Assembly: GCA_022703505.1 (NCBI GenBank)
Contig: JAKLDN010000011.1
Span: 1-53,009, forward strand
Origin: Spirochaetota bacterium
GTDB lineage: Bacteria; Spirochaetota; Spirochaetia; Treponematales; UBA12059
Length of the DNA: 53,009 nucleotides
Direction of reading: 5' to 3'
Numbering within the stretch: position 1 is the first letter of the stretch; each line of letters opens with the position of its first letter. Both the position numbers and the translations under genes were made by a program. Below the pieces are notes generated by a model. The model saw nothing but the letters and a program-made list of their open reading frames with translations, searched no databases and was not told the DNA's origin. Below are positions 1 to 53,009 of this stretch, piece by piece.

Positions 1-254
1 TCCACCGTGGAGGAGGCCACGATGTCGCCGGAGAGGGCGATGTAGTCCCGCACCGGGCCCCTAACCACGGGGGCGGTCTCCACGGCGAAGACCGTCTCGG
101 GCGCCGCGGGTGCCTGGGCCTCGGCCTTCTTCTTCGCGGCCGAGCAGGAGGAAAGGACGAGCATCGTGCCCGCGGCCAGTCCGGCGCAGGCAAGGACGGC
201 CAGGGCGGTCTTGAGGCCCCGGGCGATGGTTTTCTTCTCGGTATTGGCGTTCAT
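1..254 (-). CDS. RND efflux periplasmic adaptor (membrane fusion lipoprotein), 3' end outside window
   Basis: Only the first 84 codons are inside the window. The protein opens with a basic N-terminus, a hydrophobic stretch and a lipobox (LSSC at about residues 34-37), then an Ala/Lys-rich linker and the start of a beta-strand region (VETAPVVRGPVRDYIALSG) typical of HlyD/AcrA-type adaptors. Such proteins link an inner-membrane RND pump to a TolC-type channel. The ATG directly follows the TAA stop of the tolC-like gene upstream, so the two are surely cotranscribed. The family call rests on this short N-terminus and on the partner gene; the pump itself must lie outside the window. Substrate unknown. 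Confidence 0.75.
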   Translation of the reverse strand, partial: MNANTEKKTIARGLKTALAVLACAGLAAGTMLVLSSCSAAKKKAEAQAPAAPETVFAVETAPVVRGPVRDYIALSGDIVASSTV

Positions 255-1787
255 TTATTTGCTCCCGCCCAGGCTTCCGAACCGGGCTCCCACCGCGTAC
301 TCCAGATCCAGGAGAGCGGTGACGTAGGTATAGTCTTCCTTGAGCAGCTCGAGGCGCGCCTTGCGCAGCTCGAGCTCCGCGTTCTGGACATCCAGCAGAT
401 CCGCCGCCCCGGCCCGGTAGGCCTCTTCGGAGAGGCGGTAGGCCCGCTCCGCCAGGCCCGCGTTGAGCTCCAGGGCGGTGTGGCTTGTCCGGGACTTCTC
501 CAGCCGGCGCACCAGGCCGTCGATCTCCATCTCGGCGCCCCGCAGGGCCTGGGCCAGGTTCGCCCGGAGGCTCTCCCGCTGGTCCCTCAGCTCGGCGAGC
601 TGCTGACCGTCCTGGGTGAAGGGGAGAAGGCCGTTCAGGCGCATCGACAACGTGGCGCGGAACATGCCCGAGCGCTGGGACCACCGGTCCCCGTCGAAGA
701 GGTCGTCCGCCCAGGGATCCCCGGAGAAGGCCGGGTCCAGGTTCCACCCTAGTATGAGGTTGGGGGTCCAGAGCCGGTACTTGAGGCCCGTCTCCGCGAT
801 TTGAAGCGACTCCAGGGACTTGACCAGGGACTGGATGTCCAGCCGGGAGGAGAGGCCCGAGGCGATCATCGCGTCCGCGTCCAGCTTGGCGTACGCGGGT
901 TCTATCTTCCCGGCCGGCTGGACCTCGGTCCCCCGGGGCAGGCCCAGGGTCATGGCGAAGGCGTCCCGGGCGGCCTGGTAGCCGATCCGCATCTCCTGGA
1001 GGGCGGGCTTGAGGTTCTCGTAGGCCACCTGGGCCTGGAGCATCGAGAGCTCCGGAGCCGTGCCGGCTCGGTAGTTGGCCCGGGCCTGCTCGTAGCGCCG
1101 GCGGGCGGCCTCGATCTGCTCCTCCATGAGCTTCATGTTCTCCTCCAGGAGGAGGAGATTGTAGAAGCTCTTCCGGACGTCCCGTTCCAGCCGGGCTTCC
1201 GCCTGGGCGTAGGATATCAGCCCCGCCTCGTAGTCCGCCCGCAGGGACTTCACCCCCTCGAAGAGGGCCAGGTTCAGCATGAGCTGGGCGGAGAAGGAGG
1301 CCGAGAGGCTCCAGCGGGGCACGGGACCGAGAATCATGGAGGACTGGTCAACATTCCACCGGCCCAGGGTCCCCGAAACGTCCACCGTGGGCAGGAAGTT
1401 GTTCCAGGCCAGGGCGTCCGCCCGGCGCTTGCCCTCCGCGGCGATGCGCGGGGACACCAGGCCCAGGTTGCCGTCCCGGGCGACCGCCACGGCTTCCTCC
1501 ACGGTCATCTTCCGGGGCGTCCCGGTGACGGAGGGTTCGGCGGGCTGTACTTCCGGTTTCGGGGTTGTCGGTACGGCGAGGGACCAGGTTCCGGAGGGCT
1601 CCGGAGCCGTGCCGTAGGGTCCCTGCGAGAAGGCCCCCAGGTCCCGGGAGGAAGGATCCCGGATCTCTCCGTCCTTCGATCCCAGGGCGTAGCCGCCGGA
1701 TGCGAGGAATACCAGGAGGGACACGGCCGCGAGGGCACGCGCCCCCCGGACATTCCATCCGGGGCGTCGACGTTCGACGTATACCAT
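255..1787 (-). CDS. TolC-family outer-membrane efflux protein
   Basis: A 510-residue outer-membrane channel protein. I chose the ATG at 1787 because GGGAG lies about 8 nt upstream and it places a signal peptide (hydrophobic LAAVSLLVFLASGGYALG) near the N-terminus; an ATG 45 bp upstream also exists. The mature part has two long alpha-helical coiled repeats with the OEP pattern (for example MTVEEAVAVARDGNLGL near residue 93, and a second helical hairpin near the end containing AYRLSEEAYRAGAADLLDVQ). This repeat pair is the TolC fold: barrel plus periplasmic tunnel. It is followed without gap by the adaptor gene, giving a two-gene efflux unit. Substrate cannot be told from the sequence. Confidence 0.9.
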   Translation of the reverse strand: MVYVERRRPGWNVRGARALAAVSLLVFLASGGYALGSKDGEIRDPSSRDLGAFSQGPYGTAPEPSGTWSLAVPTTPKPEVQPAEPSVTGTPRKMTVEEAVAVARDGNLGLVSPRIAAEGKRRADALAWNNFLPTVDVSGTLGRWNVDQSSMILGPVPRWSLSASFSAQLMLNLALFEGVKSLRADYEAGLISYAQAEARLERDVRKSFYNLLLLEENMKLMEEQIEAARRRYEQARANYRAGTAPELSMLQAQVAYENLKPALQEMRIGYQAARDAFAMTLGLPRGTEVQPAGKIEPAYAKLDADAMIASGLSSRLDIQSLVKSLESLQIAETGLKYRLWTPNLILGWNLDPAFSGDPWADDLFDGDRWSQRSGMFRATLSMRLNGLLPFTQDGQQLAELRDQRESLRANLAQALRGAEMEIDGLVRRLEKSRTSHTALELNAGLAERAYRLSEEAYRAGAADLLDVQNAELELRKARLELLKEDYTYVTALLDLEYAVGARFGSLGGSK

Positions 1788-1927
1788 TCTGTGCTCCCAT
1801 TCGGACCGAATCCGCCCCCGGCCCGGTACCACCGGCTGCGCGAATCCGTCCAGCGTTCGCCGGTCCGCTGTCGCGCGACACGGCCACGGGCCATAGCCCG
1901 TGATCCGGGTGAGCCCCGGATGGGGAA

Positions 1928-1956
1928 AATGTATCGCTCCGGGCCGGGAATGACAA
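1928..1956 (-). promoter_or_regulatory. Promoter of the tolC-adaptor operon
   Basis: On the minus strand: TTGTCA, 17 bp, TACATT. It gives a leader of roughly 135 nt before the tolC ATG. Seen by eye; not tested. Confidence 0.6.
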
Positions 1957-1968
1957 GAGTCCCGAGCG

Positions 1969-1990
1969 TTTCTTACGCGTATTTAAGAAA
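1969..1990. promoter_or_regulatory. Palindrome upstream of the tolC promoter, possible operator
   Basis: TTTCTTA / TAAGAAA arms (7 bp, perfect) separated by 8 bp, ending about 12 bp upstream of the tolC -35 box. The AT-rich arms stand out from the GC-rich surroundings. A regulator site is plausible, but no regulator gene is adjacent in the window. Confidence 0.4.
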
Positions 1991-2016
1991 AAAGTCGTAG
2001 ATGGTGCGGTATTTCG

Positions 2017-2051
2017 CGGGAAGTTCGGGAACACAGTTCCCGAACTTCCCG
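2017..2051. repeat. 16-bp perfect inverted repeat with 3-nt loop
   Basis: Arms CGGGAAGTTCGGGAAC and its exact complement, loop ACA. It sits between divergently transcribed genes, so it is not a normal terminator for either. It lies immediately before the TGTCCAATAAG hairpin at 2057. The 395-bp gap 1788-2182 thus holds the tolC promoter, a palindrome, two hairpins and the promoter of the next gene. Confidence 0.8.
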
Positions 2052-2056
2052 GGGCC

Positions 2057-2094
2057 GGGGTGTCCAATAAGTCGGTTACTTATTGGACAGCCCC
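2057..2094. repeat. TGTCCAATAAG palindromic repeat, copy 1
   Basis: TGTCCAATAAGT and its exact complement flank a CGGTT loop, with GGGG and CCCC on the outside. A near-identical hairpin occurs at 43834-43870 and a related one at 43746-43780, so this is a dispersed element. Confidence 0.8.
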
Positions 2095-2148
2095 GAAATC
2101 ACACATCAGTCCGCCGGGGCCGGCGGACTTTCTCCCGCTTGACTCCTG

Positions 2149-2177
2149 TTGCCTGTCCCCTGAGTCCGGACTAGAAT
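2149..2177 (+). promoter_or_regulatory. Promoter of the EndoQ-helicase gene (leaderless)
   Basis: TTGCCT, 17 bp, TAGAAT, then only 5 nt to the ATG at 2183. The expected transcription start falls at or next to the start codon; no Shine-Dalgarno sequence is present. Confidence 0.6.
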
Positions 2178-2182
2178 CCTCC

Positions 2183-5100
2183 ATGCGACGAGCGGCGGAC
2201 CTGCACATCCATTCCCGGCATTCCATAGCCACCAGCCCCAAGCTGACCCCCGTCCACCTGGACCGCTGGGCCCGGGTGAAAGGCCTGGACCTGGTCGGCA
2301 CCGGGGACTGCACCCATCCCGCCTGGCTGGAGGAGCTCGGGGAGTCCCTGGAACCCGCGGGGGACGGGTTGTACCGGCTGCGGCCGGAATTGCGCCGGGC
2401 CTTCGACGCGGGGCCGGCCCTGTCGGAAAACCTGCCGGAGCCCGGTACGGACCGGGCCGTCCGCTTCGTCCTCTCCGGCGAGATCAGCACCATCTACTCC
2501 CGGGACGGCCGCACCCGGAAGGTCCATCACCTGGTCCTCCTTCCGGATTTCGAGGCGGCGCGTTCCTTCCAGGCGCGCCTGGCGCGGGTCGGAAACGTCA
2601 CCTCCGACGGGCGGCCCATCCTGGGGATCGATTCCCGGGACCTCTTCCACCTCCTTTTGGACTCCGACCCCCGGGCGATCCTGGTGCCCGCCCACATCTG
2701 GACCCCCTGGTTCTCCGCCCTGGGGGAACGGTCCGGCTTCGACTCCATCGAGGAGTGCTACGGGGACCTGGCGGACCGGATCACGGCGATCGAGACGGGA
2801 CTGTCCTCCAACCCTCCCATGAACTGGGCCGTGGGTTCCCTGGACCGCTTCGCGATCGTCTCCAACTCCGACGCCCACTCCCCGGAAAAGCTGGGCCGGG
2901 AGGCGACCATTCTGGACATGGAGGATTCCTGGGAGGGCCTGACCCGGGCCCTGGGGGGCGGGGGGCCGGCGGGGCGGATCCTGGAGACCCTGGAGTTCTT
3001 CCCCCAGGAGGGCAAGTACCACGCCGACGGCCATAGGGCTTGCGGGGTGGTCCGGATGCCCGGGGAGGATTCCTGGGGCCCCTGCCCGGTCTGCGGCAAG
3101 CCCCTGACCCCGGGGGTCCTGGGGAGGGTGGCCGCCTTGGCGGACCGGCCCGTGGACGAGTCCGCCCCCTGCCCGGCGGAGTACGCGGGCACGAACCGCA
3201 GGCCCTATCGCTCCCTGATCCCCCTCAAGGAGATCCTGGCGGAATTGATCGGAGCGGGGGAGGGTTCGAAGGCCGTGGCCTCCGCCTACGCGTCATTGGT
3301 ACGGGAGGCCGGCAGCGAGTTCGGACTGCTCCTGGACCTGGACCTGCGCGAGATCGGGGCCTTCCGGGCCCCGGGGATCCCCGGGGAACTCCTGGCCGAG
3401 GCGGTGGGGCGGATGCGCTCGGGGCGGGTCCGGATCCGGCCCGGGTACGACGGGGAATACGGGGAGATCCGCCTCTTCGCCCCGGGGGAGCGGTTCGAGC
3501 CCCGGGACGGAGCGGGGCTCTTCGGGCCGGAGAATGCCCGGGAGGGGACGATAGCCGCGGCGGGAGAGGCTGCGGCTCCGATTCCCGCCCGGCGCGGGCC
3601 CCGGGAGCGGCCCCGGAATCCGGCCGGGAAGGCGGGCGGGAGCGCCGAGGCGCCGATCCCGACGGACGGTTCCGGGCCCGCCGTCGGCATTGCGCCGGAT
3701 CCGGACCAGGAGCTCGCGGTGGCCCACCCCGGCGGTCCGGCCCTGGTCCTGGCCGGACCGGGCACGGGCAAGACCTCGGTCCTGATCCGGCGGATAGCCC
3801 GCGTGTTAAAGGAGGGTGCCGATCCCTCCTCGATCCTGGCCCTGACCTTCACGAACAAGGCGGCCCGGGAGCTCCGTGACCGGCTGGAACGGGGTCCGGT
3901 GACCGGACCGTCGGGGGTCGTGACGGCTTCCACCTTCCACGCCTTCTGCCTGGGCCTCCTGCGGGAACATGCCGCGGACGCGGGACTACCGCAGGGCTTC
4001 CGGGTGTTCGGAGAGAAGGAGCGGGACGCCTTGCTGGCCGAGACCGCCGGGAAGCGGGTCCGTTCCCTGGGCGCCTACGTCGAATCGAGGAAGCGCCGCC
4101 TCCTCCTCCCCGGGGAGCGGACGCCCCGCCTGGGACCCGGGGCTCCCCCGGACCTGCTCGTCCTGCTCAAACCGGAGGAGACGGCGGGCGGCCCCGGCTT
4201 CGACCCGGACCTGGACGCCCTGTACTCGGCGTACCGGGCCCGGCTCAAGGCGGCGGGGGCCCTGGACTTCGACGACCTGGTCTCCGGGGCCGTCCGGCTC
4301 CTGGCCGCCCGGCCGGAAATCCTGAGTTCCCTCCGGGACCGATACCTCAAGGTCTACGTGGACGAGTACCAGGACGTGAACCTGGCCCAGTACGCCCTGG
4401 TCCGCGTCCTGGCGCCCCCGGAGCTCTACCCGGAGCCGGGCACGGAAGCTGCGGGCCCCGGCCTCGATCCGGATGCGCCGGCCCCCCGCCGGGAACTTCT
4501 GGTCATCGGGGACCCCGACCAGTCCATCTACTCCTTCCGGGGGGCGGATCCCCGGTTCATCGAGCGGTTCCGGCAGGATTATAACGGCGCCCGGGTCTAT
4601 TCCCTGTCCCGGAGCTGGCGCTGCCCCCCGGCCATCCTCGGGGCCGCGGGACGGCTGGCCGGGCGGATCCTCTCGGGTTCGGGGACGGCCGCGGTCCTGG
4701 AGCGCCGGGAGGCTCCCACGGAAAGGTCCGAGGCGGAAGGCATCGCCCGCCGGATCGACGCGATGATCGGGGGGACCCGGTTCTTCGCCCTGGACAGCGG
4801 AACCGCGGGAGGCGCGGACGAGTCATCGGCGCCCGCCCTGCGGAGCCTCTCGGAATGCGCGGTCCTCGTGCGGACCTCCGCCCAGATCCCGGCCCTGGAG
4901 CAGGCCCTCCGGGACCACGGCCTGCCCTGCCGGACCGCGGACGGGTACCCCGGGCTGGAGGAGGATCCCTCCCGAGCCGCCCCGGAAGGAACGGACGCGT
5001 CGGCCGGAGCGGAGCCGATCGCCCGAGAGGCCGCGGATCCCCGGGACGAGGCCGTCCGGCTCCTGACCGTCCACGCGGCCAAGGGCCTCGAGTTCGATTA

Positions 5101-5413
5101 CGTCTTCGTGGCGGGCCTGGAGGAGGGGCTCTTCCCCTTCACCCTGTACGACGATCCGTCGGAGAGGGCGGCGTCGGAGGCCCGGGTCGGGGAGGAGCGG
5201 AGGCTCCTCTACGTGGCCCTCACCCGGGCCCGGAAGGGGCTTTCCCTGTGGAGGGCCAAGGCTCGGACCTTCCGGGGACGGAAGGTCGCCCTGCCTCCCA
5301 GCCGCTTTTTAGCGGAGATCGAGGACCTCGTGCCGGCCGTGGGCGGGGACATCGATTATCGGCGGGACCCCCAGGGGTCCCTGTTCCCCGCGGACCGAGA
5401 GGACCGGACATGA
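2183..5413 (+). CDS. Endonuclease Q-like PHP domain fused to UvrD/Rep-type helicase
   Basis: A 1,076-residue two-part DNA repair protein. Residues about 1-400 match the PHP-type endonuclease Q family: metal ligands H8 and H10 (DLHIH), a GDCTHP motif, a conserved VPAHIWTPWFS, SNSDAHS, then a zinc-finger segment with Cys at about 287, 301 and 304 (CPVCGKPLT). EndoQ cuts DNA 5' of deaminated bases and abasic sites. After a Pro/Ala/Gly-rich linker (about 455-510), a full SF1A helicase follows: Walker A GPGTGKTS (about 525), FTNKAARELRDRL, VDEYQD (about 726), GDPDQSIYSFRGAD, VHAAKGLEFDYVF and VALTRARK. I start at the ATG at 2183, next to the promoter -10 box; an upstream in-frame extension would run into a hairpin. 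The stop overlaps the Nudix ATG. Function as a coupled nick-and-unwind enzyme is inference. Confidence 0.88.
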   Translation: MRRAADLHIHSRHSIATSPKLTPVHLDRWARVKGLDLVGTGDCTHPAWLEELGESLEPAGDGLYRLRPELRRAFDAGPALSENLPEPGTDRAVRFVLSGEISTIYSRDGRTRKVHHLVLLPDFEAARSFQARLARVGNVTSDGRPILGIDSRDLFHLLLDSDPRAILVPAHIWTPWFSALGERSGFDSIEECYGDLADRITAIETGLSSNPPMNWAVGSLDRFAIVSNSDAHSPEKLGREATILDMEDSWEGLTRALGGGGPAGRILETLEFFPQEGKYHADGHRACGVVRMPGEDSWGPCPVCGKPLTPGVLGRVAALADRPVDESAPCPAEYAGTNRRPYRSLIPLKEILAELIGAGEGSKAVASAYASLVREAGSEFGLLLDLDLREIGAFRAPGIPGELLAEAVGRMRSGRVRIRPGYDGEYGEIRLFAPGERFEPRDGAGLFGPENAREGTIAAAGEAAAPIPARRGPRERPRNPAGKAGGSAEAPIPTDGSGPAVGIAPDPDQELAVAHPGGPALVLAGPGTGKTSVLIRRIARVLKEGADPSSILALTFTNKAARELRDRLERGPVTGPSGVVTASTFHAFCLGLLREHAADAGLPQGFRVFGEKERDALLAETAGKRVRSLGAYVESRKRRLLLPGERTPRLGPGAPPDLLVLLKPEETAGGPGFDPDLDALYSAYRARLKAAGALDFDDLVSGAVRLLAARPEILSSLRDRYLKVYVDEYQDVNLAQYALVRVLAPPELYPEPGTEAAGPGLDPDAPAPRRELLVIGDPDQSIYSFRGADPRFIERFRQDYNGARVYSLSRSWRCPPAILGAAGRLAGRILSGSGTAAVLERREAPTERSEAEGIARRIDAMIGGTRFFALDSGTAGGADESSAPALRSLSECAVLVRTSAQIPALEQALRDHGLPCRTADGYPGLEEDPSRAAPEGTDASAGAEPIAREAADPRDEAVRLLTVHAAKGLEFDYVFVAGLEEGLFPFTLYDDPSERAASEARVGEERRLLYVALTRARKGLSLWRAKARTFRGRKVALPPSRFLAEIEDLVPAVGGDIDYRRDPQGSLFPADREDRT

Positions 5414-6030
5414 CCCTGGAAGCCGCCCTGGCCCGCCTGGATCCCTCCCGGCCCCTCCCCGGGGAGGCGGCCCGGGCTTCCATGATCCCCGAGTACCGAA
5501 AAAGCCCCCGGTCGGAGGACGACGGCGAACCCTGGAGGGAGGCCTCGGTCCTGATCCTCCTGTATCCCTCGGACGGCCGGGCCGTCTTCCCCCTCATCCA
5601 GAGACCCCCCGGCGCGGGGATTCACGCGGGCCAGGTGTCCCTGCCCGGCGGCGCCCGGGAAAAGGGGGAGTCCGCCTGGGAATGCGCACTTCGGGAGACT
5701 TCCGAGGAACTCGGCTTCGACACCGCGGGCGTCCGGAAGGTCCGGGAGCTTAGCACCCTGCGGGTCCCGCCCAGCCGCTTCCTGGTCCGCCCCTTCGCGG
5801 GGACCCTGGACGCCCGCCCCATCATCCGTCCCTCCCCCGCGGAGGCGGAGGAGTGCTTCGAGACGGGCCTGGACGAACTGCTCGCCCCCGGGTCCCGGGA
5901 GGAGGAGCTCGTGGAGCGGGAGGGCCGCCTTTGGAGGGTGCCCTTCTACCGTCTGTCCGGCCGCCGGGTCTGGGGCGCCACAGCGATGATGCTGGCGGAG
6001 CTGTTAGAATTGATGATCGTGAATAGGTGA
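5410..6030 (+). CDS. Nudix hydrolase, CoA pyrophosphatase type
   Basis: A 206-residue Nudix protein. It has the family signature before the Nudix box (FPLIQRPPGAGIHAGQVSLP, about residues 62-81) and a clean Nudix box GGAREKGESAWECALRETSE followed by ELGF. The pre-box motif is characteristic of the NudL/UPF0035 group, which hydrolyses coenzyme A to phosphopantetheine and 3',5'-ADP. Its ATG overlaps the TGA of the helicase gene (ATGA), so translation is coupled. A housecleaning role fits a repair operon, but substrate preference is inferred from family only. The coding end runs directly into a heptamer repeat. Confidence 0.88.
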   Translation: MTLEAALARLDPSRPLPGEAARASMIPEYRKSPRSEDDGEPWREASVLILLYPSDGRAVFPLIQRPPGAGIHAGQVSLPGGAREKGESAWECALRETSEELGFDTAGVRKVRELSTLRVPPSRFLVRPFAGTLDARPIIRPSPAEAEECFETGLDELLAPGSREEELVEREGRLWRVPFYRLSGRRVWGATAMMLAELLELMIVNR

Positions 6031-6107
6031 ATCGTGAATAGGTGAATCGGACAGCCTTCACCAAACACTGTGCACCTGCTACCCGAAAACCTCATTCACC
6101 CATTCAC
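6019..6107. repeat. GTGAATAGGTGAAT heptamer repeat hairpin, copy 1
   Basis: Left arm has GTGAATAGGTGAAT twice (6019-6032 and 6034-6047); right arm has ATTCACCCATTCAC (6094-6107), complementary at 13 of 14 positions. It lies between two convergent genes and overlaps the end of the Nudix gene, so it could act as a bidirectional terminator. A homologous array lies at 30917-31069. Confidence 0.75.
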
Positions 6108-6727
6108 TTCACCCTGAACCTCAGCACCGTCCTCAGCTTCTCCGGGGCCGTCTTCCGGGGATCGGACATGTAGATCTCCCGGTGCACCTTGGACAGCCGC
6201 CGGAGCCCCCGGGCCGCGCAGAACTCCTCCATCCGGGCGAAGCTGGCGGGCTCCGCGTCGTAGGGGCCCCGGTGGGTCATCTGGACGCAGGGTCCTTCCT
6301 CGAGGACCTCGAACCGGGCGTCTCCCAGGCGGGGCAGGGGCTTCCGAGCCTTCGTCCGATCGATCACGGAGAGGGCGTACTCCGGGGTGACGAAATCCGG
6401 CTGGCGGATCATCAGGTCGAAGACGTACTCGCTCTTGGAGATGCCCGCTCCGCCCCGGGCCTTGGCCTCCTCGGAGACGTCCCAGACCCCCTCCAGGGGG
6501 AACACCGAGTATTCCAGGTAACCCGCCGGAGCGGTCCCCGACTTGGGGGACATCCGCACCGCGTAGGCCAGGGCGTAGAGGACCGCCATGTAGTCCTGGA
6601 AGGCGGGCTCGTTGGGATCCCCGGCCCCCCGGATCGCGAAGAACTTGAACGCCGGTACCGTGACGAGCTCCGGCTCCGTCCCGGGCAGGTAGAAGGCCTT
6701 GTCGGTTTTCTTCCAGTCCAGCTTCAT
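6104..6727 (-). CDS. GyrI-like small-molecule-binding protein
   Basis: A 207-residue soluble protein. It begins MKLDWKKTDKAFYLPGTEPE and contains VPAFKFFAIRGAGDPN, MSPKSGTAPAGYLEYSVFPLEG and a C-terminal KVHREIYMSDPRKTAPEKL segment, the pattern of stand-alone GyrI-like (SAV2567/COG4832) proteins. These share the ligand pocket of SOGA/GyrI domains; some bind or hydrolyse electrophilic small molecules. The start is supported by AAGGAG 9 nt upstream. It lies downstream of an AraC regulator that carries the same fold, so a shared ligand is possible. Confidence 0.82.
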   Translation of the reverse strand: MKLDWKKTDKAFYLPGTEPELVTVPAFKFFAIRGAGDPNEPAFQDYMAVLYALAYAVRMSPKSGTAPAGYLEYSVFPLEGVWDVSEEAKARGGAGISKSEYVFDLMIRQPDFVTPEYALSVIDRTKARKPLPRLGDARFEVLEEGPCVQMTHRGPYDAEPASFARMEEFCAARGLRRLSKVHREIYMSDPRKTAPEKLRTVLRFRVK

Positions 6728-6800
6728 GATCGATACTCCTTGCGGCGTTTCCGCGGCGCCCCGCCCTCCCGCGACGGGAACCGGGGCGCCGCGCCCCGCG

Positions 6801-7784
6801 CTAGAGCGGCCGCACGGGCTCGCAGATGTCGATGACGAACCTGCCCTCCGGGTGGGCGTCCGGCTCGGACAGGTAGACCTCGTAGCACATCCGGTCGTCG
6901 GGCTGCCAGCCCGAGGAGGGGAACCATTCCCCCATCAGGGCGTCCCAGGCCGCGCCGAACTGGTCCGGGGCGATCTCGAAGCGGGCCACCGCGAACTTTC
7001 CGCCCGGTATGGTCATGAGGTTGATGTCCCCGGAGACCTCGGTGCCGGGCGGCACGGTCAGGCAGGCGCTGGAGCGGAGCTTCGCGGTCTCGGTGGCCTC
7101 CGGGGAGTCGTGGTAGACCGCCAGGGTCCGGGCTCCCGGCAGGGCGAAGAGCCCCCGGGGCCCCGCCCAGCGGGCCAGGCGCCCGAAGGCTTCGGGGATC
7201 CCGTCGAAGGAACCCACGTGGCGGGCATAGGCTACGGTCAGTTCGGGCAGGTCCTTGATCTCGACCTTGTACGAAAGCTTCGGCATTTTCTTCCTCCTTG
7301 TCCCGTCCGGGACTATGGGAGGAGGATACCCGCCCGCGTCCGCCGATTCTTTCCGGTCCTTGCGGTCCCCTTGACCGGGCATGCCGAGCGCTTGACCCTG
7401 CTTGCTCCCGTCCCGGAGGAAGCGGCGGCCCTCCCGGCCCAGGTCCCTCCACTCCGAGGCCGTCATGCCGAAGCGCTCCCGGAAGGCCCGGGCGAAGACC
7501 GAGGGGCTCGAAAATCCCGAGGCCAGGGCTATCTCCGTCACGGACAGGCCGGGGTTGTCCGCCAGGAGGGCCGCGGCGCGCTGGAGGCGGACCCGCTTGA
7601 GGAAGTCCGAGACCGTCTCCCCCACGACCCCCGAGAAGACCCGGTGGAAGTGGAACCGAGAGAAGGCCGCGGCGTCCGCGATCTCGTCCAGGCCGATGTC
7701 GTCCCCGAAGCGGGCGTAGATGAAGTCTATGGCCCGCTCGACACGCCCCAGGTATTCCCTCCGTAGAAGCTCCCGCCGGGTCAC
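6801..7784 (-). CDS. AraC-family regulator with C-terminal GyrI-like effector domain
   Basis: A 327-residue transcription factor. Residues about 10-115 hold two helix-turn-helix motifs of the AraC/XylS type (IGLDEIADAAAFSRFHFHRV and LSVTEIALASGFSSPSVFAR). A linker follows, then a GyrI-like ligand domain from about residue 168 (KVEIKDLPELTVAYARHVGS) to the end. This is the Rob-like layout, with DNA binding first. It starts with GTG at 7784, one base after the TGA of the tandem GNAT gene, with GGGAG upstream. It probably controls this cluster in response to a small molecule; the ligand is not visible. Confidence 0.9.
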   Translation of the reverse strand: MTRRELLRREYLGRVERAIDFIYARFGDDIGLDEIADAAAFSRFHFHRVFSGVVGETVSDFLKRVRLQRAAALLADNPGLSVTEIALASGFSSPSVFARAFRERFGMTASEWRDLGREGRRFLRDGSKQGQALGMPGQGDRKDRKESADAGGYPPPIVPDGTRRKKMPKLSYKVEIKDLPELTVAYARHVGSFDGIPEAFGRLARWAGPRGLFALPGARTLAVYHDSPEATETAKLRSSACLTVPPGTEVSGDINLMTIPGGKFAVARFEIAPDQFGAAWDALMGEWFPSSGWQPDDRMCYEVYLSEPDAHPEGRFVIDICEPVRPL

Positions 7785-7785
7785 G

Positions 7786-8637
7786 TCATAGCTCCCGGAT
7801 CATCTCGTACTGGCCGACCCCGGGCCCGATCCCGCAGGCCGAAAGGAGGCCGAGGGTCGCCCCGTCGCCGGCCTGGACGTTCACGTAGCGGATCGAGGGA
7901 CCGAGCTTCGAAGCGAGAGCCCGCAGGAGGGCCGTGCCGACCCCACGGCGCCGGTAGTCCCGGTCCACGGCCAGCTGCCAGACCGTCCCGGTCGATGAGG
8001 CGACGAGGTGGCCAACCGATCTCCCGTCCCGGCGGGCTTCGAGCACCACCAGGGGCTCCACGGCCCGTCGGACCGAGTCGTCGGAGTTCTGCCAGGAAGG
8101 CTCCCAATCCCGGCGGACCGCGGCGGCCTTTCCGTCCAGCCCCTCCCGGCCCGACTCCTCGACCGTTAGTCCCACGGGGGCGAGCTTCCCGGGATCCGTG
8201 AAGACCCCGCCTGGGCATTCCAGGGACCGGGTCACCTCGAATCCCGCCTTGACGTAGGTCCGGAAGGCGGGGAGGTTGTCCCGGATCACCTCCAGTACGT
8301 AACGCCGGATGCCCCGGGCCGCGAGCAGGTCCAGGGCCCGGGAGGCCATACGGCCGGCAAGGCCCGAGCCCCGGGCGGCGGGGACCACCCCGGTCCCCGC
8401 GTCGTAGGCGGCGGGCATCCCGCCCCAGGTCCCCCGGCCGTTCAGCACGAAGCCGACCAGGCGGCCGTCCTCCCGGGCCCCCAGGGAGATCGAGAGGTCC
8501 ACGCCCCTGCGCAGGCAGGAAGCGCGGAATTCCTCGAAGCTCCAGGTCACCGGAACGCTGTAGTCCGAAAAGGCCTCCATGAAGACGGCGTAGACAACTT
8601 GGAGACTCTCCGCTTCCAGGGTCATGAATTCCTGCAT
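7786..8637 (-). CDS. Tandem GNAT acetyltransferase
   Basis: A 283-residue protein with two GNAT folds. The N-terminal domain has the acetyl-CoA loop VVPAARGSGLAGRMAS followed by YVLEVIRDNLPAFRTYVKAGFE; the C-terminal domain has LAVDRDYRRRGVGTALLRAL. Both keep the Q/R-x-x-G-x-G/A signature. I take the ATG at 8637 (GGAAGG 4 nt upstream); the ATG at 8625 with CAGGA upstream is equally possible. It is the first gene of a minus-strand unit with the AraC regulator and probably the GyrI-like gene. Substrate unknown; the second domain may be regulatory. Confidence 0.85.
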   Translation of the reverse strand: MQEFMTLEAESLQVVYAVFMEAFSDYSVPVTWSFEEFRASCLRRGVDLSISLGAREDGRLVGFVLNGRGTWGGMPAAYDAGTGVVPAARGSGLAGRMASRALDLLAARGIRRYVLEVIRDNLPAFRTYVKAGFEVTRSLECPGGVFTDPGKLAPVGLTVEESGREGLDGKAAAVRRDWEPSWQNSDDSVRRAVEPLVVLEARRDGRSVGHLVASSTGTVWQLAVDRDYRRRGVGTALLRALASKLGPSIRYVNVQAGDGATLGLLSACGIGPGVGQYEMIREL

Positions 8638-8789
8638 ATACCTTCCCGTATCCGGGGCCTTCGGAGTCCCGACGGATTCCCAGTATATGACAGGAACCTG
8701 CCCGGGGGAATCCGCGGCCGCGCGCGCACGGCTCTCCCCGTCGATGGCGCCCGTCGATCCCGCGGGCGATTCCGGAGCCGCCCCGGGGC

Positions 8790-8818
8790 TTGGCCGGAGT
8801 CCGGGCACCGGGTACTAT
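8790..8818 (+). promoter_or_regulatory. Promoter of the single-domain GNAT gene
   Basis: TTGGCC, 17 bp, TACTAT, followed by a 22-nt leader with GGGGGAGG before the ATG at 8841. Same hexamers as the TetR promoter at 19619-19647. Confidence 0.6.
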
Positions 8819-8840
8819 TCCCCCCGGGGGGAGGATACCC

Positions 8841-9353
8841 ATGCCGAACGACGGATCGACGGGCGCTGATCCCGGAATCGTCATCATCCCGGTACGGGAC
8901 GGCCCCGGGCTCGAGGCCGCCCGGACCCTGATCCGGGAGTACCTGGCCTTCCTGGACGCGGATCTCTCGTTCCAGGACATCGACGCCGAGCTCCGGAACC
9001 TCCCGGGGAAATACGCCCCGCCCTCGGGCACCCTGCTCCTGGCCTCCGTACATAGGGACCCGGGCCCCGGAAAGCCCGCGGGCTGCGGGGCCCTCCGGGA
9101 CCTGGGTGGCGGATACTGCGAGATGAAGCGGCTCTTCGTCCGCCCGGAATACCGCGGGTACGGGATCGGTCGTGCCCTGGCGGAGCGACTCCTGGAGGAG
9201 GGCCGCGCCCTCGGCTACCGGGCCATGCGCCTGGACACCCTGGACCGCCTGGGGGAGGCGGTGGCTCTCTACCGGGCCCTGGGCTTCCGGCCCATACCCC
9301 CCTACTGCGAAAATCCCCTGCCCGGGGCGATGTTCTGGGAGAGGGACCTGTAG
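8841..9353 (+). CDS. GNAT family N-acetyltransferase
   Basis: A 170-residue single-domain GNAT protein. The acetyl-CoA loop is [40 protein letters not shown] and the last strand (FWERDL) complete the fold. The ATG at 8841 has GGAGG 7 nt upstream. It is divergent from the tandem GNAT gene. The C-terminal pattern ([17 protein letters not shown]) resembles small GNATs of the YsnE/PhnO-like type that act on small amines or amino acids, but no substrate can be assigned. Confidence 0.88.
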
Positions 9354-9420
9354 AAGGTCGAAGCCGACGGAACCGGCGGGCCGCACGACCGAACTTCTAT
9401 CATTCTTCGAGAATCGAGCG

Positions 9421-9426
9421 TACTAT
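9421..9426 (+). promoter_or_regulatory. -10 box of the NMT1-kinase gene (leaderless)
   Basis: TACTAT, 6 nt before the ATG at 9433. I see no good -35 box and no Shine-Dalgarno sequence. Confidence 0.4.
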
Positions 9427-9432
9427 CTGACC

Positions 9433-11217
9433 ATGAAACGGTTCGGGGCGACTCTCCTGGTCATCCTGCTGGCGGTCCCGCGGATCCTCCCGCAGGCACA
9501 AGCCCTCGATCCCGTGCGCCTCCAGCTCAAGTGGCACCATCAGTTCCAGTTCGCGGGGTACTACGCGGCCAAGGAGAAGGGGTTCTACGCGGAAGCCGGC
9601 CTGGACGTGACCCTGCTGGAAGGCGATCCCGACGTATCCTATACCGACGAAGTGGTGTCGGGTGCCGCGGATTACGGGGTCAACAACACGGACCTCCTGA
9701 TCGACCGGAGCAAGGGCAAGCCGGTGGTTGTCCTGGCTGCCGTGTTCCAACACTCCCCCACCGTCCTCCTGACCCTGAAGGGCAGGGGATTCGAGGTGCC
9801 CTCCGATTTTGCGGGACGCTCGGTGATGATCGTTCCGGGTGCCGAGGCGGAAGTGACCTCCATGTTCCGGTACGAATCCATCCCGTTGGAGGCCGTCCGG
9901 TTCCGGCCCCACTCTTGGGACCTGGATGATCTCCTGTCCGGCCGAGTGGACGCCGTCACGGCGTATATCACCAACGAACCGATCATCCTGAAAGCATCGG
10001 GCATAGACTACACCCTAATCCGCCCCCTCACCTACGGCATCGACTTCTACGGGGACTGCCTGTTCACGACGGAATCCGAGGTCCGGCGGCGTCCCGGGCG
10101 CGTCAAGGCGTTCCTGGAGGCCAGCGTCCGGGGCTGGGACTACGCGATGCACAATCCCGAGGAGATCTGCGACCTGATCCTGGCCAAGTACTCGACCCGC
10201 AAACCGAGGGACGTCCTGCTCCAAGAGGCCGAGGCCATGCGGGAGCTCATCCTGCCCGACCTCGTACCCATCGGATTCATGAATCCCGGACGATGGAAGC
10301 ACATCGGGGACACCTTCGCGTCCCTGGGAAGCCTTCCGGCCGACTACTCCCTGGAGGGCTTCCTGTTCGATCCGCGGGCGCCGCGCCTGGACCCCCGGGT
10401 GATCCAGGCGGGTCTGGTCTTCGCGGGGCTGGCCCTGTTCGCGGCGCTGGCCTACATCCTGGCCCTCCGATCCTTCAACCGCCTTCTGGCCTTCAAGGTC
10501 GAGACACGAACCGCCATTCTCCGAGAGACGAACCGCCTGTTGGAGCAGGAGATCCTGCGAGGGGCGGAACGGGAGAAACGTCTGGCCGCCTCGCTCTCGG
10601 AAAAGGAGGTGCTCCTTCGGGAGATCCACCACCGGGTCAAGAACAACCTGCAGATCATCGTGAGCATCCTCAACCTCCAGGCCGAGAAGGGCGACGAGGT
10701 CTTCCTCCGGGACCTCCGCAGCCGTGTGGTGGGCATGGCCCTGGTCCATGAGCACCTCTACTCCGGCGCGGATCTGGGTCGGGTGGACATGGGTCAGTAC
10801 ATGGGGGACTTGGTTTCGGACATCGCGGCGTCCTATTCCCGGCCGGACCTCTCCATCCGGACCGACGTGAGGGTTGCCGACGTCTCCCTCTCCATCGACC
10901 AGGCCGTCTCCCTGGGACTCATCGTCGCGGAGCTCGTGTCCAACAGCATGAAGCACGCCTTCACGGGTCGGCGATCCGGTTCCATCGAGCTCGCGCTCGG
11001 GCGGGAGGACGGATCGTACGTCCTGTCGATCGGGGACGACGGACCGATCGCGGAGACGGGTCCCCAGTCCGCCTCGGCGGGCTCCGCCGCCCGCGAGGGA
11101 CTCGGCCTGCGCCTCGTGGAAGCCCTGGCCGCCCAGCTCCGGGGAGACCTGTCGGTCGACCGGACCCGGGGGTACCGGACGAGCTTGAGGTTTCCGGCCG
11201 CCCTGAACGGGACATAG
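9433..11217 (+). CDS. NMT1/THI5-like periplasmic sensor fused to HisKA_2 histidine kinase
   Basis: A 594-residue one-pass receptor kinase. A signal peptide ([20 protein letters not shown]) leads to an NMT1/THI5-like solute-binding domain with the family hallmark [20 protein letters not shown] and [17 protein letters not shown] (about residues 36-70). A transmembrane helix lies at about 322-347 ([20 protein letters not shown]). A short coiled coil follows, then a HisKA_2 dimerisation domain with the phospho-acceptor in [14 protein letters not shown] (about 400) and an HATPase_c domain ([32 protein letters not shown]). NMT1 domains bind pyrimidine precursors of thiamin or similar ligands in transporters; here the domain would sense rather than import. 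No response regulator or transporter is next to it. Confidence 0.9.
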
Positions 11218-11302
11218 GAAGCGTAGGGCATGTCCGGAGAATGCCTAAGCCAAACTTCAGGATAATCGCGGGCACCCGGCCGGCCCGGGGTTCGGTGGAG
11301 GC

Positions 11303-11332
11303 TTGACGAATTTTATGTAATATGTTACCTAT
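11303..11332 (+). promoter_or_regulatory. MarR promoter with internal operator palindrome
   Basis: TTGACG at 11303-11308 and a weak -10 (ACCTAT, 11327-11332). Between them GTAATATGTTAC (11317-11328) has GTAA/TTAC arms, extendable to ATGTAA/TTACCT with one mismatch. A palindrome between -35 and -10 just before a MarR gene fits autorepression. Confidence 0.5.
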
Positions 11333-11338
11333 TTCCCC

Positions 11339-11806
11339 ATTGGAATCCAAGAAACAGCCCGGGCTGAGAGCTTCGCCCTCCTCATCGACCTGGGCACGAA
11401 ACTGCAGGTCCTGGTGGACCGGCACCTCGCGCCCTCGGGCTTCACCACGCGACAGTGGTTCCTGTGCCTCGTCCTGGAGCAGGCCGGCCGGAGCCTGAGC
11501 CTCCGGGAAACAGCCCTGCGGATGGGGACCAGCCACCAGAACGCCAAGCAACTGGCCCTCAAGCTGGAGCGCAAGGGATACCTGCGGATCGAGCGGGACC
11601 CGGAGGACGCGCGCGCCCTCCGGCTCTCCCTGACCGAAGCCTGCAGGGCCTTCTGGGCCCGAAGGAAGGACCGGGACCGGGAAATCCTGGAAGCGGTCTT
11701 CCGGGGCTTGCCCGCCCCGGACCTCGACGCCCTGCACCGCGCCCTCAAACGTCTCGATCTGGACGTCCACACCCTGCTGGCGGACGACAGCCTTCCGTTC
11801 TTATAA
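11339..11806 (+). CDS. MarR-family transcriptional regulator (probable ATT start)
   Basis: A winged-helix regulator of about 155 residues. The recognisable fold starts at ESFALLIDLGTKLQVLVDRH (dimerisation helix), then TTRQWFLCLVLEQAG, the recognition region SLRETALRMGTSHQNAKQLA, a wing (KGYLRIERDPEDARALRLSL) and the C-terminal helices. The only conventional start in frame is a GTG at 11414, which would delete the first helix. Coding similarity extends upstream to an in-frame stop at 11318, and no ATG, GTG or TTG lies in between. ATT at 11339, 6 nt after a -10-like box, is the most likely start. It is followed after 9 bp by a membrane-protein gene it probably controls. Confidence 0.72.
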   Translation: MGIQETARAESFALLIDLGTKLQVLVDRHLAPSGFTTRQWFLCLVLEQAGRSLSLRETALRMGTSHQNAKQLALKLERKGYLRIERDPEDARALRLSLTEACRAFWARRKDRDREILEAVFRGLPAPDLDALHRALKRLDLDVHTLLADDSLPFL

Positions 11807-11815
11807 GGAGAAATC

Positions 11816-12682
11816 ATGAAGCCCGTCACGAACACCCAGAAGGCTTTAGCCCTGGGCATCGCCGTCCTCTCGCTCTTCGCCTGCCTGGCGGGTCTGGCCC
11901 CGGGAACCCCGCGGCCGGATTCCCCGGCCGCCTTCACCTCGATCCGGGGTGAGCGGGTGGAACTCCAAGGCACGGGGCTCTACCGGCTAGATTCGGTATC
12001 CTTCGCCGCCCAGGCCAAAGCCCAGGACCTGGTGACCCTTTTGTTGGGAATCCCCCTCCTGGGGATCTCCCTGGTCCTCGCCGTCCGGGGCAGTCTGAGG
12101 GCGGGGGTCCTGCTGGCTGGCACCTTCGGATATTTTACCTATACCTACGCGACCTACGCCTTCGGGCTCCAGTACAATCCCCTCTTCCTGGTCTACATCG
12201 CGCTTTTCGGGTCATCCGTCTTCGGACTGATCCTTTCCCTGGCCGGCCTGGACACCGTGAGGATCCGGGAGGGATTCCGGGGCCCCCGGGTACGGAAGGC
12301 GGCCGTCGGCTTCGACTTCCTCGCGGGAACCCTGATCTTCCTCATGTGGATGGCGCGGCTCCTGCCCAACATCCTGGCCGGTACGGACACCACCTTCATC
12401 GAGCACTACACGACCCTGCCCATCCAGGTGATGGACCTGGGGTTCGTCGTCCCCCTGGCCCTGGTCTCCGGAGTGAATCTGGCCCGGGACCGGCCCCTGG
12501 GGTACCTGCTGACCGGGCTCTTCCTCATGAAGGGCGTCACCCTGGGCTTGGCGGTCGGAGCCATGATCCTGTGGTCCGTCGTCGCGGGCCTCCCGGTCTC
12601 TCCCGCGGAAACCGCGGTCTTCGCGGTGATCATCGGGGCGGGGGTCGGCCTGGGCGCGGCCTGGCTGGGGGCGATCCGGTAG
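11816..12682 (+). CDS. Multi-pass integral membrane protein of unknown function
   Basis: A 288-residue hydrophobic protein with about seven predicted membrane helices (for example ALALGIAVLSLFACLAGLAP, LVTLLLGIPLLGISLVLAV, LVYIALFGSSVFGLILSLAG, ETAVFAVIIGAGVGLGAAW). Between helix 1 and 2 lies an exterior loop of about 50 residues. I recognise no enzymatic motif. The ATG has AAGGAG 6 nt upstream and follows the MarR stop by 9 bp, so the two form an operon and the protein is likely a MarR-controlled stress or transport membrane protein. Function is open. Confidence 0.8.
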   Translation: MKPVTNTQKALALGIAVLSLFACLAGLAPGTPRPDSPAAFTSIRGERVELQGTGLYRLDSVSFAAQAKAQDLVTLLLGIPLLGISLVLAVRGSLRAGVLLAGTFGYFTYTYATYAFGLQYNPLFLVYIALFGSSVFGLILSLAGLDTVRIREGFRGPRVRKAAVGFDFLAGTLIFLMWMARLLPNILAGTDTTFIEHYTTLPIQVMDLGFVVPLALVSGVNLARDRPLGYLLTGLFLMKGVTLGLAVGAMILWSVVAGLPVSPAETAVFAVIIGAGVGLGAAWLGAIR

Positions 12683-12743
12683 AATTCCCCGGCGGGGATC
12701 CATAATCCTCCCGATCGGATTCGAATCCCGTCCCTCCCCGCGC

Positions 12744-12749
12744 TACACT
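12744..12749 (+). promoter_or_regulatory. -10 box of the hydrolase-SDR operon (leaderless)
   Basis: TACACT ends 6 nt before the ATG at 12756. No convincing -35 box and no Shine-Dalgarno sequence. Confidence 0.4.
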
Positions 12750-12755
12750 CTCCGC

Positions 12756-13757
12756 ATGCGCAATCGTCTACACCGCGGCCGGATCGCCGCGGCCGGCTTG
12801 GCGGCCTCCCTCCTGGGGGCCTTCGGTCTCGCCGCCTGCGTAGCCCCGGCGCCGCGAGGCGGCCCTTCGACCGCGGAGGAGGCCGTCGCTACGGCCGACG
12901 GAGCCTGGATCGCCGCCCGGGACGGGGTCCTCCTGCGGGTCCACGCCTGGGAACCGGCCGGCGCCGCCCGGGGGATCCTGCTCCTGGTGCCCGGGGTCAC
13001 GGGCCTGGATACCCGGATGGAAGCGCCCGTGACGGAACCCCTGGCGGCCGCGGGCTTCGCGGTCTTCGCCCTGGAACCCCGGGGGACCGGGGAGTCCGGG
13101 GGCCCCCGGGGCTACGCCGGAAACGCTTCCCTCATCCTGGACGACCTGGGCAGCTTCGCCGCCTGGGGCCGGGAACGGGCCGGCCAAGGCGGAACCGCGG
13201 AGGGCCTCCCGGTCTTCCTCTTCGGCCACAGCATGGGGGGGACCTTCGCCCTGGCCCTGGCCGCGGAGATGGAGACGCCGCCCGCGGGCCTCGTCCTGGT
13301 CAACCCGGCGTACAAGTACCGGCCCCTCAAGGGAGCCACCCCCGGCTTCGGGGACTACCTGCGCTTCGCGGTCCATTGGATCTTCGCCCCCCGGAAGCCC
13401 GTGGTGGATATGGGGGGAGATCCGTCCCTCCTCGAGGATCCCGACGACCGGGCGGAGGCGGTTGAGCGGAAGGCCAGCCCCGCGGTCCAGGGCTTCCAGT
13501 CCATGGCCTCCATGACCGCGGCCCGGAAGATCATGACCGCGGCGCCCCGGAACGCCGCCCGCCTCTCCGCCCCGGGCCTGATCGTGGAGGGAAAGCGGGA
13601 CCTCCTGATCGACCCCGCGGGCACGGACGAGATCTCCGCGGCCTGGGGCGGCCGGGGTGCCGAGCGGATCCGGGTGGATGGGGCCCACGGCCGGAGCTCG
13701 GCCCTGGCCGGGATGGAAACGATTCTCAGGTGGCTGGCGGAGGAGGCGGGACGATGA
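12756..13757 (+). CDS. Alpha/beta-hydrolase lipoprotein, lysophospholipase-like
   Basis: A 333-residue exported hydrolase. A signal peptide ends in the lipobox LAAC (about residues 25-28), so the protein should be membrane-anchored. The catalytic set is visible: nucleophile elbow GHSMGG (about 163-168), acid in VEGKRDLLID (about 275) and histidine in DGAHGRSS (about 308). The region EPRGTGESGGPRGYAGN matches monoacylglycerol lipase/lysophospholipase-type hydrolases (Hydrolase_4), which release fatty acids from glycerolipids. Its stop overlaps the SDR start (ATGA), so the two are coupled. The natural ester substrate is unknown. Confidence 0.87.
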   Translation: MRNRLHRGRIAAAGLAASLLGAFGLAACVAPAPRGGPSTAEEAVATADGAWIAARDGVLLRVHAWEPAGAARGILLLVPGVTGLDTRMEAPVTEPLAAAGFAVFALEPRGTGESGGPRGYAGNASLILDDLGSFAAWGRERAGQGGTAEGLPVFLFGHSMGGTFALALAAEMETPPAGLVLVNPAYKYRPLKGATPGFGDYLRFAVHWIFAPRKPVVDMGGDPSLLEDPDDRAEAVERKASPAVQGFQSMASMTAARKIMTAAPRNAARLSAPGLIVEGKRDLLIDPAGTDEISAAWGGRGAERIRVDGAHGRSSALAGMETILRWLAEEAGR

Positions 13758-14602
13758 GGGGCACGGAGCTGGACGGGAAGGTGGCCGTGGTCACGGGAGG
13801 CGGGTCCGGGATCGGCCGGGCCCTCTGCGGGGAGCTGGCCCGGCGGGGAGCCCGGGTGGTCGACACGGCGGGGGCCGAGGAGACCGCGGCCGGTATCCGG
13901 GCCGGGGCCGCCGGGCCGGAGGCCGGGCCGAGGGCGCTCGCACGCCGGGTGGACGTCACAGACCCCGGGGACGTGGAAGCCCTGATGGCGGAGACCGTCC
14001 GGGATTTCGGCCGGATCGATTTCCTCTTCAACAACGCCGGGGTATCCGCCAACGGGGAGTTCCAGGACATCGGCCCGGAGCACTGGAAGCGGATCCTGGA
14101 CGTGAACCTCTGGGGGGTCGTCCACGGGTGCCGGGCGGCCTACCCCCGCATGGTCCGCCAGGGCTTCGGCCACATCGTCAACACTGCCTCCCTGGCGGGG
14201 CTCATACCCGGCAGCCTCACATCCGCCTATTCCGCCAGCAAGCACGCCGTGGTGGGCCTGTCCCTGACCCTCCGCGCCGAGGCCCGAACCCGGGGCGTCC
14301 GGGTGACCGCCCTCTGCCCGGGCTACATCCGGACCCCCATCCTCAAGACGACCCCGACCTTGAGCCCCTACATGGATTCCCCGAGGAACCGGGAGATGAA
14401 CGAGGGCCTGCGCTTCCCCGGCCCCGAAGGCTGCGCCCCGGCCATGGTCCGGGGCGTCCTGCGGAACAAGGCCGTCGTGATCGCGCCCGCATCCCAGGCG
14501 ATCTACTGGCTGCTCTACCGATTGGCCCCGGCCCTCCTGCCCTGGGCGGGCTCCAAGATCGTGGAGACGATGCGGAGGAACGCCGAGGCGGACGGGAGGT
14601 AG
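13754..14602 (+). CDS. Short-chain dehydrogenase/reductase
   Basis: A 282-residue classical SDR. It has the cofactor motif TGGGSGIGRA (about residues 14-23), NNAG (about 97), the catalytic Ser in NTASLAG and YSASK (Tyr and Lys of the active site, about 159-163). After the cofactor strand the sequence carries no clear NADP-specific basic cluster, so coenzyme choice is unclear. The C-terminal part (IYWLLYRLAPALLPWAGSKI) is hydrophobic and may contact the membrane. Coupling with a lipoprotein lipase-like gene suggests lipid or fatty-acyl metabolism; this is inference from position. Confidence 0.9.
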   Translation: MRGTELDGKVAVVTGGGSGIGRALCGELARRGARVVDTAGAEETAAGIRAGAAGPEAGPRALARRVDVTDPGDVEALMAETVRDFGRIDFLFNNAGVSANGEFQDIGPEHWKRILDVNLWGVVHGCRAAYPRMVRQGFGHIVNTASLAGLIPGSLTSAYSASKHAVVGLSLTLRAEARTRGVRVTALCPGYIRTPILKTTPTLSPYMDSPRNREMNEGLRFPGPEGCAPAMVRGVLRNKAVVIAPASQAIYWLLYRLAPALLPWAGSKIVETMRRNAEADGR

Positions 14603-14632
14603 CGTTCCGGCGGGGATGAACCGGGTTTCCCT

Positions 14633-14680
14633 CCGATCCGGGAAAGGATCGGGCATCCCCCCTGGAGCACGGAATGCTCC
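14633..14680. terminator. Two short hairpins between convergent genes
   Basis: CCGATCC-GGGAAA-GGATCGG (14633-14652) and GGAGCA-CGGAA-TGCTCC (14664-14680). They lie between the convergent SDR and barrel genes. No T-tract follows either arm, so terminator function is weakly supported. Confidence 0.35.
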
Positions 14681-14704
14681 GCCGGTCCCCGCCGCCCATC
14701 GGAC

Positions 14705-15448
14705 CTATCTCCCCCCGGACATATCGTACCAGTCGTTCACCGGCGTCTTCTGGGTTTCGACGAACCGGGCGCCCTGGGGCAGGAAGTACTTGAGGCCGAG
14801 GGTGAAGGCGAAACGTCCCCGGACCTCGTCGAGCAGGGGCACTCCGGGATCGTAGGGATCCCCGAAGGCGTCGCGGACCCGCCGGATGACGCCCAGACGG
14901 AATCCGGCCTCCGCGTAGGGGGCCAGAAGCTCCGACACCCGGTAATACGCGCGGACCTTGGGCTCCAGCCAGAGTTGGAACGACAGACTGTGATCGGATT
15001 CCCGGACGTCGTCGGACACCCCGGGAAGGCCGGGCCAGATCCCGACTCCCAGTTCCGCCCCAACGCCCAGGATCCAGGAGCTCCCCAGGGGGAAGTACCA
15101 GGAGGGCTCGAAGCCGAGTCCCAGGAACAGGTCACGGCTGATACTTTCCTGCAGGCTGGAGTTCAGAGTATGCCGGGAGTACAGGAGCATCGACGGGCGG
15201 AGGGCCAGGGAGAACCGGTCGGCCAGGAACCGGCCGACGCTTATGGACGCCTCCGTGATCTGGAGATACTCTCCCTTCTCCTCCTCCGTGACATCTCCCG
15301 CGAAAATGGGGTAGTCGGGATTATGGGAGAACTTGACCGTGCCCCCGAACTCCCAGCCCCCCGCGGCCAGGGGATCGGGCGCCTGGGCGAAGGCCGCGGC
15401 GGAAACCGCGATCAGGGCCAGGACCATCCAAAGACCTTTGTTGCGCAT
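14705..15448 (-). CDS. Predicted outer-membrane beta-barrel protein
   Basis: A 247-residue exported protein. It starts with a typical signal peptide (MRNKGLWMVLALIAVSAAAF, cut after AQA). The rest alternates polar and hydrophobic residues with aromatic girdles (FGGTVKFSHN, YLQITEASISVGRFLADRFS, LFLGLGFEPSWYFPLG, FAFTLGLKYFLPQG), the pattern of an 8-stranded outer-membrane barrel. The ATG is backed by GGAGG 5 nt upstream. It shares a 25-bp upstream block with the neighbouring lipoprotein gene and is likely controlled with it by the LuxR regulator. No enzyme motif seen; role unknown. Confidence 0.8.
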   Translation of the reverse strand: MRNKGLWMVLALIAVSAAAFAQAPDPLAAGGWEFGGTVKFSHNPDYPIFAGDVTEEEKGEYLQITEASISVGRFLADRFSLALRPSMLLYSRHTLNSSLQESISRDLFLGLGFEPSWYFPLGSSWILGVGAELGVGIWPGLPGVSDDVRESDHSLSFQLWLEPKVRAYYRVSELLAPYAEAGFRLGVIRRVRDAFGDPYDPGVPLLDEVRGRFAFTLGLKYFLPQGARFVETQKTPVNDWYDMSGGR

Positions 15449-15513
15449 ACAACCTCCGCATGAATGATGGGATCGAGATCGTTCCCACATCCTGCGGGGG
15501 ATGTTCGAGAAAG

Positions 15514-15538
15514 GCCATCACCCGAAAGGGGTTAGGCC
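15514..15538 (-). promoter_or_regulatory. LuxR-type operator upstream of the barrel gene
   Basis: A 25-bp block identical at 23 positions to 17403-17427; both differences fall in the 5-bp centre. On the coding strand it is an inverted repeat TAACCC-N5-GGGTGA. It lies 65 bp upstream of the barrel ATG and 20 nt before a -10-like CAGGAT, about where a class II activator binds. Confidence 0.65.
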
Positions 15539-15597
15539 GAGGGGCTCAGCCCGCGGCGGGAGGACGCCGGGGCAATCACGGCGATCCCGCCGCTACA

Positions 15598-17340
15598 TCA
15601 CCGGCACGACACCTCGTTCGAGTACGCGGAATACTGCAGGACCCCGCCGCCGATGTCCCGGTATCCCCGGACCCGGTATTTGTACGCCTTCGTGTTATCC
15701 GGCCGGGTATCGGTATGATCCAATACCCATTGGCTTACATTCCAGCTCTTGGCTCCGATCAGAGCGGAACCGACCTCCGACCACAGCCCGGTATCGGGGT
15801 TGTATCGCTCCGCCTTGTACCCGTGGACTCCCCCGTCCGACAGCTGGTATATCCGTACCGTCGACTGCCAGGGCGCGGCCATGGTGTAGGAGTAAAGCTG
15901 CAGCGCGGGAGTCCCGATCTCCGTCCGCGCCGTCGTCGTCGCGGGAGCGGACGTGCCTCCGGCGTTTCGGGCGGTGATGCGGAACGCGTACTCGCCCAAG
16001 GACTCGGGGATCCAGACCACCGTGCCGGTCTTGCCGGACGGATAGTACTGGGCGAAGGAGATGTTTGCCTGTCTGGATCCGGGGATGCCGGTGGCCCCGA
16101 CGACATACCTCCACGCGCCGTCGACGAACACTTCGATGTCGAACCATCCCAGGTTGATCCCGCTGTGCGACCATGCCGCGGGATCGATGTCGTATCTCCA
16201 CCCCGCCGAATCCCAGCCTCGTGCGGCCAGATTCACGCTGAAGCCTGTCGGGGCCGCCGGCGGATTCACCGTATACGTTTGGGACGCGATGTCGCTGTTC
16301 GCCCAGCCGGGCCGGGTCGCCATGACCTTCACGGTCACGGGCGACATATCCACGGAATAGGAACCGCCGGACGCGGAGGTCCCCGTCGGGTCGGACCCGT
16401 CGACGGTGTACCGGTATGTCACTCCGGAGGTCGCGCATCCGAACGTGACCGCGGCGGCGTGGGACACGATCCCGGATCCGGGCGCGAGGGTGGGAGCGGC
16501 GACCTTGGGAGTATAGGCGGCGGTGGCGACGCCGCTCGAGGTCCACCCGGCCTTCACGGCGATGACCTTCAGGGTGACCGGATCGTTGACCTGGATGCCC
16601 GTCGCGCTCGGGGAACCCGTCGTCGGCGTCGTTCCGTTCGTCGTGTAGTGGTAGGTCACTCCCGCGACAGGACTGGAAAAGCTCACCGTCGATCCGCCCT
16701 CCACGGTACCCGCCGCCGGGCTCAGCCCGGGAGCCGGCAGCCGCGGAGCGTAGGTCGCGACCGCGACGGGGCTGTCCGCCATGCCCGCCTTCACCGCCAG
16801 CAGCTTCAGCGTCACGGGCCCGTCGACCTGGTAGGACGAAACGGAGGGGGAGCCCGTCGTCGGATCGGTCCCGTCCGTCGTGCAGTGGTACGTCACCCCG
16901 CTCGTGGCGCAGGAAAACGTGACGACCGTGCCCGGGTCGACAGCGCCCGGCGCCGGGGAGAACTGCGGCGTAGAAACCTGGCTGTAATCGATGGTGTAGG
17001 TCGCGTCCGCCGCGTCACTGTCGCTCATCCCGGACATGCGGGCGAAGGCGCGGATCGTCATCGTGGTGCCGTTCCCGGCGATCGCGATCGGTACGGTGTA
17101 CAGGGTCGAGGATCCGCCGGGAGCCGAGCCGTCCGTGGTGTACCGGATCTCGGCTCCGCCGGTAGCGGAGGAGATTTCGACCGACTGGTCCTCCGAGAAG
17201 GTTCCGGGGCTCGGAGTGAAGGTGGGTGCGGCGACCTGCTCGAGGGTGGGATCCTCTCCACCCGCGCCCGCCGCGGCGCACCCCGCCAGCATCCCGGCGG
17301 CGGCTAGGAAGGCGAGGACGGCGAAATTCCGGAATCGCAT
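15598..17340 (-). CDS. Lipoprotein with tandem chitobiase-type (CHB_HEX_C) beta repeats
   Basis: A 580-residue surface lipoprotein. The signal peptide ends in the lipobox LAGC (about 18-21). Four similar domains of about 80 residues follow, each with APTFTPSPGTF-like start, an IRYTTDGSAP / TYHCTTDGTDP / TYHYTTNGTTP / TYRYTVDGSDP core and a VTLKVIAVKAG end: the chitobiase/hexosaminidase C-terminal repeat. After about residue 355 comes a fibronectin-III-like part (APTGFSVNL) and a Trp/Tyr-rich C-terminal domain that I do not recognise. Such repeats are extracellular modules for display or glycan contact. GGAGG precedes the ATG. Its upstream region carries the operator shared with the barrel gene. 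Confidence 0.88.
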   Translation of the reverse strand: MRFRNFAVLAFLAAAGMLAGCAAAGAGGEDPTLEQVAAPTFTPSPGTFSEDQSVEISSATGGAEIRYTTDGSAPGGSSTLYTVPIAIAGNGTTMTIRAFARMSGMSDSDAADATYTIDYSQVSTPQFSPAPGAVDPGTVVTFSCATSGVTYHCTTDGTDPTTGSPSVSSYQVDGPVTLKLLAVKAGMADSPVAVATYAPRLPAPGLSPAAGTVEGGSTVSFSSPVAGVTYHYTTNGTTPTTGSPSATGIQVNDPVTLKVIAVKAGWTSSGVATAAYTPKVAAPTLAPGSGIVSHAAAVTFGCATSGVTYRYTVDGSDPTGTSASGGSYSVDMSPVTVKVMATRPGWANSDIASQTYTVNPPAAPTGFSVNLAARGWDSAGWRYDIDPAAWSHSGINLGWFDIEVFVDGAWRYVVGATGIPGSRQANISFAQYYPSGKTGTVVWIPESLGEYAFRITARNAGGTSAPATTTARTEIGTPALQLYSYTMAAPWQSTVRIYQLSDGGVHGYKAERYNPDTGLWSEVGSALIGAKSWNVSQWVLDHTDTRPDNTKAYKYRVRGYRDIGGGVLQYSAYSNEVSCR

Positions 17341-17402
17341 GGGTACCTCCGATGATTATGGATCGACGGGTACCCGATCCTAGGCATGGAAGTATTGGAC
17401 GC

Positions 17403-17427
17403 GCCATCACCCGAACAGGGTTAGGCC
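17403..17427 (-). promoter_or_regulatory. LuxR-type operator upstream of the repeat-lipoprotein gene
   Basis: TAACCC-TGTTC-GGGTGA on the coding strand, 62 bp upstream of the lipoprotein ATG. It overlaps the stop codon of the luxR gene. A TAGGAT -10-like box follows 24 nt after the repeat and no TTGNNN box is present, so the promoter should need an activator bound near -44. Confidence 0.65.
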
Positions 17428-18968
17428 TCGGCCGCACGCTCCTCGGCCGCGGACCTCCGGTCCGGCTCCAGGCAGAGCTCGATGAGGCCCTTGCGGCCGG
17501 GCACGTCGAATTTGCGGTAGACGCTCTTGGCGTGTGTCTTGAGGGTGTTCACCGAAATGTCCAGCCTCCGGGCGATGCTCCCGTAGTCGAGCCGCCCCGC
17601 CAGGAGGGCCGCGATCTCGATCTCCCGTTCCGTGAGGCGGTACGGGGGGTCGAAGCGCTCGTTGATCCTCCGGATCTTGCGGCCCATCGGTTCCCGGATG
17701 TACGCGGGATCCAGGATCGCGACGTGGCCCTCCTCCTCGTACTCCGGAGACGACGGGGCATCCGCCCGCGAACCGGGCGGCCCGATCCGCGTAAGGCTTC
17801 GGAGGGAGAGTTCCTCCTCGAGCACCCGGAGCAAGGGGGGCAGCAAGGCCAGGGCCGTAGAATAGAAGACGACCATCATCCCGACGAACGAGGCGGTATC
17901 CCGACGGCCCGACAGCTCCAGGACCCACCCGATCAACATCCCCACGGACGTCCCCAGGACTACCGCCCCGGTGAAGAGTATCACGATGAGGGGACGACCC
18001 CGGTGCTTATGGAAGATGTCGAAGGTCAGCTTGAACAGAAAGAGGTTCCCCAAGGCCTCCCCGACGACCAGGACCAGGGAGCCCGCCGAGGTGCCGGCGT
18101 GCAAGATGATGAGCCCGTACCCGATGAGCTGGCAAAGGATCATGGAATAGAGCAGGAGGAGGATGTGGATGCCGCTTCCTTTCCGGAGGAACAACAGGTA
18201 GACCGCGGAAGAGACGAGGACCCTGACGCCCGGAGACGGCGTCGTCCAGGCGCTCCCGCCCGTCACGCTCAGGAGTCCCTCGGGCAGGAAGGTCGCGAAA
18301 TACACGAGCAGGAGCAGGACGATCACGATCCCCATGAGCCGCCCCGGGAACGTCAGCGGTGGACCGCTCCCGGGATCCTCCACCCGGCTCATGTCCACGC
18401 GAAGGGCCGCCCAAAGGGCGACCAGGGGCACCGCGAGGTCCATCGCCGCGGCGCCCGGAGTGCCGAACCGCTCCCCCGCCCACAGGACCGCGAGGGACAC
18501 GGCTCCCCCTCCCAGGTGCACCGCCGCGATGGAGGAGACCCTCGGAAGCCCCGGGAATGCGTACACCCAAAAATGGAACATGGCGCCGAAGGAGGTACCG
18601 GCCAGGATCCCGAAGAGACCGAATCCACATCCGCCCGCCCTCGCCGGCGGTATGAACCGGAGGACCAGGATCGCCGCCAGGGCCGCAGCCGCGCAACCGG
18701 AAACCATTGCCTTGACGTTGAAGCGGCGCATGAAGGATAGCCCGGCGAACATACCGATCAGAAATCCGCCGAAATAGAATAGGCGGGCGGAGTCCGCGCC
18801 GCCGTCCGGACCCGTCAGGATGATCCACGGGGACGATTGATAGAAGTACGCCAGGGTCCAGCCGAACAGTAGGGAGCAGGTCAGGAAGGCGGACGGGAGG
18901 AAGGGTCGGCGGGTCTCCGCGGAGGATCCGTTGGTTCGATTACATAATTCGTTTATAGCTGAAGCCAT
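17421..18968 (-). CDS. LuxR-family regulator with N-terminal multi-TM (MFS-like) domain
   Basis: A 515-residue membrane-bound transcription factor. Residues about 25-400 form roughly ten to twelve membrane helices (FLTCSLLFGWTLAYFY, ALAAILVLRFIPPA, LMGIVIVLLLLVYFATFLP, FVGMMVVFYSTALALLPP). The C-terminus is a LuxR/GerE helix-turn-helix: YRLTEREIEIAALLAGRLDY, GSIARRLDISVNTLKTHAKS, VYRKFDVPGRKGLIEL. There is no receiver domain, so the signal presumably comes through the membrane domain. It lies directly upstream of, and on the same strand as, two exported-protein genes that share an operator. No clear Shine-Dalgarno; a near-consensus promoter ends 12 nt before the ATG. Confidence 0.9.
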   Translation of the reverse strand: MASAINELCNRTNGSSAETRRPFLPSAFLTCSLLFGWTLAYFYQSSPWIILTGPDGGADSARLFYFGGFLIGMFAGLSFMRRFNVKAMVSGCAAAALAAILVLRFIPPARAGGCGFGLFGILAGTSFGAMFHFWVYAFPGLPRVSSIAAVHLGGGAVSLAVLWAGERFGTPGAAAMDLAVPLVALWAALRVDMSRVEDPGSGPPLTFPGRLMGIVIVLLLLVYFATFLPEGLLSVTGGSAWTTPSPGVRVLVSSAVYLLFLRKGSGIHILLLLYSMILCQLIGYGLIILHAGTSAGSLVLVVGEALGNLFLFKLTFDIFHKHRGRPLIVILFTGAVVLGTSVGMLIGWVLELSGRRDTASFVGMMVVFYSTALALLPPLLRVLEEELSLRSLTRIGPPGSRADAPSSPEYEEEGHVAILDPAYIREPMGRKIRRINERFDPPYRLTEREIEIAALLAGRLDYGSIARRLDISVNTLKTHAKSVYRKFDVPGRKGLIELCLEPDRRSAAEERAAEA

Positions 18969-18980
18969 GCTGCAGGTTCG

Positions 18981-19009
18981 ACTGTATTCCAGGCGCCGCC
19001 TCCTGTCAA
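18981..19009 (-). promoter_or_regulatory. Near-consensus promoter of the membrane LuxR gene
   Basis: TTGACA, 17 bp, TACAGT, 12 nt to the ATG at 18968. The -35 box is a full match to the sigma-70 consensus, the best in the window. Confidence 0.7.
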
Positions 19010-19608
19010 CGCGAGGGAGAGGATACCCGCCCGCTGTAGCCCCCCAGGATCAGGGAATACCCACGCTCGATGTTGCGGCGGCAGGAGCCCTCGTCCATGT
19101 CGTGCCGGCCGGAAAGGAAGGCCAGGATGAGACCGTTCGCCAGAACCAGGAAGAGGAAGCCGTCCCTCCGGAGCTCCTCCTGGCGGACGGGATCCAGGAG
19201 CCCCGGGATCAGGTCGATCCCGCTCCAGTAGAGCCTCCGCACCTTGGGATCCCCGGTGGTCGGTCCGAACCCGCTCTGGAAGACGAAGCGGTAGAGGTTG
19301 GGCCGGCGCTTCGCGTACTCGAGGAGCTCCTCCGCGATGATCTTGAACAAGGCGCAAGGCCGGCACGGTCCTTCGACTTCCTCCGGAATCCGGGGTTTGA
19401 GAGCCTCCGTGATCTCCTCGAAACCCCGGGCGATCACACCGTCCAGGATCTCCCCAAAGGCCAGGTAATTGTAGAGGGTCATGTGGGAGACCCCGAGTAT
19501 CTGGGCCAGCCGCCGGGCCGAGAAGTCCTCGTACCCCTCCCGGTCGATTAGGTCGTAGGCGGTTTGCACGATGTCCCCGGGGTCCGCGACCCGTTTCGAT
19601 CTTCCCAT
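19006..19608 (-). CDS. TetR-family transcriptional regulator
   Basis: A 200-residue protein. The N-terminal helix-turn-helix is complete: IVQTAYDLIDREGYEDFSAR, RLAQILGVSHMTLYNYLAFG. The C-terminal ligand-binding region is helical and divergent, with ALFKIIAEELLEYAKRRPNL and LFLVLANGLILAFLSGRHDM. I use the ATG at 19608 because the fold begins a few residues later and a TACTAT -10 box lies 10 nt upstream; the open frame continues upstream but without family features. Its 3' end overlaps the LuxR -35 region. Targets unknown; the divergent small hypothetical gene is the nearest candidate. Confidence 0.88.
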   Translation of the reverse strand: MGRSKRVADPGDIVQTAYDLIDREGYEDFSARRLAQILGVSHMTLYNYLAFGEILDGVIARGFEEITEALKPRIPEEVEGPCRPCALFKIIAEELLEYAKRRPNLYRFVFQSGFGPTTGDPKVRRLYWSGIDLIPGLLDPVRQEELRRDGFLFLVLANGLILAFLSGRHDMDEGSCRRNIERGYSLILGGYSGRVSSPSR

Positions 19609-19618
19609 TCTGCGTTCG

Positions 19619-19647
19619 ATAGTACCCTGTCGGGCCGCCCCGGCCAA
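19619..19647 (-). promoter_or_regulatory. Promoter of the TetR gene
   Basis: TTGGCC, 17 bp, TACTAT, 10 nt before the ATG at 19608. Confidence 0.6.
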
Positions 19648-19796
19648 GCCCGGACGGCGGGTGACGACTCCGGGGCGAGGGACGTCACGAGACTGAGTAC
19701 CCCGTGGACAGGACAGCGTTCCGACCGGCCTCCATGCCGAACACCAGGGGGGCGTGGTACCCGAACCTATCGCCGGGGAGCCCGAAGACCACGGCC

Positions 19797-19825
19797 TTGC
19801 CCTCCCCGCCCCTCCGTGCCACAAT
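19797..19825 (+). promoter_or_regulatory. Promoter of the small hypothetical gene
   Basis: TTGCCC, 17 bp, CACAAT, then an 18-nt leader with a GGAGG ribosome binding site before the ATG at 19844. Confidence 0.5.
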
Positions 19826-19843
19826 GCCCCCGGCAGGAGGATC

Positions 19844-20242
19844 ATGTTCCACCCCAAGACGACGGACTGGGACAACCGGATGAAGGAGATGTTCGACCGC
19901 ATCGACTCCATCCTGGAGGACCGGTACCATGGATCCTGGAGGCTCCGGCGCAACCGCCCCGGACGCGGCGAAACCTCGAATCCCGAGGCGGACGGTCTCT
20001 TTAACGTGGGGGTCTTCTTCACCCCCGGGTTCGGGAGCCGCCTGGGCCGGGGCTACCTGGTGGAGATCGTCCTGGCCACGGAGGAGGCCGTTCCCCGGGC
20101 CAAGCGGGACGAGATCGAATTGTCCGTCCGGGACCTGCTCCTGGAATTCCTGCCCGTCTACTTCCCCGACCGAAGGTTGACCGTGGAGCGGGACGGCTCG
20201 ATGTACAAGATCCGGGGGGACTTGGGCCTGGGCGGGGTTTAG
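19844..20242 (+). CDS. Small conserved-looking hypothetical protein
   Basis: A 132-residue soluble protein I cannot assign. It starts MFHPKTTDWDNRMKEMFDRI, has a Gly-rich middle (FNVGVFFTPGFGSRLGRGYL) and ends with VERDGSMYKIRGDLGLGGV. There is no signal peptide or membrane helix. The ATG has GGAGG 4 nt upstream, and codon use matches its neighbours, so the gene is real. The alternation of strands and helices (VEIVLATEEAVPRAKRDEIE) suggests a compact alpha/beta fold. It is divergent from the TetR gene, which may control it. Confidence 0.75.
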   Translation: MFHPKTTDWDNRMKEMFDRIDSILEDRYHGSWRLRRNRPGRGETSNPEADGLFNVGVFFTPGFGSRLGRGYLVEIVLATEEAVPRAKRDEIELSVRDLLLEFLPVYFPDRRLTVERDGSMYKIRGDLGLGGV

Positions 20243-20287
20243 CCTTCGAAGGACCAACTCGAAGCCTTGATTTCCCCGGCCGCGCAC

Positions 20288-20293
20288 TATACT
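20288..20293 (+). promoter_or_regulatory. -10 box of the beta-propeller gene (leaderless)
   Basis: TATACT ends 6 nt before the ATG at 20300. TTGATT lies 15 bp upstream, a short spacing. Confidence 0.45.
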
Positions 20294-20299
20294 GGAACC

Positions 20300-21355
20300 A
20301 TGACCATCTCGGACTTCCTATCGATGAGGTGGAGCGGGATCGAGGGCCCCCTGATCGAGCCTCCCCGGCTCTCCCCCATCGTGGCGGACCCTAGCTTCCT
20401 GTTCCCGGAGGAGACTCCCGGCGGGGTCTGGGAACTCTTCGCCCACTCGGCCTGGGGGATCCATCGGTATACCTCCCCGGACGGCGCGAGATGGACCGAA
20501 CGGGGCATCGCCGTCCACAACGCCATGCGCCCCTTCGTGCGCCGCCTGGACGGGGAAGGGCTGTGTCCGGACGAGGGGCCGGCGACCGGGAGCGGCCGCC
20601 GTGGCGCCGCCCCGACGGCCGCCGGTCCCGCGGGAAAGCCGGCATCCTCCCGTTTCGGCCTGTACTACGAGTCCTACCCGCCTCTGGCCCTGCCCCTGAC
20701 CGCCCTGCCGTTCCGCCGGCGCTGGAGGTCCCGGATCGCCGTAGCCGTGAGCAGCGACCTGGAGCGGTGGTCCCCCGGCCGGACCCTGGTCTCCCCCCTC
20801 CTTCCTTGGATGCGGGACCGATCTCTGGGATTCGCGGTGTCCAATCCCTGCCTGGTACGGGACTGGACCGACACGTATCGGCTCTACTTCTCCGCGTCCC
20901 TGGCCTGGATCGAGGACTGCGGCTTCTGCGAGCCGAAATATGTCGGCCTGGCCCGGGGAGCCTCCCCGGAGGGTCCCTTCGTCCCGGATCCCGAACCCGC
21001 CGTCGACCCCACCCGGGATCCGATGCCCGGAGTCCAGGGCGCCGGGGCGATCAAGGTCCTGCCCCTGTCGGACGGCTACGTGGGACTCCAGAACAAAATC
21101 TACCGGGATCCGTCCGGGCGCTCCCGCTCGGCCCTCTTCGTCCTGCGCTCCGAGGACGGCGTCTCCTGGGAACCCGCCCGACGGGAACCTCTCCTGGCCC
21201 CGGGCTCCGGTTGGACGGCCTCCCACGTCTACGCCTGCGACTGCCGTTTCCGGGAATCCGACGGCCGCTGGTACCTCTACTTCAACGCCCGGGACGGATG
21301 GCGGATCAGCGAAGGCCGGGAGCGGATCGGACGGATCGTCGGGACTCCGGGCTGA
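20300..21355 (+). CDS. Five-bladed beta-propeller protein, glycosidase-like
   Basis: A 351-residue protein with the repeated blade pattern of the GH43/GH32/GH130 propeller superfamily: VADPSFLFPEE, GIHRYTSPDGARWTERG, RIAVAVSSDLERWSPGRTLV, SNPCLVRDWTDTYRLYFSAS, FVLRSEDGVSWEPARREP and CDCRFRESDGRWYLYFNARD. Each blade ends with an 'x-S/D-x-D-G-x-x-W' turn. The Asp in VADPSF sits where GH43 enzymes have a catalytic Asp; I cannot place the other acids, so catalysis is not certain. There is no signal peptide, so the protein is probably cytoplasmic. An insert at about residues 95-120 is low-complexity. It precedes creBCD, on the same strand, but with its own promoter. Confidence 0.72.
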   Translation: MTISDFLSMRWSGIEGPLIEPPRLSPIVADPSFLFPEETPGGVWELFAHSAWGIHRYTSPDGARWTERGIAVHNAMRPFVRRLDGEGLCPDEGPATGSGRRGAAPTAAGPAGKPASSRFGLYYESYPPLALPLTALPFRRRWRSRIAVAVSSDLERWSPGRTLVSPLLPWMRDRSLGFAVSNPCLVRDWTDTYRLYFSASLAWIEDCGFCEPKYVGLARGASPEGPFVPDPEPAVDPTRDPMPGVQGAGAIKVLPLSDGYVGLQNKIYRDPSGRSRSALFVLRSEDGVSWEPARREPLLAPGSGWTASHVYACDCRFRESDGRWYLYFNARDGWRISEGRERIGRIVGTPG

Positions 21356-21421
21356 GCGGCCGGCCCGAGTCCGGGCTCGGCGGCCCGGAGGCCCCGCCGC
21401 GGCGGACACCGCGGCGGCGGC

Positions 21422-21450
21422 TTGCGGGCCCGGCCCGGCCGTCGTATCCT
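21422..21450 (+). promoter_or_regulatory. Promoter of creBCD
   Basis: TTGCGG, 17 bp, TATCCT, 8 nt to the creB ATG at 21459. The leader is minimal; GAGGGA in those 8 nt could still help ribosome binding. Confidence 0.6.
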
Positions 21451-21458
21451 GAGGGACC

Positions 21459-22199
21459 ATGCCGGATCCGACGCCCCCCGCCGTCCTCGTGGCGGACGAC
21501 GACGACAACCTCCGCGCCTCCGTCCGCGCCTCCCTGGAGAGGGAAGGCTTCGGTGTACGGGAGGCCCGGGACGGGGTCGAGGCCCGGGACTTCCTGGCCG
21601 GAGCCCCGGATCCGGCCGGACGGCCGGCCCTGGTTATCCTGGACATCTCCATGCCCCGGCTTTCCGGCCTGGACCTCCTGCGGGAGCTCCGCACCCGGGG
21701 CGACACGATACCCGTCATCTTCCTGACCTCCCGGGACGAGGAGCTCGACCGGGTCCTGGGCCTGGAACTGGGGGCGGACGACTACCTCCCCAAGCCCTTC
21801 TCCCTGCGGGAGTTGGCCGCCCGGGTACGGGCCGTGCTCCGGCGGGTCGAGTCCCGGTCCGCCCCGGCCGCCGCGGATCCCCCGGCGGCCGGAACCCGGG
21901 AATCCCCCGCCCCGGGCTCCCTCACCCTGGACCGGGACGGGTTCCGGGCCTTCTGGGCCGGTACCGAACTGGACCTGACGGTCACGGAGTTCCGTATCCT
22001 GGACTGCCTTGCGGAGCGTCCGGGCGCGGCCCGGACCCGGGACTCCATAGTCGCCCGGGCCTGGCCCGGGGGCGTGTACCTCTCGGACCGGGTGGTGGAC
22101 TGCCACGTCAAGCGACTCCGGCGCAAGCTCCGGGAAGCGGGGGCCGGGGACGAGGCCATCGAGACGGTCTACGGCCTAGGGTACCGGCTGCGCCCATGA
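21459..22199 (+). CDS. creB: Response regulator, OmpR/PhoB family (CreB-like)
   Basis: A 246-residue two-domain regulator. The receiver has the acidic pocket DDDD (about 14-17), phospho-acceptor Asp in LVILDISMPRLSG, Thr/Ser in FLTSRDEE and Lys in LPKPFS. The C-terminal winged helix has LTVTEFRILDCLAERPGAAR and VDCHVKRLRRKLREAG, ending YGLGYRLRP. Its stop overlaps the kinase start. The name rests on the gene order RR-kinase-CreD, which defines creBCD in Proteobacteria; in those bacteria CreD expression is the main output and is linked to envelope stress and beta-lactam response. Here the target is most likely creD. Confidence 0.88.
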   Translation: MPDPTPPAVLVADDDDNLRASVRASLEREGFGVREARDGVEARDFLAGAPDPAGRPALVILDISMPRLSGLDLLRELRTRGDTIPVIFLTSRDEELDRVLGLELGADDYLPKPFSLRELAARVRAVLRRVESRSAPAAADPPAAGTRESPAPGSLTLDRDGFRAFWAGTELDLTVTEFRILDCLAERPGAARTRDSIVARAWPGGVYLSDRVVDCHVKRLRRKLREAGAGDEAIETVYGLGYRLRP

Positions 22200-23848
22200 G
22201 GCGGCCCCGGGTTCCCATCGTTGCCCGCATCCTGGGGGTGAACGCCCTCCTCGTCTTCCTGCCCGTGGCGGCCTTCCTCTCCCTGGACACCTACGAGCGG
22301 AGCCTCCTGTCGGCCCTGGAGGATTCCCTGGTCCAGCAGGGCCGGTTCCTGGCCGCCTGGCTGGGGGAGGGCGAGCTTTCGGCCTCTCGGGCGGAGGCCG
22401 TGCTCGCCGCCCTTGGCCGGCGCCATACCGCCCGGCTCCGGGTGCTGGACGCCGCGGGGAACCTCCTGGCGGACTCCAGCGTCCGCCCCCCGGACGCGCC
22501 CCCCTCCGCCCCGGACGCGGAGGCCCCGTACCGGGCGGGACCGGACGTCCTCCCCGAGGCCAAGCCCGCGGAATCCAGCTGGATCTACCGTCTCCTCTCG
22601 GGCCCCGTCCGGCTCTGGCGGCGCTACCTGGCCCCGCCCTCCGAGCCCCTGGCCTCCGCGGACTTCTACACGGGCAAGCGGAACTTCCTGGAGGGAGCCG
22701 AAGTCCGGGCGGCCCTGGAGGGGCGCTACGGCGCGGCGACCCGGATCTCCGCGGGAGGCCAGGTTTCGGTGACCCTGTACAGCGCCCTGCCCGTCCCGTC
22801 GCCGGACGGGACACCCCGAGGGGCGGTCCTGGCCTCCCAGTCGACCTACCGCATCCTGGCGGGCCTGTACCGGCTCCGGCTGGACGTCGGCCGGATCTTC
22901 CTGGCCGGCCTGGCGGCCTCCTCGGCCCTGAGCCTCCTTCTGTGGCTGACGATCTCCCGGCCCCTGAGGCGCCTGGGAATCCAGGCCCGGGCCGCCCTCA
23001 GTCTCCGGGGCCTTGCGGAAGGCCATTTCAAGCCCGGCGCCGTTTCCGACGAGATCGGGGACCTGGGCTCGGCGCTGCGGGAATTCTCCGCCCGCCTGGG
23101 GGAGCGGCTCTCCTGGGCGGAGGACTTCGCCTCGGACCTGTCCCACGAGATCCGCAATCCCCTGGCCTCGATCCGGGCGGCCGCGGAACTGCTCCCGGAC
23201 GCCGGGCCGGAGGAGGTCCGGATACTGGGGGATCGCATAGCCCGGGACGCGGACCGGGCGGCCCGGATCGTGGGAGGCCTGCGGGAGCTCTCCCGGATCG
23301 AGGGAGGGGAGGACGGGACCGGGCCCGCGGACGTCCTGGCGGTCGCCCGGAACTGCGCGCGCTTCGCCGCGGACCGCTCCGGGTCCGGGTCCGGGCCGAC
23401 GGACACGAGGATCACCGTGGAAGCCGCCCCGGATGCGGGGGAACTCCGGGCCGCCGTCTCCCCGGACCGCCTGGCCCTGGCCCTGGGCGCCCTCCTGGAC
23501 AACGCGGTGTCCTTCAGCCCCCCGGGCGGGGAGGTCGAGGTCCGGGCGGACCGGACTCGGGAAGCCGACGGCGAGAAAATACGCCTGTCCGTCCTGGACC
23601 GGGGACCGGGCATACCCCCGGAGCACCGGGACCGGATCTTCGACCGGTTCTTCACCTTCCGCCCGGCCGGCCGGGACGGGAACGTCCCCGGCACCCGGGC
23701 CGCCGAACAACAAGCTTCGGAACACCAGGGGCTCGGCCTGGCCCTGGTCCGGGGGATCGCCCTCCGGGCCGGAGGCCGGGTCGAGACCGCCGACCGGCCC
23801 GGGGGCGGGACGGTCTTCACCCTGGTCCTGCCCGCGGCGCCCCGATAA
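22196..23848 (+). CDS. creC: Sensor histidine kinase (CreC-like)
   Basis: A 550-residue membrane kinase. A first membrane helix (ILGVNALLVFLPVAAFLSL) and a second at about 225-245 (IFLAGLAASSALSLLLWLTI) bracket an extracytoplasmic sensor domain. A HAMP-like segment follows, then HisKA with SHEIRNPLASIRAAAELL, and HATPase_c with DNAVSFSPPGGEVEV, LDRGPGIPPEHRDRIFDRFF and GLGLALVRGIALRAGG. Length and layout match CreC. The ATG overlaps the creB stop (ATGA). The sensor domain is distinctive in having ASQSTYRILAGLYRLRLDVG just before TM2, as in CreC proteins. The signal is unknown. Confidence 0.88.
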   Translation: MRRPRVPIVARILGVNALLVFLPVAAFLSLDTYERSLLSALEDSLVQQGRFLAAWLGEGELSASRAEAVLAALGRRHTARLRVLDAAGNLLADSSVRPPDAPPSAPDAEAPYRAGPDVLPEAKPAESSWIYRLLSGPVRLWRRYLAPPSEPLASADFYTGKRNFLEGAEVRAALEGRYGAATRISAGGQVSVTLYSALPVPSPDGTPRGAVLASQSTYRILAGLYRLRLDVGRIFLAGLAASSALSLLLWLTISRPLRRLGIQARAALSLRGLAEGHFKPGAVSDEIGDLGSALREFSARLGERLSWAEDFASDLSHEIRNPLASIRAAAELLPDAGPEEVRILGDRIARDADRAARIVGGLRELSRIEGGEDGTGPADVLAVARNCARFAADRSGSGSGPTDTRITVEAAPDAGELRAAVSPDRLALALGALLDNAVSFSPPGGEVEVRADRTREADGEKIRLSVLDRGPGIPPEHRDRIFDRFFTFRPAGRDGNVPGTRAAEQQASEHQGLGLALVRGIALRAGGRVETADRPGGGTVFTLVLPAAPR

Positions 23849-23912
23849 CACCCCGCCGCCGCCACAGTTCCGCCGCATTCCCGGCCTAGAATCTCCGGGC
23901 AAGGAGTGCGCC

Positions 23913-25316
23913 ATGAACAGAACACCGAGATTGCCCCGAGCCGCCCAGACGAGCCTCAAGGCCGGCCTGGTCGGCGTCCTGGTCCTCGCGTTCCTCATCC
24001 CCGTCGGCATGATCCGGGAGGTCCGGTCCGAGCGGGAATCCTACCGGGAGAACGCCCTGGAGGACGTCTCGTCCAAGGCGGGGGGCCGGACCCTTTTGAT
24101 CACCCCCTACCTGGCCGTGCCCGCACGTTACGACGTCCGGGAGACGAACGCCAAGGGAGAGGAGGTAGTCCGTACCCGAAAAGCGGTCTACATCGTCTTC
24201 CCCCGAACCCTCGGGCTCACCTGCGACACCCGGGTCGAACTCCGGAAGCGCGGCATCTACTCGGTGCCCGTCCACCGGACCGAAGCGGCGATGGATCTCG
24301 AGTTCGATCTCCGTTCCTGGGAAACGGGGATACCCGGCGTCCGGGTGGGCTGGACCGAGGCCCAGCTCTACTACGCCTACGACGATCCCCGGTCCCTGCG
24401 AGGGAGTCCCTCCCTGGCGGCGACGGACGGTTCGAGGGCGGTCCTGAGGTCGAGCCCGGCCCCGCTCGAGCTGGCCGCCCGATCCGTCTCCGTCCCCGTA
24501 CGCCTCCAGCCCGGGACCGACGGAAGCGCGCGGTACGCGGCGCGCCTGGAACTCTCCTTGAACGGGGCGGAAGCCCTGGACTTCCTGGCCCTGGCGGACA
24601 CGAACACCCTGAGGCTTTCCTGCGACTGGGCCAGCCCCTCCTTCTCGGGCTACCGGCTTCCCGCCGACCGGGAACTGGGGGACGCGGGCTTCCGGGCCGA
24701 ATGGTTCGTGGACGAGCCCTCCCGGGTCCTGCCCCGGGTCCTGGCCGCCTCGGATTTCCGGCCCGAATCGGTCGCGGGGGCGGCCTTCGGGGTCGACTTC
24801 CTCCAACCCACGGACGTGTACCAGCAGGTCCACCGGGCCCTCCGGTACGCGGTGCTCTTCCTCTTCATACCCTTCGCGGCCCTCTTCCTCTTCGAGGTCC
24901 TGGCTCGCCGCCGCCTCCACGTGGTCCAGTACGTCCTAGTGGGCCTGGCCAACTGCCTCTTCTACCTCCTGCTCCTGGCCCTGGCGGAGCACCTGCCCTT
25001 CCTGGCCGCCTACCTGGTTTCCGCCGCAGCGGTCTGCGGGGTCACCACCTTCTATGTCGGCGCCTTCCTCCCGGACAAACGCCAGGCCGCCCTGGCCTTC
25101 GCCGTCCTGGCCCTCCAGTACGGCTACCTCTTCTGCGCCCTGTCCTCCGAGGATTACGCCCTGCTCATCGGGTCCGTGGGGCTCTTCGGGATCACGGCCC
25201 TGACCATGGCGGCCACCCGGAAAGTGGACTGGTTCGGCGGCAAGGGGGAAGCGGTACCGGAACCGGACGGGGAACCGCAGGATCTGCCGGAATTCCCGCC
25301 CCTTCGGGAGCCCTGA
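23913..25316 (+). CDS. creD: CreD-family inner membrane protein
   Basis: A 467-residue inner-membrane protein with the CreD layout. One N-terminal helix (AGLVGVLVLAFLIPVGMI) precedes a large periplasmic domain with RRLLITPYL-like and YSVPVHRTEAAMDLEF segments and FGVDFLQPTDVYQQVHRALR, which is the family signature. Five to six C-terminal helices follow (YAVLFLFIPFAALFLFEVLA, LVGLANCLFYLLLLALAEHL). The ATG has AAGGAG upstream, and TAGAAT at 23887-23892 may be an internal promoter. CreD is an envelope-stress effector of the CreBC system. The match is clear from sequence and operon order; biochemical activity is not known. Confidence 0.9.
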   Translation: MNRTPRLPRAAQTSLKAGLVGVLVLAFLIPVGMIREVRSERESYRENALEDVSSKAGGRTLLITPYLAVPARYDVRETNAKGEEVVRTRKAVYIVFPRTLGLTCDTRVELRKRGIYSVPVHRTEAAMDLEFDLRSWETGIPGVRVGWTEAQLYYAYDDPRSLRGSPSLAATDGSRAVLRSSPAPLELAARSVSVPVRLQPGTDGSARYAARLELSLNGAEALDFLALADTNTLRLSCDWASPSFSGYRLPADRELGDAGFRAEWFVDEPSRVLPRVLAASDFRPESVAGAAFGVDFLQPTDVYQQVHRALRYAVLFLFIPFAALFLFEVLARRRLHVVQYVLVGLANCLFYLLLLALAEHLPFLAAYLVSAAAVCGVTTFYVGAFLPDKRQAALAFAVLALQYGYLFCALSSEDYALLIGSVGLFGITALTMAATRKVDWFGGKGEAVPEPDGEPQDLPEFPPLREP

Positions 25317-25389
25317 ACGCGAATTCCGCCGGGCGCGGGGCCCCGGTTCCGCGCCAGAGTGGCCTCATCGAGACACCAAGGAGGTCTGT

Positions 25390-25857
25390 ATGGCGGAGAC
25401 GATGGTTCTGCGGGAAGTCGGCGCGGTGGAACGCCGGGACGGGCGGACCTGGGTGAGGATCCGGCCGGAATACCGGGAAGCCTTGCGGGGCTTGGAGGAG
25501 TTCAGCCACTGCCACGTCCTGTGGTGGTCGGGAAGCGACTTCGGGATGGGCTTCGACACCCGGTCGGTGCTGTCCGGGGAACTGCCCTACTCCCCGGGCA
25601 GGACCGCGGGGGTCTTCGGCTGCCGGGGACCCTTCCGACCCAACCTGATCGCGATGACCGTCTGCCCGATCCGGGCCGTGGATCCCGAGGCCGGCCGGAT
25701 CGAGGTCGCCGCGATCGACGCCTTCGACGGGACGGCGGTGCTGGACGTGAAACCCTACTACCCGAGCGTGGACCGGGTCCGGGACGCCCGGGTCCCCGCT
25801 TGGCTCCCGGACTGGGGGGAGTGGGCTCCCGACGGCGGGTTCGGGCTGGACGAGTAG
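25390..25857 (+). CDS. TrmO/TsaA-family tRNA methyltransferase-like protein
   Basis: A 155-residue single-domain protein of the UPF0066 (YaeB/TrmO) family. The diagnostic stretch is GVFGCRGPFRPNLIAMTVCP (about 76-95), close to the family's GxFATRSPxRPNPIG loop that binds S-adenosylmethionine. LEEFSHCHVLWWSGSDF and DAFDGTAVLDVKPYYPSVD also fit. TrmO N6-methylates t6A37 in tRNA for Thr codons. The family consensus ATRSPxRPN is altered here (GCRGPFRPN), so the exact substrate may differ from TrmO; some homologues act on other targets. The ATG has AAGGAGG upstream. Confidence 0.82.
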   Translation: MAETMVLREVGAVERRDGRTWVRIRPEYREALRGLEEFSHCHVLWWSGSDFGMGFDTRSVLSGELPYSPGRTAGVFGCRGPFRPNLIAMTVCPIRAVDPEAGRIEVAAIDAFDGTAVLDVKPYYPSVDRVRDARVPAWLPDWGEWAPDGGFGLDE

Positions 25858-25869
25858 GGCCGCCCGCCG

Positions 25870-25875
25870 CATACT
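25870..25875 (+). promoter_or_regulatory. -10 box of the second AraC gene (leaderless)
   Basis: CATACT ends 7 nt before the ATG at 25883. No clear -35 box. Confidence 0.35.
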
Positions 25876-25882
25876 GGCGTAC

Positions 25883-26716
25883 ATGGACAACGCCCAGGTG
25901 ATCCTGGAGACCGCCCGCTGGATCGAGGGGCGGCTTCGGGAGGACCTGCCCGTGCCCGCGATCGCGGCCAAGGCGGGCTACTCCCTGCACCACTTCACCC
26001 GGCTCTTCGCGGCGGTGATCGGCATGCCGCCCAAGGAATACGTCCTGCGGCGCAAGCTATCCGAGGCCGCCCGGGACCTGGCCGGAGGCCGGCGCGTCAC
26101 CGACACGGCCTTCGACTGGGGCTTCCGGGACCTGGACAGCTTCTCCCGGGCCTTCCGCCGGGAACTCGGCAGTTCACCCAGCGCCGTCCGGCGGGGCGCC
26201 CCCTTCCCCTATCAGGAGCCCGCCGTCAGACGGATCCCCGGTCCCCCCGTGGACGCGGAGCCCGTCCTGGAGCGCTTTCCCCCGGTCCTGCTGGCGGGTT
26301 GGCAGGTCCGCATCACGGGTCCGGGGGACGAGGTGGGACGCCTGTGGGCGGGCTTCCTGCCCCGGGCGGCCTCGATTAACCGCCGTATCCGACCGCCGCG
26401 GGTCCGCCAGCTGGCCACCTGGACCGAGGACGCCGAGGACTGGGTGGACATCCTCGTGGCCGCGGAGATGGAAACCCTGGACGCCCTGCCCCTGGACCTG
26501 GTCGGCCGGGCGGTCCCGGGGTGCGAGTGCCTTTCCTTCCTCCACCGGGGCTCCGCCGCCCGGGTCGGGGAAAGCTACGCGGCCATCTACGGCACCCTCC
26601 TTCCCTCCCTGGACCGGAAGCCCTCCCTGCCGTTCAACTTCGAATGGTACTTCGAGGACGCGGGGGATCCCTACTCCGAGGACTTTCGCTTCAAGATCTG
26701 CGTACCCGTGGCCTGA
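25883..26716 (+). CDS. AraC-family regulator with GyrI-like effector domain (second copy)
   Basis: A 277-residue factor with the same layout as the regulator at 6801-7784. Two HTH motifs lie at about residues 18-100 (VPAIAAKAGYSLHHFTRLFA, VTDTAFDWGFRDLDSFSRAF) and a GyrI-like domain from about 125 (VLERFPPVLLAGWQVRITGP) to the end (EWYFEDAGDPYSEDFRFKIC). The second half matches the effector-binding domain of Rob/SoxS-type AraC regulators. It lies between a TrmO-like gene and an M20-like gene, in the same direction. The ligand is unknown. Confidence 0.88.
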   Translation: MDNAQVILETARWIEGRLREDLPVPAIAAKAGYSLHHFTRLFAAVIGMPPKEYVLRRKLSEAARDLAGGRRVTDTAFDWGFRDLDSFSRAFRRELGSSPSAVRRGAPFPYQEPAVRRIPGPPVDAEPVLERFPPVLLAGWQVRITGPGDEVGRLWAGFLPRAASINRRIRPPRVRQLATWTEDAEDWVDILVAAEMETLDALPLDLVGRAVPGCECLSFLHRGSAARVGESYAAIYGTLLPSLDRKPSLPFNFEWYFEDAGDPYSEDFRFKICVPVA

Positions 26717-26783
26717 GAGGGAAGCCCGACCAAACCTGTACTTATCCCCCCTCCCGTGGTAAAAAGGGGGAAAGGAGGCAGGC

Positions 26784-27983
26784 ATGGGATTCTTCAAGAA
26801 GATCCGAACGACGGCCGTCAAGGCCGTCCGGGCCCTGACCCGGCGGGCCTCCACGGTCCTGGGTTCCCTGCGAAAGTCATCCTCCCCCCTGGCGGATCGC
26901 CTCCTTTCCGACGCCCTCCGGATCGCGGAGATCCCCTCCCCGACCGCCCGGGAGGAACAGCGGGCGGCCTTCGTCCTGGAACGCCTGCGTTCCCTGGGAC
27001 TGAACCCCCAGGTGGACGAGGACGGAAACGTCCTGGCCCGGATCACATGCCCGGTCCCGGACGACCCCCGGCCCATCCTGGTCCTGGCGGAGCTTTCCTC
27101 ACCGCGCTGGCACCCCCTGGAAAGCCTCTCCCGTCTGGACGCGGACCGGGCCTACGGCGCGGGGCTTTCCGACTCCCTGGGACCGGCCACCCTCCTATCC
27201 CTGGCGGAGTCCCTGCAGTCCGGGACCCCGGCCATCCCCAAGGACGTCCTGCTCCTCTTCGCGGCCCGCCCCCTGGACGATCCCCGGGGGTCGGTGCTCC
27301 GGCGCCTGGCCGAGGATCCCCAGGACCGGCCCGCCGCGTCCCTGAGCCTCCGGGGGCTCTCCCTCGGGACCGTACCGACCAAGTCCCTGGGGACCTACCG
27401 CATAGAGGTCCGGGTGCGCACCGACGCGGAGGTATCTGAGACGGATCGCGGGCCTAGGACCGCGGTGGACGCGGTCGTAGCCCTGGCGCGGACCCTGACG
27501 GGCATAACCTGGGACGCGGAAAAAAGGACAACCTGCGCGATCCGCCGTATCGAGGCGGGTTCGGGCTTCGGCCACGAACCGACGGAGGGACTCCTGGACA
27601 TCGAACTCGAGTCCGCCGACGAGGCGGTCCTGGAGATCGCGATGAAGGCCGCCACGGCCACGGCGGAGTCGAGGGGCCGGGAGGCGAACCTCCAGACCCA
27701 GGTGACGATCGCCGGCTACGTGCCCGTGGGCGATCCCGGGGCCGGGGCGGGACTCTCGAAGCTCGTGATCCAGGCCCTGAAGGAGCAGCATATCAAGGTG
27801 CGGGAAGAGTCCGGAGCCGACCCGGCGGCCTTCTTCTCGTCCCGCGGGATCCCCGCCGTATCCCTGGCGGTGGCCAGCGGCCGGGAGGGCCTGGACCGGG
27901 ACGAGATCGAGGTGGCCTCCATCGAGAAGGGCCGCCGCCTCCTGGTCTCGGTGATCGAGCGGGTCTCCAAGGAGGTCCTGTGA
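26784..27983 (+). CDS. M20 peptidase-like protein lacking most metal ligands
   Basis: A 399-residue protein with the M20 (PepT/ArgE) fold outline: ALRIAEIPSPTAREEQRAAF near the start, GAGLSDSLGPATLLSLAESL (about 115), a lid domain, and FFSSRGIPAVSLAVASGREG (about 350). The metal site is damaged. The usual GHxD is replaced by LAELSSPRWH, the usual EEhG by RPLDDPRG, and the late His by a Leu/Asp. Only the bridging Asp (in GLSDSL) seems kept. It is thus probably not an active peptidase. GGAGG precedes the ATG, and the stop overlaps the gpgS GTG, so the two are coupled. Confidence 0.75.
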   Translation: MGFFKKIRTTAVKAVRALTRRASTVLGSLRKSSSPLADRLLSDALRIAEIPSPTAREEQRAAFVLERLRSLGLNPQVDEDGNVLARITCPVPDDPRPILVLAELSSPRWHPLESLSRLDADRAYGAGLSDSLGPATLLSLAESLQSGTPAIPKDVLLLFAARPLDDPRGSVLRRLAEDPQDRPAASLSLRGLSLGTVPTKSLGTYRIEVRVRTDAEVSETDRGPRTAVDAVVALARTLTGITWDAEKRTTCAIRRIEAGSGFGHEPTEGLLDIELESADEAVLEIAMKAATATAESRGREANLQTQVTIAGYVPVGDPGAGAGLSKLVIQALKEQHIKVREESGADPAAFFSSRGIPAVSLAVASGREGLDRDEIEVASIEKGRRLLVSVIERVSKEVL

Positions 27984-28993
27984 GCAAGCCTTCCGACGAT
28001 TCCCTCCTGGTGCGGACCTGGCACCACTCGAAGTTCTCGGACATAGGCCGTCTGGTGGATCTCAAGGAGAAGAAAGGCCTGACCCTATCCCTGGCCTTCC
28101 CGACCCTGAACGAGGAGGCGACGATCGGCAAGGAGATCCTGGTCATCCGCACGGAGCTGATGGACCGATACCCCCTGCTGGACGAGATCGCCGTCATCGA
28201 CTCCTCCTCCAAGGACCGGACCCGGCAGGTGGCCGAGCGCTACGGGGCCCGGGTCTTCGAGTCCAAGGACATCCTGCCCGGCCGGGGGACCTTCCGCGGC
28301 AAGGGCGAGAATCTCTGGAAGAGCCTCTACGCCCTACAGGGGGACATCATCGTCTGGGTGGACGCGGACATCGCCAACATAGCCCCGAAATTCGTGTACG
28401 GCCTCGTGGGCCCCCTGCTGGAGGACGACTCGATCGGGTACGTGAAGGCCTTCTACGAGCGGCCCATCCGCTCCAGCTCGGGGATCCAGTCCTCCGGGGG
28501 AGGCCGGGTCACGGAGATCCTGGTCCGGCCCATCTTCTCCCTCTTCTACCCGGAGCTGGCGCGCCTAGTACAGCCCCTGTCCGGGGAGTACGCGGGCCGG
28601 CGGGAACTCCTGGAGACCCTGCCCTTCAGCGTAGGCTACGGGGTGGAGCTGGGGCACCTGATCGACGTCTACCGGAAGTTCGGGATCGGGGCCCTGGCCC
28701 AGGTGGATCTGGACCTTCGCATCCACCGCAACCAGAGCACCGAGGCCCTGGGACGCATGGCCTACGGCATCCTGGCCACCTTCCTGGACCGGGCCCGGCG
28801 CTACGGCGACGCCGAGGTGCTCCGCGAGCTGGGGGACCGTCACATCGCACTCAAGGTGGAGAAGGAATCCCATACCGTCGCGGCCACGGAGATCTCCGCC
28901 GTGGAGCGCCCTCCCATGGTCGAGGTCCCCGAGTACACGCAGAAGTTCAAGGAGTCCGGACGGCACTGGGCTGGGCGGAACCTGGAGGCCTAG
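27980..28993 (+). CDS. gpgS: Glucosyl-3-phosphoglycerate synthase-like glycosyltransferase
   Basis: A 337-residue GT81-type enzyme. Recognisable parts are TLSLAFPTLNEEATIGKEIL (about 34-53), VIDSSSKDRTRQVAERYGAR, GKGENLWKSLYALQGDIIVW, VDADIANIAP (the DxD-like metal motif), FYERPIRS, QPLSGEYAGRRELLE and SVGYGVELGHLIDVYRKFGI. These match GpgS/MpgS proteins, which join glucose from a nucleotide sugar to 3-phosphoglycerate on the way to glucosylglycerate, an osmolyte. The start is GTG at 27980 with AAGGAGG upstream, overlapping the previous stop. No phosphatase partner (gpgP) is visible nearby. Donor sugar (UDP- or NDP-glucose) is inferred from family. Confidence 0.88.
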   Translation: MSKPSDDSLLVRTWHHSKFSDIGRLVDLKEKKGLTLSLAFPTLNEEATIGKEILVIRTELMDRYPLLDEIAVIDSSSKDRTRQVAERYGARVFESKDILPGRGTFRGKGENLWKSLYALQGDIIVWVDADIANIAPKFVYGLVGPLLEDDSIGYVKAFYERPIRSSSGIQSSGGGRVTEILVRPIFSLFYPELARLVQPLSGEYAGRRELLETLPFSVGYGVELGHLIDVYRKFGIGALAQVDLDLRIHRNQSTEALGRMAYGILATFLDRARRYGDAEVLRELGDRHIALKVEKESHTVAATEISAVERPPMVEVPEYTQKFKESGRHWAGRNLEA

Positions 28994-29036
28994 CGAGCCG
29001 TGGCGCCGGCGCCCCGCACGGGTGTCGGGTCTCGGA

Positions 29037-29065
29037 TTGCGGGGAGCCGCCCGGGGGTATATATT
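29037..29065 (+). promoter_or_regulatory. Promoter of the FHA gene (leaderless)
   Basis: TTGCGG, 17 bp, TATATT, then 6 nt to the GTG at 29072. This decides the start: an in-frame GTG at 29000 lies upstream of the promoter. Confidence 0.6.
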
Positions 29066-29071
29066 CAAGGG

Positions 29072-29413
29072 GTGAGCGAAGACACGATCCTGGAATCCAG
29101 CCCCACGGGCAAGCGTCTCCAGTCCCTCCGCAAGGACGATACCCTTTCGATCCTCCTGTGCGGCAAGCGGATTCCCCTGATCGGGAAGATCGTGCTGGGC
29201 CGGGACCGCTCCTGCGGGATCGTCCTGGAGCACGCCCTGGTCAGCAAACGCCACGCGATGATCCAGAAGATCAAGGACGACTACTTCATCACCGACCTGT
29301 CCAGCACCAACGGGACCTTCGTCAACGGAAAGGCCGTCCCTCCGGGCAAGTACGTGCGCGTCGAGCCGGGGGACAAGATCAAGATCGGGAAGACGGTGCT
29401 GACCATAAAATAG
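29072..29413 (+). CDS. FHA-domain phosphothreonine-binding protein
   Basis: A 113-residue protein that is essentially one FHA domain: GKIVLGRDRSCGIVLEHALV, SKRHAMIQKIKDDYFITDLS, STNGTFVNGKAVPPG and PGDKIKIGKTVLTIK. All key loop residues (Arg in GRD, Ser/His in SKRH, Asn in STNGT and VNG) are present, so it should bind phosphothreonine peptides. It starts at GTG 29072, 6 nt after a strong -10 box. It follows gpgS on the same strand but has its own promoter. The partner Ser/Thr kinase is not in the window. Confidence 0.9.
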   Translation: MSEDTILESSPTGKRLQSLRKDDTLSILLCGKRIPLIGKIVLGRDRSCGIVLEHALVSKRHAMIQKIKDDYFITDLSSTNGTFVNGKAVPPGKYVRVEPGDKIKIGKTVLTIK

Positions 29414-29448
29414 CCGCGAATCCCCGTACGACGGCGCGACTTCCACGT

Positions 29449-29483
29449 GAAAATGAAACGGCCGCCCCCATCGGAGGCGGCCG
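29449..29483 (-). terminator. Intrinsic terminator of eno
   Basis: Reading the minus strand: stem CGGCCGCC, 9-nt loop, GGCGGCCG, then TTTCATTTT. It follows the eno stop after 21 bp and may also end FHA transcription from the other side. Confidence 0.7.
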
Positions 29484-29504
29484 CCGCGTCCGAAGCCGGA
29501 CAGC

Positions 29505-30866
<1,362 letters not shown>

Positions 30867-30876
30867 CTACGAAGAA

Positions 30877-30905
30877 AGCCTAGCAACTAAGGGGAGGACA
30901 GTCAA
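30877..30905 (-). promoter_or_regulatory. Promoter of eno
   Basis: TTGACT, 17 bp, TAGGCT on the minus strand, with a leader of about 65 nt. It starts 12 bp from a heptamer repeat array. Confidence 0.65.
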
Positions 30906-30916
30906 CTGCGAGAGGA

Positions 30917-31069
30917 GTGAATAGGTAAATCGTGAATGGGTGAATCGGAGGGAAAGCGGGCTTCGGCCGAGTCCGCTGCTTTTCAATAACCGCTCTCCAA
31001 GCTCCGGCCCCCGTCTTATTCACCCATTCACCCATTCACTCATTCACCCATTCACCTATTCACCTAACT
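30917..31069. repeat. GTGAATAGGTGAAT heptamer repeat hairpin, copy 2
   Basis: Left arm 30917-30948 matches the 32 bp at 6019-6050 at 30 positions. The right arm 31018-31068 is an array of ATTCACC/CATTCAC heptamers (about seven units). The arms are complementary, so a long hairpin with a loop of about 70 nt is possible. It lies between the START-like gene and the eno promoter, overlapping the end of the former. Confidence 0.75.
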
Positions 31070-31769
31070 TACGCGCTTCTTTTACATACCGCTCCAGCAG
31101 ATCCTTCACCTCCCCCGGAGTGAAGGTCCGCAGGGCCCCGGCCATGCCGGGGAAGGGCCTGCGGATTCCCGGCCGGGAGAATCCGCGGACGTAGACGCAG
31201 GACTTCCCGTCCACGGTCACGGGCAGCACGTACCAGGAGGAGAAGGACTCGTACAGGTTGCCGGACGGGTTGGAGAGCAGGCGGGAGCGCTGGGCGAATC
31301 CCCCGTCCGAAAGGCGTTCCTCCCGGTACTCCAGGACCAGGTCATACCGGACCTTGATGCCCAGGATGGACATTCCCACGTTCTGGGCAACCCGTATGAG
31401 GTCTCCCTCCCGGGACTCCACCCGGGCGGAGAAGAGCCGCGGGGAGTACCGGCTCTGGCCCTCGTAGTCCGTCAGGACGCGGACCAGGGCCTCGAAGGGC
31501 ACCTCGAAGACTCCGTGGAGCTCGGACCACCCGGCTATGCGGTGTTCCCCGGTTTCCGGGTCCTTCCAGGGCTCGGCCTCCATCTCCGTGACCACGGGTT
31601 TCTCCAGGAGGACACGGAAATCCGCCCCCGGGGCCGTTCCCCAGCGGTACTCGTCGGTCGTACCGGGGCCGGCGGCGAAAGCGGGGCAGGAAGCCAGGAG
31701 GAGGGCGGCGGCGAGGGACAGGACCCGGCGGCGGGCGGGGCCGGAACCACGAAGAAAGCGGTTTTCCAT
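31056..31769 (-). CDS. Exported START/SRPBCC-like protein
   Basis: A 237-residue exported protein. A signal peptide (RVLSLAAALLLASCPAFAAG) is followed by a START/SRPBCC (polyketide-cyclase-like) domain: FEVPFEALVRVLTDYEGQSR, YSPRLFSARVESREGDLIRV, VRYDLVLEYREERLSDGGFA, and a long C-terminal helix (FTPGEVKDLLERYVKEARKL). Such domains hold lipids or other hydrophobic ligands. Cys in LASC could be a lipobox (lipoprotein) rather than a cut at AFA; both are possible. It follows parB by 16 bp on the same strand, so it may be in the par operon. Ligand unknown. Confidence 0.8.
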   Translation of the reverse strand: MENRFLRGSGPARRRVLSLAAALLLASCPAFAAGPGTTDEYRWGTAPGADFRVLLEKPVVTEMEAEPWKDPETGEHRIAGWSELHGVFEVPFEALVRVLTDYEGQSRYSPRLFSARVESREGDLIRVAQNVGMSILGIKVRYDLVLEYREERLSDGGFAQRSRLLSNPSGNLYESFSSWYVLPVTVDGKSCVYVRGFSRPGIRRPFPGMAGALRTFTPGEVKDLLERYVKEARKLGE

Positions 31770-31785
31770 GACCGGACCTACCCGG

Positions 31786-32703
31786 CTAGGCCTTCCCGCC
31801 GGTCATGAGGTCGAAGACCCGCTCCAGGTCGTCCAGGGAGAAGTACTCGATCGTGATGGAGCCCTTCCTGGCATCCCCCTTGACCTGGACCTTGGTCCCC
31901 AGGAACCCGATGAGCTTCTGCTCCAGGTCCCGGAGGTCGGGATCCAGGGGTCTGCGGGGCGCCTCCGGCTTGCGGGCCGGGGCGGGGCGCTTGCCCGCGT
32001 TGAGGTCCGCGGCCAGGGCTTCCGCCTCCCGGACGGAGAGCCCCTCGGCCAGGATACGCCGGAAGAGGTCCCGGCGGTCCTCGTCGGAGCTCACCGCCAG
32101 GACGGCCCGGGCATGCCCGGGACTCAGATCCCCGGAGCGCAGGGCCTCCAGCATCTCCGCGGGTAGCTTGAGGAGGCGCAGGGCGTTGGCCACGGTCGGG
32201 CGGCTCTTCCCGACCTTCTCGGCCACCTCCTCCTGGGAGAGCGCGGCCGCCTCCATGAGGACCTTGTAGGCCTCGGCTTCCTCCACCGGGTTGAGGTCCT
32301 CGCGCTGGACGTTTTCGATCAGGGCGATCTCGAGCTTCTTCTCGGGGGTGAAGGACCGGACCACCACGGGGACTTCCCGGAGCCCGGCCTTTTCGGCGGC
32401 CTTGTAGCGCCGTTCACCCGCCACGATCAGGTAGGTCCCGTCCCCGGAATCCTCCACGATCACGGGCTGGATGATCCCGTGCAGGCGGATCGAGGCGGCC
32501 AGCTCCTCCAGGGAGGCTTCGTCGAAGGTCTTCCGGGGCTGGAGGGGGTTGGGCACGAGCCGGCCCAGGGGCACGCTCCGCAGTCCCTCGGGGACGGGGG
32601 GCCGGTGCTCGCCCTCGGGACCTTCCAGGGCCTCCAGGCGGACCTCGACCTCGCTTTCCGGGATCAGGGCCCCCAGTCCCTTGCCCAGGCCGAACTTAGC
32701 CAC
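31786..32703 (-). CDS. parB: Chromosome partitioning protein ParB
   Basis: A 305-residue ParB/Spo0J. It begins MAKFGLGKGLGALIPESE, the usual start. The CTPase domain has LVPNPLQPRKTFDEASLEEL, GIIQPVIVE and ERRYKAAEKAGLREVP (GERR motif, about 115). The HTH is NPVEEAEAYKVLMEAAALSQ, EEVAEKVGKSRPTVANALRL, followed by GHARAVLAV. The C-terminal dimer helix is DPDLRDLEQKLIGFLGTKVQ. It starts with GTG at 32703, overlapping the parA stop by 8 bp. ParB loads at parS sites near oriC and recruits SMC. No convincing parS site is in the window. Confidence 0.96.
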   Translation of the reverse strand: MAKFGLGKGLGALIPESEVEVRLEALEGPEGEHRPPVPEGLRSVPLGRLVPNPLQPRKTFDEASLEELAASIRLHGIIQPVIVEDSGDGTYLIVAGERRYKAAEKAGLREVPVVVRSFTPEKKLEIALIENVQREDLNPVEEAEAYKVLMEAAALSQEEVAEKVGKSRPTVANALRLLKLPAEMLEALRSGDLSPGHARAVLAVSSDEDRRDLFRRILAEGLSVREAEALAADLNAGKRPAPARKPEAPRRPLDPDLRDLEQKLIGFLGTKVQVKGDARKGSITIEYFSLDDLERVFDLMTGGKA

Positions 32704-33451
32704 GGGACAGGATCTCCCCCGCCAGGCGCTCGTAGCTCTTGGCGCCCACGCAGTCGGGATCGTAGAGGCAGACCGGGACCCCGTGGGAGGGGGCCTCCGA
32801 GAGCCGCACGTTCCGGGGAATGATGGTCCGGAAGACCCGGTCCTTGAAGTACTGGGTGACCTGCTGGACCACCTGCTGGGCCAGCTTGGTGCGGGAATCG
32901 TACATGGTGAAGAGGATCCCCCCGATCCGCAGGCGGGGATTCATGCTTTTCTGTACGAGGCTCACGGTCTGGAGGATCAGGGTCAGGCCCTCCAGGGCGA
33001 AATACTCGCACTGGAGGGGCACCAATACCTCGTCGGCGGCATTGAGGCCGTTCAGGGTCAGGATACCCAAGGAGGGGGGGCAGTCGATCAGGACGAAATC
33101 GTACCGGTCCAGGACGGGCCGCAGGGCCTTCTTGAGGTAGTCGTTCCGGTCCTCCTTGTCCACCAGCTCCACGGTCGCCCCGGAGAGTTCGATGGAGGAC
33201 GGGGCGAGGTCCAGGCCCTCGACCTTGGTCGGCACGATGACGTCCGAAAGGGCCAAGGCCCCGGACAGCACCTCGTAGATGCCCCGGGAACCGGTCTTCC
33301 CGCCCACCCCGCTGGTGAGGTTGGCCTGGGGATCGAAATCCACCAGGAGGACCCGCTTCCCGGCCTTGGCCAGGTACGCTCCGAGGTTGATGGCGGAGGT
33401 GGTCTTTCCGACCCCTCCCTTCTGGTTGACGAAAACGACGGTTCTGGCCAT
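32696..33451 (-). CDS. parA: Chromosome partitioning ATPase ParA (Soj)
   Basis: A 251-residue ParA with the deviant Walker A VNQKGGVGKTTSAINLG (signature Lys about residue 11), Walker A' LLVDFDPQANLT and Walker B VLIDCPPSLGILTLN. No N-terminal HTH, so it is the chromosomal Soj type, not the plasmid type. The ATG has AAGGA upstream. A TAGAAT -10-like box lies about 45 bp upstream at 33494-33499 on the minus strand. It overlaps parB and together they form the partition operon; chromosomal parAB usually lies near oriC. Confidence 0.97.
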   Translation of the reverse strand: MARTVVFVNQKGGVGKTTSAINLGAYLAKAGKRVLLVDFDPQANLTSGVGGKTGSRGIYEVLSGALALSDVIVPTKVEGLDLAPSSIELSGATVELVDKEDRNDYLKKALRPVLDRYDFVLIDCPPSLGILTLNGLNAADEVLVPLQCEYFALEGLTLILQTVSLVQKSMNPRLRIGGILFTMYDSRTKLAQQVVQQVTQYFKDRVFRTIIPRNVRLSEAPSHGVPVCLYDPDCVGAKSYERLAGEILSRG

Positions 33452-33539
33452 CGGAACATCCTTCTCCCGAGCCGCCCCGAGGCGCGGCGCGGCATTCTAC
33501 CATATCCGGGCCGCCCCGCGCTACCGAAGCCCGGGCGGC

Positions 33540-33569
33540 TTGACCGGCCTTCCGACATATCAGTACTGT
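33540..33569 (+). promoter_or_regulatory. Possible promoter of the NifU-like gene
   Basis: TTGACC, 18 bp, TACTGT, with a leader of about 100 nt to the ATG at 33677. Divergent from parA. Confidence 0.45.
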
Positions 33570-33676
33570 ACCTACATAGGGCGCGGCTCCCGACATGGTT
33601 ACGGAAGTTCCGGTTTTTGGGCGCACCGCCGATTCCGCTCCGCCGGGAGCGGGAATTCCCGCGATCGAGGTACACC

Positions 33677-33901
33677 ATGCTCAAGGAAAAGGTCCAGAAA
33701 GCCATACAGGACGTGCGCCCCTCCCTCCAGGCCGACGGGGGCGACATCGAGCTCATCTCCGTTTCCGACGACGGCCTGGTGAAGGTCCGCCTCAAGGGTG
33801 CCTGCGGGTCCTGCCCCATGGCCACCATGACCCTGAAGAACGGGGTGGAGAACTACCTGAAGAAGGTTATCCCGGAGGTGAAGGAAGTCGTGCAAGGGTA
33901 A
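33677..33901 (+). CDS. NifU-like C-terminal (NfuA-type) Fe-S scaffold domain
   Basis: A 74-residue stand-alone Nfu domain: VQKAIQDVRPSLQADGGDIE, LISVSDDGLVKVRLKGACGS, CPMATMTLKNGVENYLKKVI. The CxxC (CGSC) that holds a bridging Fe-S cluster is present. These proteins build or carry Fe-S clusters for target enzymes. It is short, as expected for stand-alone Nfu. The ATG has CGAGG upstream. The stop codon is built into the stem of the terminator that follows. No other isc/suf/nif gene is nearby. Confidence 0.92.
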   Translation: MLKEKVQKAIQDVRPSLQADGGDIELISVSDDGLVKVRLKGACGSCPMATMTLKNGVENYLKKVIPEVKEVVQG

Positions 33902-33933
33902 AAAACCGCCTACGGCGGCTTTTTACCCTTGCA
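33891..33933 (+). terminator. Intrinsic terminator overlapping the nifU-like stop
   Basis: An imperfect palindrome: TGCAAGGGTAAAAA, CCGCC, TAC, GGCGG, then TTTTTACCCTTGCA. The inner GC stem followed by TTTTT makes a rho-independent terminator on the + strand, and the flanking A-run makes it bidirectional. Confidence 0.75.
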
Positions 33934-33934
33934 G

Positions 33935-34237
33935 CGACGAAGCGCGCCCGGAAGGCGCGCTTCGTCGATTTACCGATCTGCTTTTTTGACGGCGGTTTTC
34001 AGCCTTGCAACGACGAAGCCCGCCTGCCGGCGGGCTTCGTCGAATTCTACAGGAAACCTTTATTGGCAGCCGGTTTTCGCGCAGCGAAAACCGATCGCTG
34101 AGCCGCGCTCGGGGCTGCGCCCCGAGGCAACGAAGCCCGCCGGAAGGCGGGCTTCGTCGAATTCTACAGGAAGCCTTTATTGGCAGCCGGTTTTCGCGCA
34201 GCGAAAACCGATCGCTGAGCCGCTATGCGGCTCAGCG
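33935..34237. repeat. Cluster of six hairpins with a 78-bp direct repeat
   Basis: This gap (about 330 bp without a gene) is filled by hairpins: 33935-33967 (14-bp stem CGACGAAGCGCGCC), 34011-34042 (CGACGAAGCCCGCC), 34071-34093 (CGGTTTTCGC), 34108-34126 (CTCGGGGC), 34131-34156 (CGAAGCCCGCC) and 34213-34237 (CGCTGAGCCGC). Bases 34029-34106 are repeated at 34146-34223 with one difference. The last hairpin contains the stop codon of the zinc-ribbon gene. Confidence 0.85.
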
Positions 34238-34420
34238 GACTCCATCGTCACATGCGTCATCCGGCTGGTTGAACCGGGCGGTTTCGGCGGAATGGGCCTT
34301 GCCGCAGAGGTCCATGGGAATTTGCTGCATCTCGTGGCCGCAGCAGTCGGGAGCGGAGTTCGTGTCCTTCACGATCTTCTCTTTCCCGCAGTCCTTGCAT
34401 TTATACGCCTTGTCCGCCAT
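34232..34420 (-). CDS. Small zinc-ribbon (rubredoxin-like) protein
   Basis: A 62-residue protein: MADKAYKCKDCGKEKIVKDT, then NSAPDCCGHEM. A CxxC pair (KCKDCG) and a CC pair (PDCCG) could hold one metal ion, as in short zinc-ribbon or rubredoxin-like proteins. The C-terminal 25 residues are polar and probably unstructured. The ATG has AGGAGG 5 nt upstream, which is strong, so it is expressed; I ignore the longer upstream frame. The stop codon lies inside a perfect 11-bp-stem hairpin. Function unknown. It lies next to chemotaxis genes but not in an operon with them. Confidence 0.75.
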   Translation of the reverse strand: MADKAYKCKDCGKEKIVKDTNSAPDCCGHEMQQIPMDLCGKAHSAETARFNQPDDACDDGVR

Positions 34421-34509
34421 ATGCCCTCCTATCCAACCTGGGGTTCGTTTCCTACGTTCAATGTACTGCCTCGGGGGCGGTTCCGTAAACATCGACCGCC
34501 GAAGGCGGT

Positions 34510-35649
34510 TCAACGATTAAGGCGTGCCAGCTCCGAGATCCTGTCCGCCATCCGCTCCAGGGGCACCTGCTCCGTGACATGCCCCAGTTCGAAGGCCACC
34601 TTGGGCATGCCGTAGACCACGCTGGAAGCTTCGTCCTGGCCCAGGGTGATGCCGCCCTCCCGGAACAGGGCGCCCAGCTCCCGGGCCCCGTCCCGGCCCA
34701 TGCCGGTCATGATCACTCCCAGGGCCCGGTTCCCGTATTCCCGCGCCACGCTGGCAAAGAGGACATCCGCGCTGGGGCGGTGCCCGTTTTCCGGGGGGGC
34801 GTCGGAAAGGCGAGCCACGGCGGCCAGGCTCTTCTTCTCCACCAGCAGGTGCTTGTCCCCCGGGGCGATCAGGACCCGGCCCGGCTTCAGGAGATCCCCG
34901 TCCGCGGCCTCCTTCACGTCCAGGGGGCAGATCCGGTCCAGACTGCGGGCGAACTCCTCCGTGAAGCCCGGGGGCATGTGCTGGACCACCACGACAGGCG
35001 GGACCAGCCGGGGGTCGATCCGGGCGAAGACCTGGCGCAGGGCGTTCGGCCCACCGGTGGAGATGCCGATGGCCACCAGGTCGACGGGTCCGGGGGACCG
35101 GGCGGGCACGGGCTTTTCCGCCGGCTTCGGGGAACGGCGGGCAGCGGGAGGCGGAGGAGCCGAGGTGCCGGGCTCCTTCTCCAGCATCAGCTCCGGGGAT
35201 TCGAAGGGGTACGCGGCCGGGGTCTTGCCCCGGCTCTTCTGGTACTGGGTACCGTAGGCCAGGAGGAGCCGGGCAAGCTCTCCCGCCACGGTGTGGATGT
35301 CCGAGGAGACCGAGCCGGAGGGCTTGGTTATGAAGTCCGCGGCTCCCAGGGCCAGGGCCTCCATGGTGACCTCGGCGCCCTTCTTCGCCACCGCGGAGAG
35401 TACGACCACGGGTATCTCGATCCCCAGGCGACGGCGCTCCTTCAGGAACTCGATGCCGTTCATCTCGGGCATCTCGATGTCCAGGACGATCACGTCGGGA
35501 TTGCAGCGCGGGATCTTCTGCAGGGCGAACAGGCCGTTCATGGCCCTGTCCGCCACCTTGAGGCCCGGGGTCGCCTCGATCATCTTGGAGACGAGATTGC
35601 GCATCAACGCGGAGTCGTCCACGACCAGCACGTTCACGGGATCCGGCAC
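34510..35649 (-). CDS. cheB: Chemotaxis methylesterase CheB
   Basis: A 379-residue CheB. The receiver domain (1-125) has DDSALMRN, phospho-acceptor Asp in VIVLDIEMPEMNG, and LSAVAKKG. A Pro/Ala-rich linker (about 145-180) leads to the methylesterase domain with the catalytic Ser in IGISTGGPNAL, His in QHMPPGFT and Asp in IMTGMGRDGA. CheB removes methyl groups from, and deamidates, chemoreceptors in adaptation. The start is GTG at 35649 with GGAGG 8 nt upstream. cheR lies just upstream on the same strand, 64 bp away, forming an adaptation pair. No receptors or cheA are in the window. Confidence 0.96.
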   Translation of the reverse strand: MPDPVNVLVVDDSALMRNLVSKMIEATPGLKVADRAMNGLFALQKIPRCNPDVIVLDIEMPEMNGIEFLKERRRLGIEIPVVVLSAVAKKGAEVTMEALALGAADFITKPSGSVSSDIHTVAGELARLLLAYGTQYQKSRGKTPAAYPFESPELMLEKEPGTSAPPPPAARRSPKPAEKPVPARSPGPVDLVAIGISTGGPNALRQVFARIDPRLVPPVVVVQHMPPGFTEEFARSLDRICPLDVKEAADGDLLKPGRVLIAPGDKHLLVEKKSLAAVARLSDAPPENGHRPSADVLFASVAREYGNRALGVIMTGMGRDGARELGALFREGGITLGQDEASSVVYGMPKVAFELGHVTEQVPLERMADRISELARLNR

Positions 35650-35713
35650 TCTGTTCCTCCATGCATGGCGTACGGCTCGCCGGGCGGGCCCGGCCGGGTC
35701 GGGGAAGGATCCG

Positions 35714-36535
35714 TCATGGCTTCACGTCCTTCTTGTAGAAGCAGGCCCATTCGGTCTTGACGAACTCGAACCGGGTATTCATCCCGAAAAGGGACTCGCT
35801 GTGGCCGATGAACAGGAAGGACTTGGGTCCCATGGTCTCGTAGAAGCGCTCCACCGCGGCCTTTTGGGCGACCTCGTCGAAGTAGATGAGGACGTTGCGG
35901 CAGAAGACGACATCCATGTTCCGGAGTCCGGAATCGTTCTTGAGGTTGTGGTAGTCGAAGCGGACGAGCTTTTTGACGTCCTCCCGGATCTGCCATCCGT
36001 TGGGCTTCCGCTCGAAGTACTTGGGCAGGTACGCTTCGGGGATCCCGACGATCCGCGAGTCCGGATAGAAACCCTCCTTGCCGACCATGAGGGACTTGAG
36101 GCTTATGTCGCTGGCGACGATTTCGCAGGTCCAGCCGGCCGGAAGGATCTCCCGGAGCAGGAGGGCGATGGTGTAGGGTTCCTCCCCGGTGGAGCAGCCG
36201 GCGCTCCAGATGCGGAGCTTGCGGTCCGGAGAGGTCCCCCGGATCCGGATGAGTTCCGGAACCACGAACTTCTCCAGGGCGTCGAAGTGGGGCTGGTTCC
36301 GGAAAAACCGGGTCAGGTTCGTGGTCACCGAGTCCAGCAGGATCTTGAGCTCCTCCCGGTCCCGGGTTATCAGGTTGAAGTAGTCCCGGAGGCTGTCGGT
36401 CATCTTCTCCCGCAGGCGTTCCCGCAGGCGGCTTTCCAGGATGGATCGGTTGGTGGCGGAGAAATGGATACCGCTCTCGTCGTAGATCAGCTTCCGGTAC
36501 AGCTCGAACTCGGCGTCGGGTAGGAAATCGGACAT
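35714..36535 (-). CDS. cheR: Chemotaxis methyltransferase CheR
   Basis: A 273-residue CheR. The N-terminal helical domain is FELYRKLIYDESGIHFSATN to SLRDYFNLITRD; the S-adenosylmethionine-binding domain has NLTRFFRNQPHFDAL, RIWSAGCSTGEEPYTIALLL, ASDISLKSL and DVVFCRNVLIYFDEVAQKAA, all typical. It methylates glutamates of chemoreceptors. The ATG at 36535 starts the domain directly; GGAAGGG precedes it, and the longer upstream frame has no family features. It is followed by cheB. Confidence 0.96.
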   Translation of the reverse strand: MSDFLPDAEFELYRKLIYDESGIHFSATNRSILESRLRERLREKMTDSLRDYFNLITRDREELKILLDSVTTNLTRFFRNQPHFDALEKFVVPELIRIRGTSPDRKLRIWSAGCSTGEEPYTIALLLREILPAGWTCEIVASDISLKSLMVGKEGFYPDSRIVGIPEAYLPKYFERKPNGWQIREDVKKLVRFDYHNLKNDSGLRNMDVVFCRNVLIYFDEVAQKAAVERFYETMGPKSFLFIGHSESLFGMNTRFEFVKTEWACFYKKDVKP

Positions 36536-36863
36536 AGGAACGCCCTTCCGCTCGCCGCTATACCGCGGCGGCTTTCGATGGTTCGACGCCGACGAATCGC
36601 TCCTCGGCTCTCGCGTCCCGGACACGAGACGCTCCCTACCAGGGGAATCTTCGCCGGGCATGTTCAAAGCTGGTTTCCGAGGCGGTTTTATACTGCGGGA
36701 GTCCAAATATCAGGATCCCGTGCTGAAAATCTAGTGCCCCGTTTCCGGGGGTGTCAATAGTGGCTTCCGGTCCGCCCGGAAATCATTCCTGAAATTTCGG
36801 AAAACCCGGGATAAACCCATCGCAGCCCGCGAATTCCCGGATCCCCGGGATATAGTATGGAGT
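36536..36863. other. 328-bp gap between divergent cheR and DUF151 genes
   Basis: No gene seen. It holds short GC-rich palindromes near cheR (CCGCCGCGG-type), a run of AT-rich sequence at 36690-36735, and the -10 box of the DUF151 gene. I find no clear cheR promoter of the TTGNNN-N17-TANNNT form and no sure sigma-28 or sigma-54 motif. Confidence 0.4.
36851..36856 (+). promoter_or_regulatory. -10 box of the DUF151 gene (leaderless)
   Basis: TATAGT ends 7 nt before the ATG at 36864. No -35 match seen. Confidence 0.45.
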
Positions 36864-37370
36864 ATGGCAACCGAGGATGTCGTACTGTCCGTGCGGGGCG
36901 TCGCCGCCGGGTTCGGGGACGAGGCTCCCCTGGTCGTGCTCCAGGACGAGCCCCGCTCGTCCTCCCTAAGGATCCCCGTGGGCCCCTACGAGGCCAGTTC
37001 CATCATCCTGGAGGTGGAGGGCATCGCGCCCTACCGGCCCCTGGCACACGACCTCCTGGCCACCTTCTTCCGGGACCACGGTTTCCTCCTGGAGTCCGCC
37101 CGCATCTACGACGCGATTCCCGACGGCGACGGCGGGGAGCGGTTCCTGTCCAGGATCCGGTACCGCAAGGGTCTCCGCAAGTGGGAGAAGGAGGTCCGGC
37201 CCTCGGACGCCATCGCCCTGGCCCTGCGCCTGGGGGCGCCCATCCTGGCGCCCCGGGAGTTCCTGGACCGCCGGGAAGCCCGCCGGGCCGCCGCGGCCGG
37301 GGACACCCGCCTACCCCTCTACCTGCAGGTCCCCCGATCCGAGGCAGCCGGTTCCCGCAGCGATCGGTAG
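36864..37370 (+). CDS. DUF151 / bifunctional nuclease family protein
   Basis: A 168-residue DUF151 protein. The family core is visible: PLVVLQDEPRSSSLRIPVGP (PVWIGxxEA-like), EASSIILEVEGIAPYRPLAH, DLLATFFRDHGFLLESARIY and the end of the domain VRPSDAIALALRLGAPILAP. Plant members have been described as bifunctional DNA/RNA nucleases; for bacterial members the activity is mostly unproven. The C-terminal tail (DTRLPLYLQVPRSEAAGSRS) is variable. It seems to be leaderless and lies 49 bp before the next gene on the same strand, which has its own promoter. Confidence 0.88.
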   Translation: MATEDVVLSVRGVAAGFGDEAPLVVLQDEPRSSSLRIPVGPYEASSIILEVEGIAPYRPLAHDLLATFFRDHGFLLESARIYDAIPDGDGGERFLSRIRYRKGLRKWEKEVRPSDAIALALRLGAPILAPREFLDRREARRAAAAGDTRLPLYLQVPRSEAAGSRSDR

Positions 37371-37383
37371 GACGCTTCGGCCC

Positions 37384-37412
37384 TTGCCGATCGTCCCGGG
37401 GGAACCTAGAAT
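37384..37412 (+). promoter_or_regulatory. Promoter of the DUF5312-like gene (leaderless)
   Basis: TTGCCG, 17 bp, TAGAAT, then 7 nt to the ATG at 37420. Confidence 0.6.
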
Positions 37413-37419
37413 ACCAGGT

Positions 37420-39063
37420 ATGAATATTTTCTCGTCCCTCGTGGAGTTCCTGCGCGGCATCCTCGGCCGCGGGGGACCCGACGCGGCAAAAAAAGCGGAA
37501 TTAAGAAAGATCTACGCCTACCTTTCCCAGATCCGTCCACCCTACTACAAGCCCAAGGGGAACCTGGTCCTGCCGGGCTTTGCCCAGGGGGTATACAATT
37601 TCCGGGCGATCCTCCGGCCCCTGGTGGACATGGCCCGCAAGACCATCTCCCATTCGGACATCCGGATCTACCAGCGCTTCTTCGACCTCCTCGTCGACGC
37701 CCGCCTGCCCGAGGAGACCCGGCAGAGGAAGGCCTCTTTCGCCTACGAGGGGATGAAGGCCCGCATCGCGAACGCCGTGAAGGAGGACGAGGAGTTCGAG
37801 ATCATCGGCCGGGAGTTCCAGGATTTCCTGCACCAGGTGGATTCCCTCTCGATCGGCGACCTCGACCGCGAGCTCGCGGAAGTCGAGCAGTTCTCCGACA
37901 TCTGCCGCTTCGACTGGGACCGCATCATCGGCCTCTTCGACCCGGGGGCCAACATGGACAACCCCGGCTACCGGCCGGACTTCCGGCCCGCGGAAGGCGA
38001 GAAGGTCCTGCCCGAGCTCGTGGACCTCTACTACATCCTGGGGGATTTCGCCTTCGAGGAGGGGCTGGCCCAGAACCTCCTCATCATCCTGGAGCGCCAG
38101 GCGCCCCAGACCCCGGTCTCCACCCAGAGGCAGAAACTGGACAAGATCTTCGCGGCCCTCAACAAGGGCCTGGCCCTCCGCCTCCACCGGGACGTCCTCC
38201 TGGCCCTGATCCGGGCCCTGAAGTCGGACCCCGTCTACGATCCGCCCCTGGTGCGGGAGACAAACGACTACGTGGAGCGCTACCGGCGCCGCATGGTCAC
38301 CCAGTACGAGAAGGACCGGGAGCGGCTCCAGCGGGAGCAGCACGAGAACGCCATCTCCACGGACATCGACGCCCTGTTCGGCGGCACGGAGGTCGCCCCC
38401 GTGGACGGCTACGACGAGGAGGAGGACGCCTACCTCCGCCGGGAAAGCCCCAACGGGTTCACCCACATCAAGCCCCTGCGGATCCTCAAGACCTTCGTCC
38501 ACAACACCTTCGAGAAGGAGATCAAGGAGCCGGTCAAGCGCATCCTGGTGGAGGGGTACTTCGACAACAAGGGCTTCCAGAACAACCTTGCCAACATCAT
38601 CTACCAGTGCGAGAGGTCCGCGGGCCGCATCGACGAATTCGAGGCCTCCCTGCGCGGCAACGGCCGGATCAGCATCGTGGCCATGAAGCGCTACGTGGAG
38701 GAGATGCGCCGGGGCAAGGACGTGTCCCAGTTCCTGAACCGCCTGGTGGACGCCATCAACCAGCGGGCCCGGGAGATCTGCGAGGACGAAACCCGGCTCC
38801 TGCAGATGCTCGAGGAGTCCATGGGGGACCTGCTGACCGACTACCGCCGCCCCAGCCCGGACCTGGTCACCAACATCCGAACCCTGGGGGGAGCCCGCAA
38901 CAAGGAGATCCTGGGCCAGGTCGCGGAGGGCCGGCGCCACCTGGACACCCTCCTCCGGATCATGCGGAACTTCACCTACATCCGCGCGCCGGGAACGCCT
39001 CCCGGGACGCCCGGGGTCGCGGTGGAGCCCCCGGGCCTGGCGGAGGCGGAACCGGCCCCCTAG
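37420..39063 (+). CDS. Large helical protein, DUF5312-like
   Basis: A 547-residue soluble, mostly helical protein. It starts MNIFSSLVEFLRGILGRGGP, then KKAELRKIYAYLSQIRPPYY, KPKGNLVLPGFAQGVYNFRA. Later parts include EYVERYRRRMVTQYEKDRER (charged helix, about 290-310), LRILKTFVHNTFEKEIKEPV and EMRRGKDVSQFLNRLVDAIN. I recall this as a family (DUF5312) limited to spirochaetes; that memory is part of my reason for the phylum guess. No catalytic motif or membrane helix is seen. The ATG at 37420 follows a promoter -10 box by 7 nt. Function unknown. Confidence 0.78.
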   Translation: MNIFSSLVEFLRGILGRGGPDAAKKAELRKIYAYLSQIRPPYYKPKGNLVLPGFAQGVYNFRAILRPLVDMARKTISHSDIRIYQRFFDLLVDARLPEETRQRKASFAYEGMKARIANAVKEDEEFEIIGREFQDFLHQVDSLSIGDLDRELAEVEQFSDICRFDWDRIIGLFDPGANMDNPGYRPDFRPAEGEKVLPELVDLYYILGDFAFEEGLAQNLLIILERQAPQTPVSTQRQKLDKIFAALNKGLALRLHRDVLLALIRALKSDPVYDPPLVRETNDYVERYRRRMVTQYEKDRERLQREQHENAISTDIDALFGGTEVAPVDGYDEEEDAYLRRESPNGFTHIKPLRILKTFVHNTFEKEIKEPVKRILVEGYFDNKGFQNNLANIIYQCERSAGRIDEFEASLRGNGRISIVAMKRYVEEMRRGKDVSQFLNRLVDAINQRAREICEDETRLLQMLEESMGDLLTDYRRPSPDLVTNIRTLGGARNKEILGQVAEGRRHLDTLLRIMRNFTYIRAPGTPPGTPGVAVEPPGLAEAEPAP

Positions 39064-39072
39064 CCCCTCGCC

Positions 39073-39102
39073 TTGACGGGCCGGGACGGGGCGTGCTAGA
39101 AA
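39073..39102 (+). promoter_or_regulatory. Promoter of the purFMND operon (leaderless)
   Basis: TTGACG, 18 bp, TAGAAA, then 5 nt to the purF GTG at 39108. No purine riboswitch or PurR-like box is seen; the leader is too short for one. Confidence 0.55.
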
Positions 39103-39107
39103 CGCCC

Positions 39108-40517
39108 GTGGAATCCCACGACGATTCTTCCCTAGGACACTACTGCGGAGTGGCCGGAATCCGGTCCCCCTCCCCCCTCGACGTACCCTCCGCCCTCTTC
39201 TACATGCTCTTCGCCCTCCAGCACCGCGGCCAGGAGAGCGCCGGAATCGTCTGGGCCGAGGGGGGCGCCCACCGGGCGGACCGGCGGCTGGGCATGGTCT
39301 CCGCCGCCGCGGACGCCTGGCTTTCCGGCCGGGCCGCCTCGACGGGAGGCATCGGGCACGTCCGGTACTCCACCGCGGGGGGCGGCGGGATCCGGAACGC
39401 CCAGCCCCTGGCGGTGGAATGCTCCAAGGGGAGCGTGGCCCTGGCCCACAACGGCAACATCTCCAACTCCGCGGCCCTCCGGGCGGCCCTGACCCGGGAG
39501 GGGGCCATCTTCCAGTCCTCCTCGGATTCCGAGCTCATCCTGCACCTGATCAGCCGGAGCCGGGCCGAGGGGATCGAGGCCATCCTGCGGGAGGCCCTGG
39601 CCCCCCTGGAGGGCGCCTACAGCCTCTGCATGCTCTGGGGGGAAACCCTGGTGGCGGTCCGGGACCCCTGGGGCTTCCGCCCCCTGCACCTGGCGGAAAA
39701 GGACGGGGTCCGGTACGTGGCCAGCGAGACCTGCGCCCTCCACGCCCTGGGTCCCTCGATCTCCCAGCGGGAGGTCCTGCCCGGGGAGGCCGTGATCGTG
39801 GACGATCACGGGGAGCGGTCCTTCTTCCTGCCTGCGGCCCCCCGGCGGGCCCGCTGCGTCTTCGAACTCCTCTACTTCGCCCGGCCGGACTCCCGGGTCT
39901 TCGGGGAGTCCGTGCACGCCGCCCGGGAACGCTTCGGGGAGGCCCTGGCGGAGGCGGATGACGTGGAAGCGGACCTGGTGGTGCCCGTCCCGGACTCGGG
40001 GAACCTGGCCGCCCTGGGCTACGCCCGGCGGGCGGGGATCCCCTTCGAGTTCGGGATCACCCGGAACCACTACGCGGGCCGATCCTTCATCCTGCCCACC
40101 CGGGCGGAGCGGGAGTTCGCGGTGCGCATGAAGCTACACCCGGTGCCGGAGATCGTGGGGGGCAAGCGGGTGGTCCTGGTGGACGACTCCCTGGTCCGGG
40201 GCACCACGAGCCGCCTGATCGTGGGACTGCTCAAGGAGGCCGGGGCCCGGGAGGTCCACCTCCGCCTCTCCGCCCCGGAGCTCACGGGCCCCTGCGGCTA
40301 CGGCATCGACATCCCGGACCGGTCCGAGCTCATCTCCAACCGGATGAGCCCCGCGGAGATCGCCCGGTACGTGGGGGCCGACACGGTCCGCTTCCTGCCC
40401 CCGGACCTCCTGCGGAGCCGCCTGGCCGAACCCTCCGAATACTGCTACGCCTGCTTCGACGGCGACTACCCCTGCCCCATCCGGAACGGGGAGGGAAAGG
40501 AAACCCCATGCCCGTAG
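39108..40517 (+). CDS. purF: Amidophosphoribosyltransferase
   Basis: A 469-residue PurF, first enzyme of purine synthesis (PRPP plus glutamine to phosphoribosylamine). A short leader peptide precedes the catalytic Cys in HYCGVAGI (about residue 13), to be exposed by processing. The glutaminase part has ALQHRGQESAGIVW, IGHVRYSTAGG and AHNGNISNSAALR; the PRTase part has VVPVPDSGNLAALGYAR, FGITRNHYAGRSFI and the PRPP loop VVLVDDSLVRGTTSRLIV. Cys in SEYCYACFDGDYP near the end fits Fe-S-type PurF. The start is GTG at 39108. It overlaps purM by 10 bp. Confidence 0.96.
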   Translation: MESHDDSSLGHYCGVAGIRSPSPLDVPSALFYMLFALQHRGQESAGIVWAEGGAHRADRRLGMVSAAADAWLSGRAASTGGIGHVRYSTAGGGGIRNAQPLAVECSKGSVALAHNGNISNSAALRAALTREGAIFQSSSDSELILHLISRSRAEGIEAILREALAPLEGAYSLCMLWGETLVAVRDPWGFRPLHLAEKDGVRYVASETCALHALGPSISQREVLPGEAVIVDDHGERSFFLPAAPRRARCVFELLYFARPDSRVFGESVHAARERFGEALAEADDVEADLVVPVPDSGNLAALGYARRAGIPFEFGITRNHYAGRSFILPTRAEREFAVRMKLHPVPEIVGGKRVVLVDDSLVRGTTSRLIVGLLKEAGAREVHLRLSAPELTGPCGYGIDIPDRSELISNRMSPAEIARYVGADTVRFLPPDLLRSRLAEPSEYCYACFDGDYPCPIRNGEGKETPCP

Positions 40518-41470
40518 ACAGCTACAAGAAGGCCGGAGTGGACATCGCCGCCGGCGACGCCTTCGCCGACTTCATCCGGGACCTGCCCTCCAAGGCGGTG
40601 TCCAAGGCCATCGGAGGCTTCGCCGGCGGGGTGCCCCTGGACCTGAGCGGCTGGAAGGAGCCCATGCTCCTGTCCACCACGGACGGAGTGGGTACCAAGC
40701 TCCTGGTGGCCAAGAAGTTGGGACGCTGGGACAGCATCGGCATCGACCTGGTGGCCATGAGCGTGAACGACCTGGCGGTCTGCGGGGCCGACCCGATCTC
40801 CTTCCTGGACTACATCGCCTGCGGGCGGATCCGGGAGGAGGTCCTCCGGGACGTGATCCGGGGGGTCGTGGCGGGCTGCGAACAGGCGGACTGCGTTTTG
40901 GCGGGAGGCGAGACCGCGGAGATGCCCGACGTCTACGGCCCGGACGACCTGGACCTGGCGGGCTTCTGCGTCGGAGTCGTGGAGAAGTCCGGGATGCTGC
41001 CCCTCCTCTCCCGCATCGAGGCGGGGGACGCCGTCCTGGGCCTGCCCTCCTCGGGGGTCCACTCCAACGGTTACTCCCTGGCCCGTAAGTGCGTTCCCGA
41101 GGACGACCGGACCGCCTGGGAGGAACTCCTGACCCCCACCCGGATCTACGTCCGGGAGCTTCGACTGCTCCGGGAGACGGGAAAGCTCCTGGCCGCGGCC
41201 CACATCACCGGGTCCGGCCTGGAGGCCAACTTCGAGCGGGTGATTCCGAAAAGCCTAAAAGCCCGGTTCACCTGGGACTGGCCCCGGCCGGGCATCTTCG
41301 ACCGGATCCAAAGGGGCGGGAACGTCCCCGAGGAGGAGATGCGCAGGGTCTTCAACCTGGGGGTGGGTATCGCCTTCGTGGTGAAGCCCGCGGATGCCGA
41401 CTCGACCCTGGCCCTCTGCCGGGACCGAGGCATCCCCTGCTTCCCCCTGGGCGAGCTCGTCCGTGCCTAA
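40508..41470 (+). CDS. purM: Phosphoribosylformylglycinamidine cyclo-ligase
   Basis: A 320-residue PurM (AIR synthetase): YKKAGVDIAAGDAFADFI at the start, LLSTTDGVGTKLLVAKKLGR, GIDLVAMSVNDLAVCGADPI and FLDYIACGRI in the ATP-binding half, and AGGETAEMPDVYGPDDLDLA and GLPSSGVHSNGYSLARKCVP later. It closes the imidazole ring of the purine. It is about 20 residues shorter than usual at the C-terminus, where it meets purN. AAGGAA precedes the ATG. The overlap with both neighbours shows translational coupling. Confidence 0.96.
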   Translation: MPVDSYKKAGVDIAAGDAFADFIRDLPSKAVSKAIGGFAGGVPLDLSGWKEPMLLSTTDGVGTKLLVAKKLGRWDSIGIDLVAMSVNDLAVCGADPISFLDYIACGRIREEVLRDVIRGVVAGCEQADCVLAGGETAEMPDVYGPDDLDLAGFCVGVVEKSGMLPLLSRIEAGDAVLGLPSSGVHSNGYSLARKCVPEDDRTAWEELLTPTRIYVRELRLLRETGKLLAAAHITGSGLEANFERVIPKSLKARFTWDWPRPGIFDRIQRGGNVPEEEMRRVFNLGVGIAFVVKPADADSTLALCRDRGIPCFPLGELVRA

Positions 41471-42053
41471 TCTGGCCGTCCTGGCCTCCGGCTCGGGCTC
41501 CAACTTCGAGGCCCTGGCCCGGGCCCTGGAGCCCACGGAGCACGAGTGCGTCCTCCTGGTCTGCGACCGGGCGGGCGCCGGGGCCTTCGAGCGGGCGGCC
41601 CTCCTGGGCGTGCCCGCCCGGCACGTGTCCTACACGGGTCGCCCCCGCGCCGAGGCGGAGGCCGAGATCGAGGCCCTCCTGTCGGAGGCGGGCTCGGACC
41701 TGGTGGCCCTGGCGGGCTTCCTCCGCCTCCTGTCCCCGGACTTCGTCCGGCGCCGGGCCGGGCGGATCCTGAACGTCCACCCCGCCCTCCTGCCCGCCTA
41801 CCCGGGCCTGGACGCCCTCCGGCGCGCCTGGGACGCCGGGGAGGAGGTCTTCGGCGCCACCATCCACCTCGTGGACGAGGGCATGGACACCGGCCCCGTC
41901 CTCCGCCAGGGAAACCTCAAGCGGCGTCCCGGAGAGAGCTTCGAGGACCTGGAGGCCCGGGTCCACGCCCTGGAGCACGAGCTCTATCGCCGGACCGTGC
42001 TCGAGCTGCTGGACGGGATCGCCCGCGAAGGCTCCCCGGGGGGCCGGCGGTGA
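41463..42053 (+). CDS. purN: Phosphoribosylglycinamide formyltransferase
   Basis: A 196-residue PurN that transfers a formyl group from 10-formyl-THF to GAR. It starts at GTG 41463: LAVLASGSGSNFEALARALE. The active-site region ILNVHPALLPAYPGLDALRR has the catalytic Asn and His, and GATIHLVDEGMDTGPVLRQG the Asp. The start overlaps the purM stop by 8 bp, with only a weak ribosome binding site, so translation depends on coupling. It is the third gene of purFMND. Its stop overlaps purD (GTGA). Confidence 0.95.
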   Translation: MPNLAVLASGSGSNFEALARALEPTEHECVLLVCDRAGAGAFERAALLGVPARHVSYTGRPRAEAEAEIEALLSEAGSDLVALAGFLRLLSPDFVRRRAGRILNVHPALLPAYPGLDALRRAWDAGEEVFGATIHLVDEGMDTGPVLRQGNLKRRPGESFEDLEARVHALEHELYRRTVLELLDGIAREGSPGGRR

Positions 42054-43297
42054 ACGTCCTGGTGATCGGGTCCGGCGCCCGGGAGCACGCCCTGGCCCGG
42101 CGCCTCGGGACCGAAGGGAACCGCGTCTCCTGCGCCCCCGGCAACGCGGGCACCGCGGGGATCGCCGACAACCTGCCGCTCAACCCGGACGACGCGGAGA
42201 CGGTACTCCGGGCCTGCCGGGAGCTCGGGGCCGACCTCGTGGTCATCGGCCCCGAGGATCCCCTGGCCGCGGGCCTGGCGGACCGGCTTCGCGACGCCGG
42301 GTATCCCGTCTTCGGCCCCGGCGCCCGATCCGCCCGCCTGGAATCCAGCAAGGACTTCGCCCGGGCCTTCGCGGAACGCCACGGGGTACCCCGGGCCCGC
42401 ACCGAAGTCCTTCGCACCGAATCGGACTTGCGGGACTACATCGGCCGGACCTCCGGGAAACGGGTCCTCAAGAAGAGCGGTCTGGCCGCGGGCAAGGGGG
42501 TCCTGGAGTCCTCGGATCCCGGTGAGCTCCTTTCCTTCGGCCGCTCGGTCCTGGCCGGGGACGTGCTGTTGGCGGAGGAGTTCCTGACGGGACGGGAACT
42601 CTCGATCTTCGCGGTCTGCGACGGGACCCGGCGCGTCGTCCTTCCGGCCTGCGCGGATCATAAAAAACCCCATCCCGGGAACCTTGGCCCGAACACCGGG
42701 GGCATGGGAGCCCTCTGCCCCGTGCCCTTCGCCGGGCCGGACCTGCTGGCCCGGATCGAGGCCGAGGTCGTCGAGCCGACCTTCCGGGGCATCGCCCGGG
42801 AGGGCCTTGCCTACCCCGGGGTCCTCTTCCTGGGGATCATGGCCGCCCCGGACGGCCCGAAGCTCCTGGAGTACAACGTCCGCTTCGGGGACCCCGAGAC
42901 CCAGTCCCTCCTGGCGGTCCTGGGGGGGAATCTCGGGGACCTCCTGGCTTCGGCGGCCTCGGGCCGCCTGGACCCGGGGGCCGGGGCGGCGGCCGCGGCG
43001 GCTCCGGACACCTGGGCCTGCGGCTTCGTGGCCGCCGCCCCGGGCTACCCGGGATCCTACCCCAAGGGCATCCCCGTGGAGGCACTGCCCGAGGATAACC
43101 CCGGCCGAAGCCTCCTGTTCCACGCCTCCACCCTGCGGGACGCCTCCGGCCGCCTGGTCACGGGGGGCGGCCGCTGTTTCACGGCCGTGGGGCTGGGGTC
43201 CACCCCGGCGGAAGCCCGGGAGAACGGCCTGGCCGCGGCGCGGGGCATCCGTTTCGAGGGGGCCTGGTTCCGTGAGGATATAGGTTCGACCGTATAG
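42050..43297 (+). CDS. purD: Phosphoribosylamine-glycine ligase
   Basis: A 415-residue PurD, ATP-grasp fold. It makes GAR from phosphoribosylamine, glycine and ATP. Signatures: MNVLVIGSGAREHALARRL at the start, IGPEDPLAAGLADRLRDAG, FGPGARSARLESSKDFARAF, KKSGLAAGKGVLESSD, AEEFLTGRELSIFAVCDGTR, HKKPHPGNLGPNTGGMGALC, and the family signature LLEYNVRFGDPETQSLLAVL. The start is GTG at 42050, overlapping purN. It is the last gene of the purine operon; a region with no gene follows. Confidence 0.97.
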   Translation: MNVLVIGSGAREHALARRLGTEGNRVSCAPGNAGTAGIADNLPLNPDDAETVLRACRELGADLVVIGPEDPLAAGLADRLRDAGYPVFGPGARSARLESSKDFARAFAERHGVPRARTEVLRTESDLRDYIGRTSGKRVLKKSGLAAGKGVLESSDPGELLSFGRSVLAGDVLLAEEFLTGRELSIFAVCDGTRRVVLPACADHKKPHPGNLGPNTGGMGALCPVPFAGPDLLARIEAEVVEPTFRGIAREGLAYPGVLFLGIMAAPDGPKLLEYNVRFGDPETQSLLAVLGGNLGDLLASAASGRLDPGAGAAAAAAPDTWACGFVAAAPGYPGSYPKGIPVEALPEDNPGRSLLFHASTLRDASGRLVTGGGRCFTAVGLGSTPAEARENGLAAARGIRFEGAWFREDIGSTV

Positions 43298-43435
43298 GAG
43301 CCACTCAGGACTCAACATTCAGGACTCACCACAGAGGCGCGCGATGCCGGCTTAGCCGTCATCGCGGCAGCGAGCTTGCGCTCGCCGAGGTTTCCGCAAA
43401 CCTGTTCCGAGTCCTGTCGCCTGACACCTGTCGAC

Positions 43436-43463
43436 AAAAAAAAGCCGAGCCTGAAAGCTCGGT
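43436..43463 (-). terminator. Intrinsic terminator after tRNA-Gly
   Basis: On the minus strand: ACCGAGC, loop of 6, GCTCGGC, then a run of eight T. It follows the tRNA by about 40 bp. The rest of the gap 43298-43503 holds a few small inverted repeats and no gene. Confidence 0.85.
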
Positions 43464-43503
43464 TTGGGGAGGGAACGCGGATTGAGCGCTCCAGCGCCGA
43501 TCG

Positions 43504-43574
43504 AGCGACCGATGGGAGTCGAACCCACTTCTCGAGCTTGGGAAGCTCGGGTAATACCGGTATACGACGGTCGC
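43504..43574 (-). tRNA. tRNA-Gly (anticodon CCC)
   Basis: Read on the minus strand: acceptor stem GCGACCG/CGGTCGC (7 bp), D arm with GTAT and an ACCGGT loop, anticodon arm CGAGC-TTCCCAA-GCTCG, T arm GTGGG-TTCGACT-CCCAT, discriminator T. The anticodon CCC reads glycine codon GGG. CCA is not encoded. The gene is about 71 nt and ends before a strong terminator, so it is a single-gene transcript or the end of one. Confidence 0.93.
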
Positions 43575-43586
43575 TCGCTCGGCGCT

Positions 43587-43900
43587 GAGCCGTCCCCGCG
43601 GGACGGCCGCTCAAACCGCGCTCCCTGAAGGGACGGCCGTTCGGCCGCCTCGGGACGCGCGATGTGCGCAGGATCATGATACGAAAAACCACGCCGGTTG
43701 TCAACCTGAAGTCCGCTGCGGGCCGCCGACTCCGATAGAAAAGGGGCTGTCCAAAAAGCTCGGATAGCTTTTTAGACAGCTGGTATTAGTGTAGCAGTTT
43801 CTAACGTTCTCAAGAGAACGTTAGAAACTGCAAGGGGTGTCCAATAAGCAACCAACTTATTGGACACCCCGGATCTATATAATTCCGGAGTCTCCGTGCC
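43587..43900. repeat. Hairpin-rich gap between tRNA-Gly and the sigma-factor gene
   Basis: No gene seen. Contains GCCGTCCC-CGC-GGGACGGC near 43587-43605; GCTGTCCAAAAAGCT and its complement (one mismatch, loop CGGAT) at 43746-43780; an 18-bp stem with a loop of 2 nt (CAGTTTCTAACGTTCTC arm) at 43794-43831; and the TGTCCAATAAG copy 2 at 43834-43870. The last may also terminate the sigma-factor transcript. Confidence 0.8.
43834..43870. repeat. TGTCCAATAAG palindromic repeat, copy 2
   Basis: GGGGTGTCCAATAAG and its exact complement (15-bp stem) flank a CAACCAA loop. It shares GGGGTGTCCAATAAG with copy 1 at 2057-2071. Lies 31 bp downstream of the sigma-factor stop. Confidence 0.85.
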
Positions 43901-44779
43901 TCAGGCGACGTAGCTCTCCAGGATCTCCGAGCGGTTCGACTGGGACAGGCGCTTCAGGGCATTCTTCTCGATCTGCCGGATCCGCTCCTTGGTCAGGGAG
44001 AAGCGCTCCCCGATCTCCTTGAGGGACATGGCCCTGCGGCCGTTCAGCCCGAAGCGGTACTGGATGACCTCGCGTTCCTTCTCCGTCAGGGTCCGGAGCA
44101 CGGAGTTGATGTCCTCCCGGAGGTTGTTCTCGATGGCCGTGTTCTCCGGGGATACGTAGGCGTCGTTCTCCACGAAGTCCCCCACCACCGAGGAATCCCG
44201 CTCGTCGAAGACCGGGGTCTCCAGGGAGATGAGGTCCCGGGACACGTTGACCAGGTCCGCCACGTGGTCCGCGTCCATGTCCAGCATCCGGGCGATCTCC
44301 CGGATCTCCCCGTCCTCGCTCATCCCTCCGGTGACGAACTTGCGGGCCTTCTCGATCTGGACCAGCTCGTTGGCCCGGTTGAGGGGCAGACGGATCATGC
44401 GGCTCTTCTCGCAGACCGCCTTGAGGATGGCCTGGCGGATCCACCATACCGCGTAGGAGATGAAGTGGTAGCCCTTGTCCACGTCGTAGCGCTCGATGGC
44501 GTTGATGAGGCCGATGTTCCCCTCGCTGATGAGGTCCGATAGGGGCAGGCCCTGGTTCTGGTACTTCTTGGCGATGTTCACGACGAAGCGGAGGTTCGAC
44601 TTGACCAGCATGTCCTTGGCGGCCTGCTCGCCCCGGGCCGCGGCGCGGGCGTAGGTGTCTTCCTGCTCCCGGGTCAGGAGGGGGATGCGGTTGATTTCCT
44701 TGAGGTAGAGGGAGAGTATATTCTCGTCGCTGGTGAGCTCGGTGGTGCGGATGTTCTTACGGGCGGCAGAAGTCTTCAT
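43901..44779 (-). CDS. Sigma-70 family RNA polymerase sigma factor (group 2, RpoS-like)
   Basis: A 292-residue sigma factor with regions 1.2 to 4.2 but no region 1.1. Region 1.2/2.1: DENILSLYLKEINRIPLLTR; region 2.1-2.2: LVKSNLRFVVNIAKKYQNQG and DLISEGNIGLINAIERYDVD; 2.3-2.4: YHFISYAVWWIRQAILKAV; region 3 and region 4.2: MSLKEIGERFSLTKERIRQI. Region 2.4 (IRQAI) should read TANNNT-type -10 boxes. Its small size fits a second vegetative-like or RpoS/HrdB-type factor, not the large RpoD. GGAGG precedes the ATG. Confidence 0.9.
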   Translation of the reverse strand: MKTSAARKNIRTTELTSDENILSLYLKEINRIPLLTREQEDTYARAAARGEQAAKDMLVKSNLRFVVNIAKKYQNQGLPLSDLISEGNIGLINAIERYDVDKGYHFISYAVWWIRQAILKAVCEKSRMIRLPLNRANELVQIEKARKFVTGGMSEDGEIREIARMLDMDADHVADLVNVSRDLISLETPVFDERDSSVVGDFVENDAYVSPENTAIENNLREDINSVLRTLTEKEREVIQYRFGLNGRRAMSLKEIGERFSLTKERIRQIEKNALKRLSQSNRSEILESYVA

Positions 44780-44869
44780 GATTCCTCCCGCCGTCTATAT
44801 AGCAGGGTCCGTGCCAAGTCGAGCGACAGACGTCGGGAATCAGGAGACGGGTAGGAACGGCCGGCGGAA

Positions 44870-44930
44870 AATCGAATCCATTTGCATGTATATTAAATAA
44901 TTACAAGGGCTCCTAATAATCGCCGCGGCG
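44870..44930. other. AT-rich island upstream of the sigma-factor gene
   Basis: An AT-rich stretch (CATGTATATTAAATAATTAC and flanks, about 44876-44905) 90-150 bp upstream of the sigma-factor ATG, in a region of otherwise high GC. It could be a promoter UP element or a site for a nucleoid protein; I see no standard promoter with good spacing here. Confidence 0.4.
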
Positions 44931-45041
44931 GGCCCGGAGGCCTGCGCCGCGTCCATGCCCAGGCCTCGGTTTTGCAAGTCCATGTTTCCTTTCCACACGG
45001 TCTGCGGGAAGGGGCTTAAAACCGTATCAAAAAGATCCAGA

Positions 45042-45704
45042 TCACGAGCCGAAGGCGGATTGGGTGCGCCCGCAGCACTGGCGAAAGGGCAGGCCCGAGC
45101 CGCAGGAGCACCGGGCGTCCGATTTCTGGAGGGTTCCCCTGCGGAAATTGCCCGGCAGGACCTTGGCCTTGTCCAGGAACCGGAAGGGGAAGGGGATCTC
45201 GAAGGCCTGGAAGAGCTCCAGCTTGTCGGAACAGGACTTCTCGGCCAAGGCGCCCGCCCCCGTGAGGCGCAGCCACGAGTCCGCTATGATCCGGGCCACC
45301 GCGTCCCGCTCCGCCTCGGTGCGGAAGCGGCCGCCCGGCCGGGATCCCAGGTAACGGCGGAGCTGGATGCTGAAGAAGGCCCGGAAGTCGTCCTTGTCCG
45401 CGCAGCCCGTGGATACCATGCCGTAGCCGTTGACCATGTGCCGGTAGAGCCGGCGCGCGGCTCCCCGGGGTTCCAGCTTCTGGGCCGATACGAGACTCTT
45501 CACGGCCAGCTCGGACTTCCCCAGCCGAAGGAGGGGAATGGACAACCAGTACAGGTATCGGGCCAGGGCCGCATGGCGGCCGGGCGGGCAGGCGTCCACG
45601 GCGGCGCGTAGGTGCCTCAGGGCGGCCTGCGCGTCGTGCCGGGCCAGGGATCGCATCCCCGCCCGGTAGTTCCGTTCCAGCTTGTCGTGCTCGTTCCCGC
45701 GCAT
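45042..45704 (-). CDS. SEC-C metal-binding motif protein with helical repeat
   Basis: A 220-residue protein. Residues about 10-110 form TPR-like helices (LERNYRAGMRSLARHDAQAA, LRHLRAAVDACPPGRHAALA, RYLYWLSIPLLRLGKSELAV). The C-terminus is a SEC-C motif: CSCGSGLPFRQCCGR, which binds zinc in SecA and many small proteins. The ATG at 45704 lies 6 nt after a -10 box (TACCTT) with TTGATT 17 bp further, so it looks leaderless; upstream frame rejected. Role unknown, possibly an adaptor. Confidence 0.82.
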   Translation of the reverse strand: MRGNEHDKLERNYRAGMRSLARHDAQAALRHLRAAVDACPPGRHAALARYLYWLSIPLLRLGKSELAVKSLVSAQKLEPRGAARRLYRHMVNGYGMVSTGCADKDDFRAFFSIQLRRYLGSRPGGRFRTEAERDAVARIIADSWLRLTGAGALAEKSCSDKLELFQAFEIPFPFRFLDKAKVLPGNFRRGTLQKSDARCSCGSGLPFRQCCGRTQSAFGS

Positions 45705-45710
45705 GAGGAT

Positions 45711-45739
45711 AAGGTACGAATACGGGAGCGCCGAATCAA
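45711..45739 (-). promoter_or_regulatory. Promoter of the SEC-C gene (leaderless)
   Basis: TTGATT, 17 bp, TACCTT, then 6 nt to the ATG at 45704, with no Shine-Dalgarno. Confidence 0.6.
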
Positions 45740-45786
45740 GGCGGCCCGCCGCGGGGCCTGCATCGACTACGGCCGGCGCGGGGACG

Positions 45787-47952
45787 TCAGATACCCGCCC
45801 CGGGATCCCGGGCCAGCAGGAGGACCAGGCTGCGGGGAGCCAGTAGGTACTCCTCCTGGGGGGACAGGACGGGCTCGGTCCCGGGCTCCCGGATGTCCTG
45901 GGGGGAGGGCCGGGCGGTGTCCACCGAGAGGTGCCAGCGGGTGTCCGGCGGAGGAGGACAGATCCGGAACCGCACCTCGGCATCGGATGCGTTGAACATC
46001 AGGAAGAAGTCGTTGTCGTCCCGGTCCGCCACGATGTCCGCCCGGGACCCGTCGATCCGGGCCGCGATCATCCGGTCGATCCGGGCCCAATCCGGGGCCT
46101 TGCCGGAAGGATCGTACCAGGAGATGTCCGGGATGGCGTTGTAGTTGGCGTCCTTGCCGGTGAAGAACTCCGGGCGCCGGAAGGCCGGGTGCCGCAGGCG
46201 CAGGGCGATGAGCTCCCGGACGAAGCGGGAAAGGCCCCGGTTCTCGTCCGCCAGGGTCCAGTCGACCCAGGACACGGGGTTGTCCTGGCAGTAGGCGTTG
46301 TTGTTCCCCCCCTGGGTTCGGAGGAACTCGTCCCCCCCCAGGAGCATGGGGGTGCCGATGGACAGAAGGAGGGTGGCCAGAAGGTTCCGGGCCTGGCGCT
46401 CCCGCACGGCCAGGATGCCGGTGTCCTCGGTCGGCCCGTCCGCCCCGTAGCCGCAGGAGAAGTTGGCGTCGTGGCCGTCGGACTCGCCCTCCCCGTTCTC
46501 CCGGTTCCGTTTCCGCTCGTAGGTGACCAGGTCCCGGAGGGTGAAGCCGTCGTGGCTGGTGACGTAGTTGATCGAGTGAAAGGGTTTGCGGCCGTCCCGG
46601 AGGTAGAGGTCCGAGGAGCCCGTGATCCGGGTGCAGAAGTGCCGGACCTCGTGTCGGTCGCCGCGCCAGAACTTGCGCACGTCGTCCCGGAACCGGTCGT
46701 TCCATTCGGCCCAGCGCCCGCCCGGGAAGCTGCCCACCTGGTAGGCCCCCCCGGCGTCCCAGGCCTCGGCGATGATCTTGGTCTGCCTCAGGATGGGATC
46801 CTCGGCGATCTGCTCGATCACCGGAGGGTTTTCCAGGAGGCGCCCCTTGGAGTCCCGGCCCAGGATGGAACCCAGGTCGAAGCGGAACCCGTCCACGTGC
46901 ATCTCCACGACCCAGTAGTGCAGGCAGTCCAGGATGAAGTTGCGCACCACCGGGTGGTTGCAGTTCAGGGTGTTGCCGCAGCCGGAGAAGTTCTTGTAGT
47001 ACCGGGGGTCCTCGTCCAGGATGTACCAGATCGAGTTGTCCAGGCCCCGGAAGGAGACCGTGGGCCCGAGCTCGTTCCCCTCCCCGGTGTGGTTGAAGAC
47101 CACGTCCAGGATCACCTCGATCCCGGCCCGGTGCAGGGCCTTCACCATGTCCTTGAACTCCGCGACCTGGGCGCCCCGGACCCGGGAGGCCGCGTAGGAG
47201 CTCTTGGGGGCGAAGAAGGCCAGGGTGTTGTAGCCCCAGTACTGGCGGAGCGGTTCGCCCGTGCGGGGGTTCTTGCGGGGATTGTCCAGGGAGTCGAACT
47301 CCTGGACCGGCAGGAGCTCGAGGCTCGTGATCCCCAGGGACTTGAGCCGGGGGATGGACTCGACCACCCCCCGGTAGGTGCCGGGATGCTCCACCCCGGA
47401 GCTGGAGTGGGCGGTCAGGCCCCGGACGTGGGTCTCGTAGATCACGCAATGGCGCAGGGGATAGTTGAGGGGCCGGTCGCCCTCCCAGTCGTACTGGTCG
47501 TCCACCACCACGCACTTGGGCACGTAGGCCGCGTCGTCCTCCTCGGAGAATCCGAGGTCCGCCTCCGGCCGGCCGGGGTCGTAGGCCCGGGCGCGGGAGA
47601 GGTCCCAGGTGACTTCCCCGGTCAAGGCCTTGGCGTAGGGATCCAGGAGGGCCTTGTTCGGGTTGAAGCGGAAGCCCCGCTCCGGGAGGAAGGGGCCTTC
47701 CGCCCTGTACAAATAGAGGGCCCCGGGAGCCAGGCCCTCCACGAAGACGTGCCAGATGTCCCCGGTCCGGTTCTGGTGGGGGTCCAGCCGGATCTCCCGC
47801 CAAGCCTGCCCGTCCTCCGGCTTCTCGTAGAGGCAGAGGGTCATCGCCAGGGCGTTGCGGGAAAAGACGGCGAAGTTCACGCCCCCGTCCAGGGGCTCGG
47901 CCCCGAAGGGGCGGGGGTGTCCGGGTCGCGCGGTCAGGTCGTTCCGGGGCAA
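45787..47952 (-). CDS. glgX: Glycogen debranching enzyme (GlgX/isoamylase type)
   Basis: A 721-residue GH13 enzyme that cleaves alpha-1,6 branches of glycogen. The CBM48 domain comes first (GHPRPFGAEPLDGGVNFAVF). Catalytic motifs: VILDVVFNHTGEGNELGPT, VDGFRFDLGSILGRD (nucleophile Asp), IIAEAWDAGGAYQVGSFP (acid Glu) and VTSHDGFTLRDLVTYE (transition-state His-Asp). LNCNHPVVRNFILDCLHYWV is typical of GlgX. I start at TTG 47952 because GAGGAG precedes it and a TATACT -10 box lies upstream; the longer GTG-started frame would begin within the promoter. Confidence 0.95.
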   Translation of the reverse strand: MPRNDLTARPGHPRPFGAEPLDGGVNFAVFSRNALAMTLCLYEKPEDGQAWREIRLDPHQNRTGDIWHVFVEGLAPGALYLYRAEGPFLPERGFRFNPNKALLDPYAKALTGEVTWDLSRARAYDPGRPEADLGFSEEDDAAYVPKCVVVDDQYDWEGDRPLNYPLRHCVIYETHVRGLTAHSSSGVEHPGTYRGVVESIPRLKSLGITSLELLPVQEFDSLDNPRKNPRTGEPLRQYWGYNTLAFFAPKSSYAASRVRGAQVAEFKDMVKALHRAGIEVILDVVFNHTGEGNELGPTVSFRGLDNSIWYILDEDPRYYKNFSGCGNTLNCNHPVVRNFILDCLHYWVVEMHVDGFRFDLGSILGRDSKGRLLENPPVIEQIAEDPILRQTKIIAEAWDAGGAYQVGSFPGGRWAEWNDRFRDDVRKFWRGDRHEVRHFCTRITGSSDLYLRDGRKPFHSINYVTSHDGFTLRDLVTYERKRNRENGEGESDGHDANFSCGYGADGPTEDTGILAVRERQARNLLATLLLSIGTPMLLGGDEFLRTQGGNNNAYCQDNPVSWVDWTLADENRGLSRFVRELIALRLRHPAFRRPEFFTGKDANYNAIPDISWYDPSGKAPDWARIDRMIAARIDGSRADIVADRDDNDFFLMFNASDAEVRFRICPPPPDTRWHLSVDTARPSPQDIREPGTEPVLSPQEEYLLAPRSLVLLLARDPGAGI

Positions 47953-47978
47953 GGGGGCTCCTCGATGGGGTACGGCGC

Positions 47979-47984
47979 AGTATA
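47979..47984 (-). promoter_or_regulatory. -10 box of glgX
   Basis: TATACT on the minus strand, 26 nt upstream of the TTG at 47952. No TTGNNN box at 17 bp. Confidence 0.45.
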
Positions 47985-48038
47985 GCACGGCGGTGCGACC
48001 TTGGTGGTACGAAGCTTGTGACGGGATCGGCGCCCTCG

Positions 48039-49238
48039 TCAGCCCCCGAGAACCCGAAGGCGGGACCGGGCGGCCTCGGCCCGGCGGGCGGCCTCCTCGG
48101 GAGTGTCCGCTACGGCGGTCAGGTGCCCCATCTTGCGCCAGGGCCGGACCTCCCGCTTGCCGTAGAGATGGACCGTGACCCCGGGTACCGCCAGGGCCTC
48201 CGCCAGGCCCTCGTACTCGGGGACCCCGGAGGCCCCGGGATCGCCCAGGATGTTCAGCATCCGGGCCGGCCGGTACTGCTCCGTCGAGGCGGGAGGAAGG
48301 CCCGCCAGGATCCGGAAGTACTGCTCGAACTGGCTGGCCGCGCAGGCGTCCTGTGTGAAGTGCCCGGAGTTGTGGGGCCGCGGGGCCGCCTCGTTGACCA
48401 GGATCCGTCCGTCCCGGGAGAGGAAGAGCTCCACCGCGAAGACCCCGACGGCCCCGGCGCCTCCGGGGGATGCGGCATGGGCCGCCCGGTCCAGGGCCTC
48501 CACGCAGCGCAAGGCCGCGCGGAGGGCGGATTCCAGGACCTCCGGCGGCTCGTCCGCGGGGGCCCGGACGGAGTCGCAGAGGTTGGCCGCGGGATCGAAG
48601 ACCATCTCGACGCAGGGGTAGGCGGCCGGCTCCGAGCCGGGAGCGCGGACGACCACCACCGCCAGCTCCTTGGAGAAATCCACCCGGGCCTCCAGGAAGC
48701 TTGGCCCGGGAAGGGGCTCGTCCGAGGGGCCGGAGAGGACCCGGACGCCCCGGCCGTCGTAGCCGCCCCGGCGCAGCTTCTGGACCACCGGAAAGCCTCC
48801 GACCCGGGCGGCCCGGGAACGGAGGGCCTCCGCTCGGTCGGCGGGGGGCAAGGCGGAAAGATTCTCGGGAAGGTCGACCCAGGGGGCCTGGGCCAGGCCC
48901 GCCTCGTCCCAGAGCCGCTTCTGGAGGCCCTTGTCCTGGATCCGCTCGAGGACCGCGGAGCCCGGGAGGACGGGGATCCCGCGGGCCTCCAGCTCCTTGA
49001 GGGCGTCCACGCGGACGTGCTCGATCTCGTAGGAGACGACGTCCACCCGGCCGCCCAGGTCCAGGACCGCCTCGGGATCCGAGAGGTCCCCGATCACGAC
49101 CTCGTCCGCCAGGTCCGCTCCGGGCGAAGGAAAGTCCGGGCTCAGGACGGCGAAGTACGACGGATACTTCCGGGCCTCCTCGATGGTCATGCGGCCCAGC
49201 TGGCCGCCCCCGAGGAGGCCGATCCGGCGGAGTCCCAC
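48039..49238 (-). CDS. purK: N5-carboxyaminoimidazole ribonucleotide synthase
   Basis: A 399-residue PurK, ATP-grasp fold. It carboxylates AIR using ATP and bicarbonate. It starts MGLRRIGLLGGGQLGRMTIE; QDKGLQKRLWDEAGLAQAPW, QKLRRGGYDGRGVRVLSG (ATP-binding loop), AVELFLSRDGRILVNEAAPR and PHNSGHFTQDACAASQFEQY follow. The last is the family signature. It starts with GTG at 49238, one base after the ftsK TGA, with GGAGG upstream. It lies apart from purFMND; the partner purE is not within the window. Confidence 0.96.
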   Translation of the reverse strand: MGLRRIGLLGGGQLGRMTIEEARKYPSYFAVLSPDFPSPGADLADEVVIGDLSDPEAVLDLGGRVDVVSYEIEHVRVDALKELEARGIPVLPGSAVLERIQDKGLQKRLWDEAGLAQAPWVDLPENLSALPPADRAEALRSRAARVGGFPVVQKLRRGGYDGRGVRVLSGPSDEPLPGPSFLEARVDFSKELAVVVVRAPGSEPAAYPCVEMVFDPAANLCDSVRAPADEPPEVLESALRAALRCVEALDRAAHAASPGGAGAVGVFAVELFLSRDGRILVNEAAPRPHNSGHFTQDACAASQFEQYFRILAGLPPASTEQYRPARMLNILGDPGASGVPEYEGLAEALAVPGVTVHLYGKREVRPWRKMGHLTAVADTPEEAARRAEAARSRLRVLGG

Positions 49239-49239
49239 C

Positions 49240-51822
49240 TCAGCCCTCCCCGTCCGTGTCCCCGCCCGCGTCTCCGTCGGGCCCGGCGGGGCCGAATCCG
49301 AGCTCCGAGTCCGGTGCGGGGCGTACGGAGCGTCCCGCGTCCGGCCGGCCGGCCACCTCGGGGTTGCGCATGACGTCCCGGGGTTTGGAGCCCTGGGAGG
49401 GGCCGACGATCCCCTTCTCCTCCATCATCTCCACCAGGCGGGCGGCCCGGTTGTACCCGATCTTGAGCCTCCGCTGGAGGTAGGAGGCGCTGGCCTTGCC
49501 CTGCTGGAGGACGATCTCCAGGGCCTTCTCGAACAGGGGGTCGTCCCCCTCGTCGTCGAAGAGGGAGGGGCTCCCGTCCTCCTCGTCCTCGTCGAAGAAG
49601 ATCTCGTCGTCGATGTAGTCCGGCTGGCCCAGGGTCTTCACGTGGCCCACGACCCGCTCCACCTCCTCCTCGGAGACAAAGGCCCCCTGCATGCGCACCG
49701 GGAAGGCGTCCTGGGCGGTGGACACGAGCATGTCCCCCTTGCCCAGGAGCTTTTCCGCCCCCACGGCGTCGATGATGATCCGGGAGTCGAACTTGCTGGC
49801 CACCATGAAGGCCACCCGGCTGGGGATGTTGGCCTTGATGAGGCCGGTGATCACGTCGATGGAGGGCCGCTGGGTGGCCAGGACCAGGTGGATCCCCACG
49901 GCCCGGCTCATGGCGGCCAGGCGGGCCAGGGTGCTCTCCAGCTCCTTGCCCGTGGTGGCCATGAGGTCCGCGAACTCGTCGATGACCACCACGATGTAGG
50001 GCATCGTCTCCGCGGCGAACTCCCGCTCCTTGATCCGGCGGTTGTAGCTCTTGATGTCCCGGACGCCGACCCCGTCCAGGAGGCTGTAGCGCCGCTCCAT
50101 CTCGCAGATGCAGTACTGGAGGGCCTGGAAGGCCCGCTTGGGCTCCGTGACCACGGGGGTGAGGAGGTGGGGGATCCCGTTGTAGAGCTTGAGCTCCACG
50201 ATCTTGGGATCGATGAGGAGGAGCTTCACCTCGTTCCAGCTCTTCCGGTACAGGATCGACAGGATGATGGAGTTCACCAGGACGGACTTGCCCGATCCTG
50301 TCGCACCCGCGATCAGGAGGTGGGGCATCTGGGTCAGGTCGATGATCTGGACCTCCCCGGCTATGTCCTTGCCCAGGGCCAGGGGGATCTCGAACTTGGC
50401 GGCCCGGAAGACGTCGGTCTCCACGATCTCCCGGAAGCTCACCACCGAGCGCTTGTCGTTGGGCACCTCGATCCCCACCGCGTGCTTGCCCGGGATGGGC
50501 GCCACGATGCGGACGCTGGAGGCGGCCAGGCGAAGGGCGATGTTGTCCGAGAGGTTCACGATCTTGGAGAGCTTGACCCCCGGGGCCGGGAGTATCTCGA
50601 ACATCGTGACCACGGGACCCCGGCGGATCCCCGTGACCTCCGCCTCGATGTTGAACTCCGCCAGGGTGTCCCGCAGGACGTCCGCGGATCGGCGGGTCTT
50701 GTCGTCGATGACCCAGTACTGGCCGTCCGGGTAGACGGTGAGGATGTCCGTGGGCATCGAGTAGGCCGCGATGTGGATGGTCTTGGGCGCCCTGCGGGGG
50801 GACGGGGGAACGGACTCGAAGACGGGCAGGGGATGACGGCCCACGGGGGATCCGTCGGCTGCCGCGCCGTCCGCGTCCGCGCCGGCCCCCGGGGCTCCCG
50901 ATCCGAAGGGCGAGCCCCGGCTGGGGCGCATCTCCGCCTCCGCCGTGGGGTCCGCGGCCACCCCGGCCAGGAGGGGCGGCCGGGCCGAGGATGCGGTCTC
51001 CGGCTTCGGCCCCGGCTCGGGCTCGGTGCGGCGGAACAGGACGGGGATGGGGGGCTCGGTCTCCCGATCCCCGCCGGATTCCCCGTCCGGACCCTCAAGC
51101 TCCTCCAGGGCGGCTTCCTCCTCGAACTCCGACAAGGCGTCCTCGGAGCCCCCGGGCGACCCGCGTTCCAGGGCGGCCGGCGGGACCAGACCGGGGGACG
51201 GGAAGGGAGGTTCGCCGGGTTCGGGCACGAGGGGGACGAATTTGGAGCGGCCGGATCCCGATCCGTCTGGGACGGAGGGAGCCGGACGGGCGGCGGGAGC
51301 CCGGGGGGCGGCATCCTTCGGGGCCGTCGGGGCGGCCGCTCCCTCCTCGTCCTCCTCCGCCTCGGGAGTCCCGGAATCCCCCCGGCCCGCGAGTCCCTTG
51401 AGCCGGACCAGGAGGGTTATCGAGAGCAGGAGGACCAGGACGCCCAGCGCGGTGGTCCCCGGCAGGCCCAGGGCCTCCAGGAGGGGGTAGGCGTCGTACC
51501 AGGGGCCGGGCTCGGCCAGGAACCGGGCCAGGAAGACCAGGACCAGGAAGGGAAGGGGCGCCCCGGAGAGGAGAACCAGGAGGTCCTTTCGGTACCCCGG
51601 AAGGAAGAGCACCCCGGAGGCCGCGAAGAGGAAGACCGGGAGACAGAGGGCCGCCCAGCCCAGGGGTCGGGTCAGGAGCCTCCCCGCGGAGGCCGGAAAA
51701 CCCGCCCCGGGCCCCGCGGCCAGTCCCGCGGCCACGATGACAGCGGACAATGCGCCCAGGACCGCCAGGACGATCCCGACGCGCCCCGGCAGACCCGACT
51801 TCCTCGATCCGTCGTTGTTCAA
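49240..51822 (-). CDS. ftsK: DNA translocase FtsK
   Basis: An 860-residue FtsK/SpoIIIE. Four N-terminal membrane helices (VGIVLAVLGALSAVIVAAGL, LGWAALCLPVFLFAASGVLF, LLVLLSGAPLPFLVLVFLAR, ALGVLVLLLSITLLVRLKGL), then a Pro/Glu/Gly-rich linker (about 190-350), alpha domain (YSMPTDILTVYPDGQYWVID), ATPase with Walker A AGATGSGKSVLVNSIILSIL and Walker B YIVVVIDEFADLMA, and a gamma winged helix (KALEIVLQQGKASASYLQRR) that would read KOPS-like sequences. It pumps chromosome ends across the septum. The start is TTG at 51822 with CCAGGG near; evidence for it is weaker than for the domain assignment. It is followed by purK. Confidence 0.95.
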   Translation of the reverse strand: MNNDGSRKSGLPGRVGIVLAVLGALSAVIVAAGLAAGPGAGFPASAGRLLTRPLGWAALCLPVFLFAASGVLFLPGYRKDLLVLLSGAPLPFLVLVFLARFLAEPGPWYDAYPLLEALGLPGTTALGVLVLLLSITLLVRLKGLAGRGDSGTPEAEEDEEGAAAPTAPKDAAPRAPAARPAPSVPDGSGSGRSKFVPLVPEPGEPPFPSPGLVPPAALERGSPGGSEDALSEFEEEAALEELEGPDGESGGDRETEPPIPVLFRRTEPEPGPKPETASSARPPLLAGVAADPTAEAEMRPSRGSPFGSGAPGAGADADGAAADGSPVGRHPLPVFESVPPSPRRAPKTIHIAAYSMPTDILTVYPDGQYWVIDDKTRRSADVLRDTLAEFNIEAEVTGIRRGPVVTMFEILPAPGVKLSKIVNLSDNIALRLAASSVRIVAPIPGKHAVGIEVPNDKRSVVSFREIVETDVFRAAKFEIPLALGKDIAGEVQIIDLTQMPHLLIAGATGSGKSVLVNSIILSILYRKSWNEVKLLLIDPKIVELKLYNGIPHLLTPVVTEPKRAFQALQYCICEMERRYSLLDGVGVRDIKSYNRRIKEREFAAETMPYIVVVIDEFADLMATTGKELESTLARLAAMSRAVGIHLVLATQRPSIDVITGLIKANIPSRVAFMVASKFDSRIIIDAVGAEKLLGKGDMLVSTAQDAFPVRMQGAFVSEEEVERVVGHVKTLGQPDYIDDEIFFDEDEEDGSPSLFDDEGDDPLFEKALEIVLQQGKASASYLQRRLKIGYNRAARLVEMMEEKGIVGPSQGSKPRDVMRNPEVAGRPDAGRSVRPAPDSELGFGPAGPDGDAGGDTDGEG

Positions 51823-51902
51823 ACCCTGGACTCCACCTGTGGTTGTACGCGTCCCCCGGCCCGACAGGCCGTCGGGGACAGCATCAGTAGATTATCGGCG
51901 GA

Positions 51903-52706
51903 TCAGCGGAACAGGAAGAGACCGGCAAGACCCGCGGGGATCAGATAGGCCGCGAACCAGGCCAGACGGCCCTTCCGCACCAGGGGCATGAGCAGGGAAA
52001 GCGAGGCGATCCCGGAGGCGAAGGCGACCAGGAATCCGACGGCCAGAGGAGCGGGCGCGACGACGGCGCCCAGGTCGGCCAGGTCCTTCAGCTCCAGGAG
52101 GAGGGCCCCGGCCACCGCCGGAACGGCCAGGAGGAAGGCGAACTCCCCGGCCGTGTCCCGATCCAGGCCCGCCGCCAGCCCCGCGGAAATGGTGATACCG
52201 GACCGGCTGATGCCGGGCAGGACGCCGATCCCCTGGGCCAAGCCGATCAGGGCGCCCCGGCCGAGGCCGAGACGGCCGTAACCCCGGGTTCCCCGGAACC
52301 GGGAGGAACCGATCAGCAGCGCCGCCGTGACCAGGAGGAACGCCGAGGCGATGCGGGGAGACTCCACCGGCAGGAACTTCTCGATCCCCAGACCCGTGAC
52401 CGCCGTGACGGCCGTGGCGGCCAGGGCAGGCGGCACCAGGGCAAGGTTTTCCGCGTCCTGGGCCGGGACGTCCCCGCGTCGGGCGGCCCATCGGACCAGG
52501 GCCGCCAGGATGCCGCCGATCCGCGCTCGGAAGACTACCAGGATGGACAGGAGGGTCGCCGCGTGCAGGATCACGTCGAAAAGCCGGGGCACCTCGGAAA
52601 GGCCGAAGAGCTCCCGGAGGGCCAGGAGGTGGCCGCTGGAGGATACGGGAAGAAACTCGGATACTCCCTGGAAAAGGCCCAGGATCAGGGCTTGCATGAA
52701 TGTCAT
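51903..52706 (-). CDS. uppP: Undecaprenyl-diphosphatase (BacA/UppP)
   Basis: A 267-residue multi-pass enzyme that recycles undecaprenyl pyrophosphate for cell wall synthesis. The first signature is QGVSEFLPVSSSGHLLALRE (Glu and His of the active site), the second PGISRSGITISAGLAAGLDR (Arg and Ser). About eight membrane helices follow (LLSILVVFRARIGGILAALV, FAFLLAVPAVAGALLLELKD). The ATG at 52706 lies 7 nt after a TATAGT -10 box, with TTCCCA 17 bp upstream, so it is likely leaderless. Upstream in-frame extension has no family similarity. Confidence 0.95.
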   Translation of the reverse strand: MTFMQALILGLFQGVSEFLPVSSSGHLLALRELFGLSEVPRLFDVILHAATLLSILVVFRARIGGILAALVRWAARRGDVPAQDAENLALVPPALAATAVTAVTGLGIEKFLPVESPRIASAFLLVTAALLIGSSRFRGTRGYGRLGLGRGALIGLAQGIGVLPGISRSGITISAGLAAGLDRDTAGEFAFLLAVPAVAGALLLELKDLADLGAVVAPAPLAVGFLVAFASGIASLSLLMPLVRKGRLAWFAAYLIPAGLAGLFLFR

Positions 52707-52713
52707 GGGAGCC

Positions 52714-52742
52714 ACTATAGCGGGGCTCCCCGAGCGTGGGAA
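52714..52742 (-). promoter_or_regulatory. Promoter of uppP (leaderless)
   Basis: TTCCCA, 17 bp, TATAGT, 7 nt to the ATG at 52706. It abuts the 63-bp repeat array. Confidence 0.5.
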
Positions 52743-52743
52743 G

Positions 52744-53009
52744 GGGAACCGGTCCGCCCCGCGGATCGATCCCTGAAACAACCTCGACGAGCGTCAGCTC
52801 GTCGCCGGGAACGGAGGTTCGCCCCGCGGACCGGCCCCGAGAAGCCTCGACGAGCGTCAGCTCGTCGCCGGGAACGGAGGTCCGCCCCGCGGACCGGCCC
52901 CGAGAAGCCTCGACGAGCGTCAGCTCGTCGCCGGGAACGGAGGTCCGCCCCGCGGACCGGCCCCGAGAAGCCTCGACGAGCGTCAGCTCGTCGCCGGGAA
53001 CGGAGGTCC
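52744..53009. repeat. 63-bp tandem repeat array, continuing out of the window
   Basis: Units begin with CCTCGACGAGCGTCAGCTCG at 52782, 52845, 52908 and 52971, exactly 63 bp apart. A degenerate partial unit precedes the first. Each unit has two hairpins: GACGAGC-GTCA-GCTCGTC and GGTCCGC-CCC-GCGGACC. Units are nearly identical (GGTTC versus GGTCC once). It lies just upstream of uppP and fills the last 265 bp. The unit is 21 codons long and two + frames stay open, but no start codon or ribosome binding site is seen. Confidence 0.88.

Follow-up and report, generated by a model that had tools for sequence, protein, structure and literature searches.

A predicted operator of a membrane LuxR regulator lies upstream of two putative surface-protein genes in a Spirochaetota bacterium

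Two 25-bp blocks of the form GGCCTAACCC-N5-GGGTGATGGC, both on the minus strand, very probably serve as binding sites for the membrane LuxR regulator that is encoded beside them. They lie in the window, that is, the whole 53,009-nucleotide stretch of DNA that was analysed, and what they add is a predicted operator for a little-known group of sensors. We consider it likely that this LuxR protein is a one-component activator that binds both blocks and switches on a lipoprotein gene and a beta-barrel gene. The genes luxR, lipoprotein and barrel are consecutive on the minus strand; their adjacency is known whereas regulation of the latter two by LuxR is predicted. The features of the locus are as follows.

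18981 to 19009, minus strand: predicted sigma-70-type promoter of luxR, TTGACA-N17-TACAGT, from a promoter scan, 12 nt ahead of the ATG (18968)
17421 to 18968, minus strand: gene of the membrane LuxR regulator, 515 aa, with a polytopic N-terminal membrane domain and a C-terminal GerE HTH
17403 to 17427, minus strand: predicted operator 1, GGCCTAACCCTGTTCGGGTGATGGC, with the core TAACCC-N5-GGGTGA at 17407-17423
17377 to 17382, minus strand: TAGGAT, a weak -10-like box ahead of the lipoprotein gene, read from the sequence
15598 to 17340, minus strand: surface lipoprotein gene, 580 aa, with four CHB_HEX_C_1 repeats (Pfam PF13290, E 6e-49)
15514 to 15538, minus strand: predicted operator 2, GGCCTAACCCCTTTCGGGTGATGGC, with the core TAACCC-N5-GGGTGA at 15518-15534
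15489 to 15494, minus strand: CAGGAT, a weak -10-like box ahead of the barrel gene, read from the sequence
14705 to 15448, minus strand: probable outer-membrane beta-barrel gene, with a signal peptide and barrel-like sequence

The GerE HTH of the LuxR protein (residues 445-496) matched Pfam PF00196 with 34.8 bits against a cut-off of 23.5. Among its solved relatives NarL and VraR are the closest in sequence, which assigns the domain to the NarL type. A strict hydropathy scan gave eight hydrophobic segments in the protein, and about 12 membrane-length helices appeared in an AlphaFold model of low confidence (pLDDT 48, 4 sequences). The lipoprotein gene product carries a signal sequence and the lipobox LAGC. 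No direct Pfam match was obtained for the barrel protein of the window; homologues with 37-47% identity are present in three genomes of the family (G007, G008, and G011), and one of these homologues gave a weak, sub-threshold OMP_b-brl match (E 0.002). Just upstream of luxR, the region 19009-19614 gave a weak, sub-threshold match to TetR_N (E 0.00024).

The preliminary description of this DNA had reported the blocks as near-identical copies in a common position upstream of the two genes, and its account of their layout was correct. They match at 23 of 25 bases and both changes fall in the 5-bp centre (CTTTC versus TGTTC). Their orientation is shared. The block edge lies 65 bp from the ATG of the barrel gene (at 15448) and 62 bp from that of the lipoprotein gene (at 17340). 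Between luxR and the lipoprotein gene lies operator 1; it overlaps the end of luxR, the TAA that opens its core being the luxR stop codon. Operator 2 lies between the lipoprotein and barrel genes. The blocks are approximately 1.9 kb apart and the sequence similarity between them ends at the block edge. No comparable 25-bp pair occurred in five second-order Markov versions of the window.

When GGCCTAACCC-N5-GGGTGATGGC was searched with up to three mismatches, these two places were the only matches in the 3.66-Mb genome. With one mismatch, the 17-bp core had five further genomic matches, every one within an open frame, and four of the five frames show high third-position GC, as coding sequence does here. 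The preliminary description had held that many copies in non-promoter positions would mark the block as a plain repeat element. Since the full block is unique to two places and its near variants sit in open frames, this objection fails. The scan that it had proposed, of the core with two mismatches, was uninformative because it returned more than 100 matches genome-wide (61 and 72 on the two strands) and the count inside the window was no higher than in shuffles.

Before luxR, a sigma-70 scan of 14600-19100 found the promoter listed above, and it found none before either target gene, in agreement with the earlier statement that the targets lack a -35 box. With only 12 nt between the luxR -10 box and the ATG, and no recognisable Shine-Dalgarno sequence, transcripts of luxR would have almost no leader. 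A sigma-70 promoter at luxR and none at the targets would fit a constitutive activator that supplies the missing -35 contact. The -10-like boxes that had been described downstream of the blocks are present but weak, and a common spacing was not significant: over 11 operators the best distance from operator to -10 box was about 23-26 nt (p=0.16), and we have not counted it as support.

To which regulator do the blocks belong? Comparison with other genomes points to LuxR. Among 394 genomes of the order, one, G018, encodes a full-length homologue of the protein, about 29-33% identical; in public species genomes no relative was confirmed by two scans, one with the single protein and one with a two-row alignment. 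In G018, luxR is followed by a gene for an exported lipoprotein with Fn3 repeats, and between the two lies the site TCACAC-TTTTC-GTGTGA. Of the 17 positions of this site, 13 agree with the core in the window; the chance of such agreement is 0.2-0.4% in random sequence with the length and composition of that stretch. Positions 5 and 13 of the arms are altered together relative to the window, and the dyad is kept because they changed jointly. It is the sole perfect copy of this palindrome in the G018 genome. The pattern TMACNCNNTTCGNGTGA, which was fitted to three sites (two in the window and one in G018), had no other match in 23 genomes of the family. A genome of the same genus that is without this LuxR (G001) contains no TMACCC-N4/5-GGGTKA, and the operator site is absent from the barrel homologues of G007, G008, and G011. 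The site thus accompanies luxR, not the barrel gene.

A further case, which surfaced in a background scan of fetched DNA, comes from another family of the same class. In G498, the divergent region between the gene of a 10-TM LuxR and a lipoprotein gene contains TAACCC-CCAGC-GGGTGA, identical to the window at 12 of 12 arm bases. It has the window orientation and stands 56 bp before the lipoprotein start.

To extend the comparison to the class, the motif was fixed as T.ACCC-N4/5-GGGT.A before 60 further LuxR loci were fetched, and these yielded 58 membrane-LuxR genes. Four matches were found in the flanks of the 58 genes where 0.11 were expected (p=4.5e-4), and the 394 kb of control sequence from the same loci held one match. 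All four (L195, L197, L204, and L220) are downstream of luxR. Perfect 6-N4/5-6 palindromes with outer TNA numbered eight around 78 luxR stops versus two around 318 others (p=5e-5); the test with the motif fixed beforehand is the cleaner of the two, because the outer TNA rule was framed once some sites were known. Other spacer lengths gave no comparable excess of palindromes at luxR stops, apart from a weak one for 3-bp spacers. The form TMACCC-N4/5-GGGTKA occurred at 15 places across 11 whole genomes (0-3 per genome), eight of these places being at membrane LuxR loci with both window sites included, a count that speaks to specificity and not to frequency because the genomes were partly picked for a LuxR-adjacent match. 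The ninth place, in G498, lies before a gene for what looks like a soluble MalT-type regulator, and the remaining places are mostly in coding sequence. The earlier assignment of the operator to the neighboring membrane LuxR is therefore supported both by its uniqueness in the genome and by the sites at other membrane-LuxR loci. Direct binding of the protein to the blocks is, on these comparisons, a strongly supported prediction.

It could be speculated that many membrane LuxR sensors of the class share an operator grammar, TNACCC-N4/5-GGGTNA, with a spacer that tracks the type of membrane domain, and we put this at a little short of an even chance. As part of the same tentative reading, the site would usually be at the luxR stop, before the next gene, which often encodes a lipoprotein or envelope protein, and N5 would belong to large proteins (window, G018, and G498) and N4 to proteins with 5-8 TM segments. 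The spacer is indeed 5 bp in the window, G018, and G498 and 4 bp at smaller membrane LuxRs. The rule is not universal, since a recognisable site is present at about 10 of 78 membrane LuxR loci; the other loci, about 68, may use other sequences. If the grammar is true, it lets the targets of orphan membrane LuxRs be read from sequence.

Several other arrangements were seen at these loci. After membrane LuxR genes there are TTACCG-N4-CGGTAA palindromes (L149, region 4360-4402; L150, 1490-1507) and a TCAGTC-N4-GACTGA palindrome (L226, 3890-3910). As the layout is equal and the arms are different, these are possibly a set of specificity variants. L153 (G479:C136) has tandem palindromes at 3298-3350, TCACCC-GCCG-GGGTGA and TCACCC-CGATC-GGGTCA, upstream of a small operon whose last gene encodes a 5-TM LuxR, an arrangement that is possibly autoregulated. 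At L195, L197, L207, L212, and L227, which represent several families, a 5-8-TM LuxR gene has an NAD-dependent epimerase/dehydratase-like gene downstream.

What the blocks do could be explained in other ways. One possibility is that they are operators but that the membrane LuxR represses both genes, or switches its role with the state of the signal. An operator near the -35 region would permit occlusion as well, and there is a precedent in NarL, some of whose sites are repressor sites (PMC4549865). However, the absence of a sigma-70 promoter before both genes suits an activator, and the membrane LuxRs that have been characterised, DadR, HcdR, and CadR, all act as activators (PMC9734109); we regard repression as unlikely. 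Another possibility is a different binder, either a soluble GerE response regulator or the TetR-like protein that may be encoded upstream of luxR. The genome encodes nine GerE proteins in total, and with eight besides the membrane LuxR a soluble one could in principle bind; the weak TetR_N match and the G498 palindrome before the MalT-type gene also lean this way. Such a binder is nevertheless quite improbable, as the motif tracks membrane LuxR genes across families and its own genome has it nowhere besides the luxR locus.

It is also conceivable that the blocks function at the RNA level, either as a 5'-leader hairpin or as the terminator of the upstream gene. GGCC..ACCC-loop-GGGT..GGC is able to form a stem and one copy is at the luxR stop, but the blocks do not fold better than shuffled sequences do (z -0.3 to -1.6), 14600-19100 contains no terminator-like site, and an Rfam search of the whole window returned tRNA alone, with no match at the blocks. 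In addition, the G498 site is in a divergent intergenic region, and the arm letters are constant across families instead of varying freely. A role in RNA is therefore very unlikely. Finally, two copies 1.9 kb apart in a window that holds other dispersed short repeats might be a functionless repeat, either dispersed or the product of a local duplication. We give this idea almost no credence, because the similarity stops at the block, the genome has no further copies, the position before start codons is conserved, and counterparts exist in other genomes.

The other repeats of the window are of several kinds. An octamer array, ATTCACCC x5.9, and near copies of GTGAATRGGTGAATCG were found at 31018-31064, 30915-30949, and 6016-6049, and similar sequence is also present at G000:C7:621385 and 630565; this is a dispersed short repeat with TCACCC half-sites in direct orientation. 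At 34013-34223, downstream of a NifU-like/ParA region, a 117-bp unit occurs as 1.8 tandem copies that contain strong hairpins (ACGAAGCCCGCC..GGCGGGCTTCGT). A 63-bp tandem repeat with 4.1 copies occupies 52751-53009 and reaches the contig end. Near-identical perfect hairpins, GTGTCCAATAAG..CTTATTGGACA, lie far apart at 2055-2095 and 43830-43880.

Our preferred explanation, a membrane-bound activator acting at both blocks, would work as follows. LuxR would be made constitutively from its own sigma-70 promoter. Its membrane domain would perceive a signal, upon which the cytoplasmic GerE HTH would bind TAACCC-N5-GGGTGA as a dimer and recruit RNA polymerase to the two promoters that have no -35 box. 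The output would be a surface lipoprotein with chitobiase-type repeats together with an outer-membrane barrel. Dimerisation, activation rather than repression, and the signal are inferred. The lipoprotein and the barrel may, by analogy with the 12-TM LuxRs of Eggerthella lenta and their neighbors, handle the substance that is sensed, and given the chitobiase-type repeats this substance is perhaps a glycan. The two sites are a ready probe for the isolated HTH domain, and, given a recognisable grammar, a predicted operator would allow targets of membrane LuxRs to be called from genomes.

Binding of a GerE domain to such blocks has direct precedent in the similar sites of BldM and NarL. BldM of Streptomyces, a response regulator with a NarL-type HTH, was footprinted on TCACcCgnncGgGTGA (PMC4125116). 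The window operator resembles that of the BldM homodimer (Group I) in its CCC/GGG arms, in its outer TNA/TNA, and in being a palindrome upstream of the targets (PMC4125116). In contrast, the BldM site is a 16-bp palindrome with a 4-bp spacer, while the arms in the window are separated by 5 bp and one of them carries TAA, and BldM is a soluble atypical response regulator whereas the window LuxR is a polytopic membrane protein. Similarly, the sites of Escherichia coli NarL are inverted repeats of the ACCC/GGGT type (PMC4549865, PMC7419079), an engineered one being TACCCCTAAAGGGGTA (PMC4549865), although the heptamer and spacing of the NarL 7-2-7 sites differ from the window operator. NarL carries a receiver domain and works with a membrane kinase that is a separate protein, whereas the window protein combines sensor and HTH. 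Activation by NarL is possible from a site whose centre is at -44.5 (PMC7419079). With this precedent and with no -35 box before the targets, class II activation near -44, as the preliminary description had proposed, is plausible for the window promoters, with the geometry kept conditional because the -10-like boxes are weak and the common spacing is not significant.

In its architecture and gene position, the window regulator most closely recalls the DadR-type family of 10-12-TM LuxRs. According to PMC9734109, this membrane-integral family was recognised in 2022 through E. lenta, whose 12-TM proteins DadR, HcdR, and CadR activate neighboring genes, as judged from knockouts, and respond to substrates of the enzymes encoded by those neighbors. 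The same paper puts identity between TM domains within the family at below 20% and leaves more than 98% of the clusters of E. lenta membrane LuxRs without an assigned function; the passages searched gave no operator sequence. Our literature search, which covered papers outside subscription, found no published operator for membrane LuxRs. Like these proteins of the Coriobacteriia, the window LuxR has a polytopic N-terminal membrane domain and a C-terminal pfam00196 HTH, and its gene stands beside its probable targets. The difference lies in the targets, which in the E. lenta cases described there are metabolic enzymes and in the window are a surface lipoprotein and a barrel. The locus thus adds cell-surface proteins, beside metabolic enzymes, as a probable output of a membrane LuxR sensor.
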